DNA of 64,000 bases from Chitinophagales bacterium (GTDB lineage: Bacteria > Bacteroidota > Bacteroidia > Chitinophagales > JADJOU01): positions 1 through 64,000 of the forward strand of contig JAEUUY010000014.1 in assembly GCA_016787225.1 (NCBI GenBank), given 5' to 3'. This document shows positions 1-64,000 of the stretch, in pieces. Within the stretch, counting starts at the first letter, position 1. Each line of letters starts with the position of its first letter. The notes under the pieces are model-generated. The model had not been told where the DNA came from and made no database searches. It was given only the letters and a program-made list of their open reading frames with translations. A program made the translations under genes and the position numbers.

Positions 1-470
1 AAGTGTATGGCTAGTCGTATTGCTCACCGATAGATTGAGGGTAAGGAAACTATCGCAACCTTGAGAGTTTATGAGGGTGTCGAAATATGTACCTGCGGTC
101 GTCAGATTTTGCCCATTGAAGCTATATGGATTGTTGTTGCAAATACTCGCATTGAAGGTGTAACTGCTCGTTGGCTTAACGAATAGATTTAAATACAAGA
201 AACTATCACAACCTTGTGCGTTGATTAAGGTGTCCTTATAGATTCCTGTCGTCGTGCGATTGATTCCATTGAATGGTCTTACTTGATTAGAACATATCGT
301 ATCGAAGATCATTCTGGAAGTGGTGTCTTTGACTAAGAGATTTAATATGATAAAACTGTCGCAACCCTTCACCGTCATTAAAGTATCCCAATAAATACCA
401 GATGTTTGAAGGTTTGTACTCTTAAAATTATAGACTTGTCCTTTACATATGGCTTGATTTAAGGTATCTC
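1..470 (-). repeat. 51-residue (153 bp) tandem protein repeat inside the giant CDS
   Basis: Three successive units are visible, with the shared block GCDSF beginning at 366, 213 and 60 on the minus strand, exactly 153 bp apart. Each unit reads roughly C-x6-F-x8-G-x-Y-x-DTL-x4-GCDSF-x3-NL. The array continues past the left edge. Such cysteine-containing units are common in large Bacteroidota surface proteins. Confidence 0.85.
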
Positions 471-3400
471 TTTTGATGGGATTAACTGAAACAACGATAG
501 TATCATTCAAACTGCACTCTCCAGAGCTATCCGTAACGGTAAGTATATAGGGGTTAATACCAGCTACAATACCTGAAAATAAAGGTCTGGAAATAGTAGA
601 AGAATTTAAATATGTAGATGGATTCCAGGTGTAGTTAATTTTTGATTGACTTATTTTTCCAATAAATGCTTGATTTCCTTGGCATAGAGAAGTATCTGTT
701 CCAGCAGCGTAAGGAGGCAAGGTATCAATAATGACTTTCGTTGTATCACTGGCAGTGCAGCCCTTACTATCTGTTACCCGAAAAATATAGGTATAGTCGC
801 CACCTGCACTAGGATTTAGACTCGGGTTAGCGATGGTAGTATTATTCAGGAGAATACTGGGTGTCCAGCTGTAATTAAATGGTGCTACACCACCTAAATT
901 GGATGTACCAAGTCCTATATTTTTATTCGTAGCTCCTCTGCATGTTCGTAGATAATCTCTTGAGAAAGCCACTAGGTTGCTACTTATTGCATTAACTGTT
1001 ACTGTATCATAATTTCTACAGCCATTGGCAGTGTTCGTAACCGTAAGAAAATAAGTAGTAGAATTCACAGGTTTGGCAATAGGCTGGGCGATATTGGAAA
1101 AATTGAGACCAGAAGTAGGAGACCATGAGTAGGTATAACCAGCTAGGCTAGTTGTGCCGATCTGAACGCTGTCACCAGCACACAAGTAGCGAGAGGTATC
1201 TAATCCCGCATTGACCGTCACCATTGGGTGTATACGCTGGATAAATGTATCATAAATCGAACAGCCCCCTCTATTTATAGTCAAAATATTGGTATCGAGC
1301 AACATTAAAGAGGTACTCGTGTTATTTATTTTTACCAATCTTTTAGCATCCGTAGAACTATTTGACCACAGATAGCCATAGCCATTTAGAGAATCCCTTC
1401 CTATCATAATCGATTCTCCACTACAAGTTAAAGTATCTTTTAATATAGATTTTAACCCATATGGCGTAGCGATCGATGTAAAACTTTGACAACTACATGA
1501 TAAGGAATCCACTAGAACTTTAAGTGAACAAACCTTACCATAAGGAAGGCTCAAACTACCAGCCCTTGTCAATGTTATAGCAGAATCTAAAGTGAAACTC
1601 GGCAATGTAGTCAAGCTATCGGCAAGTCCCATGCCTCCTAATAATCTTAACACTACATTATTCGTCTTTCTACCATAATTCTTTACATTGAAAGAGTAGT
1701 TAACAGTTTCTCCAAATGGTGGATTAGCCACAGAATTTACTACTAAATTAGATAATTCTATACTTGGTCCTAAGAGTTCAATTGTATCAAATTTAAAATC
1801 TTGAATCATTTCTACTTCACATAATCCGCCTGCGCTGCAAGACGCTGTAAGACTAAATTTTTCGAAAACTGAAATTCTTATTTGCTCCTTTTTGTTACAG
1901 GAAATCTTCTTGTCAGGTAGAATTCTCATTTTAATTTTAATAGAATCTCCAAACACAAGGGTGCTATCCATTTGCCATTCAGCAATTCTGGTTGACCCCT
2001 TTATATATACTTGTGGTATGCTATCAACTAACTTGTTTGAATTTTGAATAATTACATTATTCGTATCGCATTGAATCGTTCTAGGTAATTCAATCTGAAT
2101 GTATTGGTTGCGATTAGATTTTGATCCACTGGTGTGTTTTATTTTAAATTCGACATAGCCAGAATCAATGCAAACATTAAATCCCTTTACTCCTTGTTCT
2201 AAAAGCAACATGGTATTAGTAGGTGCAGCAGGAAGCCCATTGACTTTTAATTGATTCGTAGCAAATCCTAAATCTTTAACAATAGTTCCACACGCTTGAA
2301 GAGCTTCTACTTTAAATAAAATTTGTGCTCCAGTTCTAAATGGACAGTTCGTCAAGAATTTCATTTTGAACATAGCCTTGCTGCTATCTCCTGCAAAATT
2401 TCTATTTAACAAAACTCCGTTTTTAAATTTTGAACTTAAATTAAAATGATAACTATTACTAACGACCGTAGGCGTGACATTCAATTTTTGATATGGAGCC
2501 GCCAAAGGCCAACGAATCATTGATGAATCTGCTATTAAATTTAGGGTGCTGAATAAAGGAATCTCTGCGATTAAATTAATCGCACTTAAATTTACATCTC
2601 CTAAATTAGATAATATATACTCAACCTCTATGGTATCACAAATATTGAAATTGCCACTCGTTGGTTTTAAGCTATGTCCATCTAGTTGGATATGACCTTG
2701 AACTACTTGAATCGGCAACAACGCAAAATTTTCTCGCAAATTGCATGAATAATTATTAGGAGCTGTCAAATAACCTAATTCCGGATTGACAGGATAATTG
2801 GCACAATTATATCCTTCTCGCAAAGCTATAGTATCATTATTGCAACCATTTACTTTAGCGAAAATTTTAAATTGCCTAGAAGAATTTGCTGGAAGGTTGC
2901 CAATTTTTGCCCATTTATGTTCGTTTACACCTACAGAATATGTCAAAATTGGAATATCTAAATTCGTTGCTAAATCTAATACTCTAACTACTGCAGTCGT
3001 TTTCGCCCTGAAATCTAACCAAGTGAGAGGCATAGCAGTAGTGCTGCCATTACCTATAGTTACCGTCCATTCTACAGTATCCTTCTGTGCTATATTTGCA
3101 CTCGATGGATTGACGGATAGACTATGATTTGGACTAGAAGCAGCTGCAGAATATGAATTCCAAGTACCGATAACTCCACCTGCTATTAAAGTGCTATCAA
3201 AAAGTCTTGGCATTTGTCTATTATGCCAATATATACCTCTTGCTCTAATCAAATTTGGCATGAATGAGCCTACAGTATTATTATTCGATTGATAAGGTAT
3301 ATTTAAAGGCAAAGCACACGTAGGACGAAAATACAAGCCAATATTAAAATGATGATAATCATCAGAAGTAAACGTTGGTGTAAATTTTGGATATATGCTA

Positions 3401-6400
3401 TCCATTCTAAATACTACACGATTAGTATACCTTTCTATCAATCGCTGATTTTGAGGCAAACTTGTTTGAGCAAATCCTATATTTCTCGCAAAATAATTAG
3501 AATCTATAAAGTTAGATAAACCTGCAGGATTTCTATTGAATGAAACGAATGAATTGACATAAGGACCTATAATTGAATCCACATAAATAGGATTATAGAT
3601 AAAACTCATAGTATCCATCAGTCTATTCGAAAATCTAGTCTCATATGGAAAATAGTCTGGCGTAGGTAATTGCCAATAATACCATCGAAAAAGATGCAAG
3701 CCTGTAAGGTCACAAGCGCTTACTAATGAGGCATTTGGAGTATAATCTATTGTTGGTATCCCATGGTATAGCTGTACAACTTTTAATGGTCTTCCCCAGA
3801 TATCACAGTCAAGATTTACTTGAGTAGAAACTGATTTCAATTCGCCTAATGGATTTAACTCTCGCTGCGTATTGAGATAAGGTTCTTTTTGGGTATTATG
3901 AGTAAGCACACCATTTAAGTCCAAGATAAAAGAATCTGGTTGATAAGCACTTGAACCTACTGAACCCCCTAACATAAAATTAGTGTTTCCTGCAGCTCGC
4001 ACGCTATCTACAAATGCACCCAAATTTATAACTATGTCTCCGTTGCCTGTTGAAGGTCTTACATAGTTTGCATTTCTTATCAAAAAAGTATAATTGGAAC
4101 CAGAGCTCACGTCGAAAATCTTAATGGTGGAATTGGATAAAAGATTGATGGTATCTAAATTGTCATATAAATTTTTAAAATGCAAATAAGCAAGACCGGA
4201 ATTATAGGCAGTATCCTGCACATATCCCCGCATGGTGTATTTTACAGTATCATATGGGATAGTTTGTCCATAGTCTATACTATCTATAAATGGATGAATA
4301 CTAGATATTTTCACCCTTCTATAATCTGGTAAAAAACCAATAGTTTGTCTTTTTACTTGAAAGTCCCTAATATTAAAACCTTTTTTACTTCCTGGACAAT
4401 GTTTGCGAATTGGTGTAGCGTCTTTCATCAAAAACTCATCATAACAATTAGCTCCGGAAGACTTCCATTGTAGGTAAAATAAAGACCTTATTGAGTCCTG
4501 CACCAACGGTATAGTAGAATAGGCATCAGCACAAGGATTAGATAAGGTAGCGCAATCCATTGTTACCTTAAAAGGTAAAGTATGCAGTGTGTTGTTTTCT
4601 GACGTACTATTATTAAAGACAAATAACACAGTATCATAATCTCCTACTCCATCAATTTCTACCTGCTGTGCAGCATTCAACCAATGGCCACCAGGATTAT
4701 TAATTTGTGAAATCGTTGGTGTTTGTGTATGCATTTTCCCAACCGAACCAGGAACATAATTTAGTCCAGGAGGAAGTATCGTTTTTATAATTATTTTTTG
4801 AGTATCAGCAAAACCATAGGGCAAACTAAATTGATTCCAAAACTTTACAAACATTGTATGCTGAGCTCCGCCGCTATAAAAATCCTCAACTCCACCCACT
4901 TCAAAAGAATTAAAGTGCTGATAATTGTAAAGGAAATTATATTGAGTCCGTGGCAATACATTTTGTTTGCACATATTTCTATAATAAATAGATGTATGCG
5001 TTTGTTGATAATCAAATACTGGTCTATTTTCATCTAACTCCCAATTTTCAGAATTAGTAAAAGAGCTGTATTTTCTTCCATTCATTCTATAAAAAACTTG
5101 TACCTGCACAGTATCACCTTCAGCGAGATCATCAACCTCTCCATCGCCATCCAAATCTTTAAGACCATTGGCAGTAGAAGCAGTATAGGTAGTTGGTGTC
5201 AGTTTAATTACTTTTTTTACCTTACCGTAATTTACTGTATCTGGATGAAAAATAGTTCCACTGGAATTGCTGAAGGTATCCTTTAAAGAAACTTTAACTC
5301 CATTGATTTTTATGGAATCTATTTCATACTGAAATGTACCATCATTGTTTTTTGTGAAGCCATTAAGGGCATTAGTAGCTGCAAATGGCCAAACTGTTGA
5401 TGATTGGAAAATATCTAAATCATATAATGTCCCTACACCAGAAATGCCCCCACCATTAGATGTATTTTTATAGGTAGTCCTCACTTCAAAAGGTTTGCAG
5501 AAACTGAATCTATTATTGCTTCCCAGTAAATTGCTAAAACCATTCCCAGAATAAAAATTCAAAACAGTTAAGGCATAACTAACAACCTTCGCCTCGCCAA
5601 TAGCGTTAAGATCCGTACTTTTGGCGCAAAATTGATTCGAAGGAACAAAACAACTATAAGTCGCATAATACTTTAAGCCTAAATTGGAAGGAAGTGAGGT
5701 ATTACAACTTATCACTTTCATGGTATCATAAAAATTAAAGTTTTCTCCAAACTCCAGAATCGTATCTCCATCACCAACTGCTGTAAAATCAGATCCCCTG
5801 AAGGTATATGTAAATGTATCGTTATTACTAGACTGAGTATAGGTTCCTCGATTCAATCCTATAAGTTTGTAATGTTTATTTGAGTTGATGACACTAACCT
5901 TTATAGTCGTTAGACCCACTACTGAGTTTGTAGATTGTAGATTAAACCCTCTAACCACATTTTTTTCTGTAGTTAAGTTTTGCAAAAAGCCTGCAGGAGT
6001 CTGATTAGCGATAGATGTGTTAGATATTCCTGTTAAAGTAACCGCAGGGAATACTACATTTATAATGCTTGTATTGATAGTTGCAAGTAAAGCATTGGTG
6101 CTACTTCTAAGAACATTAGAAATAGCTGTAGATGTTGAAAAACAGCCTGGTTGAATAAAGTATTTTATTTTGACGGTATTACCAGGCGCTATGCTAGCTA
6201 TTGTAAATTCTGGATTCGCATGACTGCTATTGGTTATAGTCACTCCACCCGTAGATACCAAGCCAGTGTAATTAAATCCATTGAGTGAGGGAACAAGTTT
6301 AACATTGGTCAGTGTTGCCAGAGTCGAGTTGGTAACATTTACTACAATGGTGTCAACATTCAGACAGGTGCCTAGAGACGTTGGCTGATAGGCAACGGAT

Positions 6401-6471
6401 AACGTCTGCCCATTAACAATCCAAAGATTGAAAGTTAAAATGAAAAAAAGTAGCCCTTTCATTCTTGACAT
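1..6471 (-). CDS. Giant secreted repeat protein, 3' end outside window
   Basis: One open frame runs from an ATG at 6471 to the left edge without a stop, giving at least 2157 residues; a second ATG at 6462 is an alternative start. The N-terminus is a signal peptide (a KGLLFFILTFNLW core). The body is Thr/Ser/Asn-rich beta-type sequence. It has DUF11-like stretches (near residue 1270, EVEYILSNLGDVNLSAINL), a calcium-loop-like DLDGDGEVDD near 439, and PKD/SprB-like units from about 1780 onward (YSWSPTSGL, TVTDSSGECS). The last 155 or so residues are near-identical-length tandem repeats. The end of the protein, where a CHU_C or other T9SS tail would be expected, is not visible. It lies 92 bp downstream of porD on the same strand. 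A surface adhesin or gliding-related role is inferred from family resemblance only. Confidence 0.9.
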   Translation of the reverse strand, partial: MSRMKGLLFFILTFNLWIVNGQTLSVAYQPTSLGTCLNVDTIVVNVTNSTLATLTNVKLVPSLNGFNYTGLVSTGGVTITNSSHANPEFTIASIAPGNTVKIKYFIQPGCFSTSTAISNVLRSSTNALLATINTSIINVVFPAVTLTGISNTSIANQTPAGFLQNLTTEKNVVRGFNLQSTNSVVGLTTIKVSVINSNKHYKLIGLNRGTYTQSSNNDTFTYTFRGSDFTAVGDGDTILEFGENFNFYDTMKVISCNTSLPSNLGLKYYATYSCFVPSNQFCAKSTDLNAIGEAKVVSYALTVLNFYSGNGFSNLLGSNNRFSFCKPFEVRTTYKNTSNGGGISGVGTLYDLDIFQSSTVWPFAATNALNGFTKNNDGTFQYEIDSIKINGVKVSLKDTFSNSSGTIFHPDTVNYGKVKKVIKLTPTTYTASTANGLKDLDGDGEVDDLAEGDTVQVQVFYRMNGRKYSSFTNSENWELDENRPVFDYQQTHTSIYYRNMCKQNVLPRTQYNFLYNYQHFNSFEVGGVEDFYSGGAQHTMFVKFWNQFSLPYGFADTQKIIIKTILPPGLNYVPGSVGKMHTQTPTISQINNPGGHWLNAAQQVEIDGVGDYDTVLFVFNNSTSENNTLHTLPFKVTMDCATLSNPCADAYSTIPLVQDSIRSLFYLQWKSSGANCYDEFLMKDATPIRKHCPGSKKGFNIRDFQVKRQTIGFLPDYRRVKISSIHPFIDSIDYGQTIPYDTVKYTMRGYVQDTAYNSGLAYLHFKNLYDNLDTINLLSNSTIKIFDVSSGSNYTFLIRNANYVRPSTGNGDIVINLGAFVDSVRAAGNTNFMLGGSVGSSAYQPDSFILDLNGVLTHNTQKEPYLNTQRELNPLGELKSVSTQVNLDCDIWGRPLKVVQLYHGIPTIDYTPNASLVSACDLTGLHLFRWYYWQLPTPDYFPYETRFSNRLMDTMSFIYNPIYVDSIIGPYVNSFVSFNRNPAGLSNFIDSNYFARNIGFAQTSLPQNQRLIERYTNRVVFRMDSIYPKFTPTFTSDDYHHFNIGLYFRPTCALPLNIPYQSNNNTVGSFMPNLIRARGIYWHNRQMPRLFDSTLIAGGVIGTWNSYSAAASSPNHSLSVNPSSANIAQKDTVEWTVTIGNGSTTAMPLTWLDFRAKTTAVVRVLDLATNLDIPILTYSVGVNEHKWAKIGNLPANSSRQFKIFAKVNGCNNDTIALREGYNCANYPVNPELGYLTAPNNYSCNLRENFALLPIQVVQGHIQLDGHSLKPTSGNFNICDTIEVEYILSNLGDVNLSAINLIAEIPLFSTLNLIADSSMIRWPLAAPYQKLNVTPTVVSNSYHFNLSSKFKNGVLLNRNFAGDSSKAMFKMKFLTNCPFRTGAQILFKVEALQACGTIVKDLGFATNQLKVNGLPAAPTNTMLLLEQGVKGFNVCIDSGYVEFKIKHTSGSKSNRNQYIQIELPRTIQCDTNNVIIQNSNKLVDSIPQVYIKGSTRIAEWQMDSTLVFGDSIKIKMRILPDKKISCNKKEQIRISVFEKFSLTASCSAGGLCEVEMIQDFKFDTIELLGPSIELSNLVVNSVANPPFGETVNYSFNVKNYGRKTNNVVLRLLGGMGLADSLTTLPSFTLDSAITLTRAGSLSLPYGKVCSLKVLVDSLSCSCQSFTSIATPYGLKSILKDTLTCSGESIMIGRDSLNGYGYLWSNSSTDAKRLVKINNTSTSLMLLDTNILTINRGGCSIYDTFIQRIHPMVTVNAGLDTSRYLCAGDSVQIGTTSLAGYTYSWSPTSGLNFSNIAQPIAKPVNSTTYFLTVTNTANGCRNYDTVTVNAISSNLVAFSRDYLRTCRGATNKNIGLGTSNLGGVAPFNYSWTPSILLNNTTIANPSLNPSAGGDYTYIFRVTDSKGCTASDTTKVIIDTLPPYAAGTDTSLCQGNQAFIGKISQSKINYTWNPSTYLNSSTISRPLFSGIVAGINPYILTVTDSSGECSLNDTIVVSVNPIKRDTLNQAICKGQVYNFKSTNLQTSGIYWDTLMTVKGCDSFIILNLLVKDTTSRMIFDTICSNQVRPFNGINRTTTGIYKDTLINAQGCDSFLYLNLFVKPTSSYTFNASICNNNPYSFNGQNLTTAGTYFDTLINSQGCDSFLTLNLSVSNTTSHTL

Positions 6472-6535
6472 AGACACAGCCTTACAAGCCTCTTGCCCGT
6501 TTAACCTGCAAGTTTACGAATATTTAAAGGAATAT

Positions 6536-6550
6536 GTCTGAAATTCAGAC
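6536..6550. repeat. 15-bp perfect palindrome between porD and the giant gene
   Basis: GTCTGAAATTCAGAC is a 7-bp inverted repeat around one base. It lies 13 bp beyond the porD stop and 65 bp before the giant-gene start. There is no T-run after it, so it is a weak terminator candidate; it could equally be a protein site. Confidence 0.35.
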
Positions 6551-6563
6551 AAGTTATATAACA

Positions 6564-7484
6564 TTATAACCCTAAACCCTGATTGATTTTACCGCTAATA
6601 TTAGGCTCGATTCCGGAGACCATTTCGGCTATTTTTTTCTTACGAATCACAGATTCTTTAGCGAAAAGATTGGCGATTTCATCGGCTTTGGTTAAAACAA
6701 AATGTTTATGGATATAGTGTTTCGAAGGAAGGTCGTAGATATCTTTTAGACTTAATTCTATATTGTCTAAGGCTTGTTTGGCATTGCTCTCCAGCAAATC
6801 TATACCATCTATATGATATTTGTATACCGCATTGCGAAATTTATCATTAGAGTTTCCTATCATAGCGAGAATAATGCCTACACGTGTCTGCTGCCCCGAT
6901 ATATCCATAGCCTGGCTCGCTTGCCAGCCTTTAGCGGGTGTGCCTGCCACGTTCAAGTTAGCAGGCACCATGTTGCAGATATTATTACATTTTTCTAGCA
7001 AGGCTTGACCCCCCTTATTTGAAAAAGTCTCATTCTCTGTAGCTATAATATAATAGGCATAAAATGCTAATGTTGCCGAAAGATTGCTAATAAAATTATT
7101 GTCAGCATAATCTATAGGTTGATTTTCGATATATTCAAAAGGTATAGCAGGATCTTTATGCCTGAGCAGCGGTGAGGTATAGGTACTGTTAAAAACTGGC
7201 CGCTCTGACTGAATAGTGAATTCGGCAGTAAAAGCATTCTCCTTGCCGGCATCTGTGATATTGATGGTCAAATAGCAACTTATTTTCTGATGTGCTGCAT
7301 AGTTTTCATCTGTCCATTTACGAAGATTCATAAACTCTGAAATACTTTTTTCCATATTGGTAAATACAGCTTTGTTTATCGAGGTTGTATTCGCATTCAA
7401 GATAACCTGTACCCTGCAGTTTAATTCTTGAGCAATGCTACTCAGGCTACATAGTGAAAGAATACAACTTATGAAAAATTTCAT
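6564..7484 (-). CDS. porD: Type IX secretion protein PorD (DUF4835 family)
   Basis: This 306-residue protein has a signal peptide (MKFFISCILSLCSLSSIAQ) and the order of conserved segments typical of DUF4835: an N-terminal LNCRVQVI, a central IENQPIDYADNNFISNL, and an AFYAYYIIA segment. The family is annotated as PorD, a periplasmic component linked to T9SS and gliding. The placement next to a coaB gene is a recurrent Bacteroidota arrangement. It starts 6 bp after the coaB stop, so the two are probably co-transcribed. The large secreted protein just downstream is a plausible T9SS substrate (inference). Confidence 0.8.
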   Translation of the reverse strand: MKFFISCILSLCSLSSIAQELNCRVQVILNANTTSINKAVFTNMEKSISEFMNLRKWTDENYAAHQKISCYLTINITDAGKENAFTAEFTIQSERPVFNSTYTSPLLRHKDPAIPFEYIENQPIDYADNNFISNLSATLAFYAYYIIATENETFSNKGGQALLEKCNNICNMVPANLNVAGTPAKGWQASQAMDISGQQTRVGIILAMIGNSNDKFRNAVYKYHIDGIDLLESNAKQALDNIELSLKDIYDLPSKHYIHKHFVLTKADEIANLFAKESVIRKKKIAEMVSGIEPNISGKINQGLGL

Positions 7485-7490
7485 GGCTAA

Positions 7491-8144
7491 CTATAACTTC
7501 GCTTCTAAATAATTTACAATATCCACTGCAACCTCTTGTTTGCTTTTTAACTCAAAACTAGTGATTTTATTTTCTTTGTCAATACAGGTAATTTTATTCG
7601 TATCATGTTGAAAGCCCGCACCTTTATCATTCAAAGTGTTTAATACAATGAGGTCTAGGTTCTTTTTTACAATCTTCTTTTTTGCATTTTCTATTTCGTC
7701 ATTGGTTTCTAATGCAAAACCTACTAAAAATTGATTTACTTCTTTAATCTGTCCTATCGAATGAAGAATATCTTTGGTTTTAACCAATTCTAACGTCAAT
7801 TCACTAGTATTCTTTTTTATTTTATGTTCAGATACTTCTTTAGGTTTATAATCAGCCACCGCTGCAGCGAAAATCCCAATAGTGCAATTCGTCCATTCAT
7901 TGTGCACTGCTTTATACATTTCGTCACTCGATTCCACTCGCACGATTTTTCGAACCTTTTCCGAAACCGGGATAGTAGATGGTCCAAGTACTAATATGAC
8001 ATCCGCTCCTCTTATCGCTAACTCTTCGGCTATCGCTATTCCCATTTTACCACTGGATCTATTTCCAATAAACCGCACAGGGTCAATAGCTTCATAGGTA
8101 GGTCCTGCAGTAACTAGACAGCGGACAGCATTCAAAGAACTCAA
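7491..8144 (-). CDS. coaB: Phosphopantothenate-cysteine ligase, CoaB domain only
   Basis: The 217 residues match only the CoaB half of CoaBC, which joins cysteine to phosphopantothenate in coenzyme A synthesis. Motifs include VTAGPTYEAIDPVRFIGNRS at the N-terminus, AAAVADYKP, the KTKDIL lysine region and VGFALET. The usual N-terminal flavoprotein CoaC decarboxylase (about 180 residues) is absent. There is no room for it, because the upstream glycosyltransferase gene ends 2 bp before this start. There is no ATG: the frame upstream is closed within about 20 bp, so translation must start at a TTG (8144, or 8135). CoaC must be encoded elsewhere if CoA is made this way. Confidence 0.88.
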   Translation of the reverse strand: MSSLNAVRCLVTAGPTYEAIDPVRFIGNRSSGKMGIAIAEELAIRGADVILVLGPSTIPVSEKVRKIVRVESSDEMYKAVHNEWTNCTIGIFAAAVADYKPKEVSEHKIKKNTSELTLELVKTKDILHSIGQIKEVNQFLVGFALETNDEIENAKKKIVKKNLDLIVLNTLNDKGAGFQHDTNKITCIDKENKITSFELKSKQEVAVDIVNYLEAKL

Positions 8145-8146
8145 TC

Positions 8147-9094
8147 CTAAATTGTTTTTTCTATTAAATAATGATTTCTATCTGCCGAAGACCTCGAAAC
8201 TAACTCTCCTAAAAATCCCGCTAAAAACATCTGCGAGCCTATAATCATCAATGTCAAAGCAAAGTAAAAAAATGGGCTATTGGTTACCAAGGGAGCTGTA
8301 TGGCCATTGGCTAATGCCAAATATTTCTCGAAACCAAGATATCCAGCCATAAGTAATCCAATGAAAAACATAAGTACACCAATGGTGCCAAAAAAATGCA
8401 TTGGACTTTTTGAAAATCTAGAAACAAACGTAATAGACATCAAATCAAGAAATCCAAAGATGAATCGTTCCAAACCAAACTTAGTAACCCCATACTTGCG
8501 TGCTTGATGTTGTACTACTTTTTCTTTGATTTTGACAAACCCAGCACGCTTAGCCATAATGGGAATATAGCGATGCATTTCACCATAGACCTCTATAGAC
8601 TTTATCACCTTGCTATTATAGGCCTTCAATCCACAATTAAAATCATGCAAATAAACTCCACTCATCTTCCTTGCTGCCCAGTTATATAACTTTGTAGGAA
8701 TAGTTTTAGATAGCGGGTCATGTCTTTTTTGTTTCCAACCACTCACTAAATCCAATTTATCTTCCGTTATCATACGATACAATTCCGGAATTTCATCAGG
8801 ACTATCTTGTAAGTCGGCATCCATCGTGATAACTACCTTTCCTTTAGCTGCCGCAAATCCTTGATGCAGGGCTGCACTTTTCCCATAATTTCTCTGAAAT
8901 TTGATGCCTCGCACGAAACCGTATTCAGCAGATAATTTTTCTATGACTTCCCATGAATTATCCTTGCTACCGTCATCCACGAGTATTGCTTCGTATTGAA
9001 TACTCATTTTATCTGCAACAGACTTTATCCAAGAAATTAATTCCGGTAAACTTTCGTCTTCGTTATATAAAGGTATGACTACTGATAAATCCAT
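8147..9094 (-). CDS. GT2 glycosyltransferase (GtrB/DPM1-like)
   Basis: The 315-residue protein has a GT-A domain at residues 1-220: VVIPLYNEDESLPEL at the N-terminus, VDDGSKDNSW, the metal-binding MDADLQDSP, and NCGLKAY. Two hydrophobic segments follow near 230-255 and 275-300. This is the usual layout of polyprenyl-phosphate sugar transferases acting at the inner membrane. Its ATG overlaps the stop of the DUF4199 gene upstream (TAATG), and it is followed by coaB after 2 bp, so it sits inside an operon. The exact sugar cannot be told from the sequence. Confidence 0.88.
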   Translation of the reverse strand: MDLSVVIPLYNEDESLPELISWIKSVADKMSIQYEAILVDDGSKDNSWEVIEKLSAEYGFVRGIKFQRNYGKSAALHQGFAAAKGKVVITMDADLQDSPDEIPELYRMITEDKLDLVSGWKQKRHDPLSKTIPTKLYNWAARKMSGVYLHDFNCGLKAYNSKVIKSIEVYGEMHRYIPIMAKRAGFVKIKEKVVQHQARKYGVTKFGLERFIFGFLDLMSITFVSRFSKSPMHFFGTIGVLMFFIGLLMAGYLGFEKYLALANGHTAPLVTNSPFFYFALTLMIIGSQMFLAGFLGELVSRSSADRNHYLIEKTI

Positions 9095-9498
9095 TATTTT
9101 TTATTATGAAATAAGCCACTCGTTATCACACCAAAGATAGCACTAAAAACAGAAAAGGCTATGATATAGATATTAAAATATAATAAATAGTGTTTCCAGT
9201 TATTTAACTCAGGAAAAAACCCAGGCTTTATGTATAGCTGAATCAATAACACAGATATATAATAAAATATTCCCTGCATCATACCAGCCTGTATGGAAGC
9301 TTTGAAGCCTTCTGACCAGCTAATAGAATACCCATTAGCTCTCTTAGTAAATAAAACAGCAAACATAGAATTGAAAAACAATAGCCCCGATATTAAAATG
9401 ATTCCAGGAGTTTTTTCCGGCAAGGGCATAACCAAGGCAATATTAATACCAACAGTTAATAACCCAAAAACTATACCTACAATGAGAGAGGGTTTCAT
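9094..9498 (-). CDS. DUF4199 membrane protein
   Basis: This is a 134-residue, four-helix integral membrane protein. Hydrophobic segments lie near 5-25, 32-50, 70-90 and 103-125, with the conserved GYSISWSEGFKAS segment between the second and third. It matches the DUF4199 family, which has no established function and often stands next to a GT2 glycosyltransferase gene in Bacteroidota, as here. Translation is probably coupled to the glycosyltransferase through the one-base stop/start overlap. Confidence 0.75.
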   Translation of the reverse strand: MKPSLIVGIVFGLLTVGINIALVMPLPEKTPGIILISGLLFFNSMFAVLFTKRANGYSISWSEGFKASIQAGMMQGIFYYISVLLIQLYIKPGFFPELNNWKHYLLYFNIYIIAFSVFSAIFGVITSGLFHNKK

Positions 9499-9526
9499 TT
9501 ATGTCTTATTAGGATTATGCTATAAT

Positions 9527-10795
9527 TTAATTGAAAAATTGTTGTCTGCCATTTGAAATTAATCCTACGACTTTAGAAGAAAATTTCTTGCCGAACATTG
9601 ATGAGTTATTGCTTTTTGACTTATTGTATTTTGTGTTAAATTCATAAGTTGAATTTAAATCTAGTATCGTGAATGACCCATTTACTCCTACATCGAATTT
9701 AGGTAGTTCGATATCTAAATAGCGTGCCGGATTGGTGGACATAAGTTCTATGCAGCGTTCGATATGCTCTTCTCCAAAAGACTCCAGACATGACAAAACA
9801 GAAGTTTGAAGATTGACAACTCCATAAGAGGCCAAGTCAAATTCTAGTACCTTTTCTTCTGCTGTGCACGGTGTATGCTGTGAGTAAATAATATCTATCT
9901 TGCCATCTATAGCTGCTTTCAGCATTGCTTTTTGGTCTTTCGCAGAGCGCAAGGGTGGATTTAGTTTAAAATTGGTATCATAGTCTTTCAGCGAACTCTC
10001 ATTAAAAGCTAAATGTGTACTAGAAATCGTAGTGTAAAACTGCTTCTTCTCTTTATTAGCAACGGTAATAAGTTTCAAACTTTCAGGAGTTGTCACATTG
10101 AGAATTAAAATTTCGGCATCGGTATATTGTGCCAATTGAATAATCTCGGCTACAGCCATAAACTCTGCTTCCTTAGGAATGCCTTTATAGCCTAGCATGA
10201 GGGACATCAATCCCTGATTTACTTGACCCTTTTTTGACAACACCTTTTTCTCAGGGTGTATTATGAGTTTGCCTCCAAATCCTTGGCAATAAAGCATAGC
10301 ATTTTTCAATACACCAAGGCTAGGCGTTGACTCATTTCCATCTGAGAAAGCTACTGCGCCTGCTTGTTTCATATCCATCATTGATGATATGACTGTTTCA
10401 TTTTCTGCTTTAGTCACGTTGCCTATAGGCAATACTTGACAAAGGCTATCTGCATTTTTTGATTTTAGAAATGAAATATCTGATTTGCTCTGAGTATATT
10501 TGCCCTCTCCAGGCATATGAGCCACAAATCCAAAACCTCCATGAACCGCAGTTTCTATAAAGCTATCCAAAGTTTCCGATTCTAATCGAAAAGGCTCGCC
10601 AGAACTCGCATTGATATCCACAAAAGCAGGAGAAAGTACGAGTTTCTTTCCTTCGATGAGTTGATATCCTTTATCTGCATTTAGATTTTTCTCCGCTCGG
10701 ACGATACGACCTCTGTCAATCTCAATATCTAACTTCTTCTGGTAAAAAGGGGAACCTTTGTCTAATATCAAGACATTTTTGACAATATATTTCAT
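9527..10795 (-). CDS. Dihydroorotase-like protein lacking the metal-binding HxH
   Basis: The 422-residue amidohydrolase-fold protein resembles PyrC type I dihydroorotase along its length (FVDINASSGEP, KQAGAVAFSDG, LNPPLRSAKDQ, STNPARYLDI). The HxH metal ligands that normally follow FVD are replaced by NAS. The usual (T/S)DHAPH segment reads YSQHTPC. It is therefore probably non-catalytic, like the pseudo-dihydroorotases that support aspartate transcarbamoylase (family knowledge; role here inferred). ATG at 10795 is preferred over a TTG three bases upstream. It is the first gene of the minus-strand operon ending in porD and the giant gene. Confidence 0.82.
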   Translation of the reverse strand: MKYIVKNVLILDKGSPFYQKKLDIEIDRGRIVRAEKNLNADKGYQLIEGKKLVLSPAFVDINASSGEPFRLESETLDSFIETAVHGGFGFVAHMPGEGKYTQSKSDISFLKSKNADSLCQVLPIGNVTKAENETVISSMMDMKQAGAVAFSDGNESTPSLGVLKNAMLYCQGFGGKLIIHPEKKVLSKKGQVNQGLMSLMLGYKGIPKEAEFMAVAEIIQLAQYTDAEILILNVTTPESLKLITVANKEKKQFYTTISSTHLAFNESSLKDYDTNFKLNPPLRSAKDQKAMLKAAIDGKIDIIYSQHTPCTAEEKVLEFDLASYGVVNLQTSVLSCLESFGEEHIERCIELMSTNPARYLDIELPKFDVGVNGSFTILDLNSTYEFNTKYNKSKSNNSSMFGKKFSSKVVGLISNGRQQFFN

Positions 10796-10802
10796 CAAAG
10801 AA

Positions 10803-10810
10803 CAAAGGTA
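10803..10810 (-). promoter_or_regulatory. Candidate -7 box for the dihydroorotase-like operon
   Basis: On the minus strand TACCTTTG fits the Bacteroidota -7 consensus TAnnTTTG, 7 bp before the ATG at 10795. The transcript would be nearly leaderless. No TTG lies at the expected upstream distance. Confidence 0.35.
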
Positions 10811-10915
10811 AGGGAAAAGGAATAAATGACGTTGAAATTTGAATACGACCCGAATGTTTCTATTATTTAAGTCAATTATCCAATAAATTCAATCAAAGTC
10901 TCATAGATAAAGGTT

Positions 10916-11953
10916 TTAAAAATATGAGTTTACTGCAAATTCATATTGATCAATAAAAATTTGCTTCATAGCAGATAGATTATTTTGCTCATAAAAAAGA
11001 AGCATTGCTTTTTTATATTCTAGTGAATCCACAGTCCTATATGACATTGGACAATATTTTCCATTGATTAATATTGCATTACTCACTATTCTAGCTGTCC
11101 GCTTATTTCCATCCATAAAAGGCTGTATATAAGAAATTAATACAAGTGCTAAAAGGGCTTTTTCATAAACATTATTTTTGCCATTTATAACACAAAAAGA
11201 TAAATCTAGAGCTTCCTTAATTTGAAATAAATTGTCCAAGGGCTTGTAATTCGTGCCAGATATACCTACTCGTTTATTACGAATGTTTCGGTCTATAGAT
11301 AACTCTTTCGTCAAAATATGATGTATATCTTCGACCTTAGATATTGATAGAATTTCAAGATAGTTGGGCTGTTCCAGCAAGAAATCAAGTGCATCCTTAT
11401 GATTTAAGAGCATTATTGCCTCTTCTTTTGTCTTACCGGCTGCCGTTTGCTTATCTATTAGAAGTCTTTCTGTTTCAAGTAAAGAGTAGGTATTCCCTTC
11501 TATTTGAGAGGATTTCCAACTTAGGTCTATTGCCAATCTCTCAAATTCCTTTTTGTACTCTGAAGTGGTTAGCTCTTTAATATTAGTTTTAAATTTTTCC
11601 TCCAAATTGGCTAATTTTTCCAACTCTTCATTATTAAAAATACAATAACTAGAAATTACCTCTCTTATTACACCAAAATTAAAATGCTTTTTTATTTTTC
11701 GTTCGTCCACATCGAGTGCAAAGTAAGAGTTTACATCAATTGGTGACAGCAAGGAATACAACGGTGATAGAGAATATTTAGTAGCCTTGCCACGCCCTGT
11801 AACTGAAATGTAATTTTCTTTGACAAGTTTTGCCAAATCTCTTTTTAGAGTTGCATAACTGCATTCTATTTTGATTTGTTCATAAATGAATTGCGAAGAA
11901 CTTGAACCAGCTCGCTCAACAATATCTATGATTTTTTGTTCTCTTTCTTCCAT
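10916..11953 (-). CDS. Fic-domain protein with winged-helix N-terminus and altered catalytic motif
   Basis: The 345-residue protein begins with a winged-helix-like DNA-binding segment (residues 5-65, SYATLKRDLAKLVKENYI). It has the autoinhibitory helix motif S148-x3-E152-G153-N, as in class II Fic proteins, and a Fic core at about 200-300. Fic enzymes normally AMPylate a target protein through HxFx(D/E)GNxR. Here the motif reads Q277-PFMDGNKRTAR, so the catalytic histidine is replaced by glutamine (codon CAG), which suggests weak or no AMP transfer. No antitoxin partner is adjacent. A regulatory or DNA-binding role is possible but unproved. Confidence 0.85.
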   Translation of the reverse strand: MEEREQKIIDIVERAGSSSSQFIYEQIKIECSYATLKRDLAKLVKENYISVTGRGKATKYSLSPLYSLLSPIDVNSYFALDVDERKIKKHFNFGVIREVISSYCIFNNEELEKLANLEEKFKTNIKELTTSEYKKEFERLAIDLSWKSSQIEGNTYSLLETERLLIDKQTAAGKTKEEAIMLLNHKDALDFLLEQPNYLEILSISKVEDIHHILTKELSIDRNIRNKRVGISGTNYKPLDNLFQIKEALDLSFCVINGKNNVYEKALLALVLISYIQPFMDGNKRTARIVSNAILINGKYCPMSYRTVDSLEYKKAMLLFYEQNNLSAMKQIFIDQYEFAVNSYF

Positions 11954-12002
11954 TTTAAGATTTTGAAGCTCACAAATATATCAAATACAGCTCATTTTTG
12001 GC

Positions 12003-12010
12003 TAAATTTG
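12003..12010 (+). promoter_or_regulatory. Candidate -7 box upstream of the biotin carrier gene
   Basis: TAAATTTG matches TAnnTTTG, with no TTG at the expected distance upstream. A transcript from here would have a leader of about 155 nt containing repeat copy 1. Confidence 0.3.
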
Positions 12011-12050
12011 CACCTAATTTTACATTAAAGTGAGCTTAAAGCATACCCCA

Positions 12051-12099
12051 CAACTAAATCATATTGTCGCCATGTTGTGGTTTCTAATGATTGATTGAG
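12051..12099 (+). repeat. Dispersed structured repeat, copy 1
   Basis: The core CAACTAAATCATA is followed by CCATGTTGTGG and TTTCTAATGATTGATTGAG. It can fold as an outer stem (AATCAT with ATGATT) and an inner stem (CCAT with GTGG, one wobble pair). It lies between the divergent Fic and biotin carrier genes. Two further copies are at 38360 and 43658. Confidence 0.75.
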
Positions 12100-12170
12100 A
12101 TAATAGCAAATCCAAACTAATCACCTAATTTGTGCCTATTTGACTATTTTTACTCTTCTATATATAAATT

Positions 12171-12659
12171 ATGATAAAAATACAAGTAGCCCAGCAGGAA
12201 GCCAAGATTTTCTCTGACGAGCAAATAGCTCAGTTTAAAGATGATCTAGACATAAAAGAAGTACAATCTCAAATCTATAGTGTACTACACAATCACAAGA
12301 GCCATGAAATATCGATATCTAAAATCGATAGAGAATCACGCACGATAAGCTTGACGATAGATGGCATAGCTACACAAGTTAAATATGCTAGCAAAATGGA
12401 TTTACTCCTGGAAAAAATGGGAATAGATACCAGCTCTGCCAATAAACTAACCGTATTAAAAGCGCCTATGCCGGGTCTAGTCGTAGATTGGTTCGTGAAA
12501 GAAGGTGATAGCGTGCAAGCAGGCGATAAGCTGCTCATTCTCGAGGCTATGAAGATGGAAAATGTCATCAAATCTACTGGTGAAGGAACTATCAAAAAGA
12601 TACACCCAGCCAAAGGAATAGCGGTTGAAAAAAATCAATTGCTGATAGAGTTCAATTAG
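12171..12659 (+). CDS. Biotin carboxyl carrier protein of an acyl-CoA carboxylase
   Basis: The 162-residue protein has a C-terminal biotinyl domain (about 90-162) with the motif EAMKMEN; K128 is the biotinylation site. A preceding PMPGLVVDWFVKEGD segment starts the barrel. The N-terminal half is less conserved and resembles the linker half found in propionyl- or methylcrotonyl-CoA carboxylase alpha chains, here as a separate subunit. No carboxylase or carboxyltransferase gene is in the window. A lipid kinase gene follows after 5 bp. Which acyl-CoA is used cannot be told. Confidence 0.85.
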   Translation: MIKIQVAQQEAKIFSDEQIAQFKDDLDIKEVQSQIYSVLHNHKSHEISISKIDRESRTISLTIDGIATQVKYASKMDLLLEKMGIDTSSANKLTVLKAPMPGLVVDWFVKEGDSVQAGDKLLILEAMKMENVIKSTGEGTIKKIHPAKGIAVEKNQLLIEFN

Positions 12660-12664
12660 CTGTT

Positions 12665-13564
12665 TTGACTACTCGTAAAATTGCGCTCATAGCCAATTTG
12701 GCTTCTAAAAACCATAGTGACCAAAGCAAATTTGATGCTTTTGTTTTCGACAAATTAGAAGAAAATGAAATTGAAATAGCATTTTATAAAACCAATTCCC
12801 TACAAAATTTAGAAAAAGTAGTAAGACTTGGTCTACAAAATCATATCACAGAGTTTGTAACTATTGGTGGCGATGGAAGTTTACACCACTTAGTGAATCA
12901 ATTATTTCGTCATGCGCCAGATATTTCACAAATAAAAATAGCGGTATTGCCCAAGGGCACAGGCAATGATTATATCCGAAATTTTAACTTTCAGTCGAAG
13001 CGAGAAATTCTAGACACACTCTTAAAATCAAGCTATAAAGCTATCGACATAGGTCAGTTAAACTTTGATGCCTACACAAAATATTTTATCAATATGCTAG
13101 GTATAGGCTTCAGTGCAGCAGTGGTTAAAAAGTTGAATCGCTACAAGTGGCTTGGCGGAATTAGTTATTATTTGGCATTGGTTGATACGTTTTTTAGCTA
13201 TCAATCGGACATGATACATTTGATTATAGACGGCAAGGAACAAATTTATGATTGTTTCCAACTCTCGGTAGGTAATGGTAAATATGCAGGCAATGGAATG
13301 AAGCTATGCCCAGAGGCCATCACAGATGATGGCTTTTTTGAGGTAAATATCATTCGCAAAATAAGCTTGTGGAAATTACTGCGCTATATGCATACCTTGA
13401 AAGATGGTAGTTATTTGAATTACATTTCATCCCTTACCTTACGCGCGCAAACCATCACAATATTGGATAGTAGCTCCTTGCATTGTGAAGCGGACGGTGA
13501 AGAAATACCTATGCCGAAAGAAATTGCTATTTTGCCTCAAATAGTTAAAATGCCAGTTGGATAA
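12665..13564 (+). CDS. Diacylglycerol-kinase-family lipid kinase (YegS/DgkB-like)
   Basis: The 299-residue protein has the catalytic-domain signature TIGGDGSLHHLVNQL and the loop LPKGTGNDYIRNF. The C-terminal sandwich has GNGKYAGNGMKLCPEA, and DGFFEVNII is the second family block. These proteins phosphorylate diacylglycerol or related lipids at the membrane, using ATP and magnesium. The start is TTG at 12665, 5 bp after the previous stop; the next ATG would remove the first strand of the nucleotide-binding fold. It is probably co-transcribed with the biotin carrier gene, though the two functions have no evident link. Confidence 0.85.
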   Translation: MTTRKIALIANLASKNHSDQSKFDAFVFDKLEENEIEIAFYKTNSLQNLEKVVRLGLQNHITEFVTIGGDGSLHHLVNQLFRHAPDISQIKIAVLPKGTGNDYIRNFNFQSKREILDTLLKSSYKAIDIGQLNFDAYTKYFINMLGIGFSAAVVKKLNRYKWLGGISYYLALVDTFFSYQSDMIHLIIDGKEQIYDCFQLSVGNGKYAGNGMKLCPEAITDDGFFEVNIIRKISLWKLLRYMHTLKDGSYLNYISSLTLRAQTITILDSSSLHCEADGEEIPMPKEIAILPQIVKMPVG

Positions 13565-13573
13565 CATTTTGAT

Positions 13574-13581
13574 TATATTTG
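13574..13581 (+). promoter_or_regulatory. Candidate -7 box (TATATTTG)
   Basis: TATATTTG fits TAnnTTTG, 19 bp before the ATG at 13601. The nearest TTG (13557) leaves a spacer of only 14 bp, so support is partial. Confidence 0.35.
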
Positions 13582-13600
13582 TAACTAAGACACTTTTAAT

Positions 13601-14734
13601 ATGATAGAAATAAAACAGATAGATTTAACAAATTCAAGTCAGAAAAAATCCTTTGTCGATTTTGATTATCAAATATACAAGGATTATCCGCATTGGGTAG
13701 CACCACTCCGTATGGATGTCAATCAAAGACTTAATGTCAAAAAACATCCTTTTTATAAAATAGGGAGTATTCAAGCATTTATGGCATATCAGAATGGAAA
13801 AGCCGTGGGGCGAATTGCTGCTATAGACAATCACAAGTACAATGAATTTCATGGAAGTAAAATAGGCTTCTTTGGTTTTTTTGAATGTATTAACGACCAA
13901 AATGTAGCGAATGCCTTATTTGATAAAGTAAAAGAATATCACATACAAGCTGGTAATAGCTTTCTCCATGGACCTGTCAATCCCTCTACCAACTACGAAG
14001 CGGGATTGCTAATTGATGGTTTTGATGATGCACCAAAAATTATGATGACCTACAATCCTCCATATTATATCGAGCTTCTTGAGAAATTTGGTATGAAATT
14101 GGAGATGCGCATGTTTGCCTATAAATTTGAAGAAGAAGATGTATTGAAAAATGAAAAATTTATGCGAGTAAAAGATATAGCACTCACTCGCTCGAAATGC
14201 ACGCTTCGCTTTATTGACCCTAAGAAGCTCAATGTCGAAATTGAGAATATCAAAAAAATTTACAACAAAGCTTGGGAAAATAATTGGGGTTTTGTACCCA
14301 TGACTGATCCAGAACTCGACCTGATGGCAAGTGAACTCAAACTCATTCTCGACCCTAGCCTAGCACCTATGATCGTCAACGAAAAGGGAGAGGTTATAGC
14401 TTTTGCCTTAGCTATGCGAGACATCAATCAAATCACCAAAGACTTTAACGGCAATCTTTTTCCATTCAATTTTCTCAAACTGATATTCAACAAAGGAAAA
14501 ATGGATTGGCTTCGAGTTTTACTCTTAGGAATACTCCCTGAATACAGAGGTAAGGGACTCGATGCTGTATTGTATTATGAAATTATAAAAAATGGCATGC
14601 AGCTCAATATCAAACATGCCGAAGCCAGCTGGATTCTTGAATCGAATGAAGGTATGAACAAGGGTGTGCAAGTAGTCAATGGCGAGAAGTATAAAACCTA
14701 TGGTATTTATCAATTACAAATAGGAAGTGAATAA
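13601..14734 (+). CDS. GNAT-like acyltransferase (YghO-like family)
   Basis: The 377-residue cytosolic protein belongs to a widespread family annotated as N-acetyltransferase-like. Conserved blocks are the N-terminal YKDYPHWVAPLRMD, then FFGFFECINDQ and GPVNPSTNYEAGLLIDGFD, and a C-terminal LLGILPEYRGKGLDAVLYYEI. The last resembles the acetyl-CoA-binding Q/RxxGxG/A loop. No substrate is established for the family. It probably starts its own transcript. Confidence 0.65.
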   Translation: MIEIKQIDLTNSSQKKSFVDFDYQIYKDYPHWVAPLRMDVNQRLNVKKHPFYKIGSIQAFMAYQNGKAVGRIAAIDNHKYNEFHGSKIGFFGFFECINDQNVANALFDKVKEYHIQAGNSFLHGPVNPSTNYEAGLLIDGFDDAPKIMMTYNPPYYIELLEKFGMKLEMRMFAYKFEEEDVLKNEKFMRVKDIALTRSKCTLRFIDPKKLNVEIENIKKIYNKAWENNWGFVPMTDPELDLMASELKLILDPSLAPMIVNEKGEVIAFALAMRDINQITKDFNGNLFPFNFLKLIFNKGKMDWLRVLLLGILPEYRGKGLDAVLYYEIIKNGMQLNIKHAEASWILESNEGMNKGVQVVNGEKYKTYGIYQLQIGSE

Positions 14735-14790
14735 TTTTTTAATGGTTTAACTTTTTAGCTTAAAAACCTGTCCAATCAGAAAATCTAAAA

Positions 14791-15438
14791 ATGCAACGTT
14801 TAAAACTGCTCGTTCTATTCTTATTGACGATTCTGCAATCACAATTACAATCTCAAGACTCAACTAGTACTTCAGGACTTTTTGAAGGGAAAGTAACCTA
14901 TATTCATCAAATTCTCAATCCTAATAAAGCACTTATCTCTGATGAAGATTTTTATAGGGATATGCCTAATGCGGGCAAGTCTATAGTTGTGCTGTATATC
15001 AAAGGAAATCAATATCGCTGGGAGTATGCCGATAAAATAGAATACTATAACCCAAAAAATCAACTCCTCACTATAGTGTCTAAAAGAATAGAAGATTCTT
15101 TTTATATAACGCCATCCAGCTTTGTTGAAGAGAAAATAGAGAAAATAGTCAAATCTAGTTTAACCAAGAAACTATTGGGTTATGAATTAGTAGCTCAAGA
15201 AATTCATACAAAATGGGATACCAAAACTTTTTTCTATTCCCCAATGGCGCTTAAAACTAATCCTAGTTTCTGGAAAAATCACAAATACAATTATCTGTCA
15301 GATATGACAGCAATAGCTAAGGCTTTTCCTATGATTATCCATCAGCAAAGCCTGCTGGGAAACTGGATAATGGCTGTATCAAAAATAGAACCAATGATAG
15401 TGGAAGAATCTATATTTATTCTTCCTGAAAAGAGATGA
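14791..15438 (+). CDS. Secreted protein of unknown function (DUF4412/GLPGLI-like)
   Basis: The 215-residue protein begins with a signal peptide (MQRLKLLVLFLLTILQSQLQ) and then LFEGKVTYIHQI. That start is typical of Bacteroidota periplasmic beta-rich proteins of the DUF4412/GLPGLI kind. Later segments (YIKGNQYRWEYA, IEYYNPKNQLLTIV) fit alternating strands. No catalytic motif is seen. The gene lies 56 bp after the GNAT-like gene and converges on the small membrane protein at 15440. The family assignment is tentative. Confidence 0.6.
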   Translation: MQRLKLLVLFLLTILQSQLQSQDSTSTSGLFEGKVTYIHQILNPNKALISDEDFYRDMPNAGKSIVVLYIKGNQYRWEYADKIEYYNPKNQLLTIVSKRIEDSFYITPSSFVEEKIEKIVKSSLTKKLLGYELVAQEIHTKWDTKTFFYSPMALKTNPSFWKNHKYNYLSDMTAIAKAFPMIIHQQSLLGNWIMAVSKIEPMIVEESIFILPEKR

Positions 15439-15439
15439 T

Positions 15440-15673
15440 TTATCTTTCTAATACGAGATAGGTTCCATAAAAGGCAACAGTCACCCCTATAGAAGTTAGA
15501 CCATACAATAATAAATCACGCATTTCTGGAATAAAATCAAGCATTGTAAATACACCGCCGAGAAAGCCAATAAAACCGCCCAGAGCCATCAATCTCCAAC
15601 CATTTGCAACTCTGGATTTCGTTTGAGCATCCTCGTCATTATGAACTTGTTGTTTATTTTTCAATTCATTCAT
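15440..15673 (-). CDS. Small two-helix membrane protein
   Basis: This is a 77-residue protein. A longer frame to 15772 is open but would run into the hexosaminidase gene, and the ATG at 15673 removes that overlap. A charged N-terminus (MNELKNKQQVHNDEDAQTK) is followed by two hydrophobic segments near residues 25-45 and 53-73. No known family is recognised. It follows the GH20 gene by 46 bp on the same strand and ends 1 bp from the convergent secreted-protein gene. Confidence 0.65.
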   Translation of the reverse strand: MNELKNKQQVHNDEDAQTKSRVANGWRLMALGGFIGFLGGVFTMLDFIPEMRDLLLYGLTSIGVTVAFYGTYLVLER

Positions 15674-15719
15674 AAAATTAGTTTTTATCGAAGTTAACTT
15701 AAATAGAAAGAATTGAAAT

Positions 15720-17489
15720 TTATTTTTTAGCAGGAATAAACATGGTATAAGGTAGACTTGTTCTATTTTCATTACTCACACTTACCACAATAGTGCGAGG
15801 CTTATTTGAAGGTTCTATCGTAGTAATAAAATTTGACATATTCAAAGGTTTGTCATCCAAGTATGCATAAACCGTGTGCTTCTTGCAAATTGGCCAAAGA
15901 TTGAGCTCCACCGTTTGATTAACTTCTAAGGTATCTTTATATCCTATGGGTTCCGGGATTCGATAGTTTATACCTTGCTTATCCATCCATTCTAATTCTA
16001 ATCCCAATCGCTCATAAAACTCATATAAATTTTTTGAATCATCCGGTATCCAGAATATTTCACTAAGAGCCTGCATACGAGGATAGACCATGTACTCAAC
16101 TTTCTGCCAATTCTTCATATACTCTGTCCATACATTACCTTGTGCACCTAAAATATATCTATAATTCGTATCGTAATAAGTAAATGGGCTATATTTATAA
16201 TTATAGACATCAGCTAATGTATTTTTTCCACCAATATTGATGGGCTCATCTTTAGATTTACTGTATCCATGGTCAAAGTACAAGGGCTTGCCAGGTGTCA
16301 TAATGGCATTATGTTTTGCCTTGGCTGCGGCTATACCTCCCGCTTCTCCTCTCCAGCTCATCACGGTAGCATTAGGAGCTAATCCCCCTTCTAGGATTTC
16401 ATCCCATCCTATGATTTTGCGGCCCTTACTATTGACATACTTTTCCACCCTTTTTATAAAATAACTTTGTAGCTCTTCTACATCATGAATTTTATTGTCT
16501 CTCATAAATGTTTTACACTGAGGAGAATTCTTCCATGTAGTCTTGACGACTTCATCTCCACCTATGTGTATATATTCAGAGGGAAACAGAGCTATCACTT
16601 CATCTAACACATCCTCTACAAATTTATAAGTAGATTCCTGACATGGACATAATACTTCGTCATATACACCCCATCGCTTTCCTACCTCCACAGGTTTTCC
16701 AGTGCAGCTCAGATGAGGATAGGATGCTATAGCCGCCAACATGTGACCAGGCATATCTATCTCGGGCACTACTGTTATAAATTTCTCCTTTGCATAAGCC
16801 ACAATCTCTTTGATTTGTGCTTGAGTATAATACCCATTGACGGTAATATTGTCATAATTTCCATCCCCTTCTGGACTGGTCTGGCGACCTATCAAGGTGC
16901 CACTACGCTTACTGCCTATTTCTGTGAGTTTGGGGTATTTTTTTATTTCAATTCGCCACCCTTGATCTTCGGTCAAATGCCAATGAAAGTAATTAAACTG
17001 ATAACGCGCCATCATGTCGATATATTTTTTCACCTCTTCTACTGTAAAAAAATGCCTACAAACATCTAAGTGCATTCCTCGATACTTAGCTCTCGTTCCT
17101 GACATAATTTCGCCTTCAGCCAAAGTCTTATTCTCATCCATTTTTTTCAAAGCTTGAAGTGCGTAGAATGCTCCTACTTTACCAGCTTTTATCGTGATGT
17201 CATTTTTAAAAAGGCGCATTTTATAATTATCCCTTATCGCGTCTGCTGTATCTATCTCTAGGTCTATTCTAGTAAACTTAGTAGACGTATCATTTGATTT
17301 CATCATTTTTTTTACATACTGAATATTGAAAAAACTATCAGGGCAATGGCCGACAAATTGAGTGCCCTTTATGGTAAATTTCTGTCCCATAACCTTAGTA
17401 GAAAAAGGCTTGGGCACGAGTCCGAATTGCTGAGAATACAAACTAATATTAACTATAAATGCTAATAATATGATTAACTTTCTTTTCAA
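15720..17489 (-). CDS. GH20 beta-N-acetylhexosaminidase, secreted
   Basis: The 589-residue protein has a signal peptide (KRKLIILLAFIVNISLYSQQ), an N-terminal GH20b-like domain (about 20-135) and a catalytic barrel (about 135-480). Diagnostic motifs are YRGMHLDVCRHFF, FHWHLTEDQGWRIEI, PEIDMPGHMLAA and HIGGDE; D312-E313 are the catalytic pair for the substrate-assisted mechanism. It removes terminal GlcNAc or GalNAc from chitin fragments, glycans or peptidoglycan pieces. The start is TTG at 17489, which places the signal peptide correctly. No carbohydrate-uptake genes adjoin it. Confidence 0.92.
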   Translation of the reverse strand: MKRKLIILLAFIVNISLYSQQFGLVPKPFSTKVMGQKFTIKGTQFVGHCPDSFFNIQYVKKMMKSNDTSTKFTRIDLEIDTADAIRDNYKMRLFKNDITIKAGKVGAFYALQALKKMDENKTLAEGEIMSGTRAKYRGMHLDVCRHFFTVEEVKKYIDMMARYQFNYFHWHLTEDQGWRIEIKKYPKLTEIGSKRSGTLIGRQTSPEGDGNYDNITVNGYYTQAQIKEIVAYAKEKFITVVPEIDMPGHMLAAIASYPHLSCTGKPVEVGKRWGVYDEVLCPCQESTYKFVEDVLDEVIALFPSEYIHIGGDEVVKTTWKNSPQCKTFMRDNKIHDVEELQSYFIKRVEKYVNSKGRKIIGWDEILEGGLAPNATVMSWRGEAGGIAAAKAKHNAIMTPGKPLYFDHGYSKSKDEPINIGGKNTLADVYNYKYSPFTYYDTNYRYILGAQGNVWTEYMKNWQKVEYMVYPRMQALSEIFWIPDDSKNLYEFYERLGLELEWMDKQGINYRIPEPIGYKDTLEVNQTVELNLWPICKKHTVYAYLDDKPLNMSNFITTIEPSNKPRTIVVSVSNENRTSLPYTMFIPAKK

Positions 17490-17560
17490 GGGATTATAAA
17501 TTTTGTATAAGCAAATTTAGAGAAATTTCTTTTCTTTGAAAAAAAATCACAGACAACTAA

Positions 17561-18982
17561 CTACTTCAAAACCCCCGCACTCCACTTCACTTCATAGATA
17601 GATTTGAAGTATTTGGTCTTGAGTTCAATCATTTTCTCGAGTGCTTCGAGCGCTTTTATTTCGCGGGCATTGATGGTGAAGAGGTTGCTTTCTCCATTTT
17701 TAAATCTGGTCTCTTCTGCTTTCACCATAGTCGAATAATTCTCATAGTTTTCGTATTGTAGTCGATTCAATTTTTCATAATTGAGATAACTGTTAAAATA
17801 GGTTTTTATCTTCAGAGATACGCTCTGTACTTTTTGTTGTAATGCCAACTCACCATAGTTGATTTTCAATTTCGCTGACTTATAGTTGGCACGTCCTTCT
17901 GATAAGCGAAGCGGAATGTCGAGTTTGAGGCTGTATTGATAGTTTTCAGTGAAAGGTCGTACTTCATTGACAGAAAAATTTTGAGGACCTGTATTGCTCA
18001 GCATTCTATAATTCAAATCTAACTTTGGCAATAAATCCTGAAAATACATTCGCCGTTGAACCCGGTAGAAATTCAATTGTTCTTCATACATTTTTATCTC
18101 TGGGTGATTAGACGATCCTTCGTTCATGAGGGCTTCATAGCTGAGATTGGGCTGTGCCGATCGAAACTTTTTATCCCAATTTTCATTTGGAATCACTGTA
18201 GGTGGAAGGCTATAGGGCGTTTCATTTTCTTTCCATAAATAGATAGAGAGTTCGTTACCCGCGTTTAAAAAATCGGTCCATCGATTTTCTTTTTCTATCT
18301 GGAAACTCAGAAGTTGTGTTTTAGCTTCTACCGAATCTATCGATGGTCGCTCTCCATAGGCAATACTTTGTTGTACAAATTTCAATCGAGCCAGGTTGTT
18401 ATCTACGAGCTCGTCCATAATTTTAAAGGTCTCATAAGCCTGCACCCAATCCCAATAAGCTTTCATAGCATCGAGCATCACATCATTAACCATCTTTCGT
18501 TGCTCATGTATGGATAGTCTATTCATAATTTTTGCTTGCTCGAGATAGCCTCTTCTCTTATCATAGATGAGATTTTTCAGTAGCGGAATATTCACTCCTA
18601 CAAAAGTCGAATTACCGGTAGTGATTGCATTGTCCAATCGCTGACCCGTCATATTGGCTATACCAGCTTCAAAATCGATTCCATACCATGTAGGTATTTC
18701 TATCCCCAATTCTTTGGTCTGATAATAATCTTCTTTTTTGAGATTCTTCTCGCCCATTTTTCCCGAAAGAGTTGGGTCGAAACTACCACGACTTCCTAAA
18801 ATGTCATTTTCCGAGATTTCCACTTGAATATTCGCTTGCCGTATGACAGGATGAAATTTTCGCATAATCGTTAAAACCTGATCTGGAGATAAGCGATTTA
18901 AACTAGTTGCTTTTTCTTGACTCAGTAAACTAAGGCAGGTAATCCATAAGGCAACGACACAAAAAAGATTTTTATTTTTCAA
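17561..18982 (-). CDS. TolC-family outer-membrane efflux protein
   Basis: The 473-residue protein has a signal peptide and long helical repeats of the outer-membrane efflux type (LDAMKAYWDWVQAYETFKIM; ATNYENYSTMVKAEETRF-like C-terminal half, here YENYENYSTMVKAEETRFKN). It forms the outer-membrane channel of the exporter encoded just upstream. Its TTG start lies inside the end of the HlyD gene (11-bp overlap), so translation is probably coupled. It is the third gene of the ABC-HlyD-TolC operon. The transported molecule is unknown. Confidence 0.9.
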   Translation of the reverse strand: MKNKNLFCVVALWITCLSLLSQEKATSLNRLSPDQVLTIMRKFHPVIRQANIQVEISENDILGSRGSFDPTLSGKMGEKNLKKEDYYQTKELGIEIPTWYGIDFEAGIANMTGQRLDNAITTGNSTFVGVNIPLLKNLIYDKRRGYLEQAKIMNRLSIHEQRKMVNDVMLDAMKAYWDWVQAYETFKIMDELVDNNLARLKFVQQSIAYGERPSIDSVEAKTQLLSFQIEKENRWTDFLNAGNELSIYLWKENETPYSLPPTVIPNENWDKKFRSAQPNLSYEALMNEGSSNHPEIKMYEEQLNFYRVQRRMYFQDLLPKLDLNYRMLSNTGPQNFSVNEVRPFTENYQYSLKLDIPLRLSEGRANYKSAKLKINYGELALQQKVQSVSLKIKTYFNSYLNYEKLNRLQYENYENYSTMVKAEETRFKNGESNLFTINAREIKALEALEKMIELKTKYFKSIYEVKWSAGVLK

Positions 18983-20291
18983 CCTTCGTTGGTGTTTTAT
19001 TATTCATCTTGTAATAATCAGGTGGGAAGCCATTGATATTTCGCCATACTTCATACCAAATCGGAACTTCCTTGAGCAGGACTATACTTTTAGCTCCCGA
19101 ACCCACCTTGATTTGTTTTGGCCATGGGTCATCCTTTTTATCCTCCACGACCAAGACTCTAAACATCCCGTTGTCACTAATTGTATTTTCAAATGCAACG
19201 ATTTCACCACCAAAAGTACCATAACTACCTTTGGGCCATCCTGTAAATACGATGGTAGGAAATCCATCAAAAATCATTCGAACTTTCTGTCCTTTTTCTA
19301 TCAATGGTAAATCTACGGGACGCACAAATACTTCTACAGCATAAGCACTATTTCTGTCGGGCACTACGAGACCTATGACCTCACCTTCCTTGAGGATTTC
19401 TCCGATACCAGAACGAGCTACCTGCACTACCTGTCCGTCTTGTGGTGCTTTTACGATATACTGTTCGCTGCGCACTTCATAGTTAGATACTTGATTTTCC
19501 AGCTTGGCTGCCTCGGCCAGAGAAGTATTGGCATCGCTCAATGACGACAAACGATCACCCTCCGCTTTTTGCTTTTTTTCCATGTATTCTTGTTCGGTAC
19601 TATTCTGCTCTACTTGATTGTTGATGATTTCTTGCTGCGTCTGGGCTATTTTATTTTCTACAATAGTCTTTTTAGCCAAGGCATTTTGAAAGGATACCTC
19701 GCGCTGCTGCAGCTGAGTCTGTGATACGAGACCCTCCTGAAACATCTTGCGCTGACGGTCACGCTGGTCTAGCGCTAGATTATAATCATTGGTGGCGGCC
19801 ACCAATTCGGCTTGTTCCGCTTTGAGTTTACTTTGTAACTGAATACGATAGTTTTTTAATTGTTGAATTTTTAAACTCCGACCACGCTCTATAGCTTCTA
19901 TTTGGTATTGAGTCGCATTGGCTTTGCCTTTATAATAATCGATACTCGCTCGCTTGGCACTCGCCTGTTCGCGTGTGCGCTCTACTAGTTTTGGGTCGAG
20001 ATAATTGTCTTTCACCTCTGTCAAAACTAATATCGTATCTCCTTTGCGCACAAAATCTCCCTCCTTCACTTTCCATTGTGCTATGCGACCTCCTATCTGA
20101 GTTTGAATATTCTGAGGACGATTTTCTTGCAGTCTGGTCGTCACCAAACCATTGCTCTGAATATTCTGAGTCCAAGGTAGAAATAGAAAAACTATGAAGG
20201 CAAGAATACTTCCCTTTAACCAATAGCTAAAACGCATAACGCGCTTCTCGCTGTATATGTGGCTGTATGATCTTTCTTTATAGTCTCTCAT
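18972..20291 (-). CDS. HlyD-family periplasmic adaptor
   Basis: The 439-residue protein has one inner-membrane helix near residues 25-40 and a short lipoyl half-motif (GGRIAQWKVKEGDFVRKGDT). A long coiled coil covers about 85-265 (rich in Q/E/K, e.g. RDRQRKMFQEGLVSQTQLQQ). The second lipoyl half and beta-barrel follow (VKAPQDGQVVQVARSGIGE). It would bridge the ABC protein and the TolC channel. It starts 2 bp after the ABC gene stop. Confidence 0.92.
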   Translation of the reverse strand: MRDYKERSYSHIYSEKRVMRFSYWLKGSILAFIVFLFLPWTQNIQSNGLVTTRLQENRPQNIQTQIGGRIAQWKVKEGDFVRKGDTILVLTEVKDNYLDPKLVERTREQASAKRASIDYYKGKANATQYQIEAIERGRSLKIQQLKNYRIQLQSKLKAEQAELVAATNDYNLALDQRDRQRKMFQEGLVSQTQLQQREVSFQNALAKKTIVENKIAQTQQEIINNQVEQNSTEQEYMEKKQKAEGDRLSSLSDANTSLAEAAKLENQVSNYEVRSEQYIVKAPQDGQVVQVARSGIGEILKEGEVIGLVVPDRNSAYAVEVFVRPVDLPLIEKGQKVRMIFDGFPTIVFTGWPKGSYGTFGGEIVAFENTISDNGMFRVLVVEDKKDDPWPKQIKVGSGAKSIVLLKEVPIWYEVWRNINGFPPDYYKMNNKTPTKVEK

Positions 20292-20293
20292 CG

Positions 20294-21965
20294 CTATCGA
20301 ATACTTGCATTACCATTTTCTAAATGAAGAACCATATCGCTTCGCTGGATAACTTCTTTATCGTTTGCGATAATGACTATCGTTGTAGATTTTTTAATCT
20401 TATCCAAGTAGTCCAAAAGTGCCTTCTTCTCCCCATCGAAAAGTCCTATGAATGGTTCGTCCATAAAGAGCATTTTCGGCTTGTGTATCAAGGTTCGTAG
20501 TAGAAGAATTTTCTTGACCATATTAGTAGATAGCCTAGAACCCAGAGGCTCTAAAATAGTATTTAACCCATGCGCATTACCTTGAATAATCGAGTGAAAA
20601 TTTAGTTCCTTAATAAGAGATATGACTTCTTCACCCTCTATGCCTTCTTTTCCCAGTGTAATATTTTCTAAAAGGCTTGCGGTTATTATCTCTTGATTGC
20701 GGAAATAAAAACCTGAATGCTGTCTGAGAGACTCGATATTATAGCCTGAAATTTCAAAGTCCTCTATCTGCAAACTTCCTTCGTAGCGTCTGTAGAGCGA
20801 AGCTAAAACTTTTAATAAGGTGGTTTTACCTTCGCCTTCATTTCCTGTAATAGTGGTTATCGTATTGCTATTGATTTTGAAATTTAGTTTCTCCAATACA
20901 TACCGGGAACTATCTTTAAATTTGAAACTGAAATTATGAAACTGAAAATAGGGGCCCGAATCGCTATCTGGTTTCCATATTTGTGATTTTTCATCTTCCT
21001 TTGCTTGTTCATAAATACTTTCGATTTTCGCCAATCCTGTGGCGACATCATATAAACTATCGAGGTGGTAAATGAGTTTCTCTGTGGCACCTATCACCAT
21101 TAGAATAACAATTTCTGCGGCTATAAACTCACCAATATTGATTTTCTGCTCGATGAGCAAATAAGTTCCTATCCCGAGCATAGCCGCCGTAATAAGTACT
21201 TTGAAACCAATTAAGGCTTTGTACTGCGTTACGAGTATATTGAAGTGTTTGTTTCTATCTATCAAGTATTGCGCAGCGAGTTCATCCGTTTTTCTAATAT
21301 GTAAATCCGAATTCTGAGCAAATTTAAAAGTGCGAACTGCTCTGGCAATATCCTCGAGCCAGGAAGCAAGCGCATACTTGTCATCGCTTTCTTTAATCGA
21401 TGTAACTAAGCCTAAATTGGAAGTATATTTCAAAATAAGCCAAAGCAGCACTATAAGGAAGATACCAAAAATTATGAAGCTGCTCTCATAAAATGCCAAT
21501 ACTATCAAGCCCATAATGATTTGAATAGAGGCCAAGGGGATATCCAATAATAATTTGGACAAGCCTTTCTGAATGCCAAATATCTCAAAGTAGCGATTGA
21601 CCTTTTCTGGCAGATAATACTTGCTATTGTCTTGCAGATCAATACTAATCAAGGTTTTTGTGATTTCTAAGGAATTTTTAGTGAAGATTTTTTGCTGTAA
21701 AATTTCAATCAATTTCAACAGATTGAGATTCAATACTCCTACAATAAAAACACCGATAATAACCAAGATGATTAGGACATAAATGGACACGACTAGCTGT
21801 GCACCAAAGCTAAATCCAATGATTGCTTGAATACCTAAAGGCAAGGAAAGCTGCACAATTCCACTAAGAATAGCAAAAGAATAGATAGCGGATATCTCTT
21901 TCCGGTATTCTTTAGCGAGATTTAAAACCCGTCCCCAAGTTTGTAGTGTGCTGATATTCTTAAAT
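20294..21965 (-). CDS. ABC exporter (membrane plus ATPase domains) with uncertain start
   Basis: Six hydrophobic segments occupy about the first 300 residues, followed by an ATPase domain. Walker A is GNEGEGKTT and Walker B is PKMLFMDEP. The signature region (SRLSTNMVKK instead of LSGGQ) and the H-loop (IANDKE, no His) are degenerate. The first ordinary start is a GTG at 21856 (520 residues). The open frame, however, continues upstream to a TAG near 21980 with sequence that fits homologue N-termini (WGRVLNLAKEYRKEISAIYS). That extension contains no ATG, GTG or TTG, so a rare start or a lesion is implied; the 21965 boundary is approximate. No C39 peptidase domain is present. Confidence 0.8.
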
Positions 21966-21970
21966 TTTAA

Positions 21971-21998
21971 TTTGCAATAATAGTAATACTATCGCAAA
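21971..21998. promoter_or_regulatory. Palindromic operator candidate between tetR and the ABC operon
   Basis: The perfect palindrome ATAGTAATACTAT (21980-21992) sits between TTTGC (21971) and GCAAA (21994). It lies in the short divergent region, 75 bp before the TetR ATG and just upstream of the exporter coding frame. This is the usual place for a TetR dimer site. Binding is inferred. Confidence 0.6.
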
Positions 21999-22066
21999 TA
22001 AATGCTTTAATATTATTTTTAGTTCCAACTATAACATTTTTTATATCTTTGCTTTCGATTAGCAAT

Positions 22067-22738
22067 ATGGAAGTAAATATTAGCTTTAGTGTCAATCCCC
22101 AATTATATAAAAAAAATCCAGAGGAATCTGCGATAGGTAAGGAAATTGTGGGACAAAGTATAGAGCTGATAAATGAATTAGGCATTGAAAATTTTACCTT
22201 TAAGAAACTAGCAGTAAAGATAACACATACTGAAGCTACTATCTACAGATATTTTGAAAATAAGCAAATGCTACTCCTCTATATCGTGAATTGGTATTGG
22301 CTTTATTTAGATTTTTTGATAGAGTTTAAAATTCAAAATCTCAATGAGCCCAAGCAAAAAATAGAAGAAGTTATAGCCATACTCAGTCAGAATCTAAGCA
22401 ATACCAAGTTGACATCATATTATAACTTAGCACCGATTTTTCAGATTATTATTCGAGAGGGTAATAAAGTATATCTGCATACCGAGGTTAAAAAAATCAA
22501 TAACATCCAACTATTTAAACCTTATAAAGATTTATGTGCAAAGATAGCAAGCATATTCCAAGCCTATAATGCAGACTATAACTATGCACATTCTCTAGCT
22601 AGTACTTTGATAGAAACTTCTCATTTGCAGATTTTCTTTGCAGAGAACCTACCGCGTCTCACGGATGTCAATGAAAAAAACAAGAAAAATTATACCTATC
22701 AATTTCTTTCTGACCTTATTTTTAAATCTTTAAATTAA
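22067..22738 (+). CDS. TetR-family transcriptional regulator
   Basis: The 223-residue protein has an N-terminal helix-turn-helix (IGKEIVGQSIELINELGIEN, then FTFKKLAVKITHTEATIYRY), followed by FENKQMLLLYIVNWYW, which closes the DNA-binding domain. The C-terminal ligand domain is not similar to a named subgroup. The ATG at 22067 is preferred over a TTG at 22049. Divergent placement from the ABC-HlyD-TolC operon suggests it represses that exporter and its own gene until a ligand binds. Confidence 0.88.
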   Translation: MEVNISFSVNPQLYKKNPEESAIGKEIVGQSIELINELGIENFTFKKLAVKITHTEATIYRYFENKQMLLLYIVNWYWLYLDFLIEFKIQNLNEPKQKIEEVIAILSQNLSNTKLTSYYNLAPIFQIIIREGNKVYLHTEVKKINNIQLFKPYKDLCAKIASIFQAYNADYNYAHSLASTLIETSHLQIFFAENLPRLTDVNEKNKKNYTYQFLSDLIFKSLN

Positions 22739-22744
22739 AGCTTT

Positions 22745-23446
22745 ATGGAATTTCTAGTGCCACTAATCACACTTATCATTCTTGAAGTCATTCTCGGTAT
22801 TGACAATATAATTTTCATTTCGATATTGGCCGACAAGCTACCTGCTGAGCAGCGAGATAAACTGCGCTACTGGGGTATAGGACTCGCTATGGTCATGCGT
22901 CTCATTCTCTTGTTCTTTATCTCGTGGATACTCAAGTTGGATAATACCTTATTCACGCTATTCAATATTGATTTTTCGGGCAAGTCTCTGATTCTAATAC
23001 TCGGAGGACTCTTCCTTTTATTCAAAGCTACTAAAGAGATTTATCATCAAACAGAAATTAAGGATGAAGATTCGCCAGTACACTCAAAGGCGAAGACCTT
23101 CCAAAAATTGCTCTTAGAAGTTATTCTGCTTGATTTGGTTTTCTCGGTGGATTCTATTATCACCGCAGTAGGAATGGTAGAGGAGCTATGGGTGATGTAC
23201 ACTGCAGTTATTGTCACGGTTATCATTATGCTGATAGCATCTAAACCAATCAGCGATTTTATCAAACAGCACCAATCTTTCAAAATACTAGCACTTTGTT
23301 TCTTAATGATGATAGGTGTATCACTTCTAGGGGAAGGCCTACAATTCCATATACCAAAAGGCTATATTTATTTTGCCATGTTCTTCTCATTTATGGTAGA
23401 TGTAATTCAAATGAGGGCAGACAAGAGAAAAATGCAGATAAAATAA
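22745..23446 (+). CDS. TerC-family integral membrane protein
   Basis: The 233-residue protein has about seven transmembrane segments and the TerC hallmarks ILEVILGIDNIIFISILA near the N-terminus and LLDLVFSVDSIITAVGM in the middle. The acidic residues within helices (D/N in GIDN and SVDS) are those proposed to handle metal ions, with manganese efflux reported for some members. It begins 6 bp after the TetR stop. An open reading through both suggests one transcript, but a functional link to the exporter is not evident. Confidence 0.9.
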   Translation: MEFLVPLITLIILEVILGIDNIIFISILADKLPAEQRDKLRYWGIGLAMVMRLILLFFISWILKLDNTLFTLFNIDFSGKSLILILGGLFLLFKATKEIYHQTEIKDEDSPVHSKAKTFQKLLLEVILLDLVFSVDSIITAVGMVEELWVMYTAVIVTVIIMLIASKPISDFIKQHQSFKILALCFLMMIGVSLLGEGLQFHIPKGYIYFAMFFSFMVDVIQMRADKRKMQIK

Positions 23447-23457
23447 ATTGATTTTCT

Positions 23458-23465
23458 TACCTTTG
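23458..23465 (+). promoter_or_regulatory. Candidate -7 box (TACCTTTG)
   Basis: TACCTTTG fits TAnnTTTG, 42 bp before the ATG at 23508. No TTG at the standard upstream distance is seen. Confidence 0.35.
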
Positions 23466-23507
23466 GGTTACGATTTCATTCTAAGAAATTTGTAAAAACA
23501 AAAGTTT

Positions 23508-24518
23508 ATGAAAACAGTAAAATTATTCTATTTCCTATTAATCCTAATGGCCAGTCAGCTATTTGCTAACACATACACTAGCATACGCAATGGTAACTTC
23601 GATGACCCAAGTGTATGGGATAAGAGCCAAGTGCCGAGTTTTGAGGAGGATACCATTCTCATTTATCACGCTATTATATATAATAGAAATTCTAGTACAT
23701 TTGGACTCCCAAATTGTGTGAAAAGACCTTACATATTTATAAGCGAGGTAGGACATCTCTGTATTGATAAAAATGATACTCTGTACAATATATACCTAGT
23801 CCAGCGAGGCAGATTTACAGCTAGAGAGCTACTAAGGACGGGAACTGAACATTTTGTATATGGCTCAGCTTATTCTAATAGGAGTATTCTTACCATTGGA
23901 AAATTTAAAAGTGCTATTTATGTTCGTAATCCGGGAAGATATTCTGTAGATACAGTTAAATATTCCTGCACTGACAGCATAAAAATTGACACTACCGGAA
24001 TTTATAATTCTAAATGTCCACAAGGTTTATTATACATTCGCGATTCGCTTCAGGATAGTTTAACGTTAAAGTTTTGGACTCATGCTATTCCTTATATGAA
24101 TTTTAGATTTCAATTTTCCGACACTACTATTTTCGCAAAAACCAATGATTCATTTACTTATAAAATGAAGACTAAAAAGGACTTTACGCTTTACGTATCC
24201 TCCACAGATATCTGCGATAGAGCGTATAAATATCAAAAGAAATACAAATTTGAGGAGAATAATTCTGGAATAGAAATCAAATATAAACCTACGGTTGAAT
24301 GGCAGTTTATCGGGAACAAGAGTATTCAAGTGCGGAATGAAGACAACACCATCCTTTCTGTAATTATCTACGATTTGGCTGGTAGAAAAATTTATGAATC
24401 TACCATCAGAGGCAAAGATGAAATCGATATGAACCAAAATCCATCAGGCATCTATTATATCCGAATTCTAGATAAGGACAATCAACTTTTGAAGACAGAT
24501 CGTTTTCATCTACCTTAG
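23508..24518 (+). CDS. T9SS-exported protein with type A sorting domain
   Basis: The 336-residue protein has a signal peptide (KLFYFLLILMASQLFA) and an N-terminal segment like secreted beta-helix proteins (SIRNGNFDDPSVWDKSQVPS). It ends in a type A sorting domain of about 75 residues, with the characteristic SVIIYDLAGRKIYES and PSGIYYIRILD blocks. The tail directs export through T9SS and is normally removed at the cell surface. The middle part shows no recognised enzyme motif. It is the only protein in the window with a clear complete type A tail. Confidence 0.85.
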   Translation: MKTVKLFYFLLILMASQLFANTYTSIRNGNFDDPSVWDKSQVPSFEEDTILIYHAIIYNRNSSTFGLPNCVKRPYIFISEVGHLCIDKNDTLYNIYLVQRGRFTARELLRTGTEHFVYGSAYSNRSILTIGKFKSAIYVRNPGRYSVDTVKYSCTDSIKIDTTGIYNSKCPQGLLYIRDSLQDSLTLKFWTHAIPYMNFRFQFSDTTIFAKTNDSFTYKMKTKKDFTLYVSSTDICDRAYKYQKKYKFEENNSGIEIKYKPTVEWQFIGNKSIQVRNEDNTILSVIIYDLAGRKIYESTIRGKDEIDMNQNPSGIYYIRILDKDNQLLKTDRFHLP

Positions 24519-24789
24519 TGAAAATTTTTATTAGTAAAATAGGTTCTATTCAGACCTCAAACTAGGTCTCACCCTGTAAAAGGTCATTCAATACTTGTCT
24601 TTACAGATTTTAATTCAAAATTTATAGTATCCATATCTATTCTGAATTTGCAAAGATTTCATTTCTACTTCTTTTATATTTCACTTTTTTTCATTGAATG
24701 TAATTAATACCGTAAGCGTATTAGTAATAGTCCAATGTCGCATGGCTCATTGCACTAAACAAATACAGCTACGGCATTTACCATAGCTA

Positions 24790-24821
24790 GGTTTTAAAAT
24801 GGGTTGAACCATTTTAAAACC
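24790..24821. repeat. Strong 13-bp stem-loop
   Basis: GGTTTTAAAATGG and CCATTTTAAAACC pair perfectly around the loop GTTGAA. No T-run follows on either strand, so it is not a standard terminator; a REP-like or RNA element is possible. Confidence 0.6.
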
Positions 24822-24848
24822 GCTATTGGTTTAAGATTACCCGTGGAC

Positions 24849-24878
24849 AAAAAAAGGCAGCTCTAGAGAACTGCCTTT
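24849..24878 (-). terminator. Rho-independent terminator of katG
   Basis: On the minus strand AAAGGCAG pairs with CTGCCTTT around a 10-base loop and runs into a T-tract, 22 bp after the katG stop. The stem is also symmetrical enough to act from the other side. Confidence 0.85.
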
Positions 24879-24900
24879 GAATAGTCATTGAATGAAAAAC

Positions 24901-27159
<2,259 letters not shown>

Positions 27160-27172
27160 TTATTTATTTTAG

Positions 27173-27200
27173 TTGAGTGCAAAAATAGTCTTTACCTTTG
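27173..27200 (+). promoter_or_regulatory. oxyR promoter (TTG-N17-TACCTTTG)
   Basis: TTG at 27173 and TACCTTTG at 27193 are separated by 17 bp, within the spacing known for Bacteroidota sigma-A promoters. Transcription would begin near 27206, about 38 nt before the oxyR ATG. It overlaps the katG -7 box. Confidence 0.6.
27180..27187 (-). promoter_or_regulatory. katG -7 box (TATTTTTG)
   Basis: The minus-strand TATTTTTG fits TAnnTTTG, 23 bp before the katG ATG. No TTG is found 17-23 bp upstream, as expected for a promoter that needs an activator. Confidence 0.5.
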
Positions 27201-27240
27201 ATTGATAAAAATGATAGTTTAGATAATAATATTGATAAAA
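27201..27240. promoter_or_regulatory. Pair of direct repeats, possible OxyR site
   Basis: ATTGATAAAA occurs at 27201-27210 and again at 27231-27240, exactly 30 bp apart (about three helical turns). They lie upstream of the katG -7 box where a LysR-type activator would bind. Assignment to OxyR is inferred from position. Confidence 0.4.
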
Positions 27241-27243
27241 TAG

Positions 27244-28179
27244 ATGAATGTAAGGCAAATAGACTATATACTAGCGGTAGCGGAATACCGGCACTTTGAA
27301 TTGGCTGCAGAGAAGTGCTATATTACCCAATCGACACTAAGTACTATGATAGCCAAGTTCGAAGATGAAATCGGATTGAAAATTTTCGACAGAAAGAAAA
27401 AGCCTTTAGACATTACCCAAGAAGGTCATGCCATCCTCAGTCAGCTTCGTGTGATACGCACCGACTTTAATCAGCTAGACGAAATAGCTCAGGAAATACG
27501 TGGAGAAATCAAGGGGAAATTGAGTATATCGGTGATACCCACCATAGCACCTTATCTATTGCCACTTTTTTTGCCCAATTTTGTAACAAAATACCCTCAA
27601 CTACACATAGAAATTCGGGAACAAACCACGGATGAGATTATTCGGCTATTGCGAAGCAGATCCATAGATATAGGCATACTTTCGACCCCTTTGTATGAAA
27701 AAGATATCGTAGAGTATCCGCTCTACGATGAACCCTTTCTCCTCTTCGATACCCAACTTAAAACTAAAGATGATATCGAATTAAAGAAACTAGCTTTTAA
27801 TCAACTCTGTCTGCTCGAAGAGGGGCATTGTATGCGCACGCAGGTGCTCAATCTCTGCGAACTACACAAGAAAAAAATAAACCATAAACTTCACTTTGAC
27901 TATAAAGCGGGCTCTATCGATAGCCTGCTGAGATTTGTCAAAGCGAGTGAAGCCTCTACGCTGCTGCCTTTCCTCGCTGCTAAAGATCTTCCTAAAAAAG
28001 ACACCAGAAACCTGCATAAGTTTTCCGCTCCTATTCCTATGCGCACCATAGGTTTGGTCGTGCATCAACATTTTGTCAAAAAGAAGCTCCTACTACAGAT
28101 AGAAAAAGAAATTAAAGCGAAGGTTCTACCTTTGCTGCCAGAGGCTATCGATAAGGTCAAGATACTGGAGCCGAGGTAG
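27244..28179 (+). CDS. oxyR: OxyR, LysR-type hydrogen peroxide sensor
   Basis: The 311-residue protein has a LysR helix-turn-helix (ELAAEKCYITQSTLSTMIAK) and a periplasmic-binding-like sensor domain from about 90. The redox pair is conserved as C196 and C205 (GHCMRTQVLNLC), with the same spacing as C199/C208 of E. coli OxyR. Oxidation to a disulfide should switch on katG, which is divergent and adjacent. No other peroxide genes lie nearby. Confidence 0.93.
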   Translation: MNVRQIDYILAVAEYRHFELAAEKCYITQSTLSTMIAKFEDEIGLKIFDRKKKPLDITQEGHAILSQLRVIRTDFNQLDEIAQEIRGEIKGKLSISVIPTIAPYLLPLFLPNFVTKYPQLHIEIREQTTDEIIRLLRSRSIDIGILSTPLYEKDIVEYPLYDEPFLLFDTQLKTKDDIELKKLAFNQLCLLEEGHCMRTQVLNLCELHKKKINHKLHFDYKAGSIDSLLRFVKASEASTLLPFLAAKDLPKKDTRNLHKFSAPIPMRTIGLVVHQHFVKKKLLLQIEKEIKAKVLPLLPEAIDKVKILEPR

Positions 28180-28334
28180 TGTAAGTTTAACCATCGATTT
28201 GTTTCTGAAATATAAACTTAGCTATATTTTAGCTTTAAATTTTAAACAATAAACGTCAGTTTTTAACTATAAAATACGGTATATATACAACTGATAAATT
28301 ATGATATAAGATTCTATTTAGGGAAATTTTCTTC

Positions 28335-29999
28335 TTATTCAGTTTTTTCTGATAAATTAATTTGTTCGATTCGCAATATTCCATACTTAGATTTTCCAGT
28401 TACTTTACCCATCGCAGCTATAGCATTTCCGTATAGCAATATGTTGTTTTCATTTGTGACGGAGCTAGATAATACTTTTACCATACAGTCTTCGTTACTT
28501 CCAATAAGCAAAGGATAACGTTCATTTTTAGTTTCACTAATATAATAAGCCGTCAAGTTTGACGCTTTTAATCGAGTAGTTACTTTTTCCTTTCTTTCAT
28601 TCTCTTTATCATTTGAGCCATTGTCATTTGTTAAAATCACTAGTTTATCATTTGCTACAAAACTAAATAGACTGCTATAATTTATGAAATTATTTGCTGC
28701 AAAAGATTGATATCTTTCCATTAATCTTGTCCAAAGAATTTCATTGGTCTTATTTTTTACTTTTAAAACTAATATATTCCCAACTTCTCTATTTGTGTAA
28801 CTAATAGAAGAACCATGGCCCCCTAGGCTTGTAATTCCACCGAATAAGGAAGATATCAGAGTTCCATAACTCATAGAAGAAGAACTATAATCATCCTGTT
28901 CTAGAACTAGGTAATAATTATTATTGTCATTGTTGACATTTTTTAAAGTATAATTATTTAGACCTTTCTTTTTATCTGCACCGAGACTCAATAGGATATT
29001 TTCATTAATTTCGATATCGCTTTTGTTTACTATTCCTTCATTTGACAGATTAAATACTTCTATATTATTAATCACAACTTGGTCTTTGTTTTTGACTAAA
29101 TAGTTAGCTTTTACAACTTTTACATCTCCATCAATTTCATTTAATATTTTGATAGTAAAGATTTCATTCGTTGCGATAATATCAGAAACATTCAGTTCAT
29201 TTCCACCATAAACAATACGATATTCATACTGCTTTGATTTCTTCGTTTCTCCAATAGTTTTCTTTGCAATTGCATATATCTCACCTTCATTCGAAATAAT
29301 AATTGGTTCTAAAGCACCGAAACTTAAATATTCTATTTTCTCATATCTTTTTATCTCCGAAAATGTACTATCATAAACAATTATAACGTCATCCCATAAT
29401 TCAGATTCTTTGTCTTTTATTTTGTAGTTAATTGCTGAGTACTTTTTATTATTAGAAGCATAAAAAGAAACATATGGGTTAGGGTGTTCAGATTTTGTCA
29501 AAAGTTTTGTTACCGAAATACCATCTGATTTTAATGCATCTTTACCGAGATTTACTAAACAATTCGTTTGTAGAGGAATAATTTTTAGGTAAGAATTTTC
29601 TTCAGAATCTTTAAAAAAGACGACTAATGATGGCACCCCATTTACTAAATTTGCCCCTAAAATTGAATATTCGCCTTCTTTTAATTCCGTAATATGTTTA
29701 TTCTTGGATTTTATGTCCATATAAGCATTGCCTTTTCGATACATGTTCTTATCAAAACAAGAAATTTCAAGTTTGTTCAATTCATAGTCAAATCTAAAAC
29801 TATAAACATCTCCAGCTATGGTTTCAAATGAACTTGAAGAATTTTCATTATAGGAACTTTTTTCCGCTAAATCAGGCGACCACTTAGCTGTGAAACCTAA
29901 GTTAGATTTGTCCTTTAGCAAAATATCTTCAATTATAGGCATTTCCTGTGCCTTTGCTGTTAGACAAAACAAGGTCCAAGTGATAAAAAGTTTAATCAT
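28335..29999 (-). CDS. Secreted protein of unknown function
   Basis: The 554-residue protein has a signal peptide (MIKLFITWTLFCLTAKAQ). The rest is rich in Lys, Asn, Ser and predicted strands, with no motif of a known enzyme. A Ser/Gly-rich patch (SSSMSYGTLISSLFGG, near 380) stands out. No T9SS tail or lipobox was recognised at the ends. It stands alone, with AT-rich gaps on both sides, and could be a fast-evolving surface or periplasmic protein. I cannot assign a function. Confidence 0.75.
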   Translation of the reverse strand: MIKLFITWTLFCLTAKAQEMPIIEDILLKDKSNLGFTAKWSPDLAEKSSYNENSSSSFETIAGDVYSFRFDYELNKLEISCFDKNMYRKGNAYMDIKSKNKHITELKEGEYSILGANLVNGVPSLVVFFKDSEENSYLKIIPLQTNCLVNLGKDALKSDGISVTKLLTKSEHPNPYVSFYASNNKKYSAINYKIKDKESELWDDVIIVYDSTFSEIKRYEKIEYLSFGALEPIIISNEGEIYAIAKKTIGETKKSKQYEYRIVYGGNELNVSDIIATNEIFTIKILNEIDGDVKVVKANYLVKNKDQVVINNIEVFNLSNEGIVNKSDIEINENILLSLGADKKKGLNNYTLKNVNNDNNNYYLVLEQDDYSSSSMSYGTLISSLFGGITSLGGHGSSISYTNREVGNILVLKVKNKTNEILWTRLMERYQSFAANNFINYSSLFSFVANDKLVILTNDNGSNDKENERKEKVTTRLKASNLTAYYISETKNERYPLLIGSNEDCMVKVLSSSVTNENNILLYGNAIAAMGKVTGKSKYGILRIEQINLSEKTE

Positions 30000-30180
30000 A
30001 AATTGGTTTTTTTAAAATTTAGGGGTAATGGGCAATAGATTTAACTTAAATTCTTCATTAAATAAATATTGAGAAAATATACATTAACTTAGACCTTGTA
30101 TAAAAATATTTATTGTTTTATACAAAGATAGCTGAGTTGTATAAAAATTCAGCAAATATTACACAGACTTTTCAGACTAA

Positions 30181-30232
30181 CTACTCAAATACATACTCTT
30201 CACTTAGAAAAATTTCTAAAAAGAAGGTCTAA
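30181..30232 (-). pseudogene. Decayed duplicate of the carB 3' end
   Basis: A 22-bp stretch (30181-30202) is identical to 31073-31094 at the very end of carB, and similarity continues for about 30 bp more with substitutions and one missing base. Read on the minus strand it gives D-x-x-F-R-N then a frameshift, against carB DPHFRNLFKMKSMYLSR. It lies 892 bp from the intact end, on the far side of the RAYT gene and in the same orientation. Confidence 0.75.
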
Positions 30233-30308
30233 ATTTTGTGACAACAAAGCTGGACTAACCCAATTCATTATTATTCTATAGTTTGAGTGTATCTTAAAAA
30301 ATATCAAT

Positions 30309-30342
30309 AGACCTATAAGGTTTTTAAAAACCTTATAGGTCT
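30309..30342. repeat. 34-bp perfect palindrome, downstream flank of RAYT
   Basis: The left half AGACCTATAAGGTTTTT is followed by its exact reverse complement, ending in AGGTCT. The same palindrome, one base shorter, lies at 31029-31061 on the other side of the transposase gene. It begins 20 bp beyond the RAYT stop. Confidence 0.9.
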
Positions 30343-30361
30343 TTACTTGCCGACAAAAGAT

Positions 30362-30997
30362 TTATATATCAATAATTATGTTTTTAAGATCAATCGGTTT
30401 GTCATGAAAGTCTATAAATGCATTTTTATCTCCGAAAAAGGAAATTACTTCCTCTCTTAATAGTTTACTTGGTCTAGAATCTATTAGTGAACTATAACTA
30501 TCATATTTCCAATCACCAACTTTTTTTGTGTATCCATGATGAACAGCGTTTTTATGAATATACCAAATGAAATTTACAAAATCAATTTCTGATTCAGATT
30601 TACTTCGTTTAATATAATCTATAAACAAAGCCCCCTTACGATGATACATCTTGTTAAATGCTTTGGTATATCCATTGAGTAGATTGCTAAACCGTTCAAT
30701 AATAAAGTCTGAAATTACATCTACATCTGAATTAAACTTTCGCTTTTTAATGATTTCAAATTGTTCAATTATATATTCAAAATCATTAATTCTTACCAAT
30801 AAGTGAAAATGATTGGGCAATAGCGAATACGCATATATTTTGGCAATACTTGCAGTATGATGGTCTAGTTTTTTTAAAAAATAGAGATAATTTTCGTTTG
30901 ATTGAAACATCAATTCAGACCCGTTAGCTCGAGAGAACAAATGATAAATTTCATTAGGCTCTAATTTTTGATGATAGTTCTGAGTTTTAAGTATCAT
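30362..30997 (-). CDS. REP-associated tyrosine transposase (RAYT, Y1/HUH family)
   Basis: The 211-residue protein carries the HUH motif in LLPNHFHLLVRI and, about 75 residues later, the helix YTKAFNKMYHRKGALF, which fits the catalytic tyrosine helix of TnpA-REP proteins. The N-terminal block EIYHLFSRANGSELMF is also typical. RAYTs act on single-stranded hairpins and are thought to spread REP elements. Near-identical palindromes flank the gene on both sides, the expected substrate arrangement. Length and motifs look intact. Confidence 0.88.
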   Translation of the reverse strand: MILKTQNYHQKLEPNEIYHLFSRANGSELMFQSNENYLYFLKKLDHHTASIAKIYAYSLLPNHFHLLVRINDFEYIIEQFEIIKKRKFNSDVDVISDFIIERFSNLLNGYTKAFNKMYHRKGALFIDYIKRSKSESEIDFVNFIWYIHKNAVHHGYTKKVGDWKYDSYSSLIDSRPSKLLREEVISFFGDKNAFIDFHDKPIDLKNIIIDI

Positions 30998-31028
30998 AAT
31001 TGATGTTTATAATTAGAATTAGTGAAAT

Positions 31029-31061
31029 AGACCTATAAGGTTTTAAAAACCTTATAGGTCT
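31029..31061. repeat. 33-bp palindrome, upstream flank of RAYT
   Basis: AGACCTATAAGGTTTT is followed by AAAAACCTTATAGGTCT, the same element as at 30309-30342 but with one fewer T in the centre. It lies between the RAYT start and the carB stop, and might also serve as a carB terminator. Confidence 0.9.
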
Positions 31062-31068
31062 CACACTT

Positions 31069-33903
31069 CTACCTACTCAAATACATACTCTTCATCTTAA
31101 ACAGATTTCTAAAATGAGGATCACGGATATTGGATATAAAACGGATAGCTTCTCCCGTAGATTTCATCTCCGGGCCGAGTTCTTTTTTGACATTCGGAAA
31201 CTTATTGAAGGAGAAGACAGGCTCTTTGATGGCAAACCCCTCTAGTTTTTCTTTGTCTTTGATATCTTTGACCTTCATCTTACCTACCATAATTTTTGCA
31301 GCGTAGTTGAGGTAAGGTATTTGATAAGCCTTACAGATAAATGGCGTCGTACGGCTGGCTCTAGGATTGGCTTCGATGACATAGACTTCATCTTTTTCTT
31401 TATCATTTAGCGCCCGCTTCACAACAAATTGTATATTGATAAGGCCTTTCACCTTGAGCGATTTTGCAATTTTCACGGTGTATTCTTTCATTTTCTCGAT
31501 AGCCTCATCAGAAAGTGAAAATGGTGGTAATACGGAATGGCTATCTCCTGAATGAATACCCGCCGGTTCAATATGCTCCATCATACCCATGATATGTACA
31601 TCTTCGCCATCGCAGAGCGCATCGATTTCGGCTTCTTCGGCTCGGTCAATAAAATGGTCTATCAAGATATTGTTGTCGGGAAAAGTCTTCAAAATGCTCA
31701 CGACGGATTTCGTCAATTCATCATCGTTGATGACGATACGCATTTTCTGACCACCCAATACATAAGATGGACGAACGAGAACGGGATAGCCTACGCGATG
31801 GGCTACCTCGAGCGCATCATCTGCATTTTGTGCAGCACCATAGTTGGGATAGGGGATATTCAGCTTTTTCAATTCATCGGAAAATCGCTCCCTGTCCTCA
31901 GCCAAATCCATATCATTACAAGAAGTACCGATTATTGGAATTCCATATTTCTCCAATTTTGCAGCCAACTTCAAGGCAGTTTGCCCTCCTAACTGTACGA
32001 TGACTCCTTCAGGTTTTTCGAGTTCTATGATTTCTCTTAAATGCTCCCAGAAGACAGGTTCAAAATAGAGTTTAGAAGCGGTATTGAAGTCTGTGGAAAC
32101 CGTTTCAGGATTGCAGTTGATCATGATAGACTCGTATCCCTCTTCTTTCAAGGCAAGCAAACCATGCACACAGCAGTAGTCAAACTCAATTCCCTGTCCT
32201 ATTCGATTGGGTCCAGAACCGAGTACGATTACCTTTTTCTTGTCGGTAACGATACTTTCGTTTTCAACATCAAAAGTAGAATAGTAATAAGGTGTTTGCG
32301 CTTCAAATTCAGCGGCACAGGTATCGACCATTTTATAAACTCTTCGAATTCCATGGGTAGTTCGTAAGTCGTAAATTTCATCTTCTGTTCGGTTAAAAAC
32401 ATGTGCGAGCTGAAGGTCTGAAAATCCTTTTTTCTTAGCCCTGGTTAATACTTCTTTGTTCAAATATTCAAAAGAAAGTTTTTTCAGTTCTTTCTCAAAA
32501 TCGACCAACTCCTGTATCTCTCTCAAAAACCACATATCTATTTGCGTCAATTCATGGATTTTGGTTTTAGGCACTCCTAGCTTCAATGCCTCACGAATTC
32601 TAAACAATCTATCCCAGCTCGGATATTGCAATCCTGCTAAAACTTTATCGACATCTTTCGATTCTTTGCCATCGACACCAAGTCCTATTTTATTATTTTC
32701 CAAGGACTGACAGGCTTTTTGTAACGCTTCTTGAAAATTGCGACCTATGCCCATAACCTCGCCTACCGACTTCATCTGCAAGCCTAATGTCTCATCCGCA
32801 CCAGGAAATTTCTCGAAATTCCAACGAGGGATTTTTACTATTACATAATCCAGCGATGGTTCGAAAAATGCGGAGGTCGTCTTAGTAATTTGATTTTTCA
32901 ACTCATCCAAACGATAACCGAGAGCCAGTTTAGCAGCTATTCGAGCGATAGGATAACCCGTTGCCTTACTCGCCAAAGCGGAAGAACGTGAAACCCTAGG
33001 ATTGATTTCTATGACAATGATATCTTCGGTAATGGGGTCAATAGCGAACTGCACATTGCAGCCACCTGCGAATTTTCCTATAGACTTCAATATCAAACGT
33101 GCCTCGTCGCGCATTTGTTGATAAGACTTATCAGACAAGGTCATAGCAGGAGCCACGGTAATACTATCGCCCGTATGCACACCCATGGGGTCAAAATTCT
33201 CTACGGTACAAATCACCACGATATTATCGTCAATATCTCTTAGCAACTCCAATTCATATTCCTTCCAACCCAAAACGGCTTTTTCTACCAATACTTCATG
33301 CACTGGAGAGCATTCCAAACCATGCTTCAATTTAGCTTCAAATTCATCTTTGGTATGCACAAAACCGCCTCCCGTCCCTCCGAGGGTAAATGAAGGGCGA
33401 ATCACGAGGGGGAATCCAATTTCTTGAGCTATTTCCCAGCCTTCAAGGACAGAATTGGCAACTTTAGAAGGAGCAACTTTCATCCCCAAGTCAATCACCA
33501 TTTTTCGAAATTTATCTCTATCCTCTGCTAGCTCTATGCCTTCGATGTCCACACCTATCAGTCGCACATTGTAGTCTTTCCACAAACCCATTTCATCGCA
33601 CTCGATAGCTAGGTTTAGCGCTGTCTGACCTCCCATGGTAGGTAAGACTGCATCGATTTGGTTTTCTTTTAATATTTGCTCGATACTCTCTGGAGTCAAA
33701 GGCAATAAATAGACCTTATCCGCTATCATAGGGTCGGTCATGATCGTAGCAGGATTGGAATTTATTAGAATGACTTTTACGCCTTCTTCACGCAGAGAAA
33801 CCGCTGCTTGAGAACCTGAATAATCAAATTCACAGGCTTGGCCTATGATGATGGGACCGCTACCTATTATGAGTACGGATTTTATGGACTTGTCTTGTGG
33901 CAT
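31069..33903 (-). CDS. carB: Carbamoyl-phosphate synthase large subunit, short form
   Basis: The 944-residue protein has both ATP-grasp halves (first: IGSGPIIIGQACEFDYSG; second: LGSGPNRIGQGIEFDYCCVH) and the allied helical domain. It makes carbamoyl phosphate from glutamine-derived ammonia, bicarbonate and two ATP, for arginine and pyrimidine synthesis. It ends at SMYLSR. The C-terminal MGS-like allosteric domain (about 120 residues) of the enterobacterial enzyme is missing, as in flavobacterial homologues. ATG at 33903 is preferred to a TTG at 33912. The carA gene is not adjacent. Confidence 0.95.
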   Translation of the reverse strand: MPQDKSIKSVLIIGSGPIIIGQACEFDYSGSQAAVSLREEGVKVILINSNPATIMTDPMIADKVYLLPLTPESIEQILKENQIDAVLPTMGGQTALNLAIECDEMGLWKDYNVRLIGVDIEGIELAEDRDKFRKMVIDLGMKVAPSKVANSVLEGWEIAQEIGFPLVIRPSFTLGGTGGGFVHTKDEFEAKLKHGLECSPVHEVLVEKAVLGWKEYELELLRDIDDNIVVICTVENFDPMGVHTGDSITVAPAMTLSDKSYQQMRDEARLILKSIGKFAGGCNVQFAIDPITEDIIVIEINPRVSRSSALASKATGYPIARIAAKLALGYRLDELKNQITKTTSAFFEPSLDYVIVKIPRWNFEKFPGADETLGLQMKSVGEVMGIGRNFQEALQKACQSLENNKIGLGVDGKESKDVDKVLAGLQYPSWDRLFRIREALKLGVPKTKIHELTQIDMWFLREIQELVDFEKELKKLSFEYLNKEVLTRAKKKGFSDLQLAHVFNRTEDEIYDLRTTHGIRRVYKMVDTCAAEFEAQTPYYYSTFDVENESIVTDKKKVIVLGSGPNRIGQGIEFDYCCVHGLLALKEEGYESIMINCNPETVSTDFNTASKLYFEPVFWEHLREIIELEKPEGVIVQLGGQTALKLAAKLEKYGIPIIGTSCNDMDLAEDRERFSDELKKLNIPYPNYGAAQNADDALEVAHRVGYPVLVRPSYVLGGQKMRIVINDDELTKSVVSILKTFPDNNILIDHFIDRAEEAEIDALCDGEDVHIMGMMEHIEPAGIHSGDSHSVLPPFSLSDEAIEKMKEYTVKIAKSLKVKGLINIQFVVKRALNDKEKDEVYVIEANPRASRTTPFICKAYQIPYLNYAAKIMVGKMKVKDIKDKEKLEGFAIKEPVFSFNKFPNVKKELGPEMKSTGEAIRFISNIRDPHFRNLFKMKSMYLSR

Positions 33904-34032
33904 GGAATTCAATTAATAATGAATAGTGAATAATTAATAATTCTATGTTATTAATTGCTGATAGAAGTTAATTATCAGGGTGCGAAGATAAGAGGAATTA
34001 GCAATTTTGAGTTTTGAATTTTGAATAGATAT

Positions 34033-34040
34033 TATATTTG
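34033..34040 (+). promoter_or_regulatory. Candidate -7 box (TATATTTG)
   Basis: TATATTTG fits TAnnTTTG, 20 bp before the ATG at 34061. A TTG at 34007 gives a spacer of 23 bp, at the upper limit. Confidence 0.4.
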
Positions 34041-34060
34041 TTGATAACTAAGCCAAACCC

Positions 34061-34615
34061 ATGTCACTGAGCTATCATTTTCTTACCCCCGAAGAATTTT
34101 TTCCATTTTTTAGAGAAACAAGACCCAAGATATTTCGAGGCGAGTTTGATTTTCATACCCAAGCAGTGATGACAGAGCTGGAAAAAGAAAAAGTCAAAGC
34201 TATGCCCAAGATGGAAAATATCCAACGCTATCAGTTGGTTGCTAAAGATGGTGATAACATCGTAGGTTGGTCATTTGGTATTCAGAAATCCTATGATGAT
34301 TTTTATATGGTCAATTCGGCGGTATTTCCAGAGTATAGACATAGAGGTATTTATACCGAACTCATGACACGCGCTGTGTCACATATCACCGATTTGGGTT
34401 TTCAGGGCATCTATTCACGCCACAAAATGTCGAATAATGCTATCATCATTCCTAAACTGAAGTTTGGATTTGTCATCACAGGTTTCGAAGTAGCCGATGT
34501 GTTCGGAAATCTCGTAGAGCTTAGCTATTATACCAATCCTAGGCGGCGAGAATTATTGGAAATACGAATAGGTATGCGAAGACCTACGGAAGAAGATATG
34601 AGACTAGTTTATTAG
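34061..34615 (+). CDS. GNAT-family N-acetyltransferase
   Basis: The 184-residue protein has the GNAT acetyl-CoA loop VFPEYRHRGIYTELMTRAV (R-x-x-G-I) near residue 88, preceded by strand VGWSFGIQKS and followed by GIYSRHKMSNNAIIIPKLKFGF, the family's motif B region. The substrate is not evident. It is divergent from carB and converges on the CHU_C gene. Confidence 0.82.
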   Translation: MSLSYHFLTPEEFFPFFRETRPKIFRGEFDFHTQAVMTELEKEKVKAMPKMENIQRYQLVAKDGDNIVGWSFGIQKSYDDFYMVNSAVFPEYRHRGIYTELMTRAVSHITDLGFQGIYSRHKMSNNAIIIPKLKFGFVITGFEVADVFGNLVELSYYTNPRRRELLEIRIGMRRPTEEDMRLVY

Positions 34616-34634
34616 TTTTATTTCTTAAATTTAG

Positions 34635-37600
34635 CTATCTAACTAATAGAAATTCACCAACTTTTTCTTTTGTTTCACCATTCAGAAAGACTACCTTAGC
34701 TATATAGGAATAAACATCTGCTGGGGCAGTTTCATTTAAATGGGTTCCATCCCAGCCGACATGAAGATCTTTGGTATGATATAATTTCAGCCCCCACCTA
34801 TTATAGATTGAAAAATCAATATTCTTTATGCAGTTTCCATATACTCTAAATTGATCATTCAATAAATCTCCATTTGGTGTAAACACACTAGGAATGTAAA
34901 ATTCATTACTCGCCAGAACATCAATTTTCGTTTTGGCTTCTAATTTACAATTATTGCTATCTAATAATGTAAGCTGATATGCCTGTGATAAATAACCTAA
35001 GAATTGAGGTGACGGGCAGTCTGTACAGCTAAGTCCTGTGCTTGGTGTCCAAAGATACCTCAAAGGAGGCAAGTTTCCACCTCTTAGGTACCTGACATTG
35101 GATATTAGCCTACTAGTACTGCACATATTGACAGGATCTGATTCAGGATATATATTTAAAATTAATTTATCGGGCTCAGTTATTTTGAAGATAGTATCAA
35201 GGATACAACCTTTACTACTTTGTATTGACACCTTATAGTCTCCAGGAGGTAGATTGTCAAATTTGCCTCCAGAATTAGAAGCTACTCCATTTAACAAATA
35301 AGTATATGGTTGGTGTTCACCAAAAGCTCTAAGGTTAATAATACCATTGCTCAACCCATGGCATTTGACATGCGAACTTTGAATTATTTTATATTTAGCT
35401 CGTTGATAGTTCTCTAGAAAGAGGGTAAATACCGAATCGGCAAATTTAAATACATCCACTGTGTCTCTGTATACTCCTGGCTTTGAATAATACCTTCCAC
35501 GATACAAAAAACTATCGCCTATACAAATTGTTTTCCGCGTATCAAAATTCAAAAAAGTGTCTATAACATAGAGATGTTGAATAAAAAAACTATCACACGG
35601 AAGTATTGGAATAACTTCAACAAAGCTACCTTCTTTAATAATTGGGTTACCCTTTAAATAAAATGTATCCCCATCTTTAATCGTATCATATTTGTGTTCT
35701 TTTTTGTACTTCTTCAATACATAATCTATAAAAAAGCTATCTCTACATCCCCTAAAATTTACATACTTTGTCACCTTATAGGTGCCTACATCTGAGACTT
35801 TTAATGGATTTATTTTTAATGTATCGCCCCAATACGCTCGGCCATCTGGTCTAATCCATCTATACGTAAAATATGGCGAGGATTGATATGCCATGATCAC
35901 TGAGTCACCTGCACATGTGCTATCATTAATATATATTTTATTGAATTTAAGTGTGTCGACACTAAAATCCATGGTATTTGCATTGCCACAAGTATCCCAG
36001 ATTTTGGCTTGATAATTTCCCATTTGATAGATAGGAAAAACATTGTCTTGCTGCATTGGGAAAGTTTGTGGGCCCTTATTTATCTCATACTTATAAGGGA
36101 AAATTCCAAAATTGGTATCCGGCTGGAATTCGACCCAAGTTTGTTTCCCACACTGAATTTTAAGTATGACTTTTATATTAGGTCTCGTATAAGGAGGTAT
36201 AATTAACGTATCTATTATATCATTGCAATAAACAGACTTCGTCACATACCTTTCAAAATCTATAGCTTCAGAAAAGGTATCATTCCGATACTTCAATTTT
36301 AATACATATTTTCCTTCATTTAAATATCTAAATGCTTTATTGTAACTTAACTCATTGGTCATTGAATTATATCCATATCTAAAGGCAATACTTTCATCAT
36401 CTTCCAGATATTTACTAGTTTTTAAATTAAATATAGAATAGAATCCACTTACACGTCTATCTATAAGTTCTGTAGAATGTTTACTATGTAGTTTTAAAAT
36501 AAGTTGATTGTTGTCTTCACAAGCCTTGATTGGCTGATAAGAGTAATAATAATTCGAGACGTCTTGAGGATACACTTCAAAATTTTCCGTATGCGATTCA
36601 CAACTATCTTTGATGGTAATACTATATTTCCCTACTCCGAGACCATAATAAATGAATCGCTGATCACTTAAAAAAGCCTCAAAATTGGTACTATCTTTAT
36701 ACGCATAATTTTTCTTCGTACTGGAGATTATAGCAGGCCCTGTGAAACTAAGAATTTTAGGTTCTCCTTTCAATCTAGCGAATCGCACACCTATTCCGAT
36801 TGTTGAGTCCAGACAATTTTCTGAAAATTTCTTGTATACCTCAAAAAAAGGTTTCCCGGCATCAGAATCCCAAAGAAAAGTATCGACATATTCTTTGTTA
36901 CAACCATTTTTTATTTTAATATAATATTTACTACCACTTGGGTAATTCCTCAAAATAATATCATCGAACCCTAGTCCACTCTTAGTTTCCAAAAGTTTAT
37001 TATTCATATCGTAAAAGGAGTAGGAGATACTCCCCTTAGTTTTATCACAAGTTTGAAATTCATAGACATAGTTTCTTTGATTGCACTTTGTATTTAACGA
37101 ATTATACATACTACTAATGAGGTCTTCAAACTCTGGAACTACATGTGGAATAAGAATAGAATCGTTGCAATTGGTGATCATCAAAACAGTAATAAAATCT
37201 TCTTCTCCTACATTTGACACATCAAGTTTTATCTCAAAATTAGTTATAGGAACATTTGTCAAAACAGTCGAACCGTTCTTAGTTGTGTAAATGAGTTTCG
37301 GTATTTGCATATTAAAATTCGAAGACAAAATCAGTGTTAATCTCACAGATGAACAGGTTGTCATCTCAGAACAATCCCGCACACCGGAATAAGATTCAGC
37401 CATATCAGAAATGCTATCATTACAGGCGTTGTATAGTGTCACCTTCACTTTACCGCCCATGGGAATGGTCATGGCGATAACATCCCGAATACCATTCGCT
37501 CCATTCGGAGAAGGTACCTTTTCCACTATGGTATTTCCATACTGATACTTCACTTTTGTGGGAAATGAAGCTTCCTTTGTTTTAAATGAAGTATTAACCT

Positions 37601-38204
37601 CAATACTTGTACAATTTATTTTTGTAAAACTAGAGTTAATGTTTTCAAATCCTGAAACCCCGCTTTTGATTTCGAAATTGCGAACGGTGGTATTAAGACA
37701 AGAGTCCGTCAATGATAACGTGTAATCTCCAGAAGGGAGACTAGTAAAGGTGTCATTGCCGTTTTGGGTCTTGCTCACTCCTGTATTATTATTTTTTAGA
37801 GTCCATTTAAAGGGTTTAGTACCCGTACCGCTTATGTTATTGCCAATGACTCTCCCATCGCTAGCGCCATTGCATGAACTGTGGGTTACAAATGGCTTAT
37901 GGTCTACAATGACATAGTTGGTTATTATTTCTACTGATTGAGTCTTTGATTCAGCTAAAAGATTTTCAACCTTTACAGTATATGTACCCGGGGCTAAACC
38001 TTCAAATTTGTTGCCGGATTGCGGTGAAACCAATGAAGGTCCTGCGATGATGCTATATAAAATTTGTGAATTTGAGGTAGCATTTACCGTTATAGTTCCA
38101 TTATTAAGACAAGAGCTATTTGTTTTATCTATTGAATTAATAGTAATAGCACTTTTTGAATACGCCAAAGGTAATAAGAACAAAAATGTTATAAGTATTC
38201 TCAT
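34635..38204 (-). CDS. SprB-repeat, CHU_C-tailed surface protein
   Basis: The 1189-residue protein starts at ATG 38204, which begins a signal peptide (MRILITFLFLLPLAYS); the open frame extends 42 bp further, without support. SprB-type repeats are visible near the N-terminus (CNGASDGRVIG to PSGDYTLSLTDS) and again near 940 (VKCHGLSNGIINLRAFGE to PPGDYKVSIQ). PKD-like segments lie between them. The last 85 or so residues are the CHU_C gliding-motility domain (PSVFTPNGDLLNDQFRVYG, YNRWGLKLYH). It should be exported by T9SS and displayed on the surface. It stands alone between the GNAT gene and a divergent transporter gene. Confidence 0.92.
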   Translation of the reverse strand: MRILITFLFLLPLAYSKSAITINSIDKTNSSCLNNGTITVNATSNSQILYSIIAGPSLVSPQSGNKFEGLAPGTYTVKVENLLAESKTQSVEIITNYVIVDHKPFVTHSSCNGASDGRVIGNNISGTGTKPFKWTLKNNNTGVSKTQNGNDTFTSLPSGDYTLSLTDSCLNTTVRNFEIKSGVSGFENINSSFTKINCTSIEVNTSFKTKEASFPTKVKYQYGNTIVEKVPSPNGANGIRDVIAMTIPMGGKVKVTLYNACNDSISDMAESYSGVRDCSEMTTCSSVRLTLILSSNFNMQIPKLIYTTKNGSTVLTNVPITNFEIKLDVSNVGEEDFITVLMITNCNDSILIPHVVPEFEDLISSMYNSLNTKCNQRNYVYEFQTCDKTKGSISYSFYDMNNKLLETKSGLGFDDIILRNYPSGSKYYIKIKNGCNKEYVDTFLWDSDAGKPFFEVYKKFSENCLDSTIGIGVRFARLKGEPKILSFTGPAIISSTKKNYAYKDSTNFEAFLSDQRFIYYGLGVGKYSITIKDSCESHTENFEVYPQDVSNYYYSYQPIKACEDNNQLILKLHSKHSTELIDRRVSGFYSIFNLKTSKYLEDDESIAFRYGYNSMTNELSYNKAFRYLNEGKYVLKLKYRNDTFSEAIDFERYVTKSVYCNDIIDTLIIPPYTRPNIKVILKIQCGKQTWVEFQPDTNFGIFPYKYEINKGPQTFPMQQDNVFPIYQMGNYQAKIWDTCGNANTMDFSVDTLKFNKIYINDSTCAGDSVIMAYQSSPYFTYRWIRPDGRAYWGDTLKINPLKVSDVGTYKVTKYVNFRGCRDSFFIDYVLKKYKKEHKYDTIKDGDTFYLKGNPIIKEGSFVEVIPILPCDSFFIQHLYVIDTFLNFDTRKTICIGDSFLYRGRYYSKPGVYRDTVDVFKFADSVFTLFLENYQRAKYKIIQSSHVKCHGLSNGIINLRAFGEHQPYTYLLNGVASNSGGKFDNLPPGDYKVSIQSSKGCILDTIFKITEPDKLILNIYPESDPVNMCSTSRLISNVRYLRGGNLPPLRYLWTPSTGLSCTDCPSPQFLGYLSQAYQLTLLDSNNCKLEAKTKIDVLASNEFYIPSVFTPNGDLLNDQFRVYGNCIKNIDFSIYNRWGLKLYHTKDLHVGWDGTHLNETAPADVYSYIAKVVFLNGETKEKVGEFLLVR

Positions 38205-38301
38205 ATTTCGACAAAAGTAAGAAAAATCTCCTATTAATGTTTGCAAAATGATCTCCGTAATGCTAAGTTTTGCTATTGAATGACTTTCAATAGAAGAGAT
38301 T

Positions 38302-38410
38302 TATCCAAATTCCGCATTAGAAAATACAAATTCTAAATCGTCCCAAGAAACCTTCGGGACAACTAAGTCATATAGTTCGCCACGTTGTGGTCTCTAATGA
38401 TTAAATTGAG
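38302..38410 (+). repeat. Dispersed structured repeat, copy 2 (long form)
   Basis: The core lies at 38360-38405: CAACTAAGTCATATAG, then CCACGTTGTGG, then TCTCTAATGATTAA. It forms an outer stem (AGTCAT/ATGATT, one wobble) and an inner stem (CCAC/GTGG). It is preceded by the shared block CCAAATTCCGCATT (38305), AAATTCTAAATCG (38328-38340) and a hairpin with arms GTCCC (38340-38344) and GGGAC (38356-38360). It ends just before the transporter gene at 38424. Confidence 0.75.
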
Positions 38411-38423
38411 TTTATAACAACTT

Positions 38424-39107
38424 ATGAACTTATTTCGTCAAAAATGTGTTCATCCCTTTATGCTCACACCTAGTATTTCGCTCGCATCCTCATTTTTACT
38501 CGGAGCTATTCACTCCCTCGAACCAGGACATGGTAAGTCTATCTTAGCCTTACACACCTCTCAATCAAGAAAATGGAGCGATGGAATTTCCTTATTAGCC
38601 AGCTTGCTTTTGACACATTTTTCACTGACTATGGTGGTGTCGCTGATTCTTTATTTCAATCCGCACTGGGCGGAATATGAATGGATTAGATTCGCCGCTC
38701 CTTTTTTAATAATTTCCTATGGTTTGTTTTTATTGATAAAATCTAAACAAAACTCCGATGAATACGTTGCCTGCAATTGTAGTCACGAAGATACGCAGAC
38801 AGTCAAAAACCCGATTCTCATGGGCTTTATTGTTGGGTTAACGCCATGCCCCTCTGTATTTGCTCCGATTGTGATTGGGTTGTCAAGTCGTAGTTTTGAT
38901 CAAATTTTTTTCTATTTATTTGCCTATATCATAGGAGTAGTGGCCGTATTTATAGCTATTTTTATAGGTGTACTCCTTCTCAGATCTAAAACTTCTGCCT
39001 TTATCAATACGGTAGTATCTCGTGTCAATCCGCACTTAATCAGTGGGTTGATTATGATAGGGATCGGTTTATTTTATTTGATGATGAATTTTCACCATCA
39101 TCATTAA
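38424..39107 (+). CDS. NicO/HupE-like integral membrane metal transporter
   Basis: The 227-residue protein has about six transmembrane segments and the family signatures AIHSLEPGHGKSILALH near residue 28 and VGLTPCPSVFAP near 140. A Cys/His-rich loop (ACNCSHED) and a terminal HHHH suggest nickel, cobalt or another divalent metal (inference). The conserved core starts at a second ATG near 38460, so the first 12 residues are less certain. It is alone between the repeat and an asparaginase-like gene. Confidence 0.72.
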   Translation: MNLFRQKCVHPFMLTPSISLASSFLLGAIHSLEPGHGKSILALHTSQSRKWSDGISLLASLLLTHFSLTMVVSLILYFNPHWAEYEWIRFAAPFLIISYGLFLLIKSKQNSDEYVACNCSHEDTQTVKNPILMGFIVGLTPCPSVFAPIVIGLSSRSFDQIFFYLFAYIIGVVAVFIAIFIGVLLLRSKTSAFINTVVSRVNPHLISGLIMIGIGLFYLMMNFHHHH

Positions 39108-39113
39108 ATTTGC

Positions 39114-39150
39114 AACTAGCAACTAAAATCTGGCAACTCGCAACTAAATT
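39114..39150 (+). repeat. Short CAACT tandem-like repeats
   Basis: CAACT occurs four times within 39116-39146 (GCAACTAGCAACTAAAATC, then GGCAACTCGCAACT). The stretch lies just before the asparaginase-like gene. It may be simple slippage sequence. Confidence 0.5.
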
Positions 39151-39152
39151 CA

Positions 39153-39638
39153 ATGATACGCATATTAATAACTGGTGGCACTTTTGACAAAGAGTATGAC
39201 ATGATCAATGGTCGCCTCTACTTTAACCAAACCAATGTGGACGAAATGTTGCTCAAGGGTCGATGCACTGTGCCTCATACCGTGGAGACTTTGATGATGA
39301 TAGATAGTTTGGAAATGACTGACAGAGATAGAGAGAAAATATTAAAAGCTTGTACAGAGACCAATGAAGATAAAATAGTCATCACACATGGGACCGATAC
39401 TATGACAGTGACAGGAGAATATCTCGCCAAAGCAGGTTTGAATAAAACCATAGTTATTACAGGTGCTATGATCCCCTATTCATTTGGTAGTAGCGATGGA
39501 TTTTTTAATCTAGGTAGTGCTATAGCCTTCGCCCAATCTTTACCAAAAGGAGTTTATATAGCCATGAATGGCACCTACTTTCTATGGAATGAGGTGAAAA
39601 AGAATCGCCAAACTGGATTTTTTGAAGAAATAAGATAG
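39153..39638 (+). CDS. Single-domain asparaginase-like protein
   Basis: The 161-residue protein covers only the N-terminal catalytic half of type I/II asparaginases. It has ITGGTFDKEY (nucleophile Thr), VITHGTDTMTVTGEYL (Thr-Asp pair) and VITGAMIP, as in the full enzymes, followed by SDGFFNLGSAIAFA. The C-terminal half that completes the dimer and active site is absent. This short form is a recognised family and not obviously a truncation; its substrate is unknown. It ends with a clean stop and no downstream remnant. Confidence 0.82.
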   Translation: MIRILITGGTFDKEYDMINGRLYFNQTNVDEMLLKGRCTVPHTVETLMMIDSLEMTDRDREKILKACTETNEDKIVITHGTDTMTVTGEYLAKAGLNKTIVITGAMIPYSFGSSDGFFNLGSAIAFAQSLPKGVYIAMNGTYFLWNEVKKNRQTGFFEEIR

Positions 39639-39758
39639 ATGATAGATTTAAGAAATTAGATAATAGACAATAAACTGCTGAACTTTTTTCATATCACTAT
39701 TGTTATAAACTAACTAATTAACACCTTTAACTTTTTACTTTAAACTTTCAACTATTAT

Positions 39759-40175
39759 ATGTATCCAGCCGAGCTTGTAGCCCCAATGAGAAAAGAATTG
39801 ACCGATGCAGGTTTCACAGAACTTCTAGACGCACAGTCTGTTGATAATGTACTAGATAGCACCGAAGGCACGACTTTCCTCATGATAAATTCTGTGTGCG
39901 GTTGTGCAGCAGGTGCTGCTAGACCAGGCGTTAAAAAAGCACTAGCTTCTGCCGAGAAAAAGCCTACTAACTTGGTTACCGTTTTTGCAGGAGTGGATAA
40001 AGAAGCTGTAAATCAGGCTCGTTCATATACACTGCCTTATCCGCCTTCTTCGCCTTCAATGGCTGTTTTCAAAGAGGGTAAACTCGTTCATTTTATTGAG
40101 AGACATCAAATTGAAGGCAATACCGCTGAGATGATTGGCGACCATTTGAAAAAGGTATTTGAGCATTATTGCTAA
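39759..40175 (+). CDS. BrxA/BrxB-family bacilliredoxin
   Basis: The 138-residue protein matches YphP/YqiW: MYPAELVAPMRKELTDAGF at the start, the CGC redox motif at residues 47-49 (VCGCAAGAARPG), and RSYTLPYPPSSPSMAVFK. Bacilliredoxins remove bacillithiol from mixed disulfides on proteins. The presence of bshC at 47332 in the same window supports a bacillithiol economy. The gene has its own AT-rich leader of 120 bp. Confidence 0.93.
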   Translation: MYPAELVAPMRKELTDAGFTELLDAQSVDNVLDSTEGTTFLMINSVCGCAAGAARPGVKKALASAEKKPTNLVTVFAGVDKEAVNQARSYTLPYPPSSPSMAVFKEGKLVHFIERHQIEGNTAEMIGDHLKKVFEHYC

Positions 40176-40289
40176 GATTTTTTACACCAATAGGGCTATT
40201 TTACTTAGGTAATATCTAGAATAAGTGGTTTAATTCCTTAAAATTAATACAATTAGTAGAAAAAATAGATAATTTCGTATAGGAATTAC

Positions 40290-40297
40290 TATTTTTG
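40290..40297 (+). promoter_or_regulatory. rpsF -7 box (TATTTTTG)
   Basis: TATTTTTG fits TAnnTTTG, 69 bp before the rpsF ATG. No TTG is found at the expected distance. The leader would start near 40304. Confidence 0.45.
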
Positions 40298-40310
40298 CAC
40301 CTCCAAATTT

Positions 40311-40328
40311 ATCCGTACCCATTCGGAT
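40311..40328 (+). promoter_or_regulatory. Hairpin in the rpsF leader, possible S6:S18 site
   Basis: ATCCG (40311) pairs with CGGAT (40324) around TACCCATT, 38 bp before rpsF. S6:S18 leader motifs in many bacteria contain a CCG-bearing hairpin that mimics the 16S rRNA site. The match here is position and a CCG only. Confidence 0.35.
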
Positions 40329-40366
40329 AGCAAATTAAGTTCTTTAATTATTTAAATTTCAACACG

Positions 40367-40750
40367 ATGAATCGTTATGAATCCACTATCATCATTACTC
40401 CGGTGCTGTCGGACGAAGATGTGAAAAACAAGTTGAAGTCTTTCCGTGACTTCCTTGAAAAAAACGGCGCAAAAAATGTCTCTGACGAACATTGGGGACT
40501 CAAAAAACTAGCATATCCTATCGAGAAAAAGCGCTCTGGGGTATATCATATCTTTGATTTCGAAGCTCCAGGAGAGGTAATCGAAAAGCTAGAACTTCAA
40601 TACAAAAGAGATGAGTCTATCTTGAGATTCTTGACCGTAAAGCTCGACAAGTATGGCATAGAGTATGCTGACAAGAGAAAGAAAGGACAAGTAGGAAAGT
40701 CAAAAGCAAAAAAAGATAATCAACCAAAAGAGGAGGTAACCAATGGCTAG
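40367..40750 (+). CDS. rpsF: Ribosomal protein bS6
   Basis: The 127-residue protein is a full S6: [18 protein letters not shown], central [20 protein letters not shown], and [12 protein letters not shown], followed by a Lys-rich tail. It binds bS18 in the platform of the small subunit. Its end overlaps the rpsR start by 8 bp. There is no ssb or priB between them, unlike in many other phyla. Confidence 0.97.
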
Positions 40751-41012
40751 TCAAAATCAACAAATTAGATACTTAACAGCTGTAAAGCTAGGTAACAAGA
40801 ACAAAAAATATTGCCGTTTCAAGAAAATGGGCATCAAGTTTATAGACTACAAAGACCCTGAGTTTTTGATACGTTTTGTAAACGAACAAGGCAAAATATT
40901 GCCTAGAAGAATCACAGGAAATTCTCTAAAATATCAAAGAAAAGTCTCTACGGCTGTCAAAAGAGCTAGACAATTAGCGTTGATGCCTTATGTGACAGAT
41001 TTATATAAATAA
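40743..41012 (+). CDS. rpsR: Ribosomal protein bS18
   Basis: The 89-residue protein has the S18 core [38 protein letters not shown] and [12 protein letters not shown]. It pairs with bS6. Only one zinc-type cysteine remains, as in the C-minus form. Translation is coupled to rpsF by overlap. Confidence 0.97.
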
Positions 41013-41018
41013 TTTTTT

Positions 41019-41053
41019 AAGTTACAAGATGCAAGTCTTAAGACCAGTAACTT
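41019..41053 (+). promoter_or_regulatory. Nested inverted repeat in the rpsR-rplI gap
   Basis: AAGTTAC (41019) pairs with GTAACTT (41047), and inside them GTCTTAAGAC (41035-41044) is a perfect palindrome. It may be an attenuator or processing structure; there is no T-run, so it is not a typical terminator. Confidence 0.4.
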
Positions 41054-41086
41054 GCTGCTAGTAACTAGAAACTAAAAACTAATCAA

Positions 41087-41533
41087 ATGGAAGTAATATT
41101 AATAAATGATGTAGATAAATTAGGTTTTGCAGAAGATATTGTAAAAGTAAAACCAGGCTATGCCAGAAATTTCTTGATACCAAGAGGTCTAGGAGTAGTG
41201 AAAAATCCTACCAACTTAGCTATTTTAGCTGAAAAAATAAAGGTAAGAGAGAAAAATGAGGCGAAGCAAATGGCTAATCTCAATGCGATTTTGGAACAAT
41301 TGAAGGGTACTAATCTTCAAATCGGTGCTAAAGTGGGTACTACGAGTAGAATATTTGGTTCAGTGAATGCCGTTCAAATTTCAGAAGCGTTTAAGAAAAA
41401 TGGACTGGAGATTGATCGTAGAAAAATTACAGTCAAAGAAGGTGAAATCAAAGAGTTAGGCAGCTATACAGTGGTTGTAAACCTGACCAAGGAGCAAAGC
41501 ACCGAAGTGCCACTGGAAGTAATAGCTGAATAA
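41087..41533 (+). CDS. rplI: Ribosomal protein bL9
   Basis: The 148-residue protein has the L9 signature KLGFAEDIVKVKPGYARNFL, the long connecting helix (41221-41300), and a C-terminal domain ending STEVPLEVIAE. It binds 23S rRNA at the base of the L1 stalk. It is followed by a strong terminator, so this closes the rpsF-rpsR-rplI transcript. Confidence 0.97.
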   Translation: MEVILINDVDKLGFAEDIVKVKPGYARNFLIPRGLGVVKNPTNLAILAEKIKVREKNEAKQMANLNAILEQLKGTNLQIGAKVGTTSRIFGSVNAVQISEAFKKNGLEIDRRKITVKEGEIKELGSYTVVVNLTKEQSTEVPLEVIAE

Positions 41534-41569
41534 TATTTCATGTATCAATGACCAATAAATGAATTCAAC

Positions 41570-41607
41570 AAAGCCGAACACAGACTTAAAATTGTGTTCG
41601 GCTTTTT
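41570..41607 (+). terminator. Rho-independent terminator after rplI
   Basis: AAAGCCGAACACA pairs with TGTGTTCGGCTTT, 13 bp, around a 10-base loop, and is followed by a short T-run. It lies 36 bp after the rplI stop. Confidence 0.9.
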
Positions 41608-41645
41608 AGTTTTTAATCTAATTTTACCCCTATAAAATAAAAAAA

Positions 41646-43088
41646 ATGAGCCAACAATTTGATGCGAACTTCAATCAATGGATACACCTGAAAAGAGAGG
41701 CTATCGAGCTAAGCAATATTTGTGCAAAGCTGGAAATAGACAAGAAAACGGACTTGGTCTTATTGAGACGTAAACTGTCAGATAGAAATATAACAGAAAT
41801 TATTAATCTACATGAAAGAGCCACGGTCATGCTAGGTGAGCCAGTATCCGTATCGGATACGCTGCAAATAGCTAAAGCTATTGAAAAACTCGATATTGCG
41901 CCTTCGCGTATTGATTTATTCAGACTATGTAATGAATGGAATCAGGAAAAGGGAAATTTTGGCTCTGTAGAAGAGTTTACAAAATCTAAACTAGCTGGAA
42001 ATATCGGCGGGGATAAGAGACAAATAGAGCCTAAAGACGTTATCCTATATGGATTTGGTCGTATAGGCCGATTAGTAGCTAGAATACTAGCCGAGGAACC
42101 AGGCAGTCAGTTGAGACTAAAGGCTATCGTGATTCGAATGAAAAATGCCGAGGAGATAGAAAAGAGAGCTTATTTATTAAAGAAAGATAGTATTCACGGT
42201 GAAATGAAAGGTACTGTAGCCTACGACGTAGAGGAAGGTATGCTTATCGTCAATGGCCAGCGAATAAAAGTTATCACCTCCTCAGATCCAGCGAATATTG
42301 ACTATACAGAATATGGCATTCAAGATGCACTATTGATAGATAGTACGGGTGCATTTCGCGATGAGGAAAAATTATCACAGCATCTTAAGTCAAAAGGAGT
42401 ATCAAAAGTATTGTTGACCGCTCCAGCTAAAGGCGACTTGCCTAATATCGTATATGGTGTCAATCACAAGGATTTTGACCCTGATAAATTGCAGATATTC
42501 AGTGCTGCCTCATGTACGACCAATGCGGTAGTGCCTGTGCTAAAAGTGATTTATGAAAATTTCGGAATATCGACTGGACATATCGAGACTGTTCATGCTT
42601 TTACCAATGATCAAAACCTCGTAGATAATTTTCACAAAGCAGATAGAAGAGGTAGATCGGCTCCGATGAATATGGTTATCACCGAGACAGGTGCTGCAAA
42701 AGCCGCTGTAAAAGCGCTTCCATATCTCAAAGGCAAATTGACAGCAAACTCTGTGAGAGTGCCTATTCCTAATGTGTCATTGGCTATACTTCATCTAAGA
42801 TTGGAAAAAGAGACAAGTATCGAAGAAGTGAATGAGACTGTTCGTAAAGCTGCATTCTATGGAGATTTAATCGAGCAAATAGATTATTCCACATCAAAGG
42901 AACTAGTTTCGACAGATGTTATCGGTAATACGCATGCCCTAGAGTATGATAGCAATGCCACCCTACTTAGCGAAGATAAAAAAGGTGTGACTATTTATGC
43001 ATGGTACGACAATGAATATGGTTATACTTGGCAGGTGATCCGATTGGCTAAGTACATATCGAATGTTTTAAGACTAACTTACTATTAA
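41646..43088 (+). CDS. Glyceraldehyde-3-phosphate dehydrogenase, long form
   Basis: The 480-residue protein has a GAPDH core from about residue 145 (VILYGFGRIGRLVAR) with catalytic C290 in SAASCTTNAV and a histidine in HAFTNDQ. The C-terminal WYDNEYGYTWQV block is typical. It converts glyceraldehyde 3-phosphate to 1,3-bisphosphoglycerate. The first 140 or so residues are an extra helical extension found in a Bacteroidota long GAPDH form and absent from the usual 335-residue enzyme. Its role is unknown. A second, short GAPDH would usually be present elsewhere. Confidence 0.92.
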   Translation: MSQQFDANFNQWIHLKREAIELSNICAKLEIDKKTDLVLLRRKLSDRNITEIINLHERATVMLGEPVSVSDTLQIAKAIEKLDIAPSRIDLFRLCNEWNQEKGNFGSVEEFTKSKLAGNIGGDKRQIEPKDVILYGFGRIGRLVARILAEEPGSQLRLKAIVIRMKNAEEIEKRAYLLKKDSIHGEMKGTVAYDVEEGMLIVNGQRIKVITSSDPANIDYTEYGIQDALLIDSTGAFRDEEKLSQHLKSKGVSKVLLTAPAKGDLPNIVYGVNHKDFDPDKLQIFSAASCTTNAVVPVLKVIYENFGISTGHIETVHAFTNDQNLVDNFHKADRRGRSAPMNMVITETGAAKAAVKALPYLKGKLTANSVRVPIPNVSLAILHLRLEKETSIEEVNETVRKAAFYGDLIEQIDYSTSKELVSTDVIGNTHALEYDSNATLLSEDKKGVTIYAWYDNEYGYTWQVIRLAKYISNVLRLTYY

Positions 43089-43097
43089 TTCTTATAA

Positions 43098-43550
43098 TTG
43101 AATTGGAGATTATTTTTTACTAGTTTATTCATCATATATGCTGGTGGTCTATGGGCACAGGAAGCGTATATGCCTGATGTACTAGGAACTTGGCTTTCAG
43201 AAAATAAAAAACAAAAAGTCAAAGTTAGCTACGATCCTACTAAGAAGATTTATAATGGCAAGATAGTATGGATGTATGAAGATGATCAAGAACAGGGAAG
43301 AATTTTACTAGACAAAAATAATCCCAATCCCAAGCTCAGAAGCAGGAGGGTTACTGGTATAAATTTATTATTCAATTTTGTACATGAAGGTAAGGGTGTA
43401 TTTAGAGGGTATATTTACGACCCTATATCTGGCAAGGAATATAGATGCCTTCTGACTCTCCAGCCAGATAGAAAAACAGCCCACATACGTGGTTATATTC
43501 TGATTCCATGGATAGGAAGAACAGAAGTAGCGACCAAAATAAGTGATTAA
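43098..43550 (+). CDS. DUF2147 secreted protein
   Basis: The 150-residue protein has a signal peptide (LFFTSLFIIYAGGLWAQ) and the DUF2147 pattern: VLGTWLSENKKQKVKV, YNGKIVWMYED, GRILLDKNNPNPKLRSR and FRGYIYDPISGKEYRC. The domain is a small beta-barrel of unknown role. The start must be TTG (43098), since no ATG precedes the signal peptide. It follows GAPDH by 9 bp and is probably co-transcribed. Confidence 0.85.
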   Translation: MNWRLFFTSLFIIYAGGLWAQEAYMPDVLGTWLSENKKQKVKVSYDPTKKIYNGKIVWMYEDDQEQGRILLDKNNPNPKLRSRRVTGINLLFNFVHEGKGVFRGYIYDPISGKEYRCLLTLQPDRKTAHIRGYILIPWIGRTEVATKISD

Positions 43551-43710
43551 CCCAAATTCCGTATTTGAAAATGCAGAATCGATTAAGAATTTGTATTTCA
43601 ATATTTTGCAATCCCGTACGCACGGGATTGAAACAAATTCTAAATCGGGATAAACCCAACTAAATCATATAGTTCGCCACGCAGTGGCTTCTAATGATTA
43701 ATTTGGGATT
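43551..43710 (+). repeat. Dispersed structured repeat, copy 3 (longest form)
   Basis: The core lies at 43658-43701: CAACTAAATCATATAG, CCACGCAGTGG, CTTCTAATGATTAA, with outer stem AATCAT/ATGATT and inner stem CCAC/GTGG. Upstream lies a larger imperfect stem: CGATTAAGAATTTGT (43580-43594) with ACAAATTCTAAATCG (43633-43647), one mismatch. It encloses a 9-bp hairpin CAATCCCGT/ACGGGATTG (43609-43630). The block CCAAATTCCGTATTTG at 43552 matches copy 2. Confidence 0.75.
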
Positions 43711-43736
43711 AAAGAGGTCATTTGGCCTCTTTTTTT
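43711..43736 (+). terminator. Rho-independent terminator
   Basis: AGAGG pairs with CCTCT around TCATTTGG and is followed by a T-tract. It lies 160 bp after the DUF2147 gene, beyond repeat copy 3, so the repeat would be in that transcript's 3' end. Confidence 0.75.
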
Positions 43737-43989
43737 ATGTCGAAAACGACCTTAAAACACCTTAAAACTGTTAAACATGTCTAATATTTAAGTTGATTTT
43801 TCTTACTAGAGTTAGAATGTGGAAATCGTTTTAGGCTTATTTGAGTTGTTTTCGTTTCGAATTATGGCAATTTTCAAGTCGTTTTAGGTCGAAATTCCAT
43901 AGAATTCTACCCTTTTAACAAATTTTAAAATCATTTGATTATCAACAATTAGAAAAGTCCTAAGCTAGAGGCAATGGTGGAATTCGCCG

Positions 43990-43997
43990 TAAATTTG
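43990..43997 (+). promoter_or_regulatory. Candidate -7 box upstream of rlpA (TAAATTTG)
   Basis: TAAATTTG fits TAnnTTTG, giving a leader of about 78 nt. No TTG at the standard distance was found. Confidence 0.4.
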
Positions 43998-44081
43998 CAG
44001 CGCAATAATCGCAAAGTAAAACTATATAATTTTTGAAATGGACATGAAGTTCATTCCATCAGAAACTTAAAAGTCTAGCTT

Positions 44082-44774
44082 ATGATAATTAGAAACAATC
44101 AAACAGTAGGAGCTTTAAAAAGATTAGGACTTATAATCCTAGTTCTATTTTCTATTCAGGCTCTATCATTTAAAACGAGAGACAATGCAGATAGTGGACT
44201 ACCTGAAGTTTATCAGTATGGCAAAGCGAGCTATTATGCAGGTCAGTTTATAGGCAGAAAAACAGCAAATGGAGAGATATTCACTTCGAACGAATTTACC
44301 TGCGCTCATAAGTCGCTTCCATTTGGGACCAAGCTAAAAGTGACAAATCTGGAAACTAATGAGTCCATAATAGTCAGGGTGAATGACAGAGGCCCTTATG
44401 TCAAAAATAGAATTGTAGATCTATCCTTAAGAGGAGCTTACGAACTTGGTCTCACTAAAAGTGGGGTTGCTAATGTCTCTATAGAAATTGTAAACAAGCA
44501 ATTCTCTAGTCTAGGTAATACAAAGCAAATGGATAGAATCTATGTAGATAACCAATTTGCTTATGTAAAGTCTAATGATAATGATACTTATGATAAACTT
44601 TACACTTATTTATCAGAAACCTTGCAAATGACCTCACATAGCAAGCAAGAATCAAAGCCAACGGAGAAGGTGGAAGATTTAGAAGAATTAAAGTCTATAG
44701 ATTTAACGAAGCCTATTGTTACCGATACTGCGGGAACTTCTTTGGACAAACAAGCGTTTGTCATAGAAGAATAA
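44082..44774 (+). CDS. RlpA-like protein (double-psi beta-barrel, septal type)
   Basis: The 230-residue protein has an N-terminal hydrophobic segment (near 12-24) and a double-psi barrel from about residue 45. Barrel motifs are GKASYYAGQFIGRKTANGE, FTCAHKSLPFGTKLKVTN and RVNDRGPYVKNRIVDLSLR. RlpA proteins cut stem-peptide-free glycan at division sites in some bacteria. The C-terminal 80 residues are acidic and lack the SPOR domain of classical RlpA, so septal targeting is not assured. The gene is followed by sufS after 5 bp. Confidence 0.85.
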   Translation: MIIRNNQTVGALKRLGLIILVLFSIQALSFKTRDNADSGLPEVYQYGKASYYAGQFIGRKTANGEIFTSNEFTCAHKSLPFGTKLKVTNLETNESIIVRVNDRGPYVKNRIVDLSLRGAYELGLTKSGVANVSIEIVNKQFSSLGNTKQMDRIYVDNQFAYVKSNDNDTYDKLYTYLSETLQMTSHSKQESKPTEKVEDLEELKSIDLTKPIVTDTAGTSLDKQAFVIEE

Positions 44775-44779
44775 AAAAT

Positions 44780-45982
44780 ATGGACTCCATCAGGAATCAG
44801 TTCCCGATTCTAAATACATCAGTCAACAACAAGCCTTTAATCTATTTAGATAACGCTGCCAGCACCCAAAAACCGCTAGCAGTAATTGATAGCATTTCAG
44901 ACTACTATAAATCCTACAACAGTAATATTCATAGAGGTGCTCACTACCTAGCCAATATAGCTACTGAAAAATATGAAAATGTTCGCGATTTGATGGCGAG
45001 TTTTATAGGAGCGCAATCAAAAGAAGTCATATTTACCTCAGGAACAACACAATCTATCAATTTATTAATGAATGCCTGGGGTCGTAAGTTTCTCACGAAA
45101 CATGATAACATTGTCCTGTCCGAAATGGAACATCATGCGAATCTTGTTCCTTGGTTAGCCTTACAACAAGAGATAGGTTTCGGGATAAATTATCTACCGA
45201 TGGGACCAGATTGTGCGCTAGATTTAACAAATCTAGACTCTATAATCAATGATAAAACCAAGCTAGTTTCTATAGCTTACATTTCGAATGCTATAGGGAC
45301 AATACATCCCATAAGCCAAATTATTGGAAATGCAAAAAGTAAATCGGCACTAGTTCATTTGGATTGCGCTCAAGCCATACAGCATTTCCCCATCAATGTA
45401 GAAAAACTAGACATTGATTTCCTTTCATTTTCATCGCATAAACTATATGGCCCAATGGGTATAGGAGTTTTCTGGGGTCGAGATAAGCTATTACAAGAAA
45501 TGAATCCTTACTTATATGGCGGAGAAATGATAAAAGAAGTATATCTCGATAAAGTTACTTTCAACGAACTACCATATAAATTCGAAGCTGGCACGCCTAA
45601 TGTAGCCGATGTCATTGGATTAGGAGCTGCTGTTCAATTTATCCTAGACTTAGGATTTGAATATGTCCAAAAGCAAGAAAATGCACTGCATCGATTTTTA
45701 TTAGCAGAAATTGAAAAAATAGATCGTATAAAGATTTACACACCTAAAGAAAACTCTACCGCTGTAGTATCTTTCAATGTAGAAGGAGCTCATCCATACG
45801 ATATAGGACAATTGCTCGATGCAAAAAGTATAGCTATTCGCACAGGTCACCACTGCTGTCAACCATTGATGCGCAAGCTAGGCATTGAAGGGACATGCAG
45901 GGCTTCCTTGGCCTTTTATAACTCAGAAGAAGAACTATCTAACTTTATTTCGGCATTAAAATCAATAGTTAAGTTGGTTTAA
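44780..45982 (+). CDS. sufS: SufS-type cysteine desulfurase
   Basis: The 400-residue PLP enzyme has the pyridoxal lysine K221 (SSHKLYGPMGIG) and the active cysteine C360 in TGHHCCQPLM, with NAASTQKP and EMEHHANLVPW as further group-II motifs. It takes sulfur from cysteine for iron-sulfur clusters or other sulfur carriers. The sufBCD scaffold genes are not in the window. rimO, which carries a radical-SAM cluster and adds sulfur, is next. Confidence 0.93.
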   Translation: MDSIRNQFPILNTSVNNKPLIYLDNAASTQKPLAVIDSISDYYKSYNSNIHRGAHYLANIATEKYENVRDLMASFIGAQSKEVIFTSGTTQSINLLMNAWGRKFLTKHDNIVLSEMEHHANLVPWLALQQEIGFGINYLPMGPDCALDLTNLDSIINDKTKLVSIAYISNAIGTIHPISQIIGNAKSKSALVHLDCAQAIQHFPINVEKLDIDFLSFSSHKLYGPMGIGVFWGRDKLLQEMNPYLYGGEMIKEVYLDKVTFNELPYKFEAGTPNVADVIGLGAAVQFILDLGFEYVQKQENALHRFLLAEIEKIDRIKIYTPKENSTAVVSFNVEGAHPYDIGQLLDAKSIAIRTGHHCCQPLMRKLGIEGTCRASLAFYNSEEELSNFISALKSIVKLV

Positions 45983-46001
45983 TTGCAGTCAATTAGTTTT
46001 G
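45974..46001 (+). promoter_or_regulatory. rimO promoter (TTG-N17-TAGTTTTG)
   Basis: TTG at 45974 and TAGTTTTG at 45994 are 17 bp apart, a good match to the Bacteroidota consensus. Transcription would start near 46008, about 11 nt before the GTG start. Confidence 0.6.
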
Positions 46002-46018
46002 CAGTTTAAATAATCTCC

Positions 46019-47326
46019 GTGCAAACCAAAGCAAAGAAAAAAAGCAAAGTCAATATTATAACCCTTGGCTGCTCCAAAAATACAGTCGATAGTGAAGTGC
46101 TCATGGGACAATTAACTCATGGTGGTATCGATGTCGTACACGAAAGCAAAAAAGAAGATTTTGATACCGTTATTATCAATACCTGTGGATTTATTGATAA
46201 AGCGAAAGAGGAAAGTATAAATACTATTCTGCAATTCGCTGAAGCTAAGAATAAAGGTTGGATAGAAAAGCTTTATGTTACTGGCTGTCTATCTCAGCGC
46301 TATAAAGATAATCTAGAAGAAGAAATCAAGGAAGTAGATGCCTACTTCGGCACCATGGAGCTTCCACTTTTATTAAATAGATTTGAAGTTGATTATAAAA
46401 AGGAACTCATTGGTGAGCGAGTGCTTTCACTAGATACCCATTATGCGTATTTGAAAATTTCTGAAGGATGCAATCGAAAATGTACATTTTGCGCGATCCC
46501 TTTGATGAGAGGCCTTCATAAATCACGCACGATAGAATCTCTTGTAGAAGAAACTAAAAATCTGGCTAAAAAGGGAGTGAAAGAAATAATTCTCATTGCC
46601 CAAGAGCTCACTTATTATGGCTTAGATATTTATAAGAGAAAAGCCTTGGTAGAGTTGATTCAGGCTTTGAGTCAAGTAGATGGTATTGAATGGATACGCC
46701 TGCACTATGCCTATCCAGCCCAGTTTCCATTTGAAGTTTTAGATGAAATACGTGAAAATCCTAAGGTTTGTAAATATTTAGATATTCCTATTCAGCATAT
46801 ATCGGATAAAGTATTAGCCGATATGAAACGAAACACCTCCAAACAATATACGACCGATTTAATAAACAAAATCAGAGAAACAGTCCCTGGCATAGCCATT
46901 AGAACGACCTTGCTCACTGGCTTTCCTACCGAAACAGAAACAGAATTTCAGGAGCTCGTCGATTTTATCCACGAAATGAAATTTGATAGATTAGGAGTGT
47001 TTACCTATTCTCATGAAGAAAATACGGGAGCTTATAAATATGAAGATGGTATATCAGAAGAAGAAAAAAATAGAAGACAGCAGGTTCTAATGAGCACTCA
47101 GAGCGAAATCAGCTACGAACTCAATCAAAGCAAGATAGGAAGAACATTCAAAGTCATCATCGATAAATTTGAAGGAGGTGCATACATCGGGCGCACAGAA
47201 TTTGATTCCCCAGAAGTAGATAACGAAATCGTTGTTAAAACTGATAAACATTTAAGATTAGGAGACTTCGTGTATGTGAAAATAGTATCGGCAACAGAAT
47301 TTGATTTAGAAGGAGAATTGATTTAA
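46019..47326 (+). CDS. rimO: Ribosomal protein S12 methylthiotransferase RimO
   Basis: The 435-residue radical-SAM enzyme has an N-terminal UPF0004 domain (NIITLGCSKNTVDSEVLMG, NTCGFIDKAKEESI), the cluster motif GCNRKCTFCAIP and a C-terminal TRAM domain. It adds a methylthio group to Asp of ribosomal protein S12. GTG at 46019 is the start; the N-terminal Cys-rich domain begins about 15 residues later. It shares strand and spacing with bshC, 5 bp downstream. Confidence 0.95.
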   Translation: MQTKAKKKSKVNIITLGCSKNTVDSEVLMGQLTHGGIDVVHESKKEDFDTVIINTCGFIDKAKEESINTILQFAEAKNKGWIEKLYVTGCLSQRYKDNLEEEIKEVDAYFGTMELPLLLNRFEVDYKKELIGERVLSLDTHYAYLKISEGCNRKCTFCAIPLMRGLHKSRTIESLVEETKNLAKKGVKEIILIAQELTYYGLDIYKRKALVELIQALSQVDGIEWIRLHYAYPAQFPFEVLDEIRENPKVCKYLDIPIQHISDKVLADMKRNTSKQYTTDLINKIRETVPGIAIRTTLLTGFPTETETEFQELVDFIHEMKFDRLGVFTYSHEENTGAYKYEDGISEEEKNRRQQVLMSTQSEISYELNQSKIGRTFKVIIDKFEGGAYIGRTEFDSPEVDNEIVVKTDKHLRLGDFVYVKIVSATEFDLEGELI

Positions 47327-47331
47327 AATTT

Positions 47332-48873
47332 ATGCACTCGCTCTCCATAAAAGACCTTTCTTTTTTTTCTGATCTAGTCAAGGACTATCTCCATGAAAAT
47401 ATAAAAACAGAAAGATTGTATTCTTTCAAGCCTTCTCTCCAAGGCTTGAAAGACGCTTTGGTATCCAAAGAAGAAAACTATTCCCATAGAGAGCTTCTGA
47501 AAGTAATAATTGATAAAAACTATAACGAAAACTATATTCCGTCTGACGAAGAAAAAAATAGCTTAGATCTATTAAAAGACAATGGATATGCCATAACTAC
47601 TGCGCATCAGCCCAATTTGTTTCTTGGACCTCTGTACACTATCACTAAAGCTGTTTCAACTATTTCCTTAGCCAATAAAATAAATAGCGAGTTAAAGGTT
47701 AGAAAAGTAGTTCCTATATTCGTAATTGGTAGTGAAGACCATGATAAAGAAGAATTGCTACACACGTACTTGTTTGGCAAAAAATATGAATGGCTGACAC
47801 AACAGAAAGGGGCTGTAGGCTCCATGAAAATTGACGAGAGCTTTCTTCGATTATTAAATGAATGGATCAGTGCCTTTGGAAATTTTCCCTATGCTAACGA
47901 GTTGAAAGAAATTTATACTTCTTCCTATATATTAAACAATAGTGTAGCATATAGCACGGGCTTAATCTTGAAAAAAATATTTGGAAAATATGGACTAATC
48001 GTTCTAGATCTCAATCATAAAGAGGTAAAAGAAGCTATGGTGCCGATTTTTGAAAAAGAACTGAAAGAAAATTTTGCAAGCCATACACTTAAATCACAAC
48101 TAGAATTCTTACGAAAAGAATATAGCGTTCAGGCAGAGCCAAGAAACATCAATCTCTTTGAATATAAAAATGGTGAACGTATCCGTATCGATAGAGTAGA
48201 TGATACATTAATTGAAAACTTGAAGTCTCATCCGGAAAATTTTAGTCCTAATGTCATTCTACGACCGCTCATGCAGCAGTCTGTATTGCCTTCTATAGCG
48301 AATATTGGAGGCGGAGCTGAGGTCAGCTATTGGCTGCAAATCAAACCAATTTTTGAATCTGCAAAAATCAACTTTCCTGCTCTCATTCTTCGTGACATAT
48401 TCTCACCATTAGAGAAAAAATCTATTGATAAATGGACAGAAAACAAATTAGAATTAATGGACTTTTTTCTCTCCATAGATGAATTGAAAAAGAAAATTGC
48501 CTTACAAAATTCAAATTTAGAATCAGATTTTAAAAATATTGAAATAGCAATTCTAGAGAAATTTAAAGAGTTGGAAAACAAGTTAATCCCAATAGATAAG
48601 TCTCTTGTTGGCAGCTATCAGGCAGAGGTGATTAAACTCCAGAAGTCGATAGAACTTCTTTATTCCAAAGCTCTAAAAGCAGAAAAGAAAAAAGCTGAAG
48701 ACCTAATCAATTCTTTGGAAAAAATCAAAAACAAGGTTTTTGAAGCCAACTACCTAACCGAGCGAAAGGAAAATTTTTCTACCTATTACCTACGTTACGG
48801 AAGTCGGTGGATAGACAATATGATACAAAATGCAGATCCTCTCAAATGGGAATGGAAATTAGATGTATTGTAG
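47332..48873 (+). CDS. bshC: Bacillithiol biosynthesis cysteine-adding enzyme BshC
   Basis: The 513-residue protein has the BshC hallmarks TTAHQPNLFLGPLYTITKA (near 88), VPIFVIGSEDHDKEE, and LRPLMQQSVLPSIANIGGGAE. A coiled-coil C-terminal segment (about 400-480) precedes the conserved YYLRYGSRWIDNMI. It adds cysteine to GlcN-malate to form bacillithiol, the thiol used in place of glutathione. It sits at the end of the sufS-rimO run. bshA and bshB are not in the window. Confidence 0.94.
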   Translation: MHSLSIKDLSFFSDLVKDYLHENIKTERLYSFKPSLQGLKDALVSKEENYSHRELLKVIIDKNYNENYIPSDEEKNSLDLLKDNGYAITTAHQPNLFLGPLYTITKAVSTISLANKINSELKVRKVVPIFVIGSEDHDKEELLHTYLFGKKYEWLTQQKGAVGSMKIDESFLRLLNEWISAFGNFPYANELKEIYTSSYILNNSVAYSTGLILKKIFGKYGLIVLDLNHKEVKEAMVPIFEKELKENFASHTLKSQLEFLRKEYSVQAEPRNINLFEYKNGERIRIDRVDDTLIENLKSHPENFSPNVILRPLMQQSVLPSIANIGGGAEVSYWLQIKPIFESAKINFPALILRDIFSPLEKKSIDKWTENKLELMDFFLSIDELKKKIALQNSNLESDFKNIEIAILEKFKELENKLIPIDKSLVGSYQAEVIKLQKSIELLYSKALKAEKKKAEDLINSLEKIKNKVFEANYLTERKENFSTYYLRYGSRWIDNMIQNADPLKWEWKLDVL

Positions 48874-48945
48874 GAGTGCGTTTCGAAGTATTTTCCAAAA
48901 ATAGAACCTTCTGTAATTATGAAAAAAGATTAGTATCTTTACATT

Positions 48946-49257
48946 ATGGAGAAACATGAGAAACCCGACAAACCATACGACAATCCAAGGATATTCTGGG
49001 ATGTGGACTATACCCAGCTCGATTATGAATTGCGCGCTCGCTTTATTATAGAACGCGTTTTTGAGCGAGGAGATGTGCAGGATATTAGAAATTGCAGAAG
49101 ATACTATGGTGAAGAAAAGGTTATAGATATTTTGTTAACAGCAAAATTTATACCTCTGCATAGAAACTATTTGATTAGTGCCATTTTTGAAAAACCTTTA
49201 GAATTATTTAGATGTTACATCTTGAGACAGTCGAACCCAACACTTTTTCCATATTAA
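48946..49257 (+). CDS. DUF6922-like protein, probable antitoxin partner
   Basis: The 103-residue protein has a Trp/Asp-rich start (PRIFWDVDYTQLDYELRARF) and an RNCRRYYGEEKV segment, as in proteins found before AbiEii-type nucleotidyltransferases. Its end overlaps the next gene by 46 bp, and the order small gene then AbiEii matches AbiE-type toxin-antitoxin pairs. No DNA-binding motif is clear. Family assignment is tentative. Confidence 0.65.
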   Translation: MEKHEKPDKPYDNPRIFWDVDYTQLDYELRARFIIERVFERGDVQDIRNCRRYYGEEKVIDILLTAKFIPLHRNYLISAIFEKPLELFRCYILRQSNPTLFPY

Positions 49258-49841
49258 AGCAAATTAATGAGATAGACATTTTTCATAATTTTTCTTTGGT
49301 AGAAGGTACAGCTTTATCCTTAAAATTCGGTCATAGAATATCCATTGATTTAGATTTCTTTTCGAATGATAAGTTTGTAAACGCTGATATAATAAAAGTT
49401 CTAAAAGAGGTTTTTGGTGACAAATTTGAATATGAACCAAGTTCAAACGAGCATTTTGGGATATTCTGCTATATTGATAAAGTTAAAATTGATATTGTAG
49501 GGTTTCCGCATGAGAGGATAGCACCTATAGAAATTATAGACAATATAAAATTTTATAACAATCAAGATATCGCCGCAATGAAAATTCAAGCTATTTTAGG
49601 ACGTGGAAAGAAAAAAGATTTTTGGGATTTAGCTGAATTGCTAAAGCATTATTCTTTAGAGGACATCATTAATTGGCATAAGCAAAAGTATAAAGGACAA
49701 ATTCTCGCCATAGGGATTCCAACTGCATTAACCTATTTTGACGACGCTGATAGTAGTGAAAACCCTATCTGTCTCCAAGGTCATACCTGGCAACAGATAA
49801 AACGTGATATCTCTCAAAAAGTAAATGATTATTTAAAATAA
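49212..49841 (+). CDS. AbiEii/AbiGii-type nucleotidyltransferase, toxin-like
   Basis: The 209-residue protein has the nucleotidyltransferase signature VEGTALSLKFGHRISIDLDF (about 30-49), with D46 and D48 as metal ligands and a third Asp in KVKIDIVGF. The later block GRGKKKDFWDLAELL is typical of AbiEii toxins, which block growth by modifying tRNA or related targets in characterised members. It overlaps the DUF6922-like gene by 46 bp. Whether it is active here is not shown; all key residues are present. Confidence 0.85.
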   Translation: MLHLETVEPNTFSILKQINEIDIFHNFSLVEGTALSLKFGHRISIDLDFFSNDKFVNADIIKVLKEVFGDKFEYEPSSNEHFGIFCYIDKVKIDIVGFPHERIAPIEIIDNIKFYNNQDIAAMKIQAILGRGKKKDFWDLAELLKHYSLEDIINWHKQKYKGQILAIGIPTALTYFDDADSSENPICLQGHTWQQIKRDISQKVNDYLK

Positions 49842-49846
49842 AATTA

Positions 49847-50332
49847 ATGTCAAAGCTATCTGAACTTACTAGCCAAATCAATTTATTGCAGAACTACCTC
49901 CAAGACTACGAAGAAGTTAATCCTTCAATATCTCAAGCCTCTATAGGCTGGCATATGGAACACTCACTCATTGTCATCGAGAAAATGATCTATGGCTTAG
50001 AACTAAGTAATCCTAATGAATATAAGTGGAAATTTAACCTAGGGAAAATCATAGCCTTTACACTAAATAGATTTCCTAGAGGTAAGGCAAAAGCCCCTAG
50101 AATATCCCTCCCAAAATCTGAGCCCAACATAGAAACTATTCAATTGCTTATTCAAAATCTAGGTTCCAAACTAGAAAACTGGAATAATTTGCCCGAGAAA
50201 AGTTTTATCCTTCATCCATACTTTGGTCCTTTGAAGAAAGACGAGGTTTTAAAATGCTTAGTGATACATACCAAGCATCATTTGGCTATCATTCGGGATA
50301 TTATAAAAAATAGACAAGTTCTAACAAAGTAA
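49847..50332 (+). CDS. DUF1569 (DinB-like) protein
   Basis: The 161-residue helical protein has the metal-binding-type histidines in IGWHMEHSLIVIEKM and VIHTKHHLAIIRDI, as in DinB/DUF1569 four-helix proteins. The region FTLNRFPRGKAKAPRI is the family's central block. Its activity is unknown; related proteins are metal-dependent thiol transferases. It follows the AbiEii-like gene by 5 bp and precedes a serine hydrolase by 5 bp. Confidence 0.78.
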   Translation: MSKLSELTSQINLLQNYLQDYEEVNPSISQASIGWHMEHSLIVIEKMIYGLELSNPNEYKWKFNLGKIIAFTLNRFPRGKAKAPRISLPKSEPNIETIQLLIQNLGSKLENWNNLPEKSFILHPYFGPLKKDEVLKCLVIHTKHHLAIIRDIIKNRQVLTK

Positions 50333-50337
50333 GATTT

Positions 50338-51498
50338 ATGAGCAAATTAAAAATTTTTGGAATAGTATGTATAGCGTTTATTGTCCTTGCAGCTATTGCA
50401 GGTTTCATCTTTTATTTTTTTTATCTTAAGCCATTGCTAGATATTAAACCTGCCATTAATCAATTGAAGTCAACAGAATATTTCGACCAAAGTATGATTG
50501 ATACCTTGTCAAAGTATGGCAATAAAATGATGAAAAATCAAACCAGTTTATCCATCGCAATAATTGATAATGGCCATGTGTATTACTATGGCGTAGAAAG
50601 AAAGAATGATACTTTTAGCACAATTAGTAATTCACGGTACTGTTATCAAATAGGCTCTATTTCTAAAGTTTTCACTTCTACGATTTTAGCCGAATTGGTT
50701 GTGAATAAAGAAATTAATTTAGATAATTCCATTGACGACTATATAGGATTTCATCTGAATAAAAACTTAAAGCTAACATGGAAAGAGCTTTCAAATCATA
50801 CCTCTGGACTGCCTAGTTTACCAAATGAAAACCTAATAGCAAGCTTAAGTGATGCCGATAACCCCTATGTAAAGTACGATACAAAATGGCTTGATTCTTA
50901 TCTTAAAAATAATATTGAACAGGATGCATCCCTAAATAAAAAACATAGTTATTCGAATTTAGGTGTAGCTGTGTTAGGCAATTCAATGGGATACTTTAAA
51001 AAGCAATCTTTCGAGTCTTTGTGCTCGCAGTATATTTTCTCGAAGTATCAGATGAATAATACCTTTTTCTACGAACCTAAACATAAAGAAAAGGTAATTC
51101 CGTCTTATGACATCGATGGGAGCCTAGCTACCATATGGGAGTTGAAAGCCTTTAACCCTGCTGGGGGCATCGTATCTAATGTAGAAGATATGTCTCAATT
51201 TATTCTAGCACAGTTGGACAGCAATAATAGAGTAATGCAACTCACACAAACACCTACCCTTATCAATTCAGAAAAAGAAAGTGTAGGTTTAGGTTGGTTT
51301 ATTCTCAAATCCAAACTAAATCACAAAGTCTTATTTCATAACGGCTCTACTATTAATTACACTTCCTCGCTCTCTATAGACCTAGATTCAAGAAAAGCGA
51401 TAGTAATTCTCAGCAATGTCAATCACATTCTCACAAAGAACAACTTTGATGCTTTAAATTTTGCTTTACTCAAATACATCAATACAGCGAAGAATTGA
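50338..51498 (+). CDS. Serine beta-lactamase/PBP-like hydrolase, membrane anchored
   Basis: The 386-residue protein has an N-terminal transmembrane anchor (about 4-28) and the three motifs of the penicillin-binding fold: S-x-x-K in GSISKVFTST, Y-x-N in HSYSNLGVAVLG and H-x-G in LFHNGSTINYT. GLPSLPNENL is also typical. Many such proteins are peptidases or esterases rather than antibiotic-degrading enzymes. The active site would face the periplasm. Substrate unknown. Confidence 0.88.
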   Translation: MSKLKIFGIVCIAFIVLAAIAGFIFYFFYLKPLLDIKPAINQLKSTEYFDQSMIDTLSKYGNKMMKNQTSLSIAIIDNGHVYYYGVERKNDTFSTISNSRYCYQIGSISKVFTSTILAELVVNKEINLDNSIDDYIGFHLNKNLKLTWKELSNHTSGLPSLPNENLIASLSDADNPYVKYDTKWLDSYLKNNIEQDASLNKKHSYSNLGVAVLGNSMGYFKKQSFESLCSQYIFSKYQMNNTFFYEPKHKEKVIPSYDIDGSLATIWELKAFNPAGGIVSNVEDMSQFILAQLDSNNRVMQLTQTPTLINSEKESVGLGWFILKSKLNHKVLFHNGSTINYTSSLSIDLDSRKAIVILSNVNHILTKNNFDALNFALLKYINTAKN

Positions 51499-51520
51499 TA
51501 GTGTACAATATATTTTTCTC

Positions 51521-52117
51521 ATGCCTCATCACTACCCTTCCTCCAGCAATTATGAAAAATCATGGCAACCCGCTGCGGATCAATTCTATAAATCTAAGTA
51601 TCCTGCATGTGTGATAAATAGGTTTGACTCCAATAGTGAATTAGACCTAGACTATCAGCGAAAAGATATCGATGTGAGCTTGGAAATAGATGATAAAACG
51701 ATTTATATTTCCGAGAAGTTTAGGCAAAAGGATTATGGTGATTTACTGATAGAACTCTACAGCAAATATCCTCATACCAAAGGCTGGATGGAGAATTCAG
51801 CTGCTGATTATCTAGCATATTTCAATCCAGAGACTGTTCATATAATTAGTAAAAAAGATTTGACCATATGGTTTGAAAAAGAAAATGTTTTAAGTAGGTT
51901 GGCGGATGAAGTTGAAAAATTTCATCTGGTAAATCTTAGAAATTCCTCACGAAAAAAAATAGAATTAGATCTAGCTGAGAAGAATATTAGCATCACACTC
52001 ATTCAAGCTTTTAATCATACGGATAGTGCAGAATGGCATACCTTGAGTATAGCTATTCAATGGCTAGACCTTGAAAATATGGGGTTATCATATAAGAAAT
52101 ACTCCCTTAGGGCCTAA
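51521..52117 (+). CDS. Protein of unknown function
   Basis: The 198-residue cytosolic protein starts at ATG 51521, avoiding overlap with the hydrolase gene; the frame opens further at a TTG (51461). A region near residues 40-90 (LDYQRKDIDVSLEIDDKTIY, then ISEKFRQKDYGDLLIELY) has acidic residues and lysines spaced as in PD-(D/E)xK nuclease folds, but this is weak. Trp-rich TSIAIQWLDL-type C-terminus. No family recognised. It converges on meaB with an 11-bp overlap. Confidence 0.6.
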   Translation: MPHHYPSSSNYEKSWQPAADQFYKSKYPACVINRFDSNSELDLDYQRKDIDVSLEIDDKTIYISEKFRQKDYGDLLIELYSKYPHTKGWMENSAADYLAYFNPETVHIISKKDLTIWFEKENVLSRLADEVEKFHLVNLRNSSRKKIELDLAEKNISITLIQAFNHTDSAEWHTLSIAIQWLDLENMGLSYKKYSLRA

Positions 52118-53054
52118 GTTTACTTTCTATTTCTGCGAGAGTTATATATTTTCCAGATTCTAGTTCGCCTTGAAGGCTCTCTATGTCCCTATTCATCTTT
52201 TCACTATGATATCGATAAAATAAATCGTAATAGGTCTCTCTCAGCCAATGTTTCCGTTGATTAGTTCTAGTCGTTATAAAATCTCCGCTCTTTCTTTTAT
52301 GTTCTAAAAAGTCAGAAATTGAATTCCAAATGATATCTATACCTTGTTTCAATATAGAAGAAAAAGTATAAATACAGTTTGCTAAATTAGCATCTGTTTT
52401 CAGCATATGCACCGCTGTTTCGATTTCCTTTCTCGATTTTTTTGCTACCTGCTCTAGTTCGCCATCGGCCTTGTGAATAATATAAAAATCGGCTACCTCC
52501 ATGATTCCTTTTTTGATTCCCTGTAGTTCATCTCCCGAAGCGGGCATGAGAAGAAGGATAAAAGCATCACATAAATTTTTAACGATGGTCTCTGATTGAC
52601 CCACGCCTACAGTCTCCACTAGAATAATATCATAGCCTGCTATTTTAGCTAACTCAATATTCTTATGCGTATTTATCCCCAGTCCTCCAAGCCTATTCGA
52701 ACTCGGCGAAGGGCGAATAAAAACATTGTCGAGGCTGCTTAGTTCGTTCATACGAGTTTTATCTCCTAGAATACTTCCTTGTGTCACCTCACTGCTTGGG
52801 TCAATAGAAAATACTGCTATCTTGAGGCCTAGGCTATGGAGATATGAACCGAACACTTCGATAAAGCTACTTTTTCCTACGCCCGGTATGCCACTAATGC
52901 TCAGTACTAAAGAATCATTGAGTTTATGTTGATTTTTGGCGATAAAATCATCGGCAATAATGTTGTCTTCTAGCTTGGTGCTCTCATTATAGGTAATCAT
53001 GCGCGCTAGGGCTGCAATATTTCCATTCAGTATGCCGTCTTCTAAGCTTTGCAT
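52107..53054 (-). CDS. MeaB/ArgK-type GTPase chaperone of methylmalonyl-CoA mutase
   Basis: The 315-residue G3E-family GTPase has Walker A GIPGVGKSS and the family block FSIDPSSEVTQGSILGDKTR, with VETVGVGQSE and NKAD-type HKADGELE. MeaB proteins load and protect B12-dependent mutases. The mutase genes (mutA/mutB) are not in the window. The C-terminal dimer extension is present. It ends 11 bp inside the preceding convergent gene and follows the sulfatase-like gene by 15 bp. Confidence 0.92.
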   Translation of the reverse strand: MQSLEDGILNGNIAALARMITYNESTKLEDNIIADDFIAKNQHKLNDSLVLSISGIPGVGKSSFIEVFGSYLHSLGLKIAVFSIDPSSEVTQGSILGDKTRMNELSSLDNVFIRPSPSSNRLGGLGINTHKNIELAKIAGYDIILVETVGVGQSETIVKNLCDAFILLLMPASGDELQGIKKGIMEVADFYIIHKADGELEQVAKKSRKEIETAVHMLKTDANLANCIYTFSSILKQGIDIIWNSISDFLEHKRKSGDFITTRTNQRKHWLRETYYDLFYRYHSEKMNRDIESLQGELESGKYITLAEIESKLRP

Positions 53055-53069
53055 AAATGGAATTATGGC

Positions 53070-54422
53070 TTATTGTATTCGAATCTCACTGGAGAAAACA
53101 TCGAATTCTTTTTCTTTTTCCAAGAGGTAGTTGCGCTTCTCGCTGTCCTTTACCAGTTCTAGAATTGGATTCGTAGAGGCATTCATGGTCTCAAAGAATG
53201 GTTCGTTGTGATAATTATTGCCCGTAATAGGAGCGCTCATCCAGTCGGTATTTCGCTTGACATACCGCATATTATTGTCTATAAACATAAATTGATTATA
53301 GCGGTACTTATCTCTCGTTACGCCTCTATGCTTATACCAGAAACTCTGAGTCATAGGGAAACTAAACTCCTCATTTTTAAATAGTGTCGTAGTCTGTTCT
53401 TCACCTATAGCTTCCATTAGACTATGATAGATAAATCTACTGCTAATAGGTTGGTCAATAGTTTTAGCTACACTACCGCCGGGAGGCAACCAAAATAATG
53501 GCACTCTATTGCCCCCATCATTCACGTTAGAAAAATGATAATACCAATCTTGTTCGCCGAAATTGTCTCCATGATCGGAACAGAATACAACTAGGCTATC
53601 CTTATCTTGATGTATGTTTTGAATAAACTGGTTCAAATCATTTTTTATAATTTGATAACTCGTCATCTGACGCTGATAAATTAAATCAGCATACTTCTGA
53701 TTGATAACAGGTTTATCATTGATTAAAAAATTCTGATTGACTATTTTGAAGAGCGTTATAGTCTCCATAGCCTTTTCCCATAGCCCCTTGCCAGATAGCC
53801 CGAAGGTATCTGCTATATGATAAGGGAAATGGGTTTCCATTAAATTGATAAAGAAAAAACAAGGCTGATTCTTGGCATCATTTTCTTCTATGAGTTGCTG
53901 AACTTTTTCAAAATTATTCCTATGTGTATTCTGTCCCCAGCAAGTAGCTACTTCTAGATCTTCACTTAGCTTATCGCTAATCACATCTTTGGAGAATAAC
54001 ATTTTCCTCACTCTAGGTTTTCCTATGGAGAGTAAGAGTCGCATCGTTTTCTTGAGCTTGGGTGTCACCAACTTCCACACTTTGTGAACTTCATCAAATC
54101 CTCTATCTAATCCGAAAATATCCGTCGTTACGGGATTGGCAGTGACTTGGATAGTTTTATAGCCTTTTTCCTTCATTTTTTCTGCCAAAGTAGGAATATC
54201 GCTTCTCAATCTACGCGTATGCGTATCGGCTCTATGTTCATGTACATTGAGGCCGGTAAACATACAAGAGGTAGCAGGCAGCGTCCAGCAGGCCGAAGAA
54301 CGAGCTTGGGTGAACTGAATACTGTTATTTTCTACATAAGGCATGTCCACCCCATTTTGATAAACAGAGTCTTTTCGTAGGCTATCAGCTACTATGAGAA
54401 ATATGTGTTTCGGCTTATTCAA
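53070..54422 (-). CDS. Sulfatase-like alkaline-phosphatase-superfamily hydrolase
   Basis: The 450-residue protein has the metal-binding start IFLIVADSLRKDSVY and the second metal site in VVFCSDHGDNFGEQDW. The nucleophile region is SACWTLPATSCMFTG: the position of the formylglycine cysteine/serine (C-x-P-x-R) is Thr47 (T-L-P), and the Arg is missing. It therefore need not be a true sulfatase; phosphodiester or phosphotransfer chemistry is possible. There is no signal peptide. TTG at 54422 is the only usable start; the open frame upstream lacks ATG. Confidence 0.85.
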   Translation of the reverse strand: MNKPKHIFLIVADSLRKDSVYQNGVDMPYVENNSIQFTQARSSACWTLPATSCMFTGLNVHEHRADTHTRRLRSDIPTLAEKMKEKGYKTIQVTANPVTTDIFGLDRGFDEVHKVWKLVTPKLKKTMRLLLSIGKPRVRKMLFSKDVISDKLSEDLEVATCWGQNTHRNNFEKVQQLIEENDAKNQPCFFFINLMETHFPYHIADTFGLSGKGLWEKAMETITLFKIVNQNFLINDKPVINQKYADLIYQRQMTSYQIIKNDLNQFIQNIHQDKDSLVVFCSDHGDNFGEQDWYYHFSNVNDGGNRVPLFWLPPGGSVAKTIDQPISSRFIYHSLMEAIGEEQTTTLFKNEEFSFPMTQSFWYKHRGVTRDKYRYNQFMFIDNNMRYVKRNTDWMSAPITGNNYHNEPFFETMNASTNPILELVKDSEKRNYLLEKEKEFDVFSSEIRIQ

Positions 54423-54506
54423 TGGATAAAATTCTCCGCAAATGTAAGGAATATGGAGATTTTATTTATAAAATTATAAATTAGTACCCTTTAAACTTCT
54501 ATGTTT

Positions 54507-54514
54507 TAAATTTG
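54507..54514 (+). promoter_or_regulatory. Candidate -7 box (TAAATTTG)
   Basis: TAAATTTG fits TAnnTTTG, 30 bp before the ATG at 54545. No upstream TTG was found at 17-23 bp. Confidence 0.4.
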
Positions 54515-54544
54515 TTGTTTTTAAAACGCCACCTAGCTATTCAT

Positions 54545-56989
54545 ATGCGTAATCTTATCTTTTTCTTGTGCCTTCTCTCATCTATTCTCGCGAATGGGAA
54601 TGAACTGCAAGAAATTCCTAAAAAATATTTTGACTTATTGCATACCGATTTGGAACTCATACCAAAGTGGAAAGAGCATCAGATGAAAGGGAAGGCCACC
54701 TTGACGCTATTGCCTTATTTCCATCCTCAGAATAAATTAGTGCTAGATATTAAGTATTTAGATATCCATTCCGTGGAATTAAAGGCATTAGGGAATAAAC
54801 CCTTACCCTATAATTATACGAAATCCAAACTGGAAATTGATTTGGGGAAATTTTATACAAAAAAAGACACCTTGATCATTGTCATCGATTATACTGCAAA
54901 TCCTGATAGTATAGTCGATTCGACTGGTGCTGCCATTAAAGATGAGAAAGGTCTTTACTTTATCAATACGGATGGAAAACGCAAAGATGCGCCAATGCAC
55001 TTGTGGACTCAGGGCGAAACCCACTCCAATAGCAGCTGGTTCCCTACCCTAGACCAACCATCAGAGAAGCATACGCAGAAATTGAAAGTAATCTATGAGT
55101 CTAATTTCGTTTCGCTCTCCAATGGCAAGCTAATATCAAGCAAGGACAATAAAAATGGTACTAAGACCGATGTATGGGAGCAAACTATTCCACATTCTGT
55201 TTACTTAACAGTTCTGGTTATAGGAGACTATACCATAGTGAAAGATCAATGGCGTGGGAAAGAGGTTTCTTATTTTATGGAACCACAATATAAATCGTTG
55301 GCGAGACCCATTTTTGGAAGAACTCCTGAAATGATGGAATATTTCTCCAAACTTTTAGGAGTTGATTTTCCCTGGGACAAGTATTCTCAAGTTATAGTGC
55401 ACGACTTTACAGCTGGAGCTATGGAGAATACTACGGCTGTTACCTTTAATACTATGTTTCAGAAAGATGCTCGCGAACTGGTCGATGGCAATGATGATGA
55501 GACGGTAGCGCATGAACTTTTTCACCATTGGTTCGGAAATATAGTTACCTGTAAGACTTGGACACATTTAACCCTCAATGAATCCTTTGCCAACTATTCT
55601 GAGTATTTGTGGACGGAATACAAATATGGCAAAGAAGAAGCCGAATATCATTGGACTCAAGATTTGTCACCCTATTTTTCGTATAGCAGTAGTAAGAAGG
55701 AACCATTAGTTCGGTATTTCTATAAGAAACCGGATGATATGTTTGACCTTATTTCATACAATAAAGGAGGTAAAATTCTACACATGCTTCGCAATTATTT
55801 AAGCGACGAGGTTTTCTTTAAATCACTTCAACTTTATCTCACTCGACACAAATATAAAACAGCAGAATACTCTGATCTCAGACAATGCTTTGAAGAGATT
55901 TCAGGAGAAGACCTCTATTGGTTTTTTCAGCAATGGTATGAAAATGGAGGTCATCCTATTTTAAACTCTAGCTATACTAAATCCTCAGATAGTACTGTTT
56001 TAGTGATTTCTCAGCGACATAATTTTGATTCCAGTCTAGTATATAAACTTCCCCTTGATTTAAGTATTTATACGGGCGATATTGTCAAAAAACAACGCGT
56101 TCTATTAAGTAAATCAAAAGATACATTTATTATTCGAGAAAAAGATGTAAAAACGATTAGCATTGATGGTACGCATACTATAGTAGCTGTTAAAAACGAA
56201 ACTCGCGATGTAAATGATTGGATATTCTTGCTTGAAAATTCGAAAAGCTATATAGATCAAAATAAAGCCTTAAAAAAACTAGCTATACATAAGGATAAAG
56301 ATAAGGTCAAAGATGCCATATTCGAATTATTATCCACAGATAAAAATAGATTACGTCAAGAAGCGATTAAAGCTATCGATAAAAAATGGTTGAAACGAGA
56401 TACTAAGTGGAATGAAAAACTAAAATCTATTTTAACGGAATCCAAATCAGGTCGTGTAAAATCAGCAGCAATCGATAAGCTTTCAGAGAATGAAAATTTA
56501 GAAGGGCTAGATAGTATCATTGCACCACTTTTAAATGATTCCTCTTATTTAGTAGAAAATTCTGCACTGAAGTTTTTGAATAAAGTAGATTCCGTTAAAG
56601 CACTTGACTATGCCTACAAAAGAATATTTAGCAATAGCTATAATATCCTTAACACAGTTTTTGAAATCATAGCGCAATCGAAAAATCCAAAGGAAATAAT
56701 CTATTTCGAACAGGCCATAGAAAAAGCACAAGGATATAAAAAACTGGCTATATATAGTAATTTCGGTGGATATCTGGCCTACATGAATGAAAAAGTTATG
56801 GAGAATTATATAGACAAGTTTGAAGCCATGACCTCCTCTACTGAAGAAGCCGACAATTACTGCAGTAAAACAGCACTTAGAATGTTAAAGTCAGAATTAG
56901 TGAAACGAGATGATATTCAATCTAAAAAAAATGTAGATAGAATTGATGTCATATTAGATAAAGCGAAAAAAATAGATGAGGAATTTTAA
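54545..56989 (+). CDS. M1-family zinc aminopeptidase, secreted
   Basis: The 814-residue protein has a signal peptide (MRNLIFFLCLLSSILA), the exopeptidase motif GAMEN (near 291) and the zinc site HELFHHWFGN (from 323), with the third ligand in NESFANYSEY. It removes N-terminal residues from peptides. The C-terminal part (about 560-814) is helical and HEAT-like. ATG at 54545 is chosen because the signal peptide starts there; a TTG at 54512 would add 11 residues. Confidence 0.94.
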   Translation: MRNLIFFLCLLSSILANGNELQEIPKKYFDLLHTDLELIPKWKEHQMKGKATLTLLPYFHPQNKLVLDIKYLDIHSVELKALGNKPLPYNYTKSKLEIDLGKFYTKKDTLIIVIDYTANPDSIVDSTGAAIKDEKGLYFINTDGKRKDAPMHLWTQGETHSNSSWFPTLDQPSEKHTQKLKVIYESNFVSLSNGKLISSKDNKNGTKTDVWEQTIPHSVYLTVLVIGDYTIVKDQWRGKEVSYFMEPQYKSLARPIFGRTPEMMEYFSKLLGVDFPWDKYSQVIVHDFTAGAMENTTAVTFNTMFQKDARELVDGNDDETVAHELFHHWFGNIVTCKTWTHLTLNESFANYSEYLWTEYKYGKEEAEYHWTQDLSPYFSYSSSKKEPLVRYFYKKPDDMFDLISYNKGGKILHMLRNYLSDEVFFKSLQLYLTRHKYKTAEYSDLRQCFEEISGEDLYWFFQQWYENGGHPILNSSYTKSSDSTVLVISQRHNFDSSLVYKLPLDLSIYTGDIVKKQRVLLSKSKDTFIIREKDVKTISIDGTHTIVAVKNETRDVNDWIFLLENSKSYIDQNKALKKLAIHKDKDKVKDAIFELLSTDKNRLRQEAIKAIDKKWLKRDTKWNEKLKSILTESKSGRVKSAAIDKLSENENLEGLDSIIAPLLNDSSYLVENSALKFLNKVDSVKALDYAYKRIFSNSYNILNTVFEIIAQSKNPKEIIYFEQAIEKAQGYKKLAIYSNFGGYLAYMNEKVMENYIDKFEAMTSSTEEADNYCSKTALRMLKSELVKRDDIQSKKNVDRIDVILDKAKKIDEEF

Positions 56990-56998
56990 TAACACGCT

Positions 56999-58153
56999 AT
57001 GATATTATATGATGAATTAATTACTTGGCAAAATTTATTGCCACTGACGTTTACAAGAAGTATTGCGGAATGCAGAGTTGGCATTTTGACTATTCAAGAG
57101 AAATGGAAGCATTATTTAAAAACTGAGAGTCAGATAGAATATGTACAGGAATATTTGCGTCATACATCAAACGATAATTCTGACGGAATTAGAATTGTTT
57201 CCAACCTTTTGCCTAATAAAGAACTGGTTAATGTAATAGCCGGACTTACTGAAAATTCTGCTTTGTTTTATGATAATATAGAAATAGCTTCAAAGAATAA
57301 AAAAGTTGATTTTAAAATACTAACTTATAATGGTGCAATTTCTTTTATCCATTATCCATGGGATATATTTCTAGCAAACGATGCTGAAATTCGAAAAGAC
57401 TATGAACTAATAACTGCTGGAAGAACAAGTGCTCATCTCAGTTCTGATAATAAAATAATAGGCGAAAATATATTCATAGAGCCAGAAGCGAAAGTTCACT
57501 GCAGTATCCTGAATACAAATACAGGGCCGATTTATATAGGTAAAAATGCTGAAGTAATGGAAGGCGCTACTATTCGTGGACCATTTGCATTAGGAGAGAA
57601 TGCCCAAATTAAAATGGGGGCTAAAATCTATGGTGCTACAACTATTGGGGCAGGATGCAAAGTAGGCGGAGAAATTACCAATTCCGTTTTCTTCGCCAAT
57701 TCCAATAAAGCACATGATGGATATTTAGGAAACTCTGTTCTTGGAGAATGGTGTAATCTCGGTGCTGATACTAATTCTTCTAATCTGAAAAACAACTACA
57801 GCCAAGTAGATATTTATAACTATCATCAAAATGCCTCTATCGATACTGGACAGCAATTTCTAGGCTTAATCATGGGCGATCATTCAAAAGCGGGAATCAA
57901 TACCATGTTTAACACTGGGACGGTTGTAGGTGTTTGCGCTAATATAGTAGGTGCTGGTTTCCCAAAGAAACATATTCCGTCATTTAGCTGGTCAATTTCT
58001 GAAAAAATAAGACCATATGATTGGGAGAAAGCATTGGAAACAATTCGTATAGTTTATGCACGTAGAAATCGAATTCTTACAGAACATGAAGAAAATATAT
58101 TAAAACACATCTATCAAGAAACATTTCGTACACAAGCAGAAAGTAAATTATGA
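56999..58153 (+). CDS. GlmU-like sugar-nucleotide transferase
   Basis: The 384-residue protein has a degenerate nucleotidyltransferase-like N-terminal half (ILYDELITWQNLLPLTFTRS) and a left-handed beta-helix of hexapeptide repeats from about 150 (IYIGKNAEVMEGATIRGPF, GAKIYGATTIGAGCKVGG). The helix fits acetyltransfer. The family is annotated as a putative UDP-GlcNAc diphosphorylase/acetyltransferase. It differs from classical GlmU, notably in lacking a clear LxxGxGTRM motif. It overlaps tpiA by 4 bp. Confidence 0.82.
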   Translation: MILYDELITWQNLLPLTFTRSIAECRVGILTIQEKWKHYLKTESQIEYVQEYLRHTSNDNSDGIRIVSNLLPNKELVNVIAGLTENSALFYDNIEIASKNKKVDFKILTYNGAISFIHYPWDIFLANDAEIRKDYELITAGRTSAHLSSDNKIIGENIFIEPEAKVHCSILNTNTGPIYIGKNAEVMEGATIRGPFALGENAQIKMGAKIYGATTIGAGCKVGGEITNSVFFANSNKAHDGYLGNSVLGEWCNLGADTNSSNLKNNYSQVDIYNYHQNASIDTGQQFLGLIMGDHSKAGINTMFNTGTVVGVCANIVGAGFPKKHIPSFSWSISEKIRPYDWEKALETIRIVYARRNRILTEHEENILKHIYQETFRTQAESKL

Positions 58154-58920
58154 GTGAGAAAAAAATTATAGTAGCCGGTAATTGGAAGATGAATAAAACC
58201 TATCTGGAAGCCAAAGAGTTTATTGCCAAATTAAACAAGCTACCAGAACTAAAGACTAGAACGATTATAGCTTCACCAAGTCTTTATGTCGATACACTAT
58301 TTATCAATAATGAAAAGAAAAATGTTTTCTTAGCATTACAAAATTGTAGCGCCTATGAAGGCGGAGCCTATACCGGAGAGATATCTGCAAAAATGATAGC
58401 TTCGCTTCAACTTAGCTATTGCATAGTTGGGCATTCTGAACGGAGACAATATTTCGGCGAAACAGATGAATCTGTTGCTGATAAATTAAGTCTACTGATT
58501 AAAAACAATGTTTCGCCGATTTTTTGTGTTGGTGAAACGCTGACAGAAAGAGAAAAAAACGAAACATTCAATATTATCCGCAGACAACTATTGAGAGGAT
58601 TAAAAGGCGTAGATAATGAATGTATTCAGAAGGTAATTATAGCCTATGAGCCTGTATGGGCTATTGGAACAGGTGTTACCGCTTCTAAAGAGCAAGCGGA
58701 AGAGGTTCATAAGTTTATTTTTGATTTACTATCTGAAATTTATTCATCCGAAATTAGCAAGCGTGTTCCTATATTGTATGGTGGTAGCTGCAACGAGAAG
58801 AATGCGGAAGAACTTTTCAAGCAGCCCAATATATGGGGTGGTCTCATTGGTGGAGCAAGTCTAAATATTGAAAGTTTTTATAATATCATGCAAACTGCTG
58901 AAAAAATAAATGAGCAATAA
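58150..58920 (+). CDS. tpiA: Triosephosphate isomerase
   Basis: The 256-residue enzyme has GNWKMNKTYLEA (catalytic Lys), GHSERRQYFGE (catalytic His) and AYEPVWAIGTG (catalytic Glu), followed by YGGSCNEKNAEEL, which binds the phosphate. It interconverts dihydroxyacetone phosphate and glyceraldehyde 3-phosphate. Its start overlaps the GlmU-like gene (ATGA) and its end overlaps the next gene by 11 bp, so it is part of a tight run with polysaccharide genes. Confidence 0.97.
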   Translation: MSEKKIIVAGNWKMNKTYLEAKEFIAKLNKLPELKTRTIIASPSLYVDTLFINNEKKNVFLALQNCSAYEGGAYTGEISAKMIASLQLSYCIVGHSERRQYFGETDESVADKLSLLIKNNVSPIFCVGETLTEREKNETFNIIRRQLLRGLKGVDNECIQKVIIAYEPVWAIGTGVTASKEQAEEVHKFIFDLLSEIYSSEISKRVPILYGGSCNEKNAEELFKQPNIWGGLIGGASLNIESFYNIMQTAEKINEQ

Positions 58921-59947
58921 AAAAAATATTCTATGCTTAGGTGGCTCGAGAAATCAAACGAGTCAATTGCATCAAATAGCCTGTCACTTAGAAAAGGATT
59001 ATAATATTTATTATAGTCAAATATTCGGAGAAGGCTTTTTATATAAAGCTGCAGCTGAAATAGGTTTTTTTGACAATACCGTTTTAGGAAGAGATAGTTC
59101 ATTTACTAAAGCTTCCCAGCAATATCTTAAGCTACATGAATTAAACTATGATTATAGAGGTAGAAGTAAAGGAATTAAATATGATTTGGCCCTTCTTTCT
59201 ACGGATATGATAGTCCCGAAAAGTTTTAAGAAAATAAAAACGGTATGGATTCAAGAAGGCATGATTGATCCTATAACTAATTTTGGTAAACTCGTGAAAA
59301 AGCTAGGACTTCCTGCATATGCTACGGCTAGCACTGCACTCAATGGCACATCGAATTCTGCTGATTTATACTTTGCTATGTCACGTGGATATAAAGAATA
59401 CTTTACGACTTACGGTACCCAAAGTGAGAAAATACTTGTTACAGGTGTTCCAAATTTTGACAACATACATGCCCTATTAGAAACCTCCTATAATGAAAGT
59501 GGATTTGTTTTAGTAGCAACCTCAGACATTAGAGAACTTGGAGGAAATGATGACAGAACTTTTCTAATAAATGAAGCTATAAAAATTGCAAATGGGCGAA
59601 AAATAATTTTTAAACCGCATCCAAACGAAAATATTGAAAGAGTAATTTCTGAAATCAGGTCAATCATACCTCATGCTCATATTATTACCGAACCTATCAT
59701 CGATATTTTAATAGCACATTGTGATGTACTAATAACACAATACTCTTCTTGTGTATATCAGGGATTGGTTTTAGGAAAAAAAGTATATAGTTATTTCCCG
59801 ATCGAAGAACTAGAGTTTAAAAAACCGATACAGAATGGAGGCAAAAGTGCTGAAATCATTTCCAACATCGTTCGTGAATTTATGGAGTATAAAGGCGATA
59901 AAAATCAATTTATTCAATCTTCTTCTTCGGTGAAAGAGTTCCAATAA
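58910..59947 (+). CDS. GT-B-like protein, possible glycosyl/glycerophosphotransferase
   Basis: The 345-residue protein has a Rossmann-like start (NILCLGGSRNQTSQLHQIA) and a second half with VLVATSDIRELGG, IFKPHPNENIERVI and ILIAHCDVLITQYSS. This arrangement recalls GT-B enzymes and CDP-glycerol-type transferases. The KPHPNE motif matches the phosphate-binding position of those families, but the assignment is by shape only. It lies between tpiA and the spsF-like gene in the same run, consistent with surface polysaccharide assembly. Confidence 0.68.
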   Translation: MSNKKNILCLGGSRNQTSQLHQIACHLEKDYNIYYSQIFGEGFLYKAAAEIGFFDNTVLGRDSSFTKASQQYLKLHELNYDYRGRSKGIKYDLALLSTDMIVPKSFKKIKTVWIQEGMIDPITNFGKLVKKLGLPAYATASTALNGTSNSADLYFAMSRGYKEYFTTYGTQSEKILVTGVPNFDNIHALLETSYNESGFVLVATSDIRELGGNDDRTFLINEAIKIANGRKIIFKPHPNENIERVISEIRSIIPHAHIITEPIIDILIAHCDVLITQYSSCVYQGLVLGKKVYSYFPIEELEFKKPIQNGGKSAEIISNIVREFMEYKGDKNQFIQSSSSVKEFQ

Positions 59948-60000
59948 TTGAAAGTTATGTATAGAGACCCCTCTTTATGGAACAACCTTAAAAAAATGAA

Positions 60001-60798
60001 ATGATGACAAAAATATTAACCATAGTTCAAGCCAGAATGAGCTCCACTAGACTACCTGGCAAAATTATGAAAACAATTTTAAATAAACCAGTACTTCAAT
60101 TACAGTTGGAACGAATGGCTTACTCTCGCTATTGTGGCCAAATAGTAGTAGCCACCTCCACCAATATAAAAGATGACGTAATAGAAGATTTTTGTAAATC
60201 TAATCAGATAGAGATTTTCAGGGGAGATGAAGATGATTTATTAGATAGACATTTTCAATGTGCTATTCAATATAAAGCCGATATCATAGCTAAAATACCA
60301 TCAGATTGTCCTTTAATTGATGCTAAAGTAATGGATAAAGTTTTCGATTATTTTATAAATAATGATTTTGACTTTGTATCTAACCTTCACCCACCAAGTT
60401 ATCCAGATGGCAACGATGTAGAAGTATTTACATTTAAGGCTTTAGAAAAAGCAGCTCACCTAGCTCGTAAAAAATTAGAGCGCGAACACACAACTCCATA
60501 TTTTTGGGAAAATCCGCATCTATTCAAAATTGGGAATGTACTATGGGAAAAAGGGCTAGACTATTCTATGAGTCATAGATTCACCTTGGATTATCAAGAA
60601 GATTTCGAATTTATTCAAAATGTATATGAAGAATTGTATCCCTCTAATCCCAATTTTTCTTTAGACGATATTCTCCAACTCTTAGCTATTCGACCAGATA
60701 TCTATGATATCAATTCAAACCTTGCAGGTGTCAACTGGTATAGAAATCACTTGGATGAGCTAAACACTATTACCTCTAGTCAAACTAAAATTATCTAA
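60001..60798 (+). CDS. SpsF-like cytidylyltransferase
   Basis: The 265-residue protein has the nucleotidyltransferase start TIVQARMSSTRLPGKIM, then IVVATSTNIKDDVIEDFC, DDLLDRHFQC and KIPSDCPLID. The block DGNDVEVFTFKALEKA is typical of SpsF proteins related to CMP-KDO/acylneuraminate synthetases. It activates a sugar for surface polysaccharide in characterised members. An ATG three bases later is also possible. It is followed by the GT2-flippase fusion after 17 bp. Confidence 0.85.
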   Translation: MMTKILTIVQARMSSTRLPGKIMKTILNKPVLQLQLERMAYSRYCGQIVVATSTNIKDDVIEDFCKSNQIEIFRGDEDDLLDRHFQCAIQYKADIIAKIPSDCPLIDAKVMDKVFDYFINNDFDFVSNLHPPSYPDGNDVEVFTFKALEKAAHLARKKLEREHTTPYFWENPHLFKIGNVLWEKGLDYSMSHRFTLDYQEDFEFIQNVYEELYPSNPNFSLDDILQLLAIRPDIYDINSNLAGVNWYRNHLDELNTITSSQTKII

Positions 60799-60815
60799 CA
60801 GACTAGAAATTTGTA

Positions 60816-63200
60816 ATGCAGTTTCCTTGGATATATATACAAATTCCGCATTACAATAATGCACCTTTCTTGAAGGAATGTTTAACAAACGTTTCTCAAA
60901 TCGAATATCCAAATTTTCACTCAATTTTAATAAATGATTGCTCAACAGATCATACTAAAGAAACACTGAGCACCATTAACCTTCCAAATAATATTGCTAT
61001 TATCCATAATGTGGAAAGGCTGGGAAGAGTTGGCAATTATCAGTTTGCATTTAAGCAGAGAAAGCATGCCAAATGGCTTATTAATAAAGATAGCGATGAT
61101 TATTATACCGATAATTCTTGGATAAAAACTGCTATGCAAATAGTTCAAAACAATCCTAACGATAAAATTGTCCATATTCAATCCAATTTTTTAGCACGAA
61201 TAGAGATTAGTAAGACTAAAATAATTAAAGATTATGGCGACGGGTACTATTTGATTTCAGGATATGAATATGTGAAACTCTGTATACAATATTATGGATT
61301 TTCTCACCTCAGCAGTATTTTCAATGTAGAGCTTATTGAAAAATATGGTGCATATTCTGACGAATGTTTGCATACAGATTTTTTGACGGCTGCGAGAGCA
61401 GCTATCCAGGGCAACGTAATCGTCGGTTCTAAGGAAATAGGTGTTTGGAGAAAACATGATGGGAATCAATCTGTTCACAGATATAGCGAGGAAGAATATG
61501 TCAAAAATCAAATCGCGTACTATCGTTTCTTTGAATGGTGTGAAAATTTCTTGTCTTTTAAACAAGTGAGAAAATTAACGACTATATTTGAGAATAGAGA
61601 GTTTGACCGAAAATTAGTTTCAACTATTCAGAAACGAAATTTTAGAGAACTAAGTCAATTTTTTCTAAAAGAAAATTTTTCAATATGGCCTGTTATATTA
61701 AGCCTTATCAGAATATTTATTTCAGATTTTAGTTATGCAAAATTATCTTATATAGGGCACGGACTTATCACTCGAGGGGCATCTGTACTGATTACACTTA
61801 TAGTCCTACCCTATATTATAAAGCAACTCGGAGTAGCTGAGTATAGTTGGATTGGGGTTTTTACGACTATTTCTAGCGCTATCTATATTTTTGATTTTGG
61901 ACTCACAAATATTGTCACTAAGGAGATAACACAGAAGGGATTAAAATCTAAAGATCATTTAAAAACTATCATAGCTAGTCAGGAAGTTATATACTTAGCC
62001 ATAGGGATTTTTATTTTTTTTGTGCTTCTATTTTCTTCAAACTGGCTGACTGCTCATTGGTTTTTCAGTAATTCTGGAATGGGAAATACGCAAAACTTAA
62101 TGAGACTTATTGCTTTTGCTATACTTATGCAATGGCCGCATTCCTTCTATACAGGAGTTTTATTTGGCTTAAATAAGCAGGCTTTATCGAATTATACTCA
62201 GGTAGGACTCACTGCCTTGAAGAATTTTGGAACTATTTTTCTTTTCTACTCTTTAGCACCTAGTATTGAGCTATTTTTTTATTGGCACATAAGCATTTCA
62301 TTTCTCACTATACTCATTCAGAAGTTTTTTGTTTATAAAGAAACTCAATTCATCAATCCTTTAAGATTTTTTTCTACTAGTTATCTCAGTCAATTAAAAC
62401 AACTAGCTCTAGGCATATCCTTCATCAGTATTTTTGGATTTATCTATGGAGATGTGAATAATTTTTTACTAACTAAATGGCTAAGTAAAACCGAGTTTGG
62501 ATATTATGCCATCTTATACAATATTATTATGGCATTTATAATGTACTGCGCTACAGTAAAGAGTGCATTGTTTCCTTACATATCAAAATTATTATTATCA
62601 GAGCCTAATGAGGTTATAAAAAATAATTACTATAAACATACTATAATTATCAGCTATACTCTGATCCCCATCTGCATAGCACTAATTGTTTTTCGAATGG
62701 ATATCTTAACTCTTTGGTTATCCAATGTCGATATCGTGCATAAACTAAATACTTCGTTTGGTTATATAACAGCAGGAAGCCTATTCAATGCATTAATGAT
62801 TATACCATGGACATATTTAATAGCAATGTCTAGGCCGAAATTTCTTATTTATTTAACAGGTTTTATTGCGCTTTTATCTATCCCGCTTCTCTATTTTTTA
62901 GTATATCATTTTGAATTTGAAGGAGCATCTTTATACTGGCTTATCATCAATATTCTGCCGTTACCCGTTCTAATCTATTACTTTCATTCCCTCATTCAAT
63001 TTGACCACGCCAAGTATTTCCTACATCTAATATTTGTACCTATAGTATTCTCTACCGCATTTCTTTACACTACTTCTTACGTCTTAAATACTCTCCAACT
63101 TCATTCCATTGCCAATATTGCCATTTGTGTCTTAGCTTTGGCTGTGACCTATTTTTCCATTCTTAGCTACAAATTCTTTGTATCAAAGCACAAATTTTAA
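60816..63200 (+). CDS. Fusion of GT2 glycosyltransferase and Wzx-type flippase
   Basis: One uninterrupted 794-residue frame holds a GT-A domain (about 1-240; WIYIQIPHYNNAPFLKECL, LINDCSTDHTKETL, acidic KDSDDYY). A linker follows, then from about 305 a polytopic membrane protein of the Wzx/polysaccharide-flippase type (HGLITRGASVLITLIVLPYI, GVAEYSWIGVFTTISSAIY) with about 12 segments. Flippases move lipid-linked saccharides across the inner membrane. The two are normally separate proteins. There is no stop or start between them, so a natural fusion is likely: the sugar-adding and flipping steps would be held together. Confidence 0.88.
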   Translation: MQFPWIYIQIPHYNNAPFLKECLTNVSQIEYPNFHSILINDCSTDHTKETLSTINLPNNIAIIHNVERLGRVGNYQFAFKQRKHAKWLINKDSDDYYTDNSWIKTAMQIVQNNPNDKIVHIQSNFLARIEISKTKIIKDYGDGYYLISGYEYVKLCIQYYGFSHLSSIFNVELIEKYGAYSDECLHTDFLTAARAAIQGNVIVGSKEIGVWRKHDGNQSVHRYSEEEYVKNQIAYYRFFEWCENFLSFKQVRKLTTIFENREFDRKLVSTIQKRNFRELSQFFLKENFSIWPVILSLIRIFISDFSYAKLSYIGHGLITRGASVLITLIVLPYIIKQLGVAEYSWIGVFTTISSAIYIFDFGLTNIVTKEITQKGLKSKDHLKTIIASQEVIYLAIGIFIFFVLLFSSNWLTAHWFFSNSGMGNTQNLMRLIAFAILMQWPHSFYTGVLFGLNKQALSNYTQVGLTALKNFGTIFLFYSLAPSIELFFYWHISISFLTILIQKFFVYKETQFINPLRFFSTSYLSQLKQLALGISFISIFGFIYGDVNNFLLTKWLSKTEFGYYAILYNIIMAFIMYCATVKSALFPYISKLLLSEPNEVIKNNYYKHTIIISYTLIPICIALIVFRMDILTLWLSNVDIVHKLNTSFGYITAGSLFNALMIIPWTYLIAMSRPKFLIYLTGFIALLSIPLLYFLVYHFEFEGASLYWLIINILPLPVLIYYFHSLIQFDHAKYFLHLIFVPIVFSTAFLYTTSYVLNTLQLHSIANIAICVLALAVTYFSILSYKFFVSKHKF

Positions 63201-63243
63201 AGTAAATGTCACTTATACACAATAACTCATAGAATAATAAATA

Positions 63244-63251
63244 TACTTTTG
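63244..63251 (+). promoter_or_regulatory. Candidate -7 box (TACTTTTG)
   Basis: TACTTTTG fits TAnnTTTG, 14 bp before the ATG at 63266. No TTG lies 17-23 bp upstream. Confidence 0.35.
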
Positions 63252-63265
63252 TGTAAAAAGAAATC

Positions 63266-64000
63266 ATGCGTTTTAGATTCACACTTCTTATTTTAGTATC
63301 TAGTCTAGGTCTTTACTCACAAGGCTCATTGAGGTTTGAGAATAAAAAAATGTATCTAGGAAATCTTGAAATCAATAATACTTATGGCATCAATTTTAGC
63401 TATGAAAATGTCTCTGGCAAAACTATCAAACTAAGTTATGAACCAATTACTAATCTCGTTAATGCCACCTTTAAAAAAGAGGATATTCTGCCAGGTGAAA
63501 AAGGGAGTTTAAAAATCAATTTCTATCCCGAAGCAGAAGGTCCTTTTAACGAAAGACTTTATATAATAATTAATGACAGTGAAAAAATAGAATTGAGTAT
63601 ATACGGTTCTGTCAAGACTATTTCACAATCATTCAAATCATTGACAGAAAGCAATAGGCTCTTTGGCGATAGAGATATTGCCTTTATGGTAGTAGATGCA
63701 GAGACTTTTATAGGTATACCTTATGCAAAGGTATTTATCAAAAATTCTACCAATAATAAAAGTTACATAGGAGTAGCTAATCGCTTTGGGGCACTTGTAA
63801 ACAGAATACCAGAAGGTAAGTATAATATTCAAGCTATTGTAGAAGGATATGGAAAAGATGTGCTTGATATCAAATTAGATCCAAATAGAAATATTGCCTT
63901 TATAATCCTTGAAAAACCTGAAATTAAAGATTCTTTTGTCAAACCAGACACCCCTACTAACCTATTAGTCGCTAAAACTATTGATAGTGTTAATTATCAA
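63266..64000 (+). CDS. Secreted DUF1573-like protein with carboxypeptidase-regulatory-like domain, 5' part
   Basis: Starting at ATG 63266, the frame is open to the right edge (245 codons shown). A signal peptide (MRFRFTLLILVSSLGLYS) is followed by an Ig-like DUF1573-type region to about residue 115 (YEPITNLVNATFKKEDILPG). After it comes a region near 140-205 (VDAETFIGIPYAKVFIKNS, EGKYNIQAIVEGYGKDV) like carboxypeptidase-regulatory domains. Such layouts often continue into an OmpA domain, but that end is not visible. Confidence 0.8.
   Translation, partial: MRFRFTLLILVSSLGLYSQGSLRFENKKMYLGNLEINNTYGINFSYENVSGKTIKLSYEPITNLVNATFKKEDILPGEKGSLKINFYPEAEGPFNERLYIIINDSEKIELSIYGSVKTISQSFKSLTESNRLFGDRDIAFMVVDAETFIGIPYAKVFIKNSTNNKSYIGVANRFGALVNRIPEGKYNIQAIVEGYGKDVLDIKLDPNRNIAFIILEKPEIKDSFVKPDTPTNLLVAKTIDSVNYQ

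Follow-up and report, generated by a model that had tools for sequence, protein, structure and literature searches.

The window, the 64,000-nucleotide stretch of DNA analysed here, contains near its end a gene that joins a family 2 glycosyltransferase (GT2) domain to a polysaccharide flippase. The gene occupies positions 60816–63200 of the forward strand, begins with ATG and runs as one open reading frame of 794 amino acids plus stop, with zero internal stop codons and same-length orthologues in three other species. Residues 1–240 (60816–61535, forward strand) comprise the GT2 catalytic domain, as defined by Pfam (PF00535), by alignment with stand-alone GT2 proteins and by profile matches to the PDB. 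A helical linker of residues 241–307 (61536–61736, forward strand), with a hydrophobic stretch at 288–306, is delimited by hydropathy, by a structural model and by the start-codon and dN/dS analyses given below. It leads into a MOP/Wzx-type flippase domain of residues 308–794 (61737–63197, forward strand) with ~14 transmembrane helices, assigned by Pfam (PF01943), Foldseek and hydropathy. An earlier note on this DNA had described a single frame joining a GT2 domain to a Wzx-type flippase, and the description is borne out: the frame is free of stops, Pfam matches both halves, and the gene is a real fusion. A simple hydropathy scan finds 12 strong hydrophobic segments after residue 316 and one more at 288–306. 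An AlphaFold model, built from four sequences and of low confidence (mean pLDDT 55), has an N-terminal part of alternating strands and helices followed by ~14 long helices from residue 308; at this confidence no interface between the two domains could be read from it.

The Pfam match of the GT2 half to Glycos_transf_2 (PF00535) covers residues 9–134, the nucleotide-sugar binding part, with an E-value of 4.3e-18 and a score of 66 bits against a cut-off of 23, which places it within the GT2 family. When aligned with stand-alone GT2 relatives, the domain reaches about residue 240. The candidate catalytic aspartates D41, D94/D95 in the DxD region and D188 at the base position are invariant across the fusions and six stand-alone GT2 proteins. 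When a profile of this half was compared with the PDB, the strongest similarity was to glycan-extending or decorating enzymes (chondroitin synthase, E-value 8e-35; GalT1, 7e-27; PglI, 3e-11), and matches to polyprenyl-phosphate glycosyltransferases were weaker (dolichyl-phosphate mannose synthase, DPMS, 1e-9; ArnC-type, 7e-5), so DPMS- and ArnC-type enzymes are not its closest solved relatives. Judged by these profiles, the GT2 half is nearest to glycosyltransferases that extend or decorate glycans, and is much less like polyprenyl-phosphate sugar synthases.

The flippase half matches Polysacc_synt (PF01943) at residues 318–592 with an E-value of 9e-8 and 32.3 bits against a curated cut-off of 28.2, as expected of the Wzx/PST group of the MOP superfamily, and MatE gives a weaker match at residues 539–693. 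A Foldseek search with the flippase half of the low-confidence model placed MurJ, MATE transporters and WzxE near the top, with E-values of 1e-7 to 5e-6; coming from such a model, this result lends supporting weight to a predicted MOP fold with 12–14 helices. In a comparison of the two closest fusions (G002 and G003; loci L003 and L004), the GT2 domain has a dN/dS of 0.09 and the flippase one of 0.22, and the flippase half may be the faster-evolving of the two. The window's genome encodes four further Polysacc_synt proteins, all without a fusion; one of these is flanked by an O-antigen-ligase-like membrane protein on one side and by a DegT-type aminotransferase on the other, both recognised by eye from their sequences.

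The possibility raised in the earlier note that a sequencing error hides a stop/start pair does not hold, and a sequencing or assembly error was rejected, since four species carry orthologous full-length fusions, none of them with an internal stop. The frame is also preserved through the linker, where residues 241–315 have a dN/dS of 0.12–0.15 in the two pairs that could be computed, with looser constraint in the linker core (residues 270–312, dN/dS 0.16–0.64). No internal start codon in the linker is conserved across the fusions, and in the window's genome the stretch between residues 252 and 340 holds no ATG, GTG or TTG codon. A separately started flippase is therefore unlikely, and production of two proteins via an internal start was rejected.

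All four near-complete genomes of the genus (G000–G003) encode the full-length fusion, at 100, 62, 54 and 53% identity to that of the window. Three of the four are public metagenome-assembled genomes whose accession prefixes differ and which are labelled Sphingobacteriales, Saprospirales and Chitinophagales bacterium. For the parts that their contigs cover, G001–G003 share the order M1 peptidase, GlmU-like, triosephosphate isomerase, GT-B-like, SpsF-like, fusion, DUF1573/VWA and MFS. The fusion diverges faster than these neighbours (53–62% identity versus about 69–92%). A sulfatase-family protein further upstream in the window (53070–54422) shares 88–92% identity with its counterparts in two further species of the genus, against the 53–62% of the fusion. 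Neither G004, of the same genus and 62% complete, nor G005, of the sister genus and 85% complete, gave a match to the fusion; in both, other genes come after SpsF.

Outside the genus, the best matches listed from 299 genomes of the order include no full-length fusion, and the two halves match in separate frames. With a profile of the fusion in 395 genomes of the class, and with a profile of the flippase half in 296 genomes of the phylum, the best matches listed outside the genus are separate flippases alone, of 323–538 codons. Among the Polysacc_synt matches listed from 395 phylum genomes, the longest frame outside the genus has 577 codons and none is fusion-sized. The plasmids and phages searched gave weak partial matches at most. 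These genome searches score a few candidates per genome and list the best matches, so fusions may exist elsewhere. The earlier claim that the halves are normally separate genes thus agrees with the unfused state of the flippase-half relatives in the order, class and phylum samples. The search for homologues with the same domain order had a mixed outcome: the proteins of four species of the genus are fused, which disposes of the suggestion that homologues are always two separate proteins, but every homologue found outside is unfused. Read most simply, this distribution points to a single event, in which the fusion formed or arrived at its present site in the ancestor of G000–G003.

Immediately upstream lies a gene for an SpsF-like cytidylyltransferase of 265 amino acids (60001–60798, forward strand; CTP_transf_3), which resembles a solved cytidylyltransferase and ends 17 nucleotides before the fusion gene. 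This operon-like spacing suggests co-expression, and the two genes are probably in the same operon. It is preceded by a gene for a GT-B-like protein of 345 amino acids (58910–59947, forward strand), with a C-terminal part of the Glyphos_transf/TagF-like type and a resemblance to the TagF-like Cps3D. Both genes were assigned by Pfam and hold the same order in G001–G003. Downstream, a gene for a DUF1573 plus VWA protein of 481 amino acids starts at 63266 (forward strand) and runs past the end of the window at 64000; its position is the same in the relatives, and Pfam scanning of the downstream neighbours recognised no carbohydrate role for it. Neither a Wzy polymerase nor an initiating transferase was recognised among the scanned neighbours (56999–60798, and 63266 to about contig position 67256), nor was a ligase or GT-C gene recognised beside the fusion. 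The locus therefore has no recognised nearby polymerase or initiating transferase of the kind that marks a Wzx/Wzy cluster, and is not an ordinary polysaccharide cluster.

The earlier note had placed the fusion beside SpsF-like and GT-B-like genes, and both do adjoin it; the link is weaker than this implies, as the pair occurs without the fusion in relatives. Relatives of the GT-B-like protein are present in 25 of the 299 order genomes. At 14 such loci outside the family, the SpsF-like gene follows directly in eight and one gene further along in one, and at none of the 14 does a fusion lie beside the GT-B-like gene. Together with G004 and G005, where an adjoining fusion is likewise absent, these loci weaken the case for SpsF-like and GT-B-like proteins as obligate partners. 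At one Pfam-scanned locus (L055), the genes after the GT-B/SpsF pair encode the two halves of a split transketolase, then a class III aminotransferase and a short-chain dehydrogenase, and other loci of two families have the same gene sizes and order, as judged by size without a Pfam scan. Such gene content suggests that the GT-B/SpsF sets may encode a pathway to an unusual CMP- or CDP-activated sugar. At another locus, one 713-aa frame (G124; L066:3146–5284) combines an SpsF-like domain with a class III aminotransferase and lies just downstream of a gene for a phytanoyl-CoA-dioxygenase-like protein (recognised by eye).

The flippase half and GT2 enzymes are also associated outside the genus, as neighbouring genes. 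A GT2 gene lies directly downstream in 19 of 37 separate flippase relatives, compared with 4 of 40 control flippases (Pfam assignments; Fisher p = 1.2e-4), the controls being the top-scoring Pfam Polysacc_synt members and not a random draw. Counted by genus, the figure is 11 of 22 (p = 0.001). The paired genes often overlap by 1–4 nucleotides. In none of the 37 is a GT2 gene directly upstream, so the gene order in the relatives (flippase then GT2) is the reverse of the domain order in the fusion (GT2 then flippase). The adjacent GT2 genes span several GT2 subgroups, and most are not closely related to the GT2 half of the fusion; the fusion is therefore not a simple read-through of a common arrangement. 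From these comparisons the fusion appears to join, in reversed order, two gene families that often travel together. Given the reversed order and the mostly distant GT2s, what the neighbour signal backs is a partnership of this kind and not the exact pair.

We favour, at a rough probability of 0.55, a model in which the protein is a single bifunctional inner-membrane protein whose GT2 domain adds a sugar and whose attached flippase then exports the same lipid-linked glycan. In a 14-helix MOP flippase both termini should be cytoplasmic. With the helix count of ~14 and this family topology, the N-terminal GT2 domain should lie in the cytoplasm, where lipid-linked glycans are built. There it would add a sugar, perhaps the last, to an undecaprenyl-linked glycan, which the C-terminal MOP flippase would move to the outer leaflet. 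The fusion would keep the enzyme close to the flippase mouth, which would let completed units be passed on and make it less likely that unfinished ones occupy the lipid carrier. The model rests on inference for the activity of both halves, for their action in sequence on one and the same molecule, for the sugar being the last, and for the identity of the glycan and lipid. Sequential action is favoured because the GT2 half is closest to extending glycosyltransferases, because Wzx flippases can tell units apart by their terminal residue, and because poor flipping sequesters undecaprenyl phosphate (PMC6436433). A direct hand-off from GT2 to flippase is plausible, and is made more so by the neighbouring flippase and GT2 genes in relatives. 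A more specific and tentative version is that the GT2 domain adds a terminal sugar that licenses the glycan for flipping and hands it straight to the attached flippase, as a built-in quality check; if so, Wzx substrate selection would become directly testable.

Two other accounts keep both halves active and give them different roles. The GT2 domain may make a single sugar linked to polyprenyl phosphate, as GacI- or DPMS-like enzymes do, which the fused flippase would turn outward for a GT-C enzyme. In the four-component systems GacI/GacJ/GacK/GacL and WpsA/WpsB/WpsG/WpsJ a GT2 enzyme does work together with a Wzx-type flippase (PMC10821137), and the lack of a recognised polymerase beside the fusion fits decoration rather than a polymer. 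Those systems consist of separate proteins in which the GT2 makes an undecaprenyl-phosphate sugar, and the GT-C gene that they would lead us to expect was not recognised beside the fusion. The fused GT2 half resembles extending glycosyltransferases far more than polyprenyl-phosphate ones, and hydropathy gives it no membrane helices apart from 288–306. We therefore regard the single-sugar explanation as unlikely. It is also doubtful, in our assessment, that the halves were joined merely for shared expression or stoichiometry, or to anchor the GT2, and serve the same pathway with no direct hand-off. Here the precedents are fused Mur enzyme pairs that catalyse non-successive steps (PMC6420597) and a GumK-AceQ glycosyltransferase fusion in Acetobacter (PMC7961339), and the hydrophobic linker could be a former GT2 membrane anchor; yet simple joining does not specifically explain the adjacency of flippase and GT2 genes in relatives.

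That one half is inactive, for example with the GT2 domain kept only as a flippase sensor or lid, seems very improbable when all the candidate catalytic aspartates are invariant and the dN/dS of the GT2 domain between G002 and G003 is so low. Returning to the bifunctional model, its parts have known counterparts. WzxE and MurJ, as MOP Wzx/PST flippases, share the fold and Polysacc_synt membership of the C-terminal half, but neither they nor any of the relatives found outside the genus are fused to a glycosyltransferase. The glycosyltransferase domain of chondroitin synthase, GalT1, TuaG and PglI, the last of which acts on a lipid-linked oligosaccharide, have a family 2 domain with the same conserved aspartates but lack the C-terminal 14-helix flippase. 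MraY-MurG, MurE-MurF and GumK-AceQ likewise place two pathway enzymes on one polypeptide (PMC6420597, PMC7961339), although none joins a glycosyltransferase to a MOP flippase. AceC, for which a Wzx-like domain is claimed in passing (PMC5050591), was rejected as a precedent, as two other papers name AceE as the acetan flippase. In the literature searched we found no report of a glycosyltransferase–MOP flippase fusion, and databases may still contain one. The novelty is in the joining, each half being an ordinary member of a known family.

A conserved natural fusion provides a fixed one-to-one system in which coupling of a transferase and a flippase can be tested, and bears on the selection of completed units by Wzx flippases and on whether glycosyltransferases pass their product on. 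It raises the prospect that a building step and an export step may be physically coupled. By the Rosetta-stone argument, the separate flippase and GT2 neighbours of many Bacteroidota may also work as a pair. A common setting of the separate flippases (L007, L008, L009, L020 and L021) is a cassette in which a CmcI-like methyltransferase (PF04989) immediately precedes the flippase and a GT2 gene immediately follows it, and at L021 what by eye seems to be the same methyltransferase lies upstream of a tandem pair of flippases.
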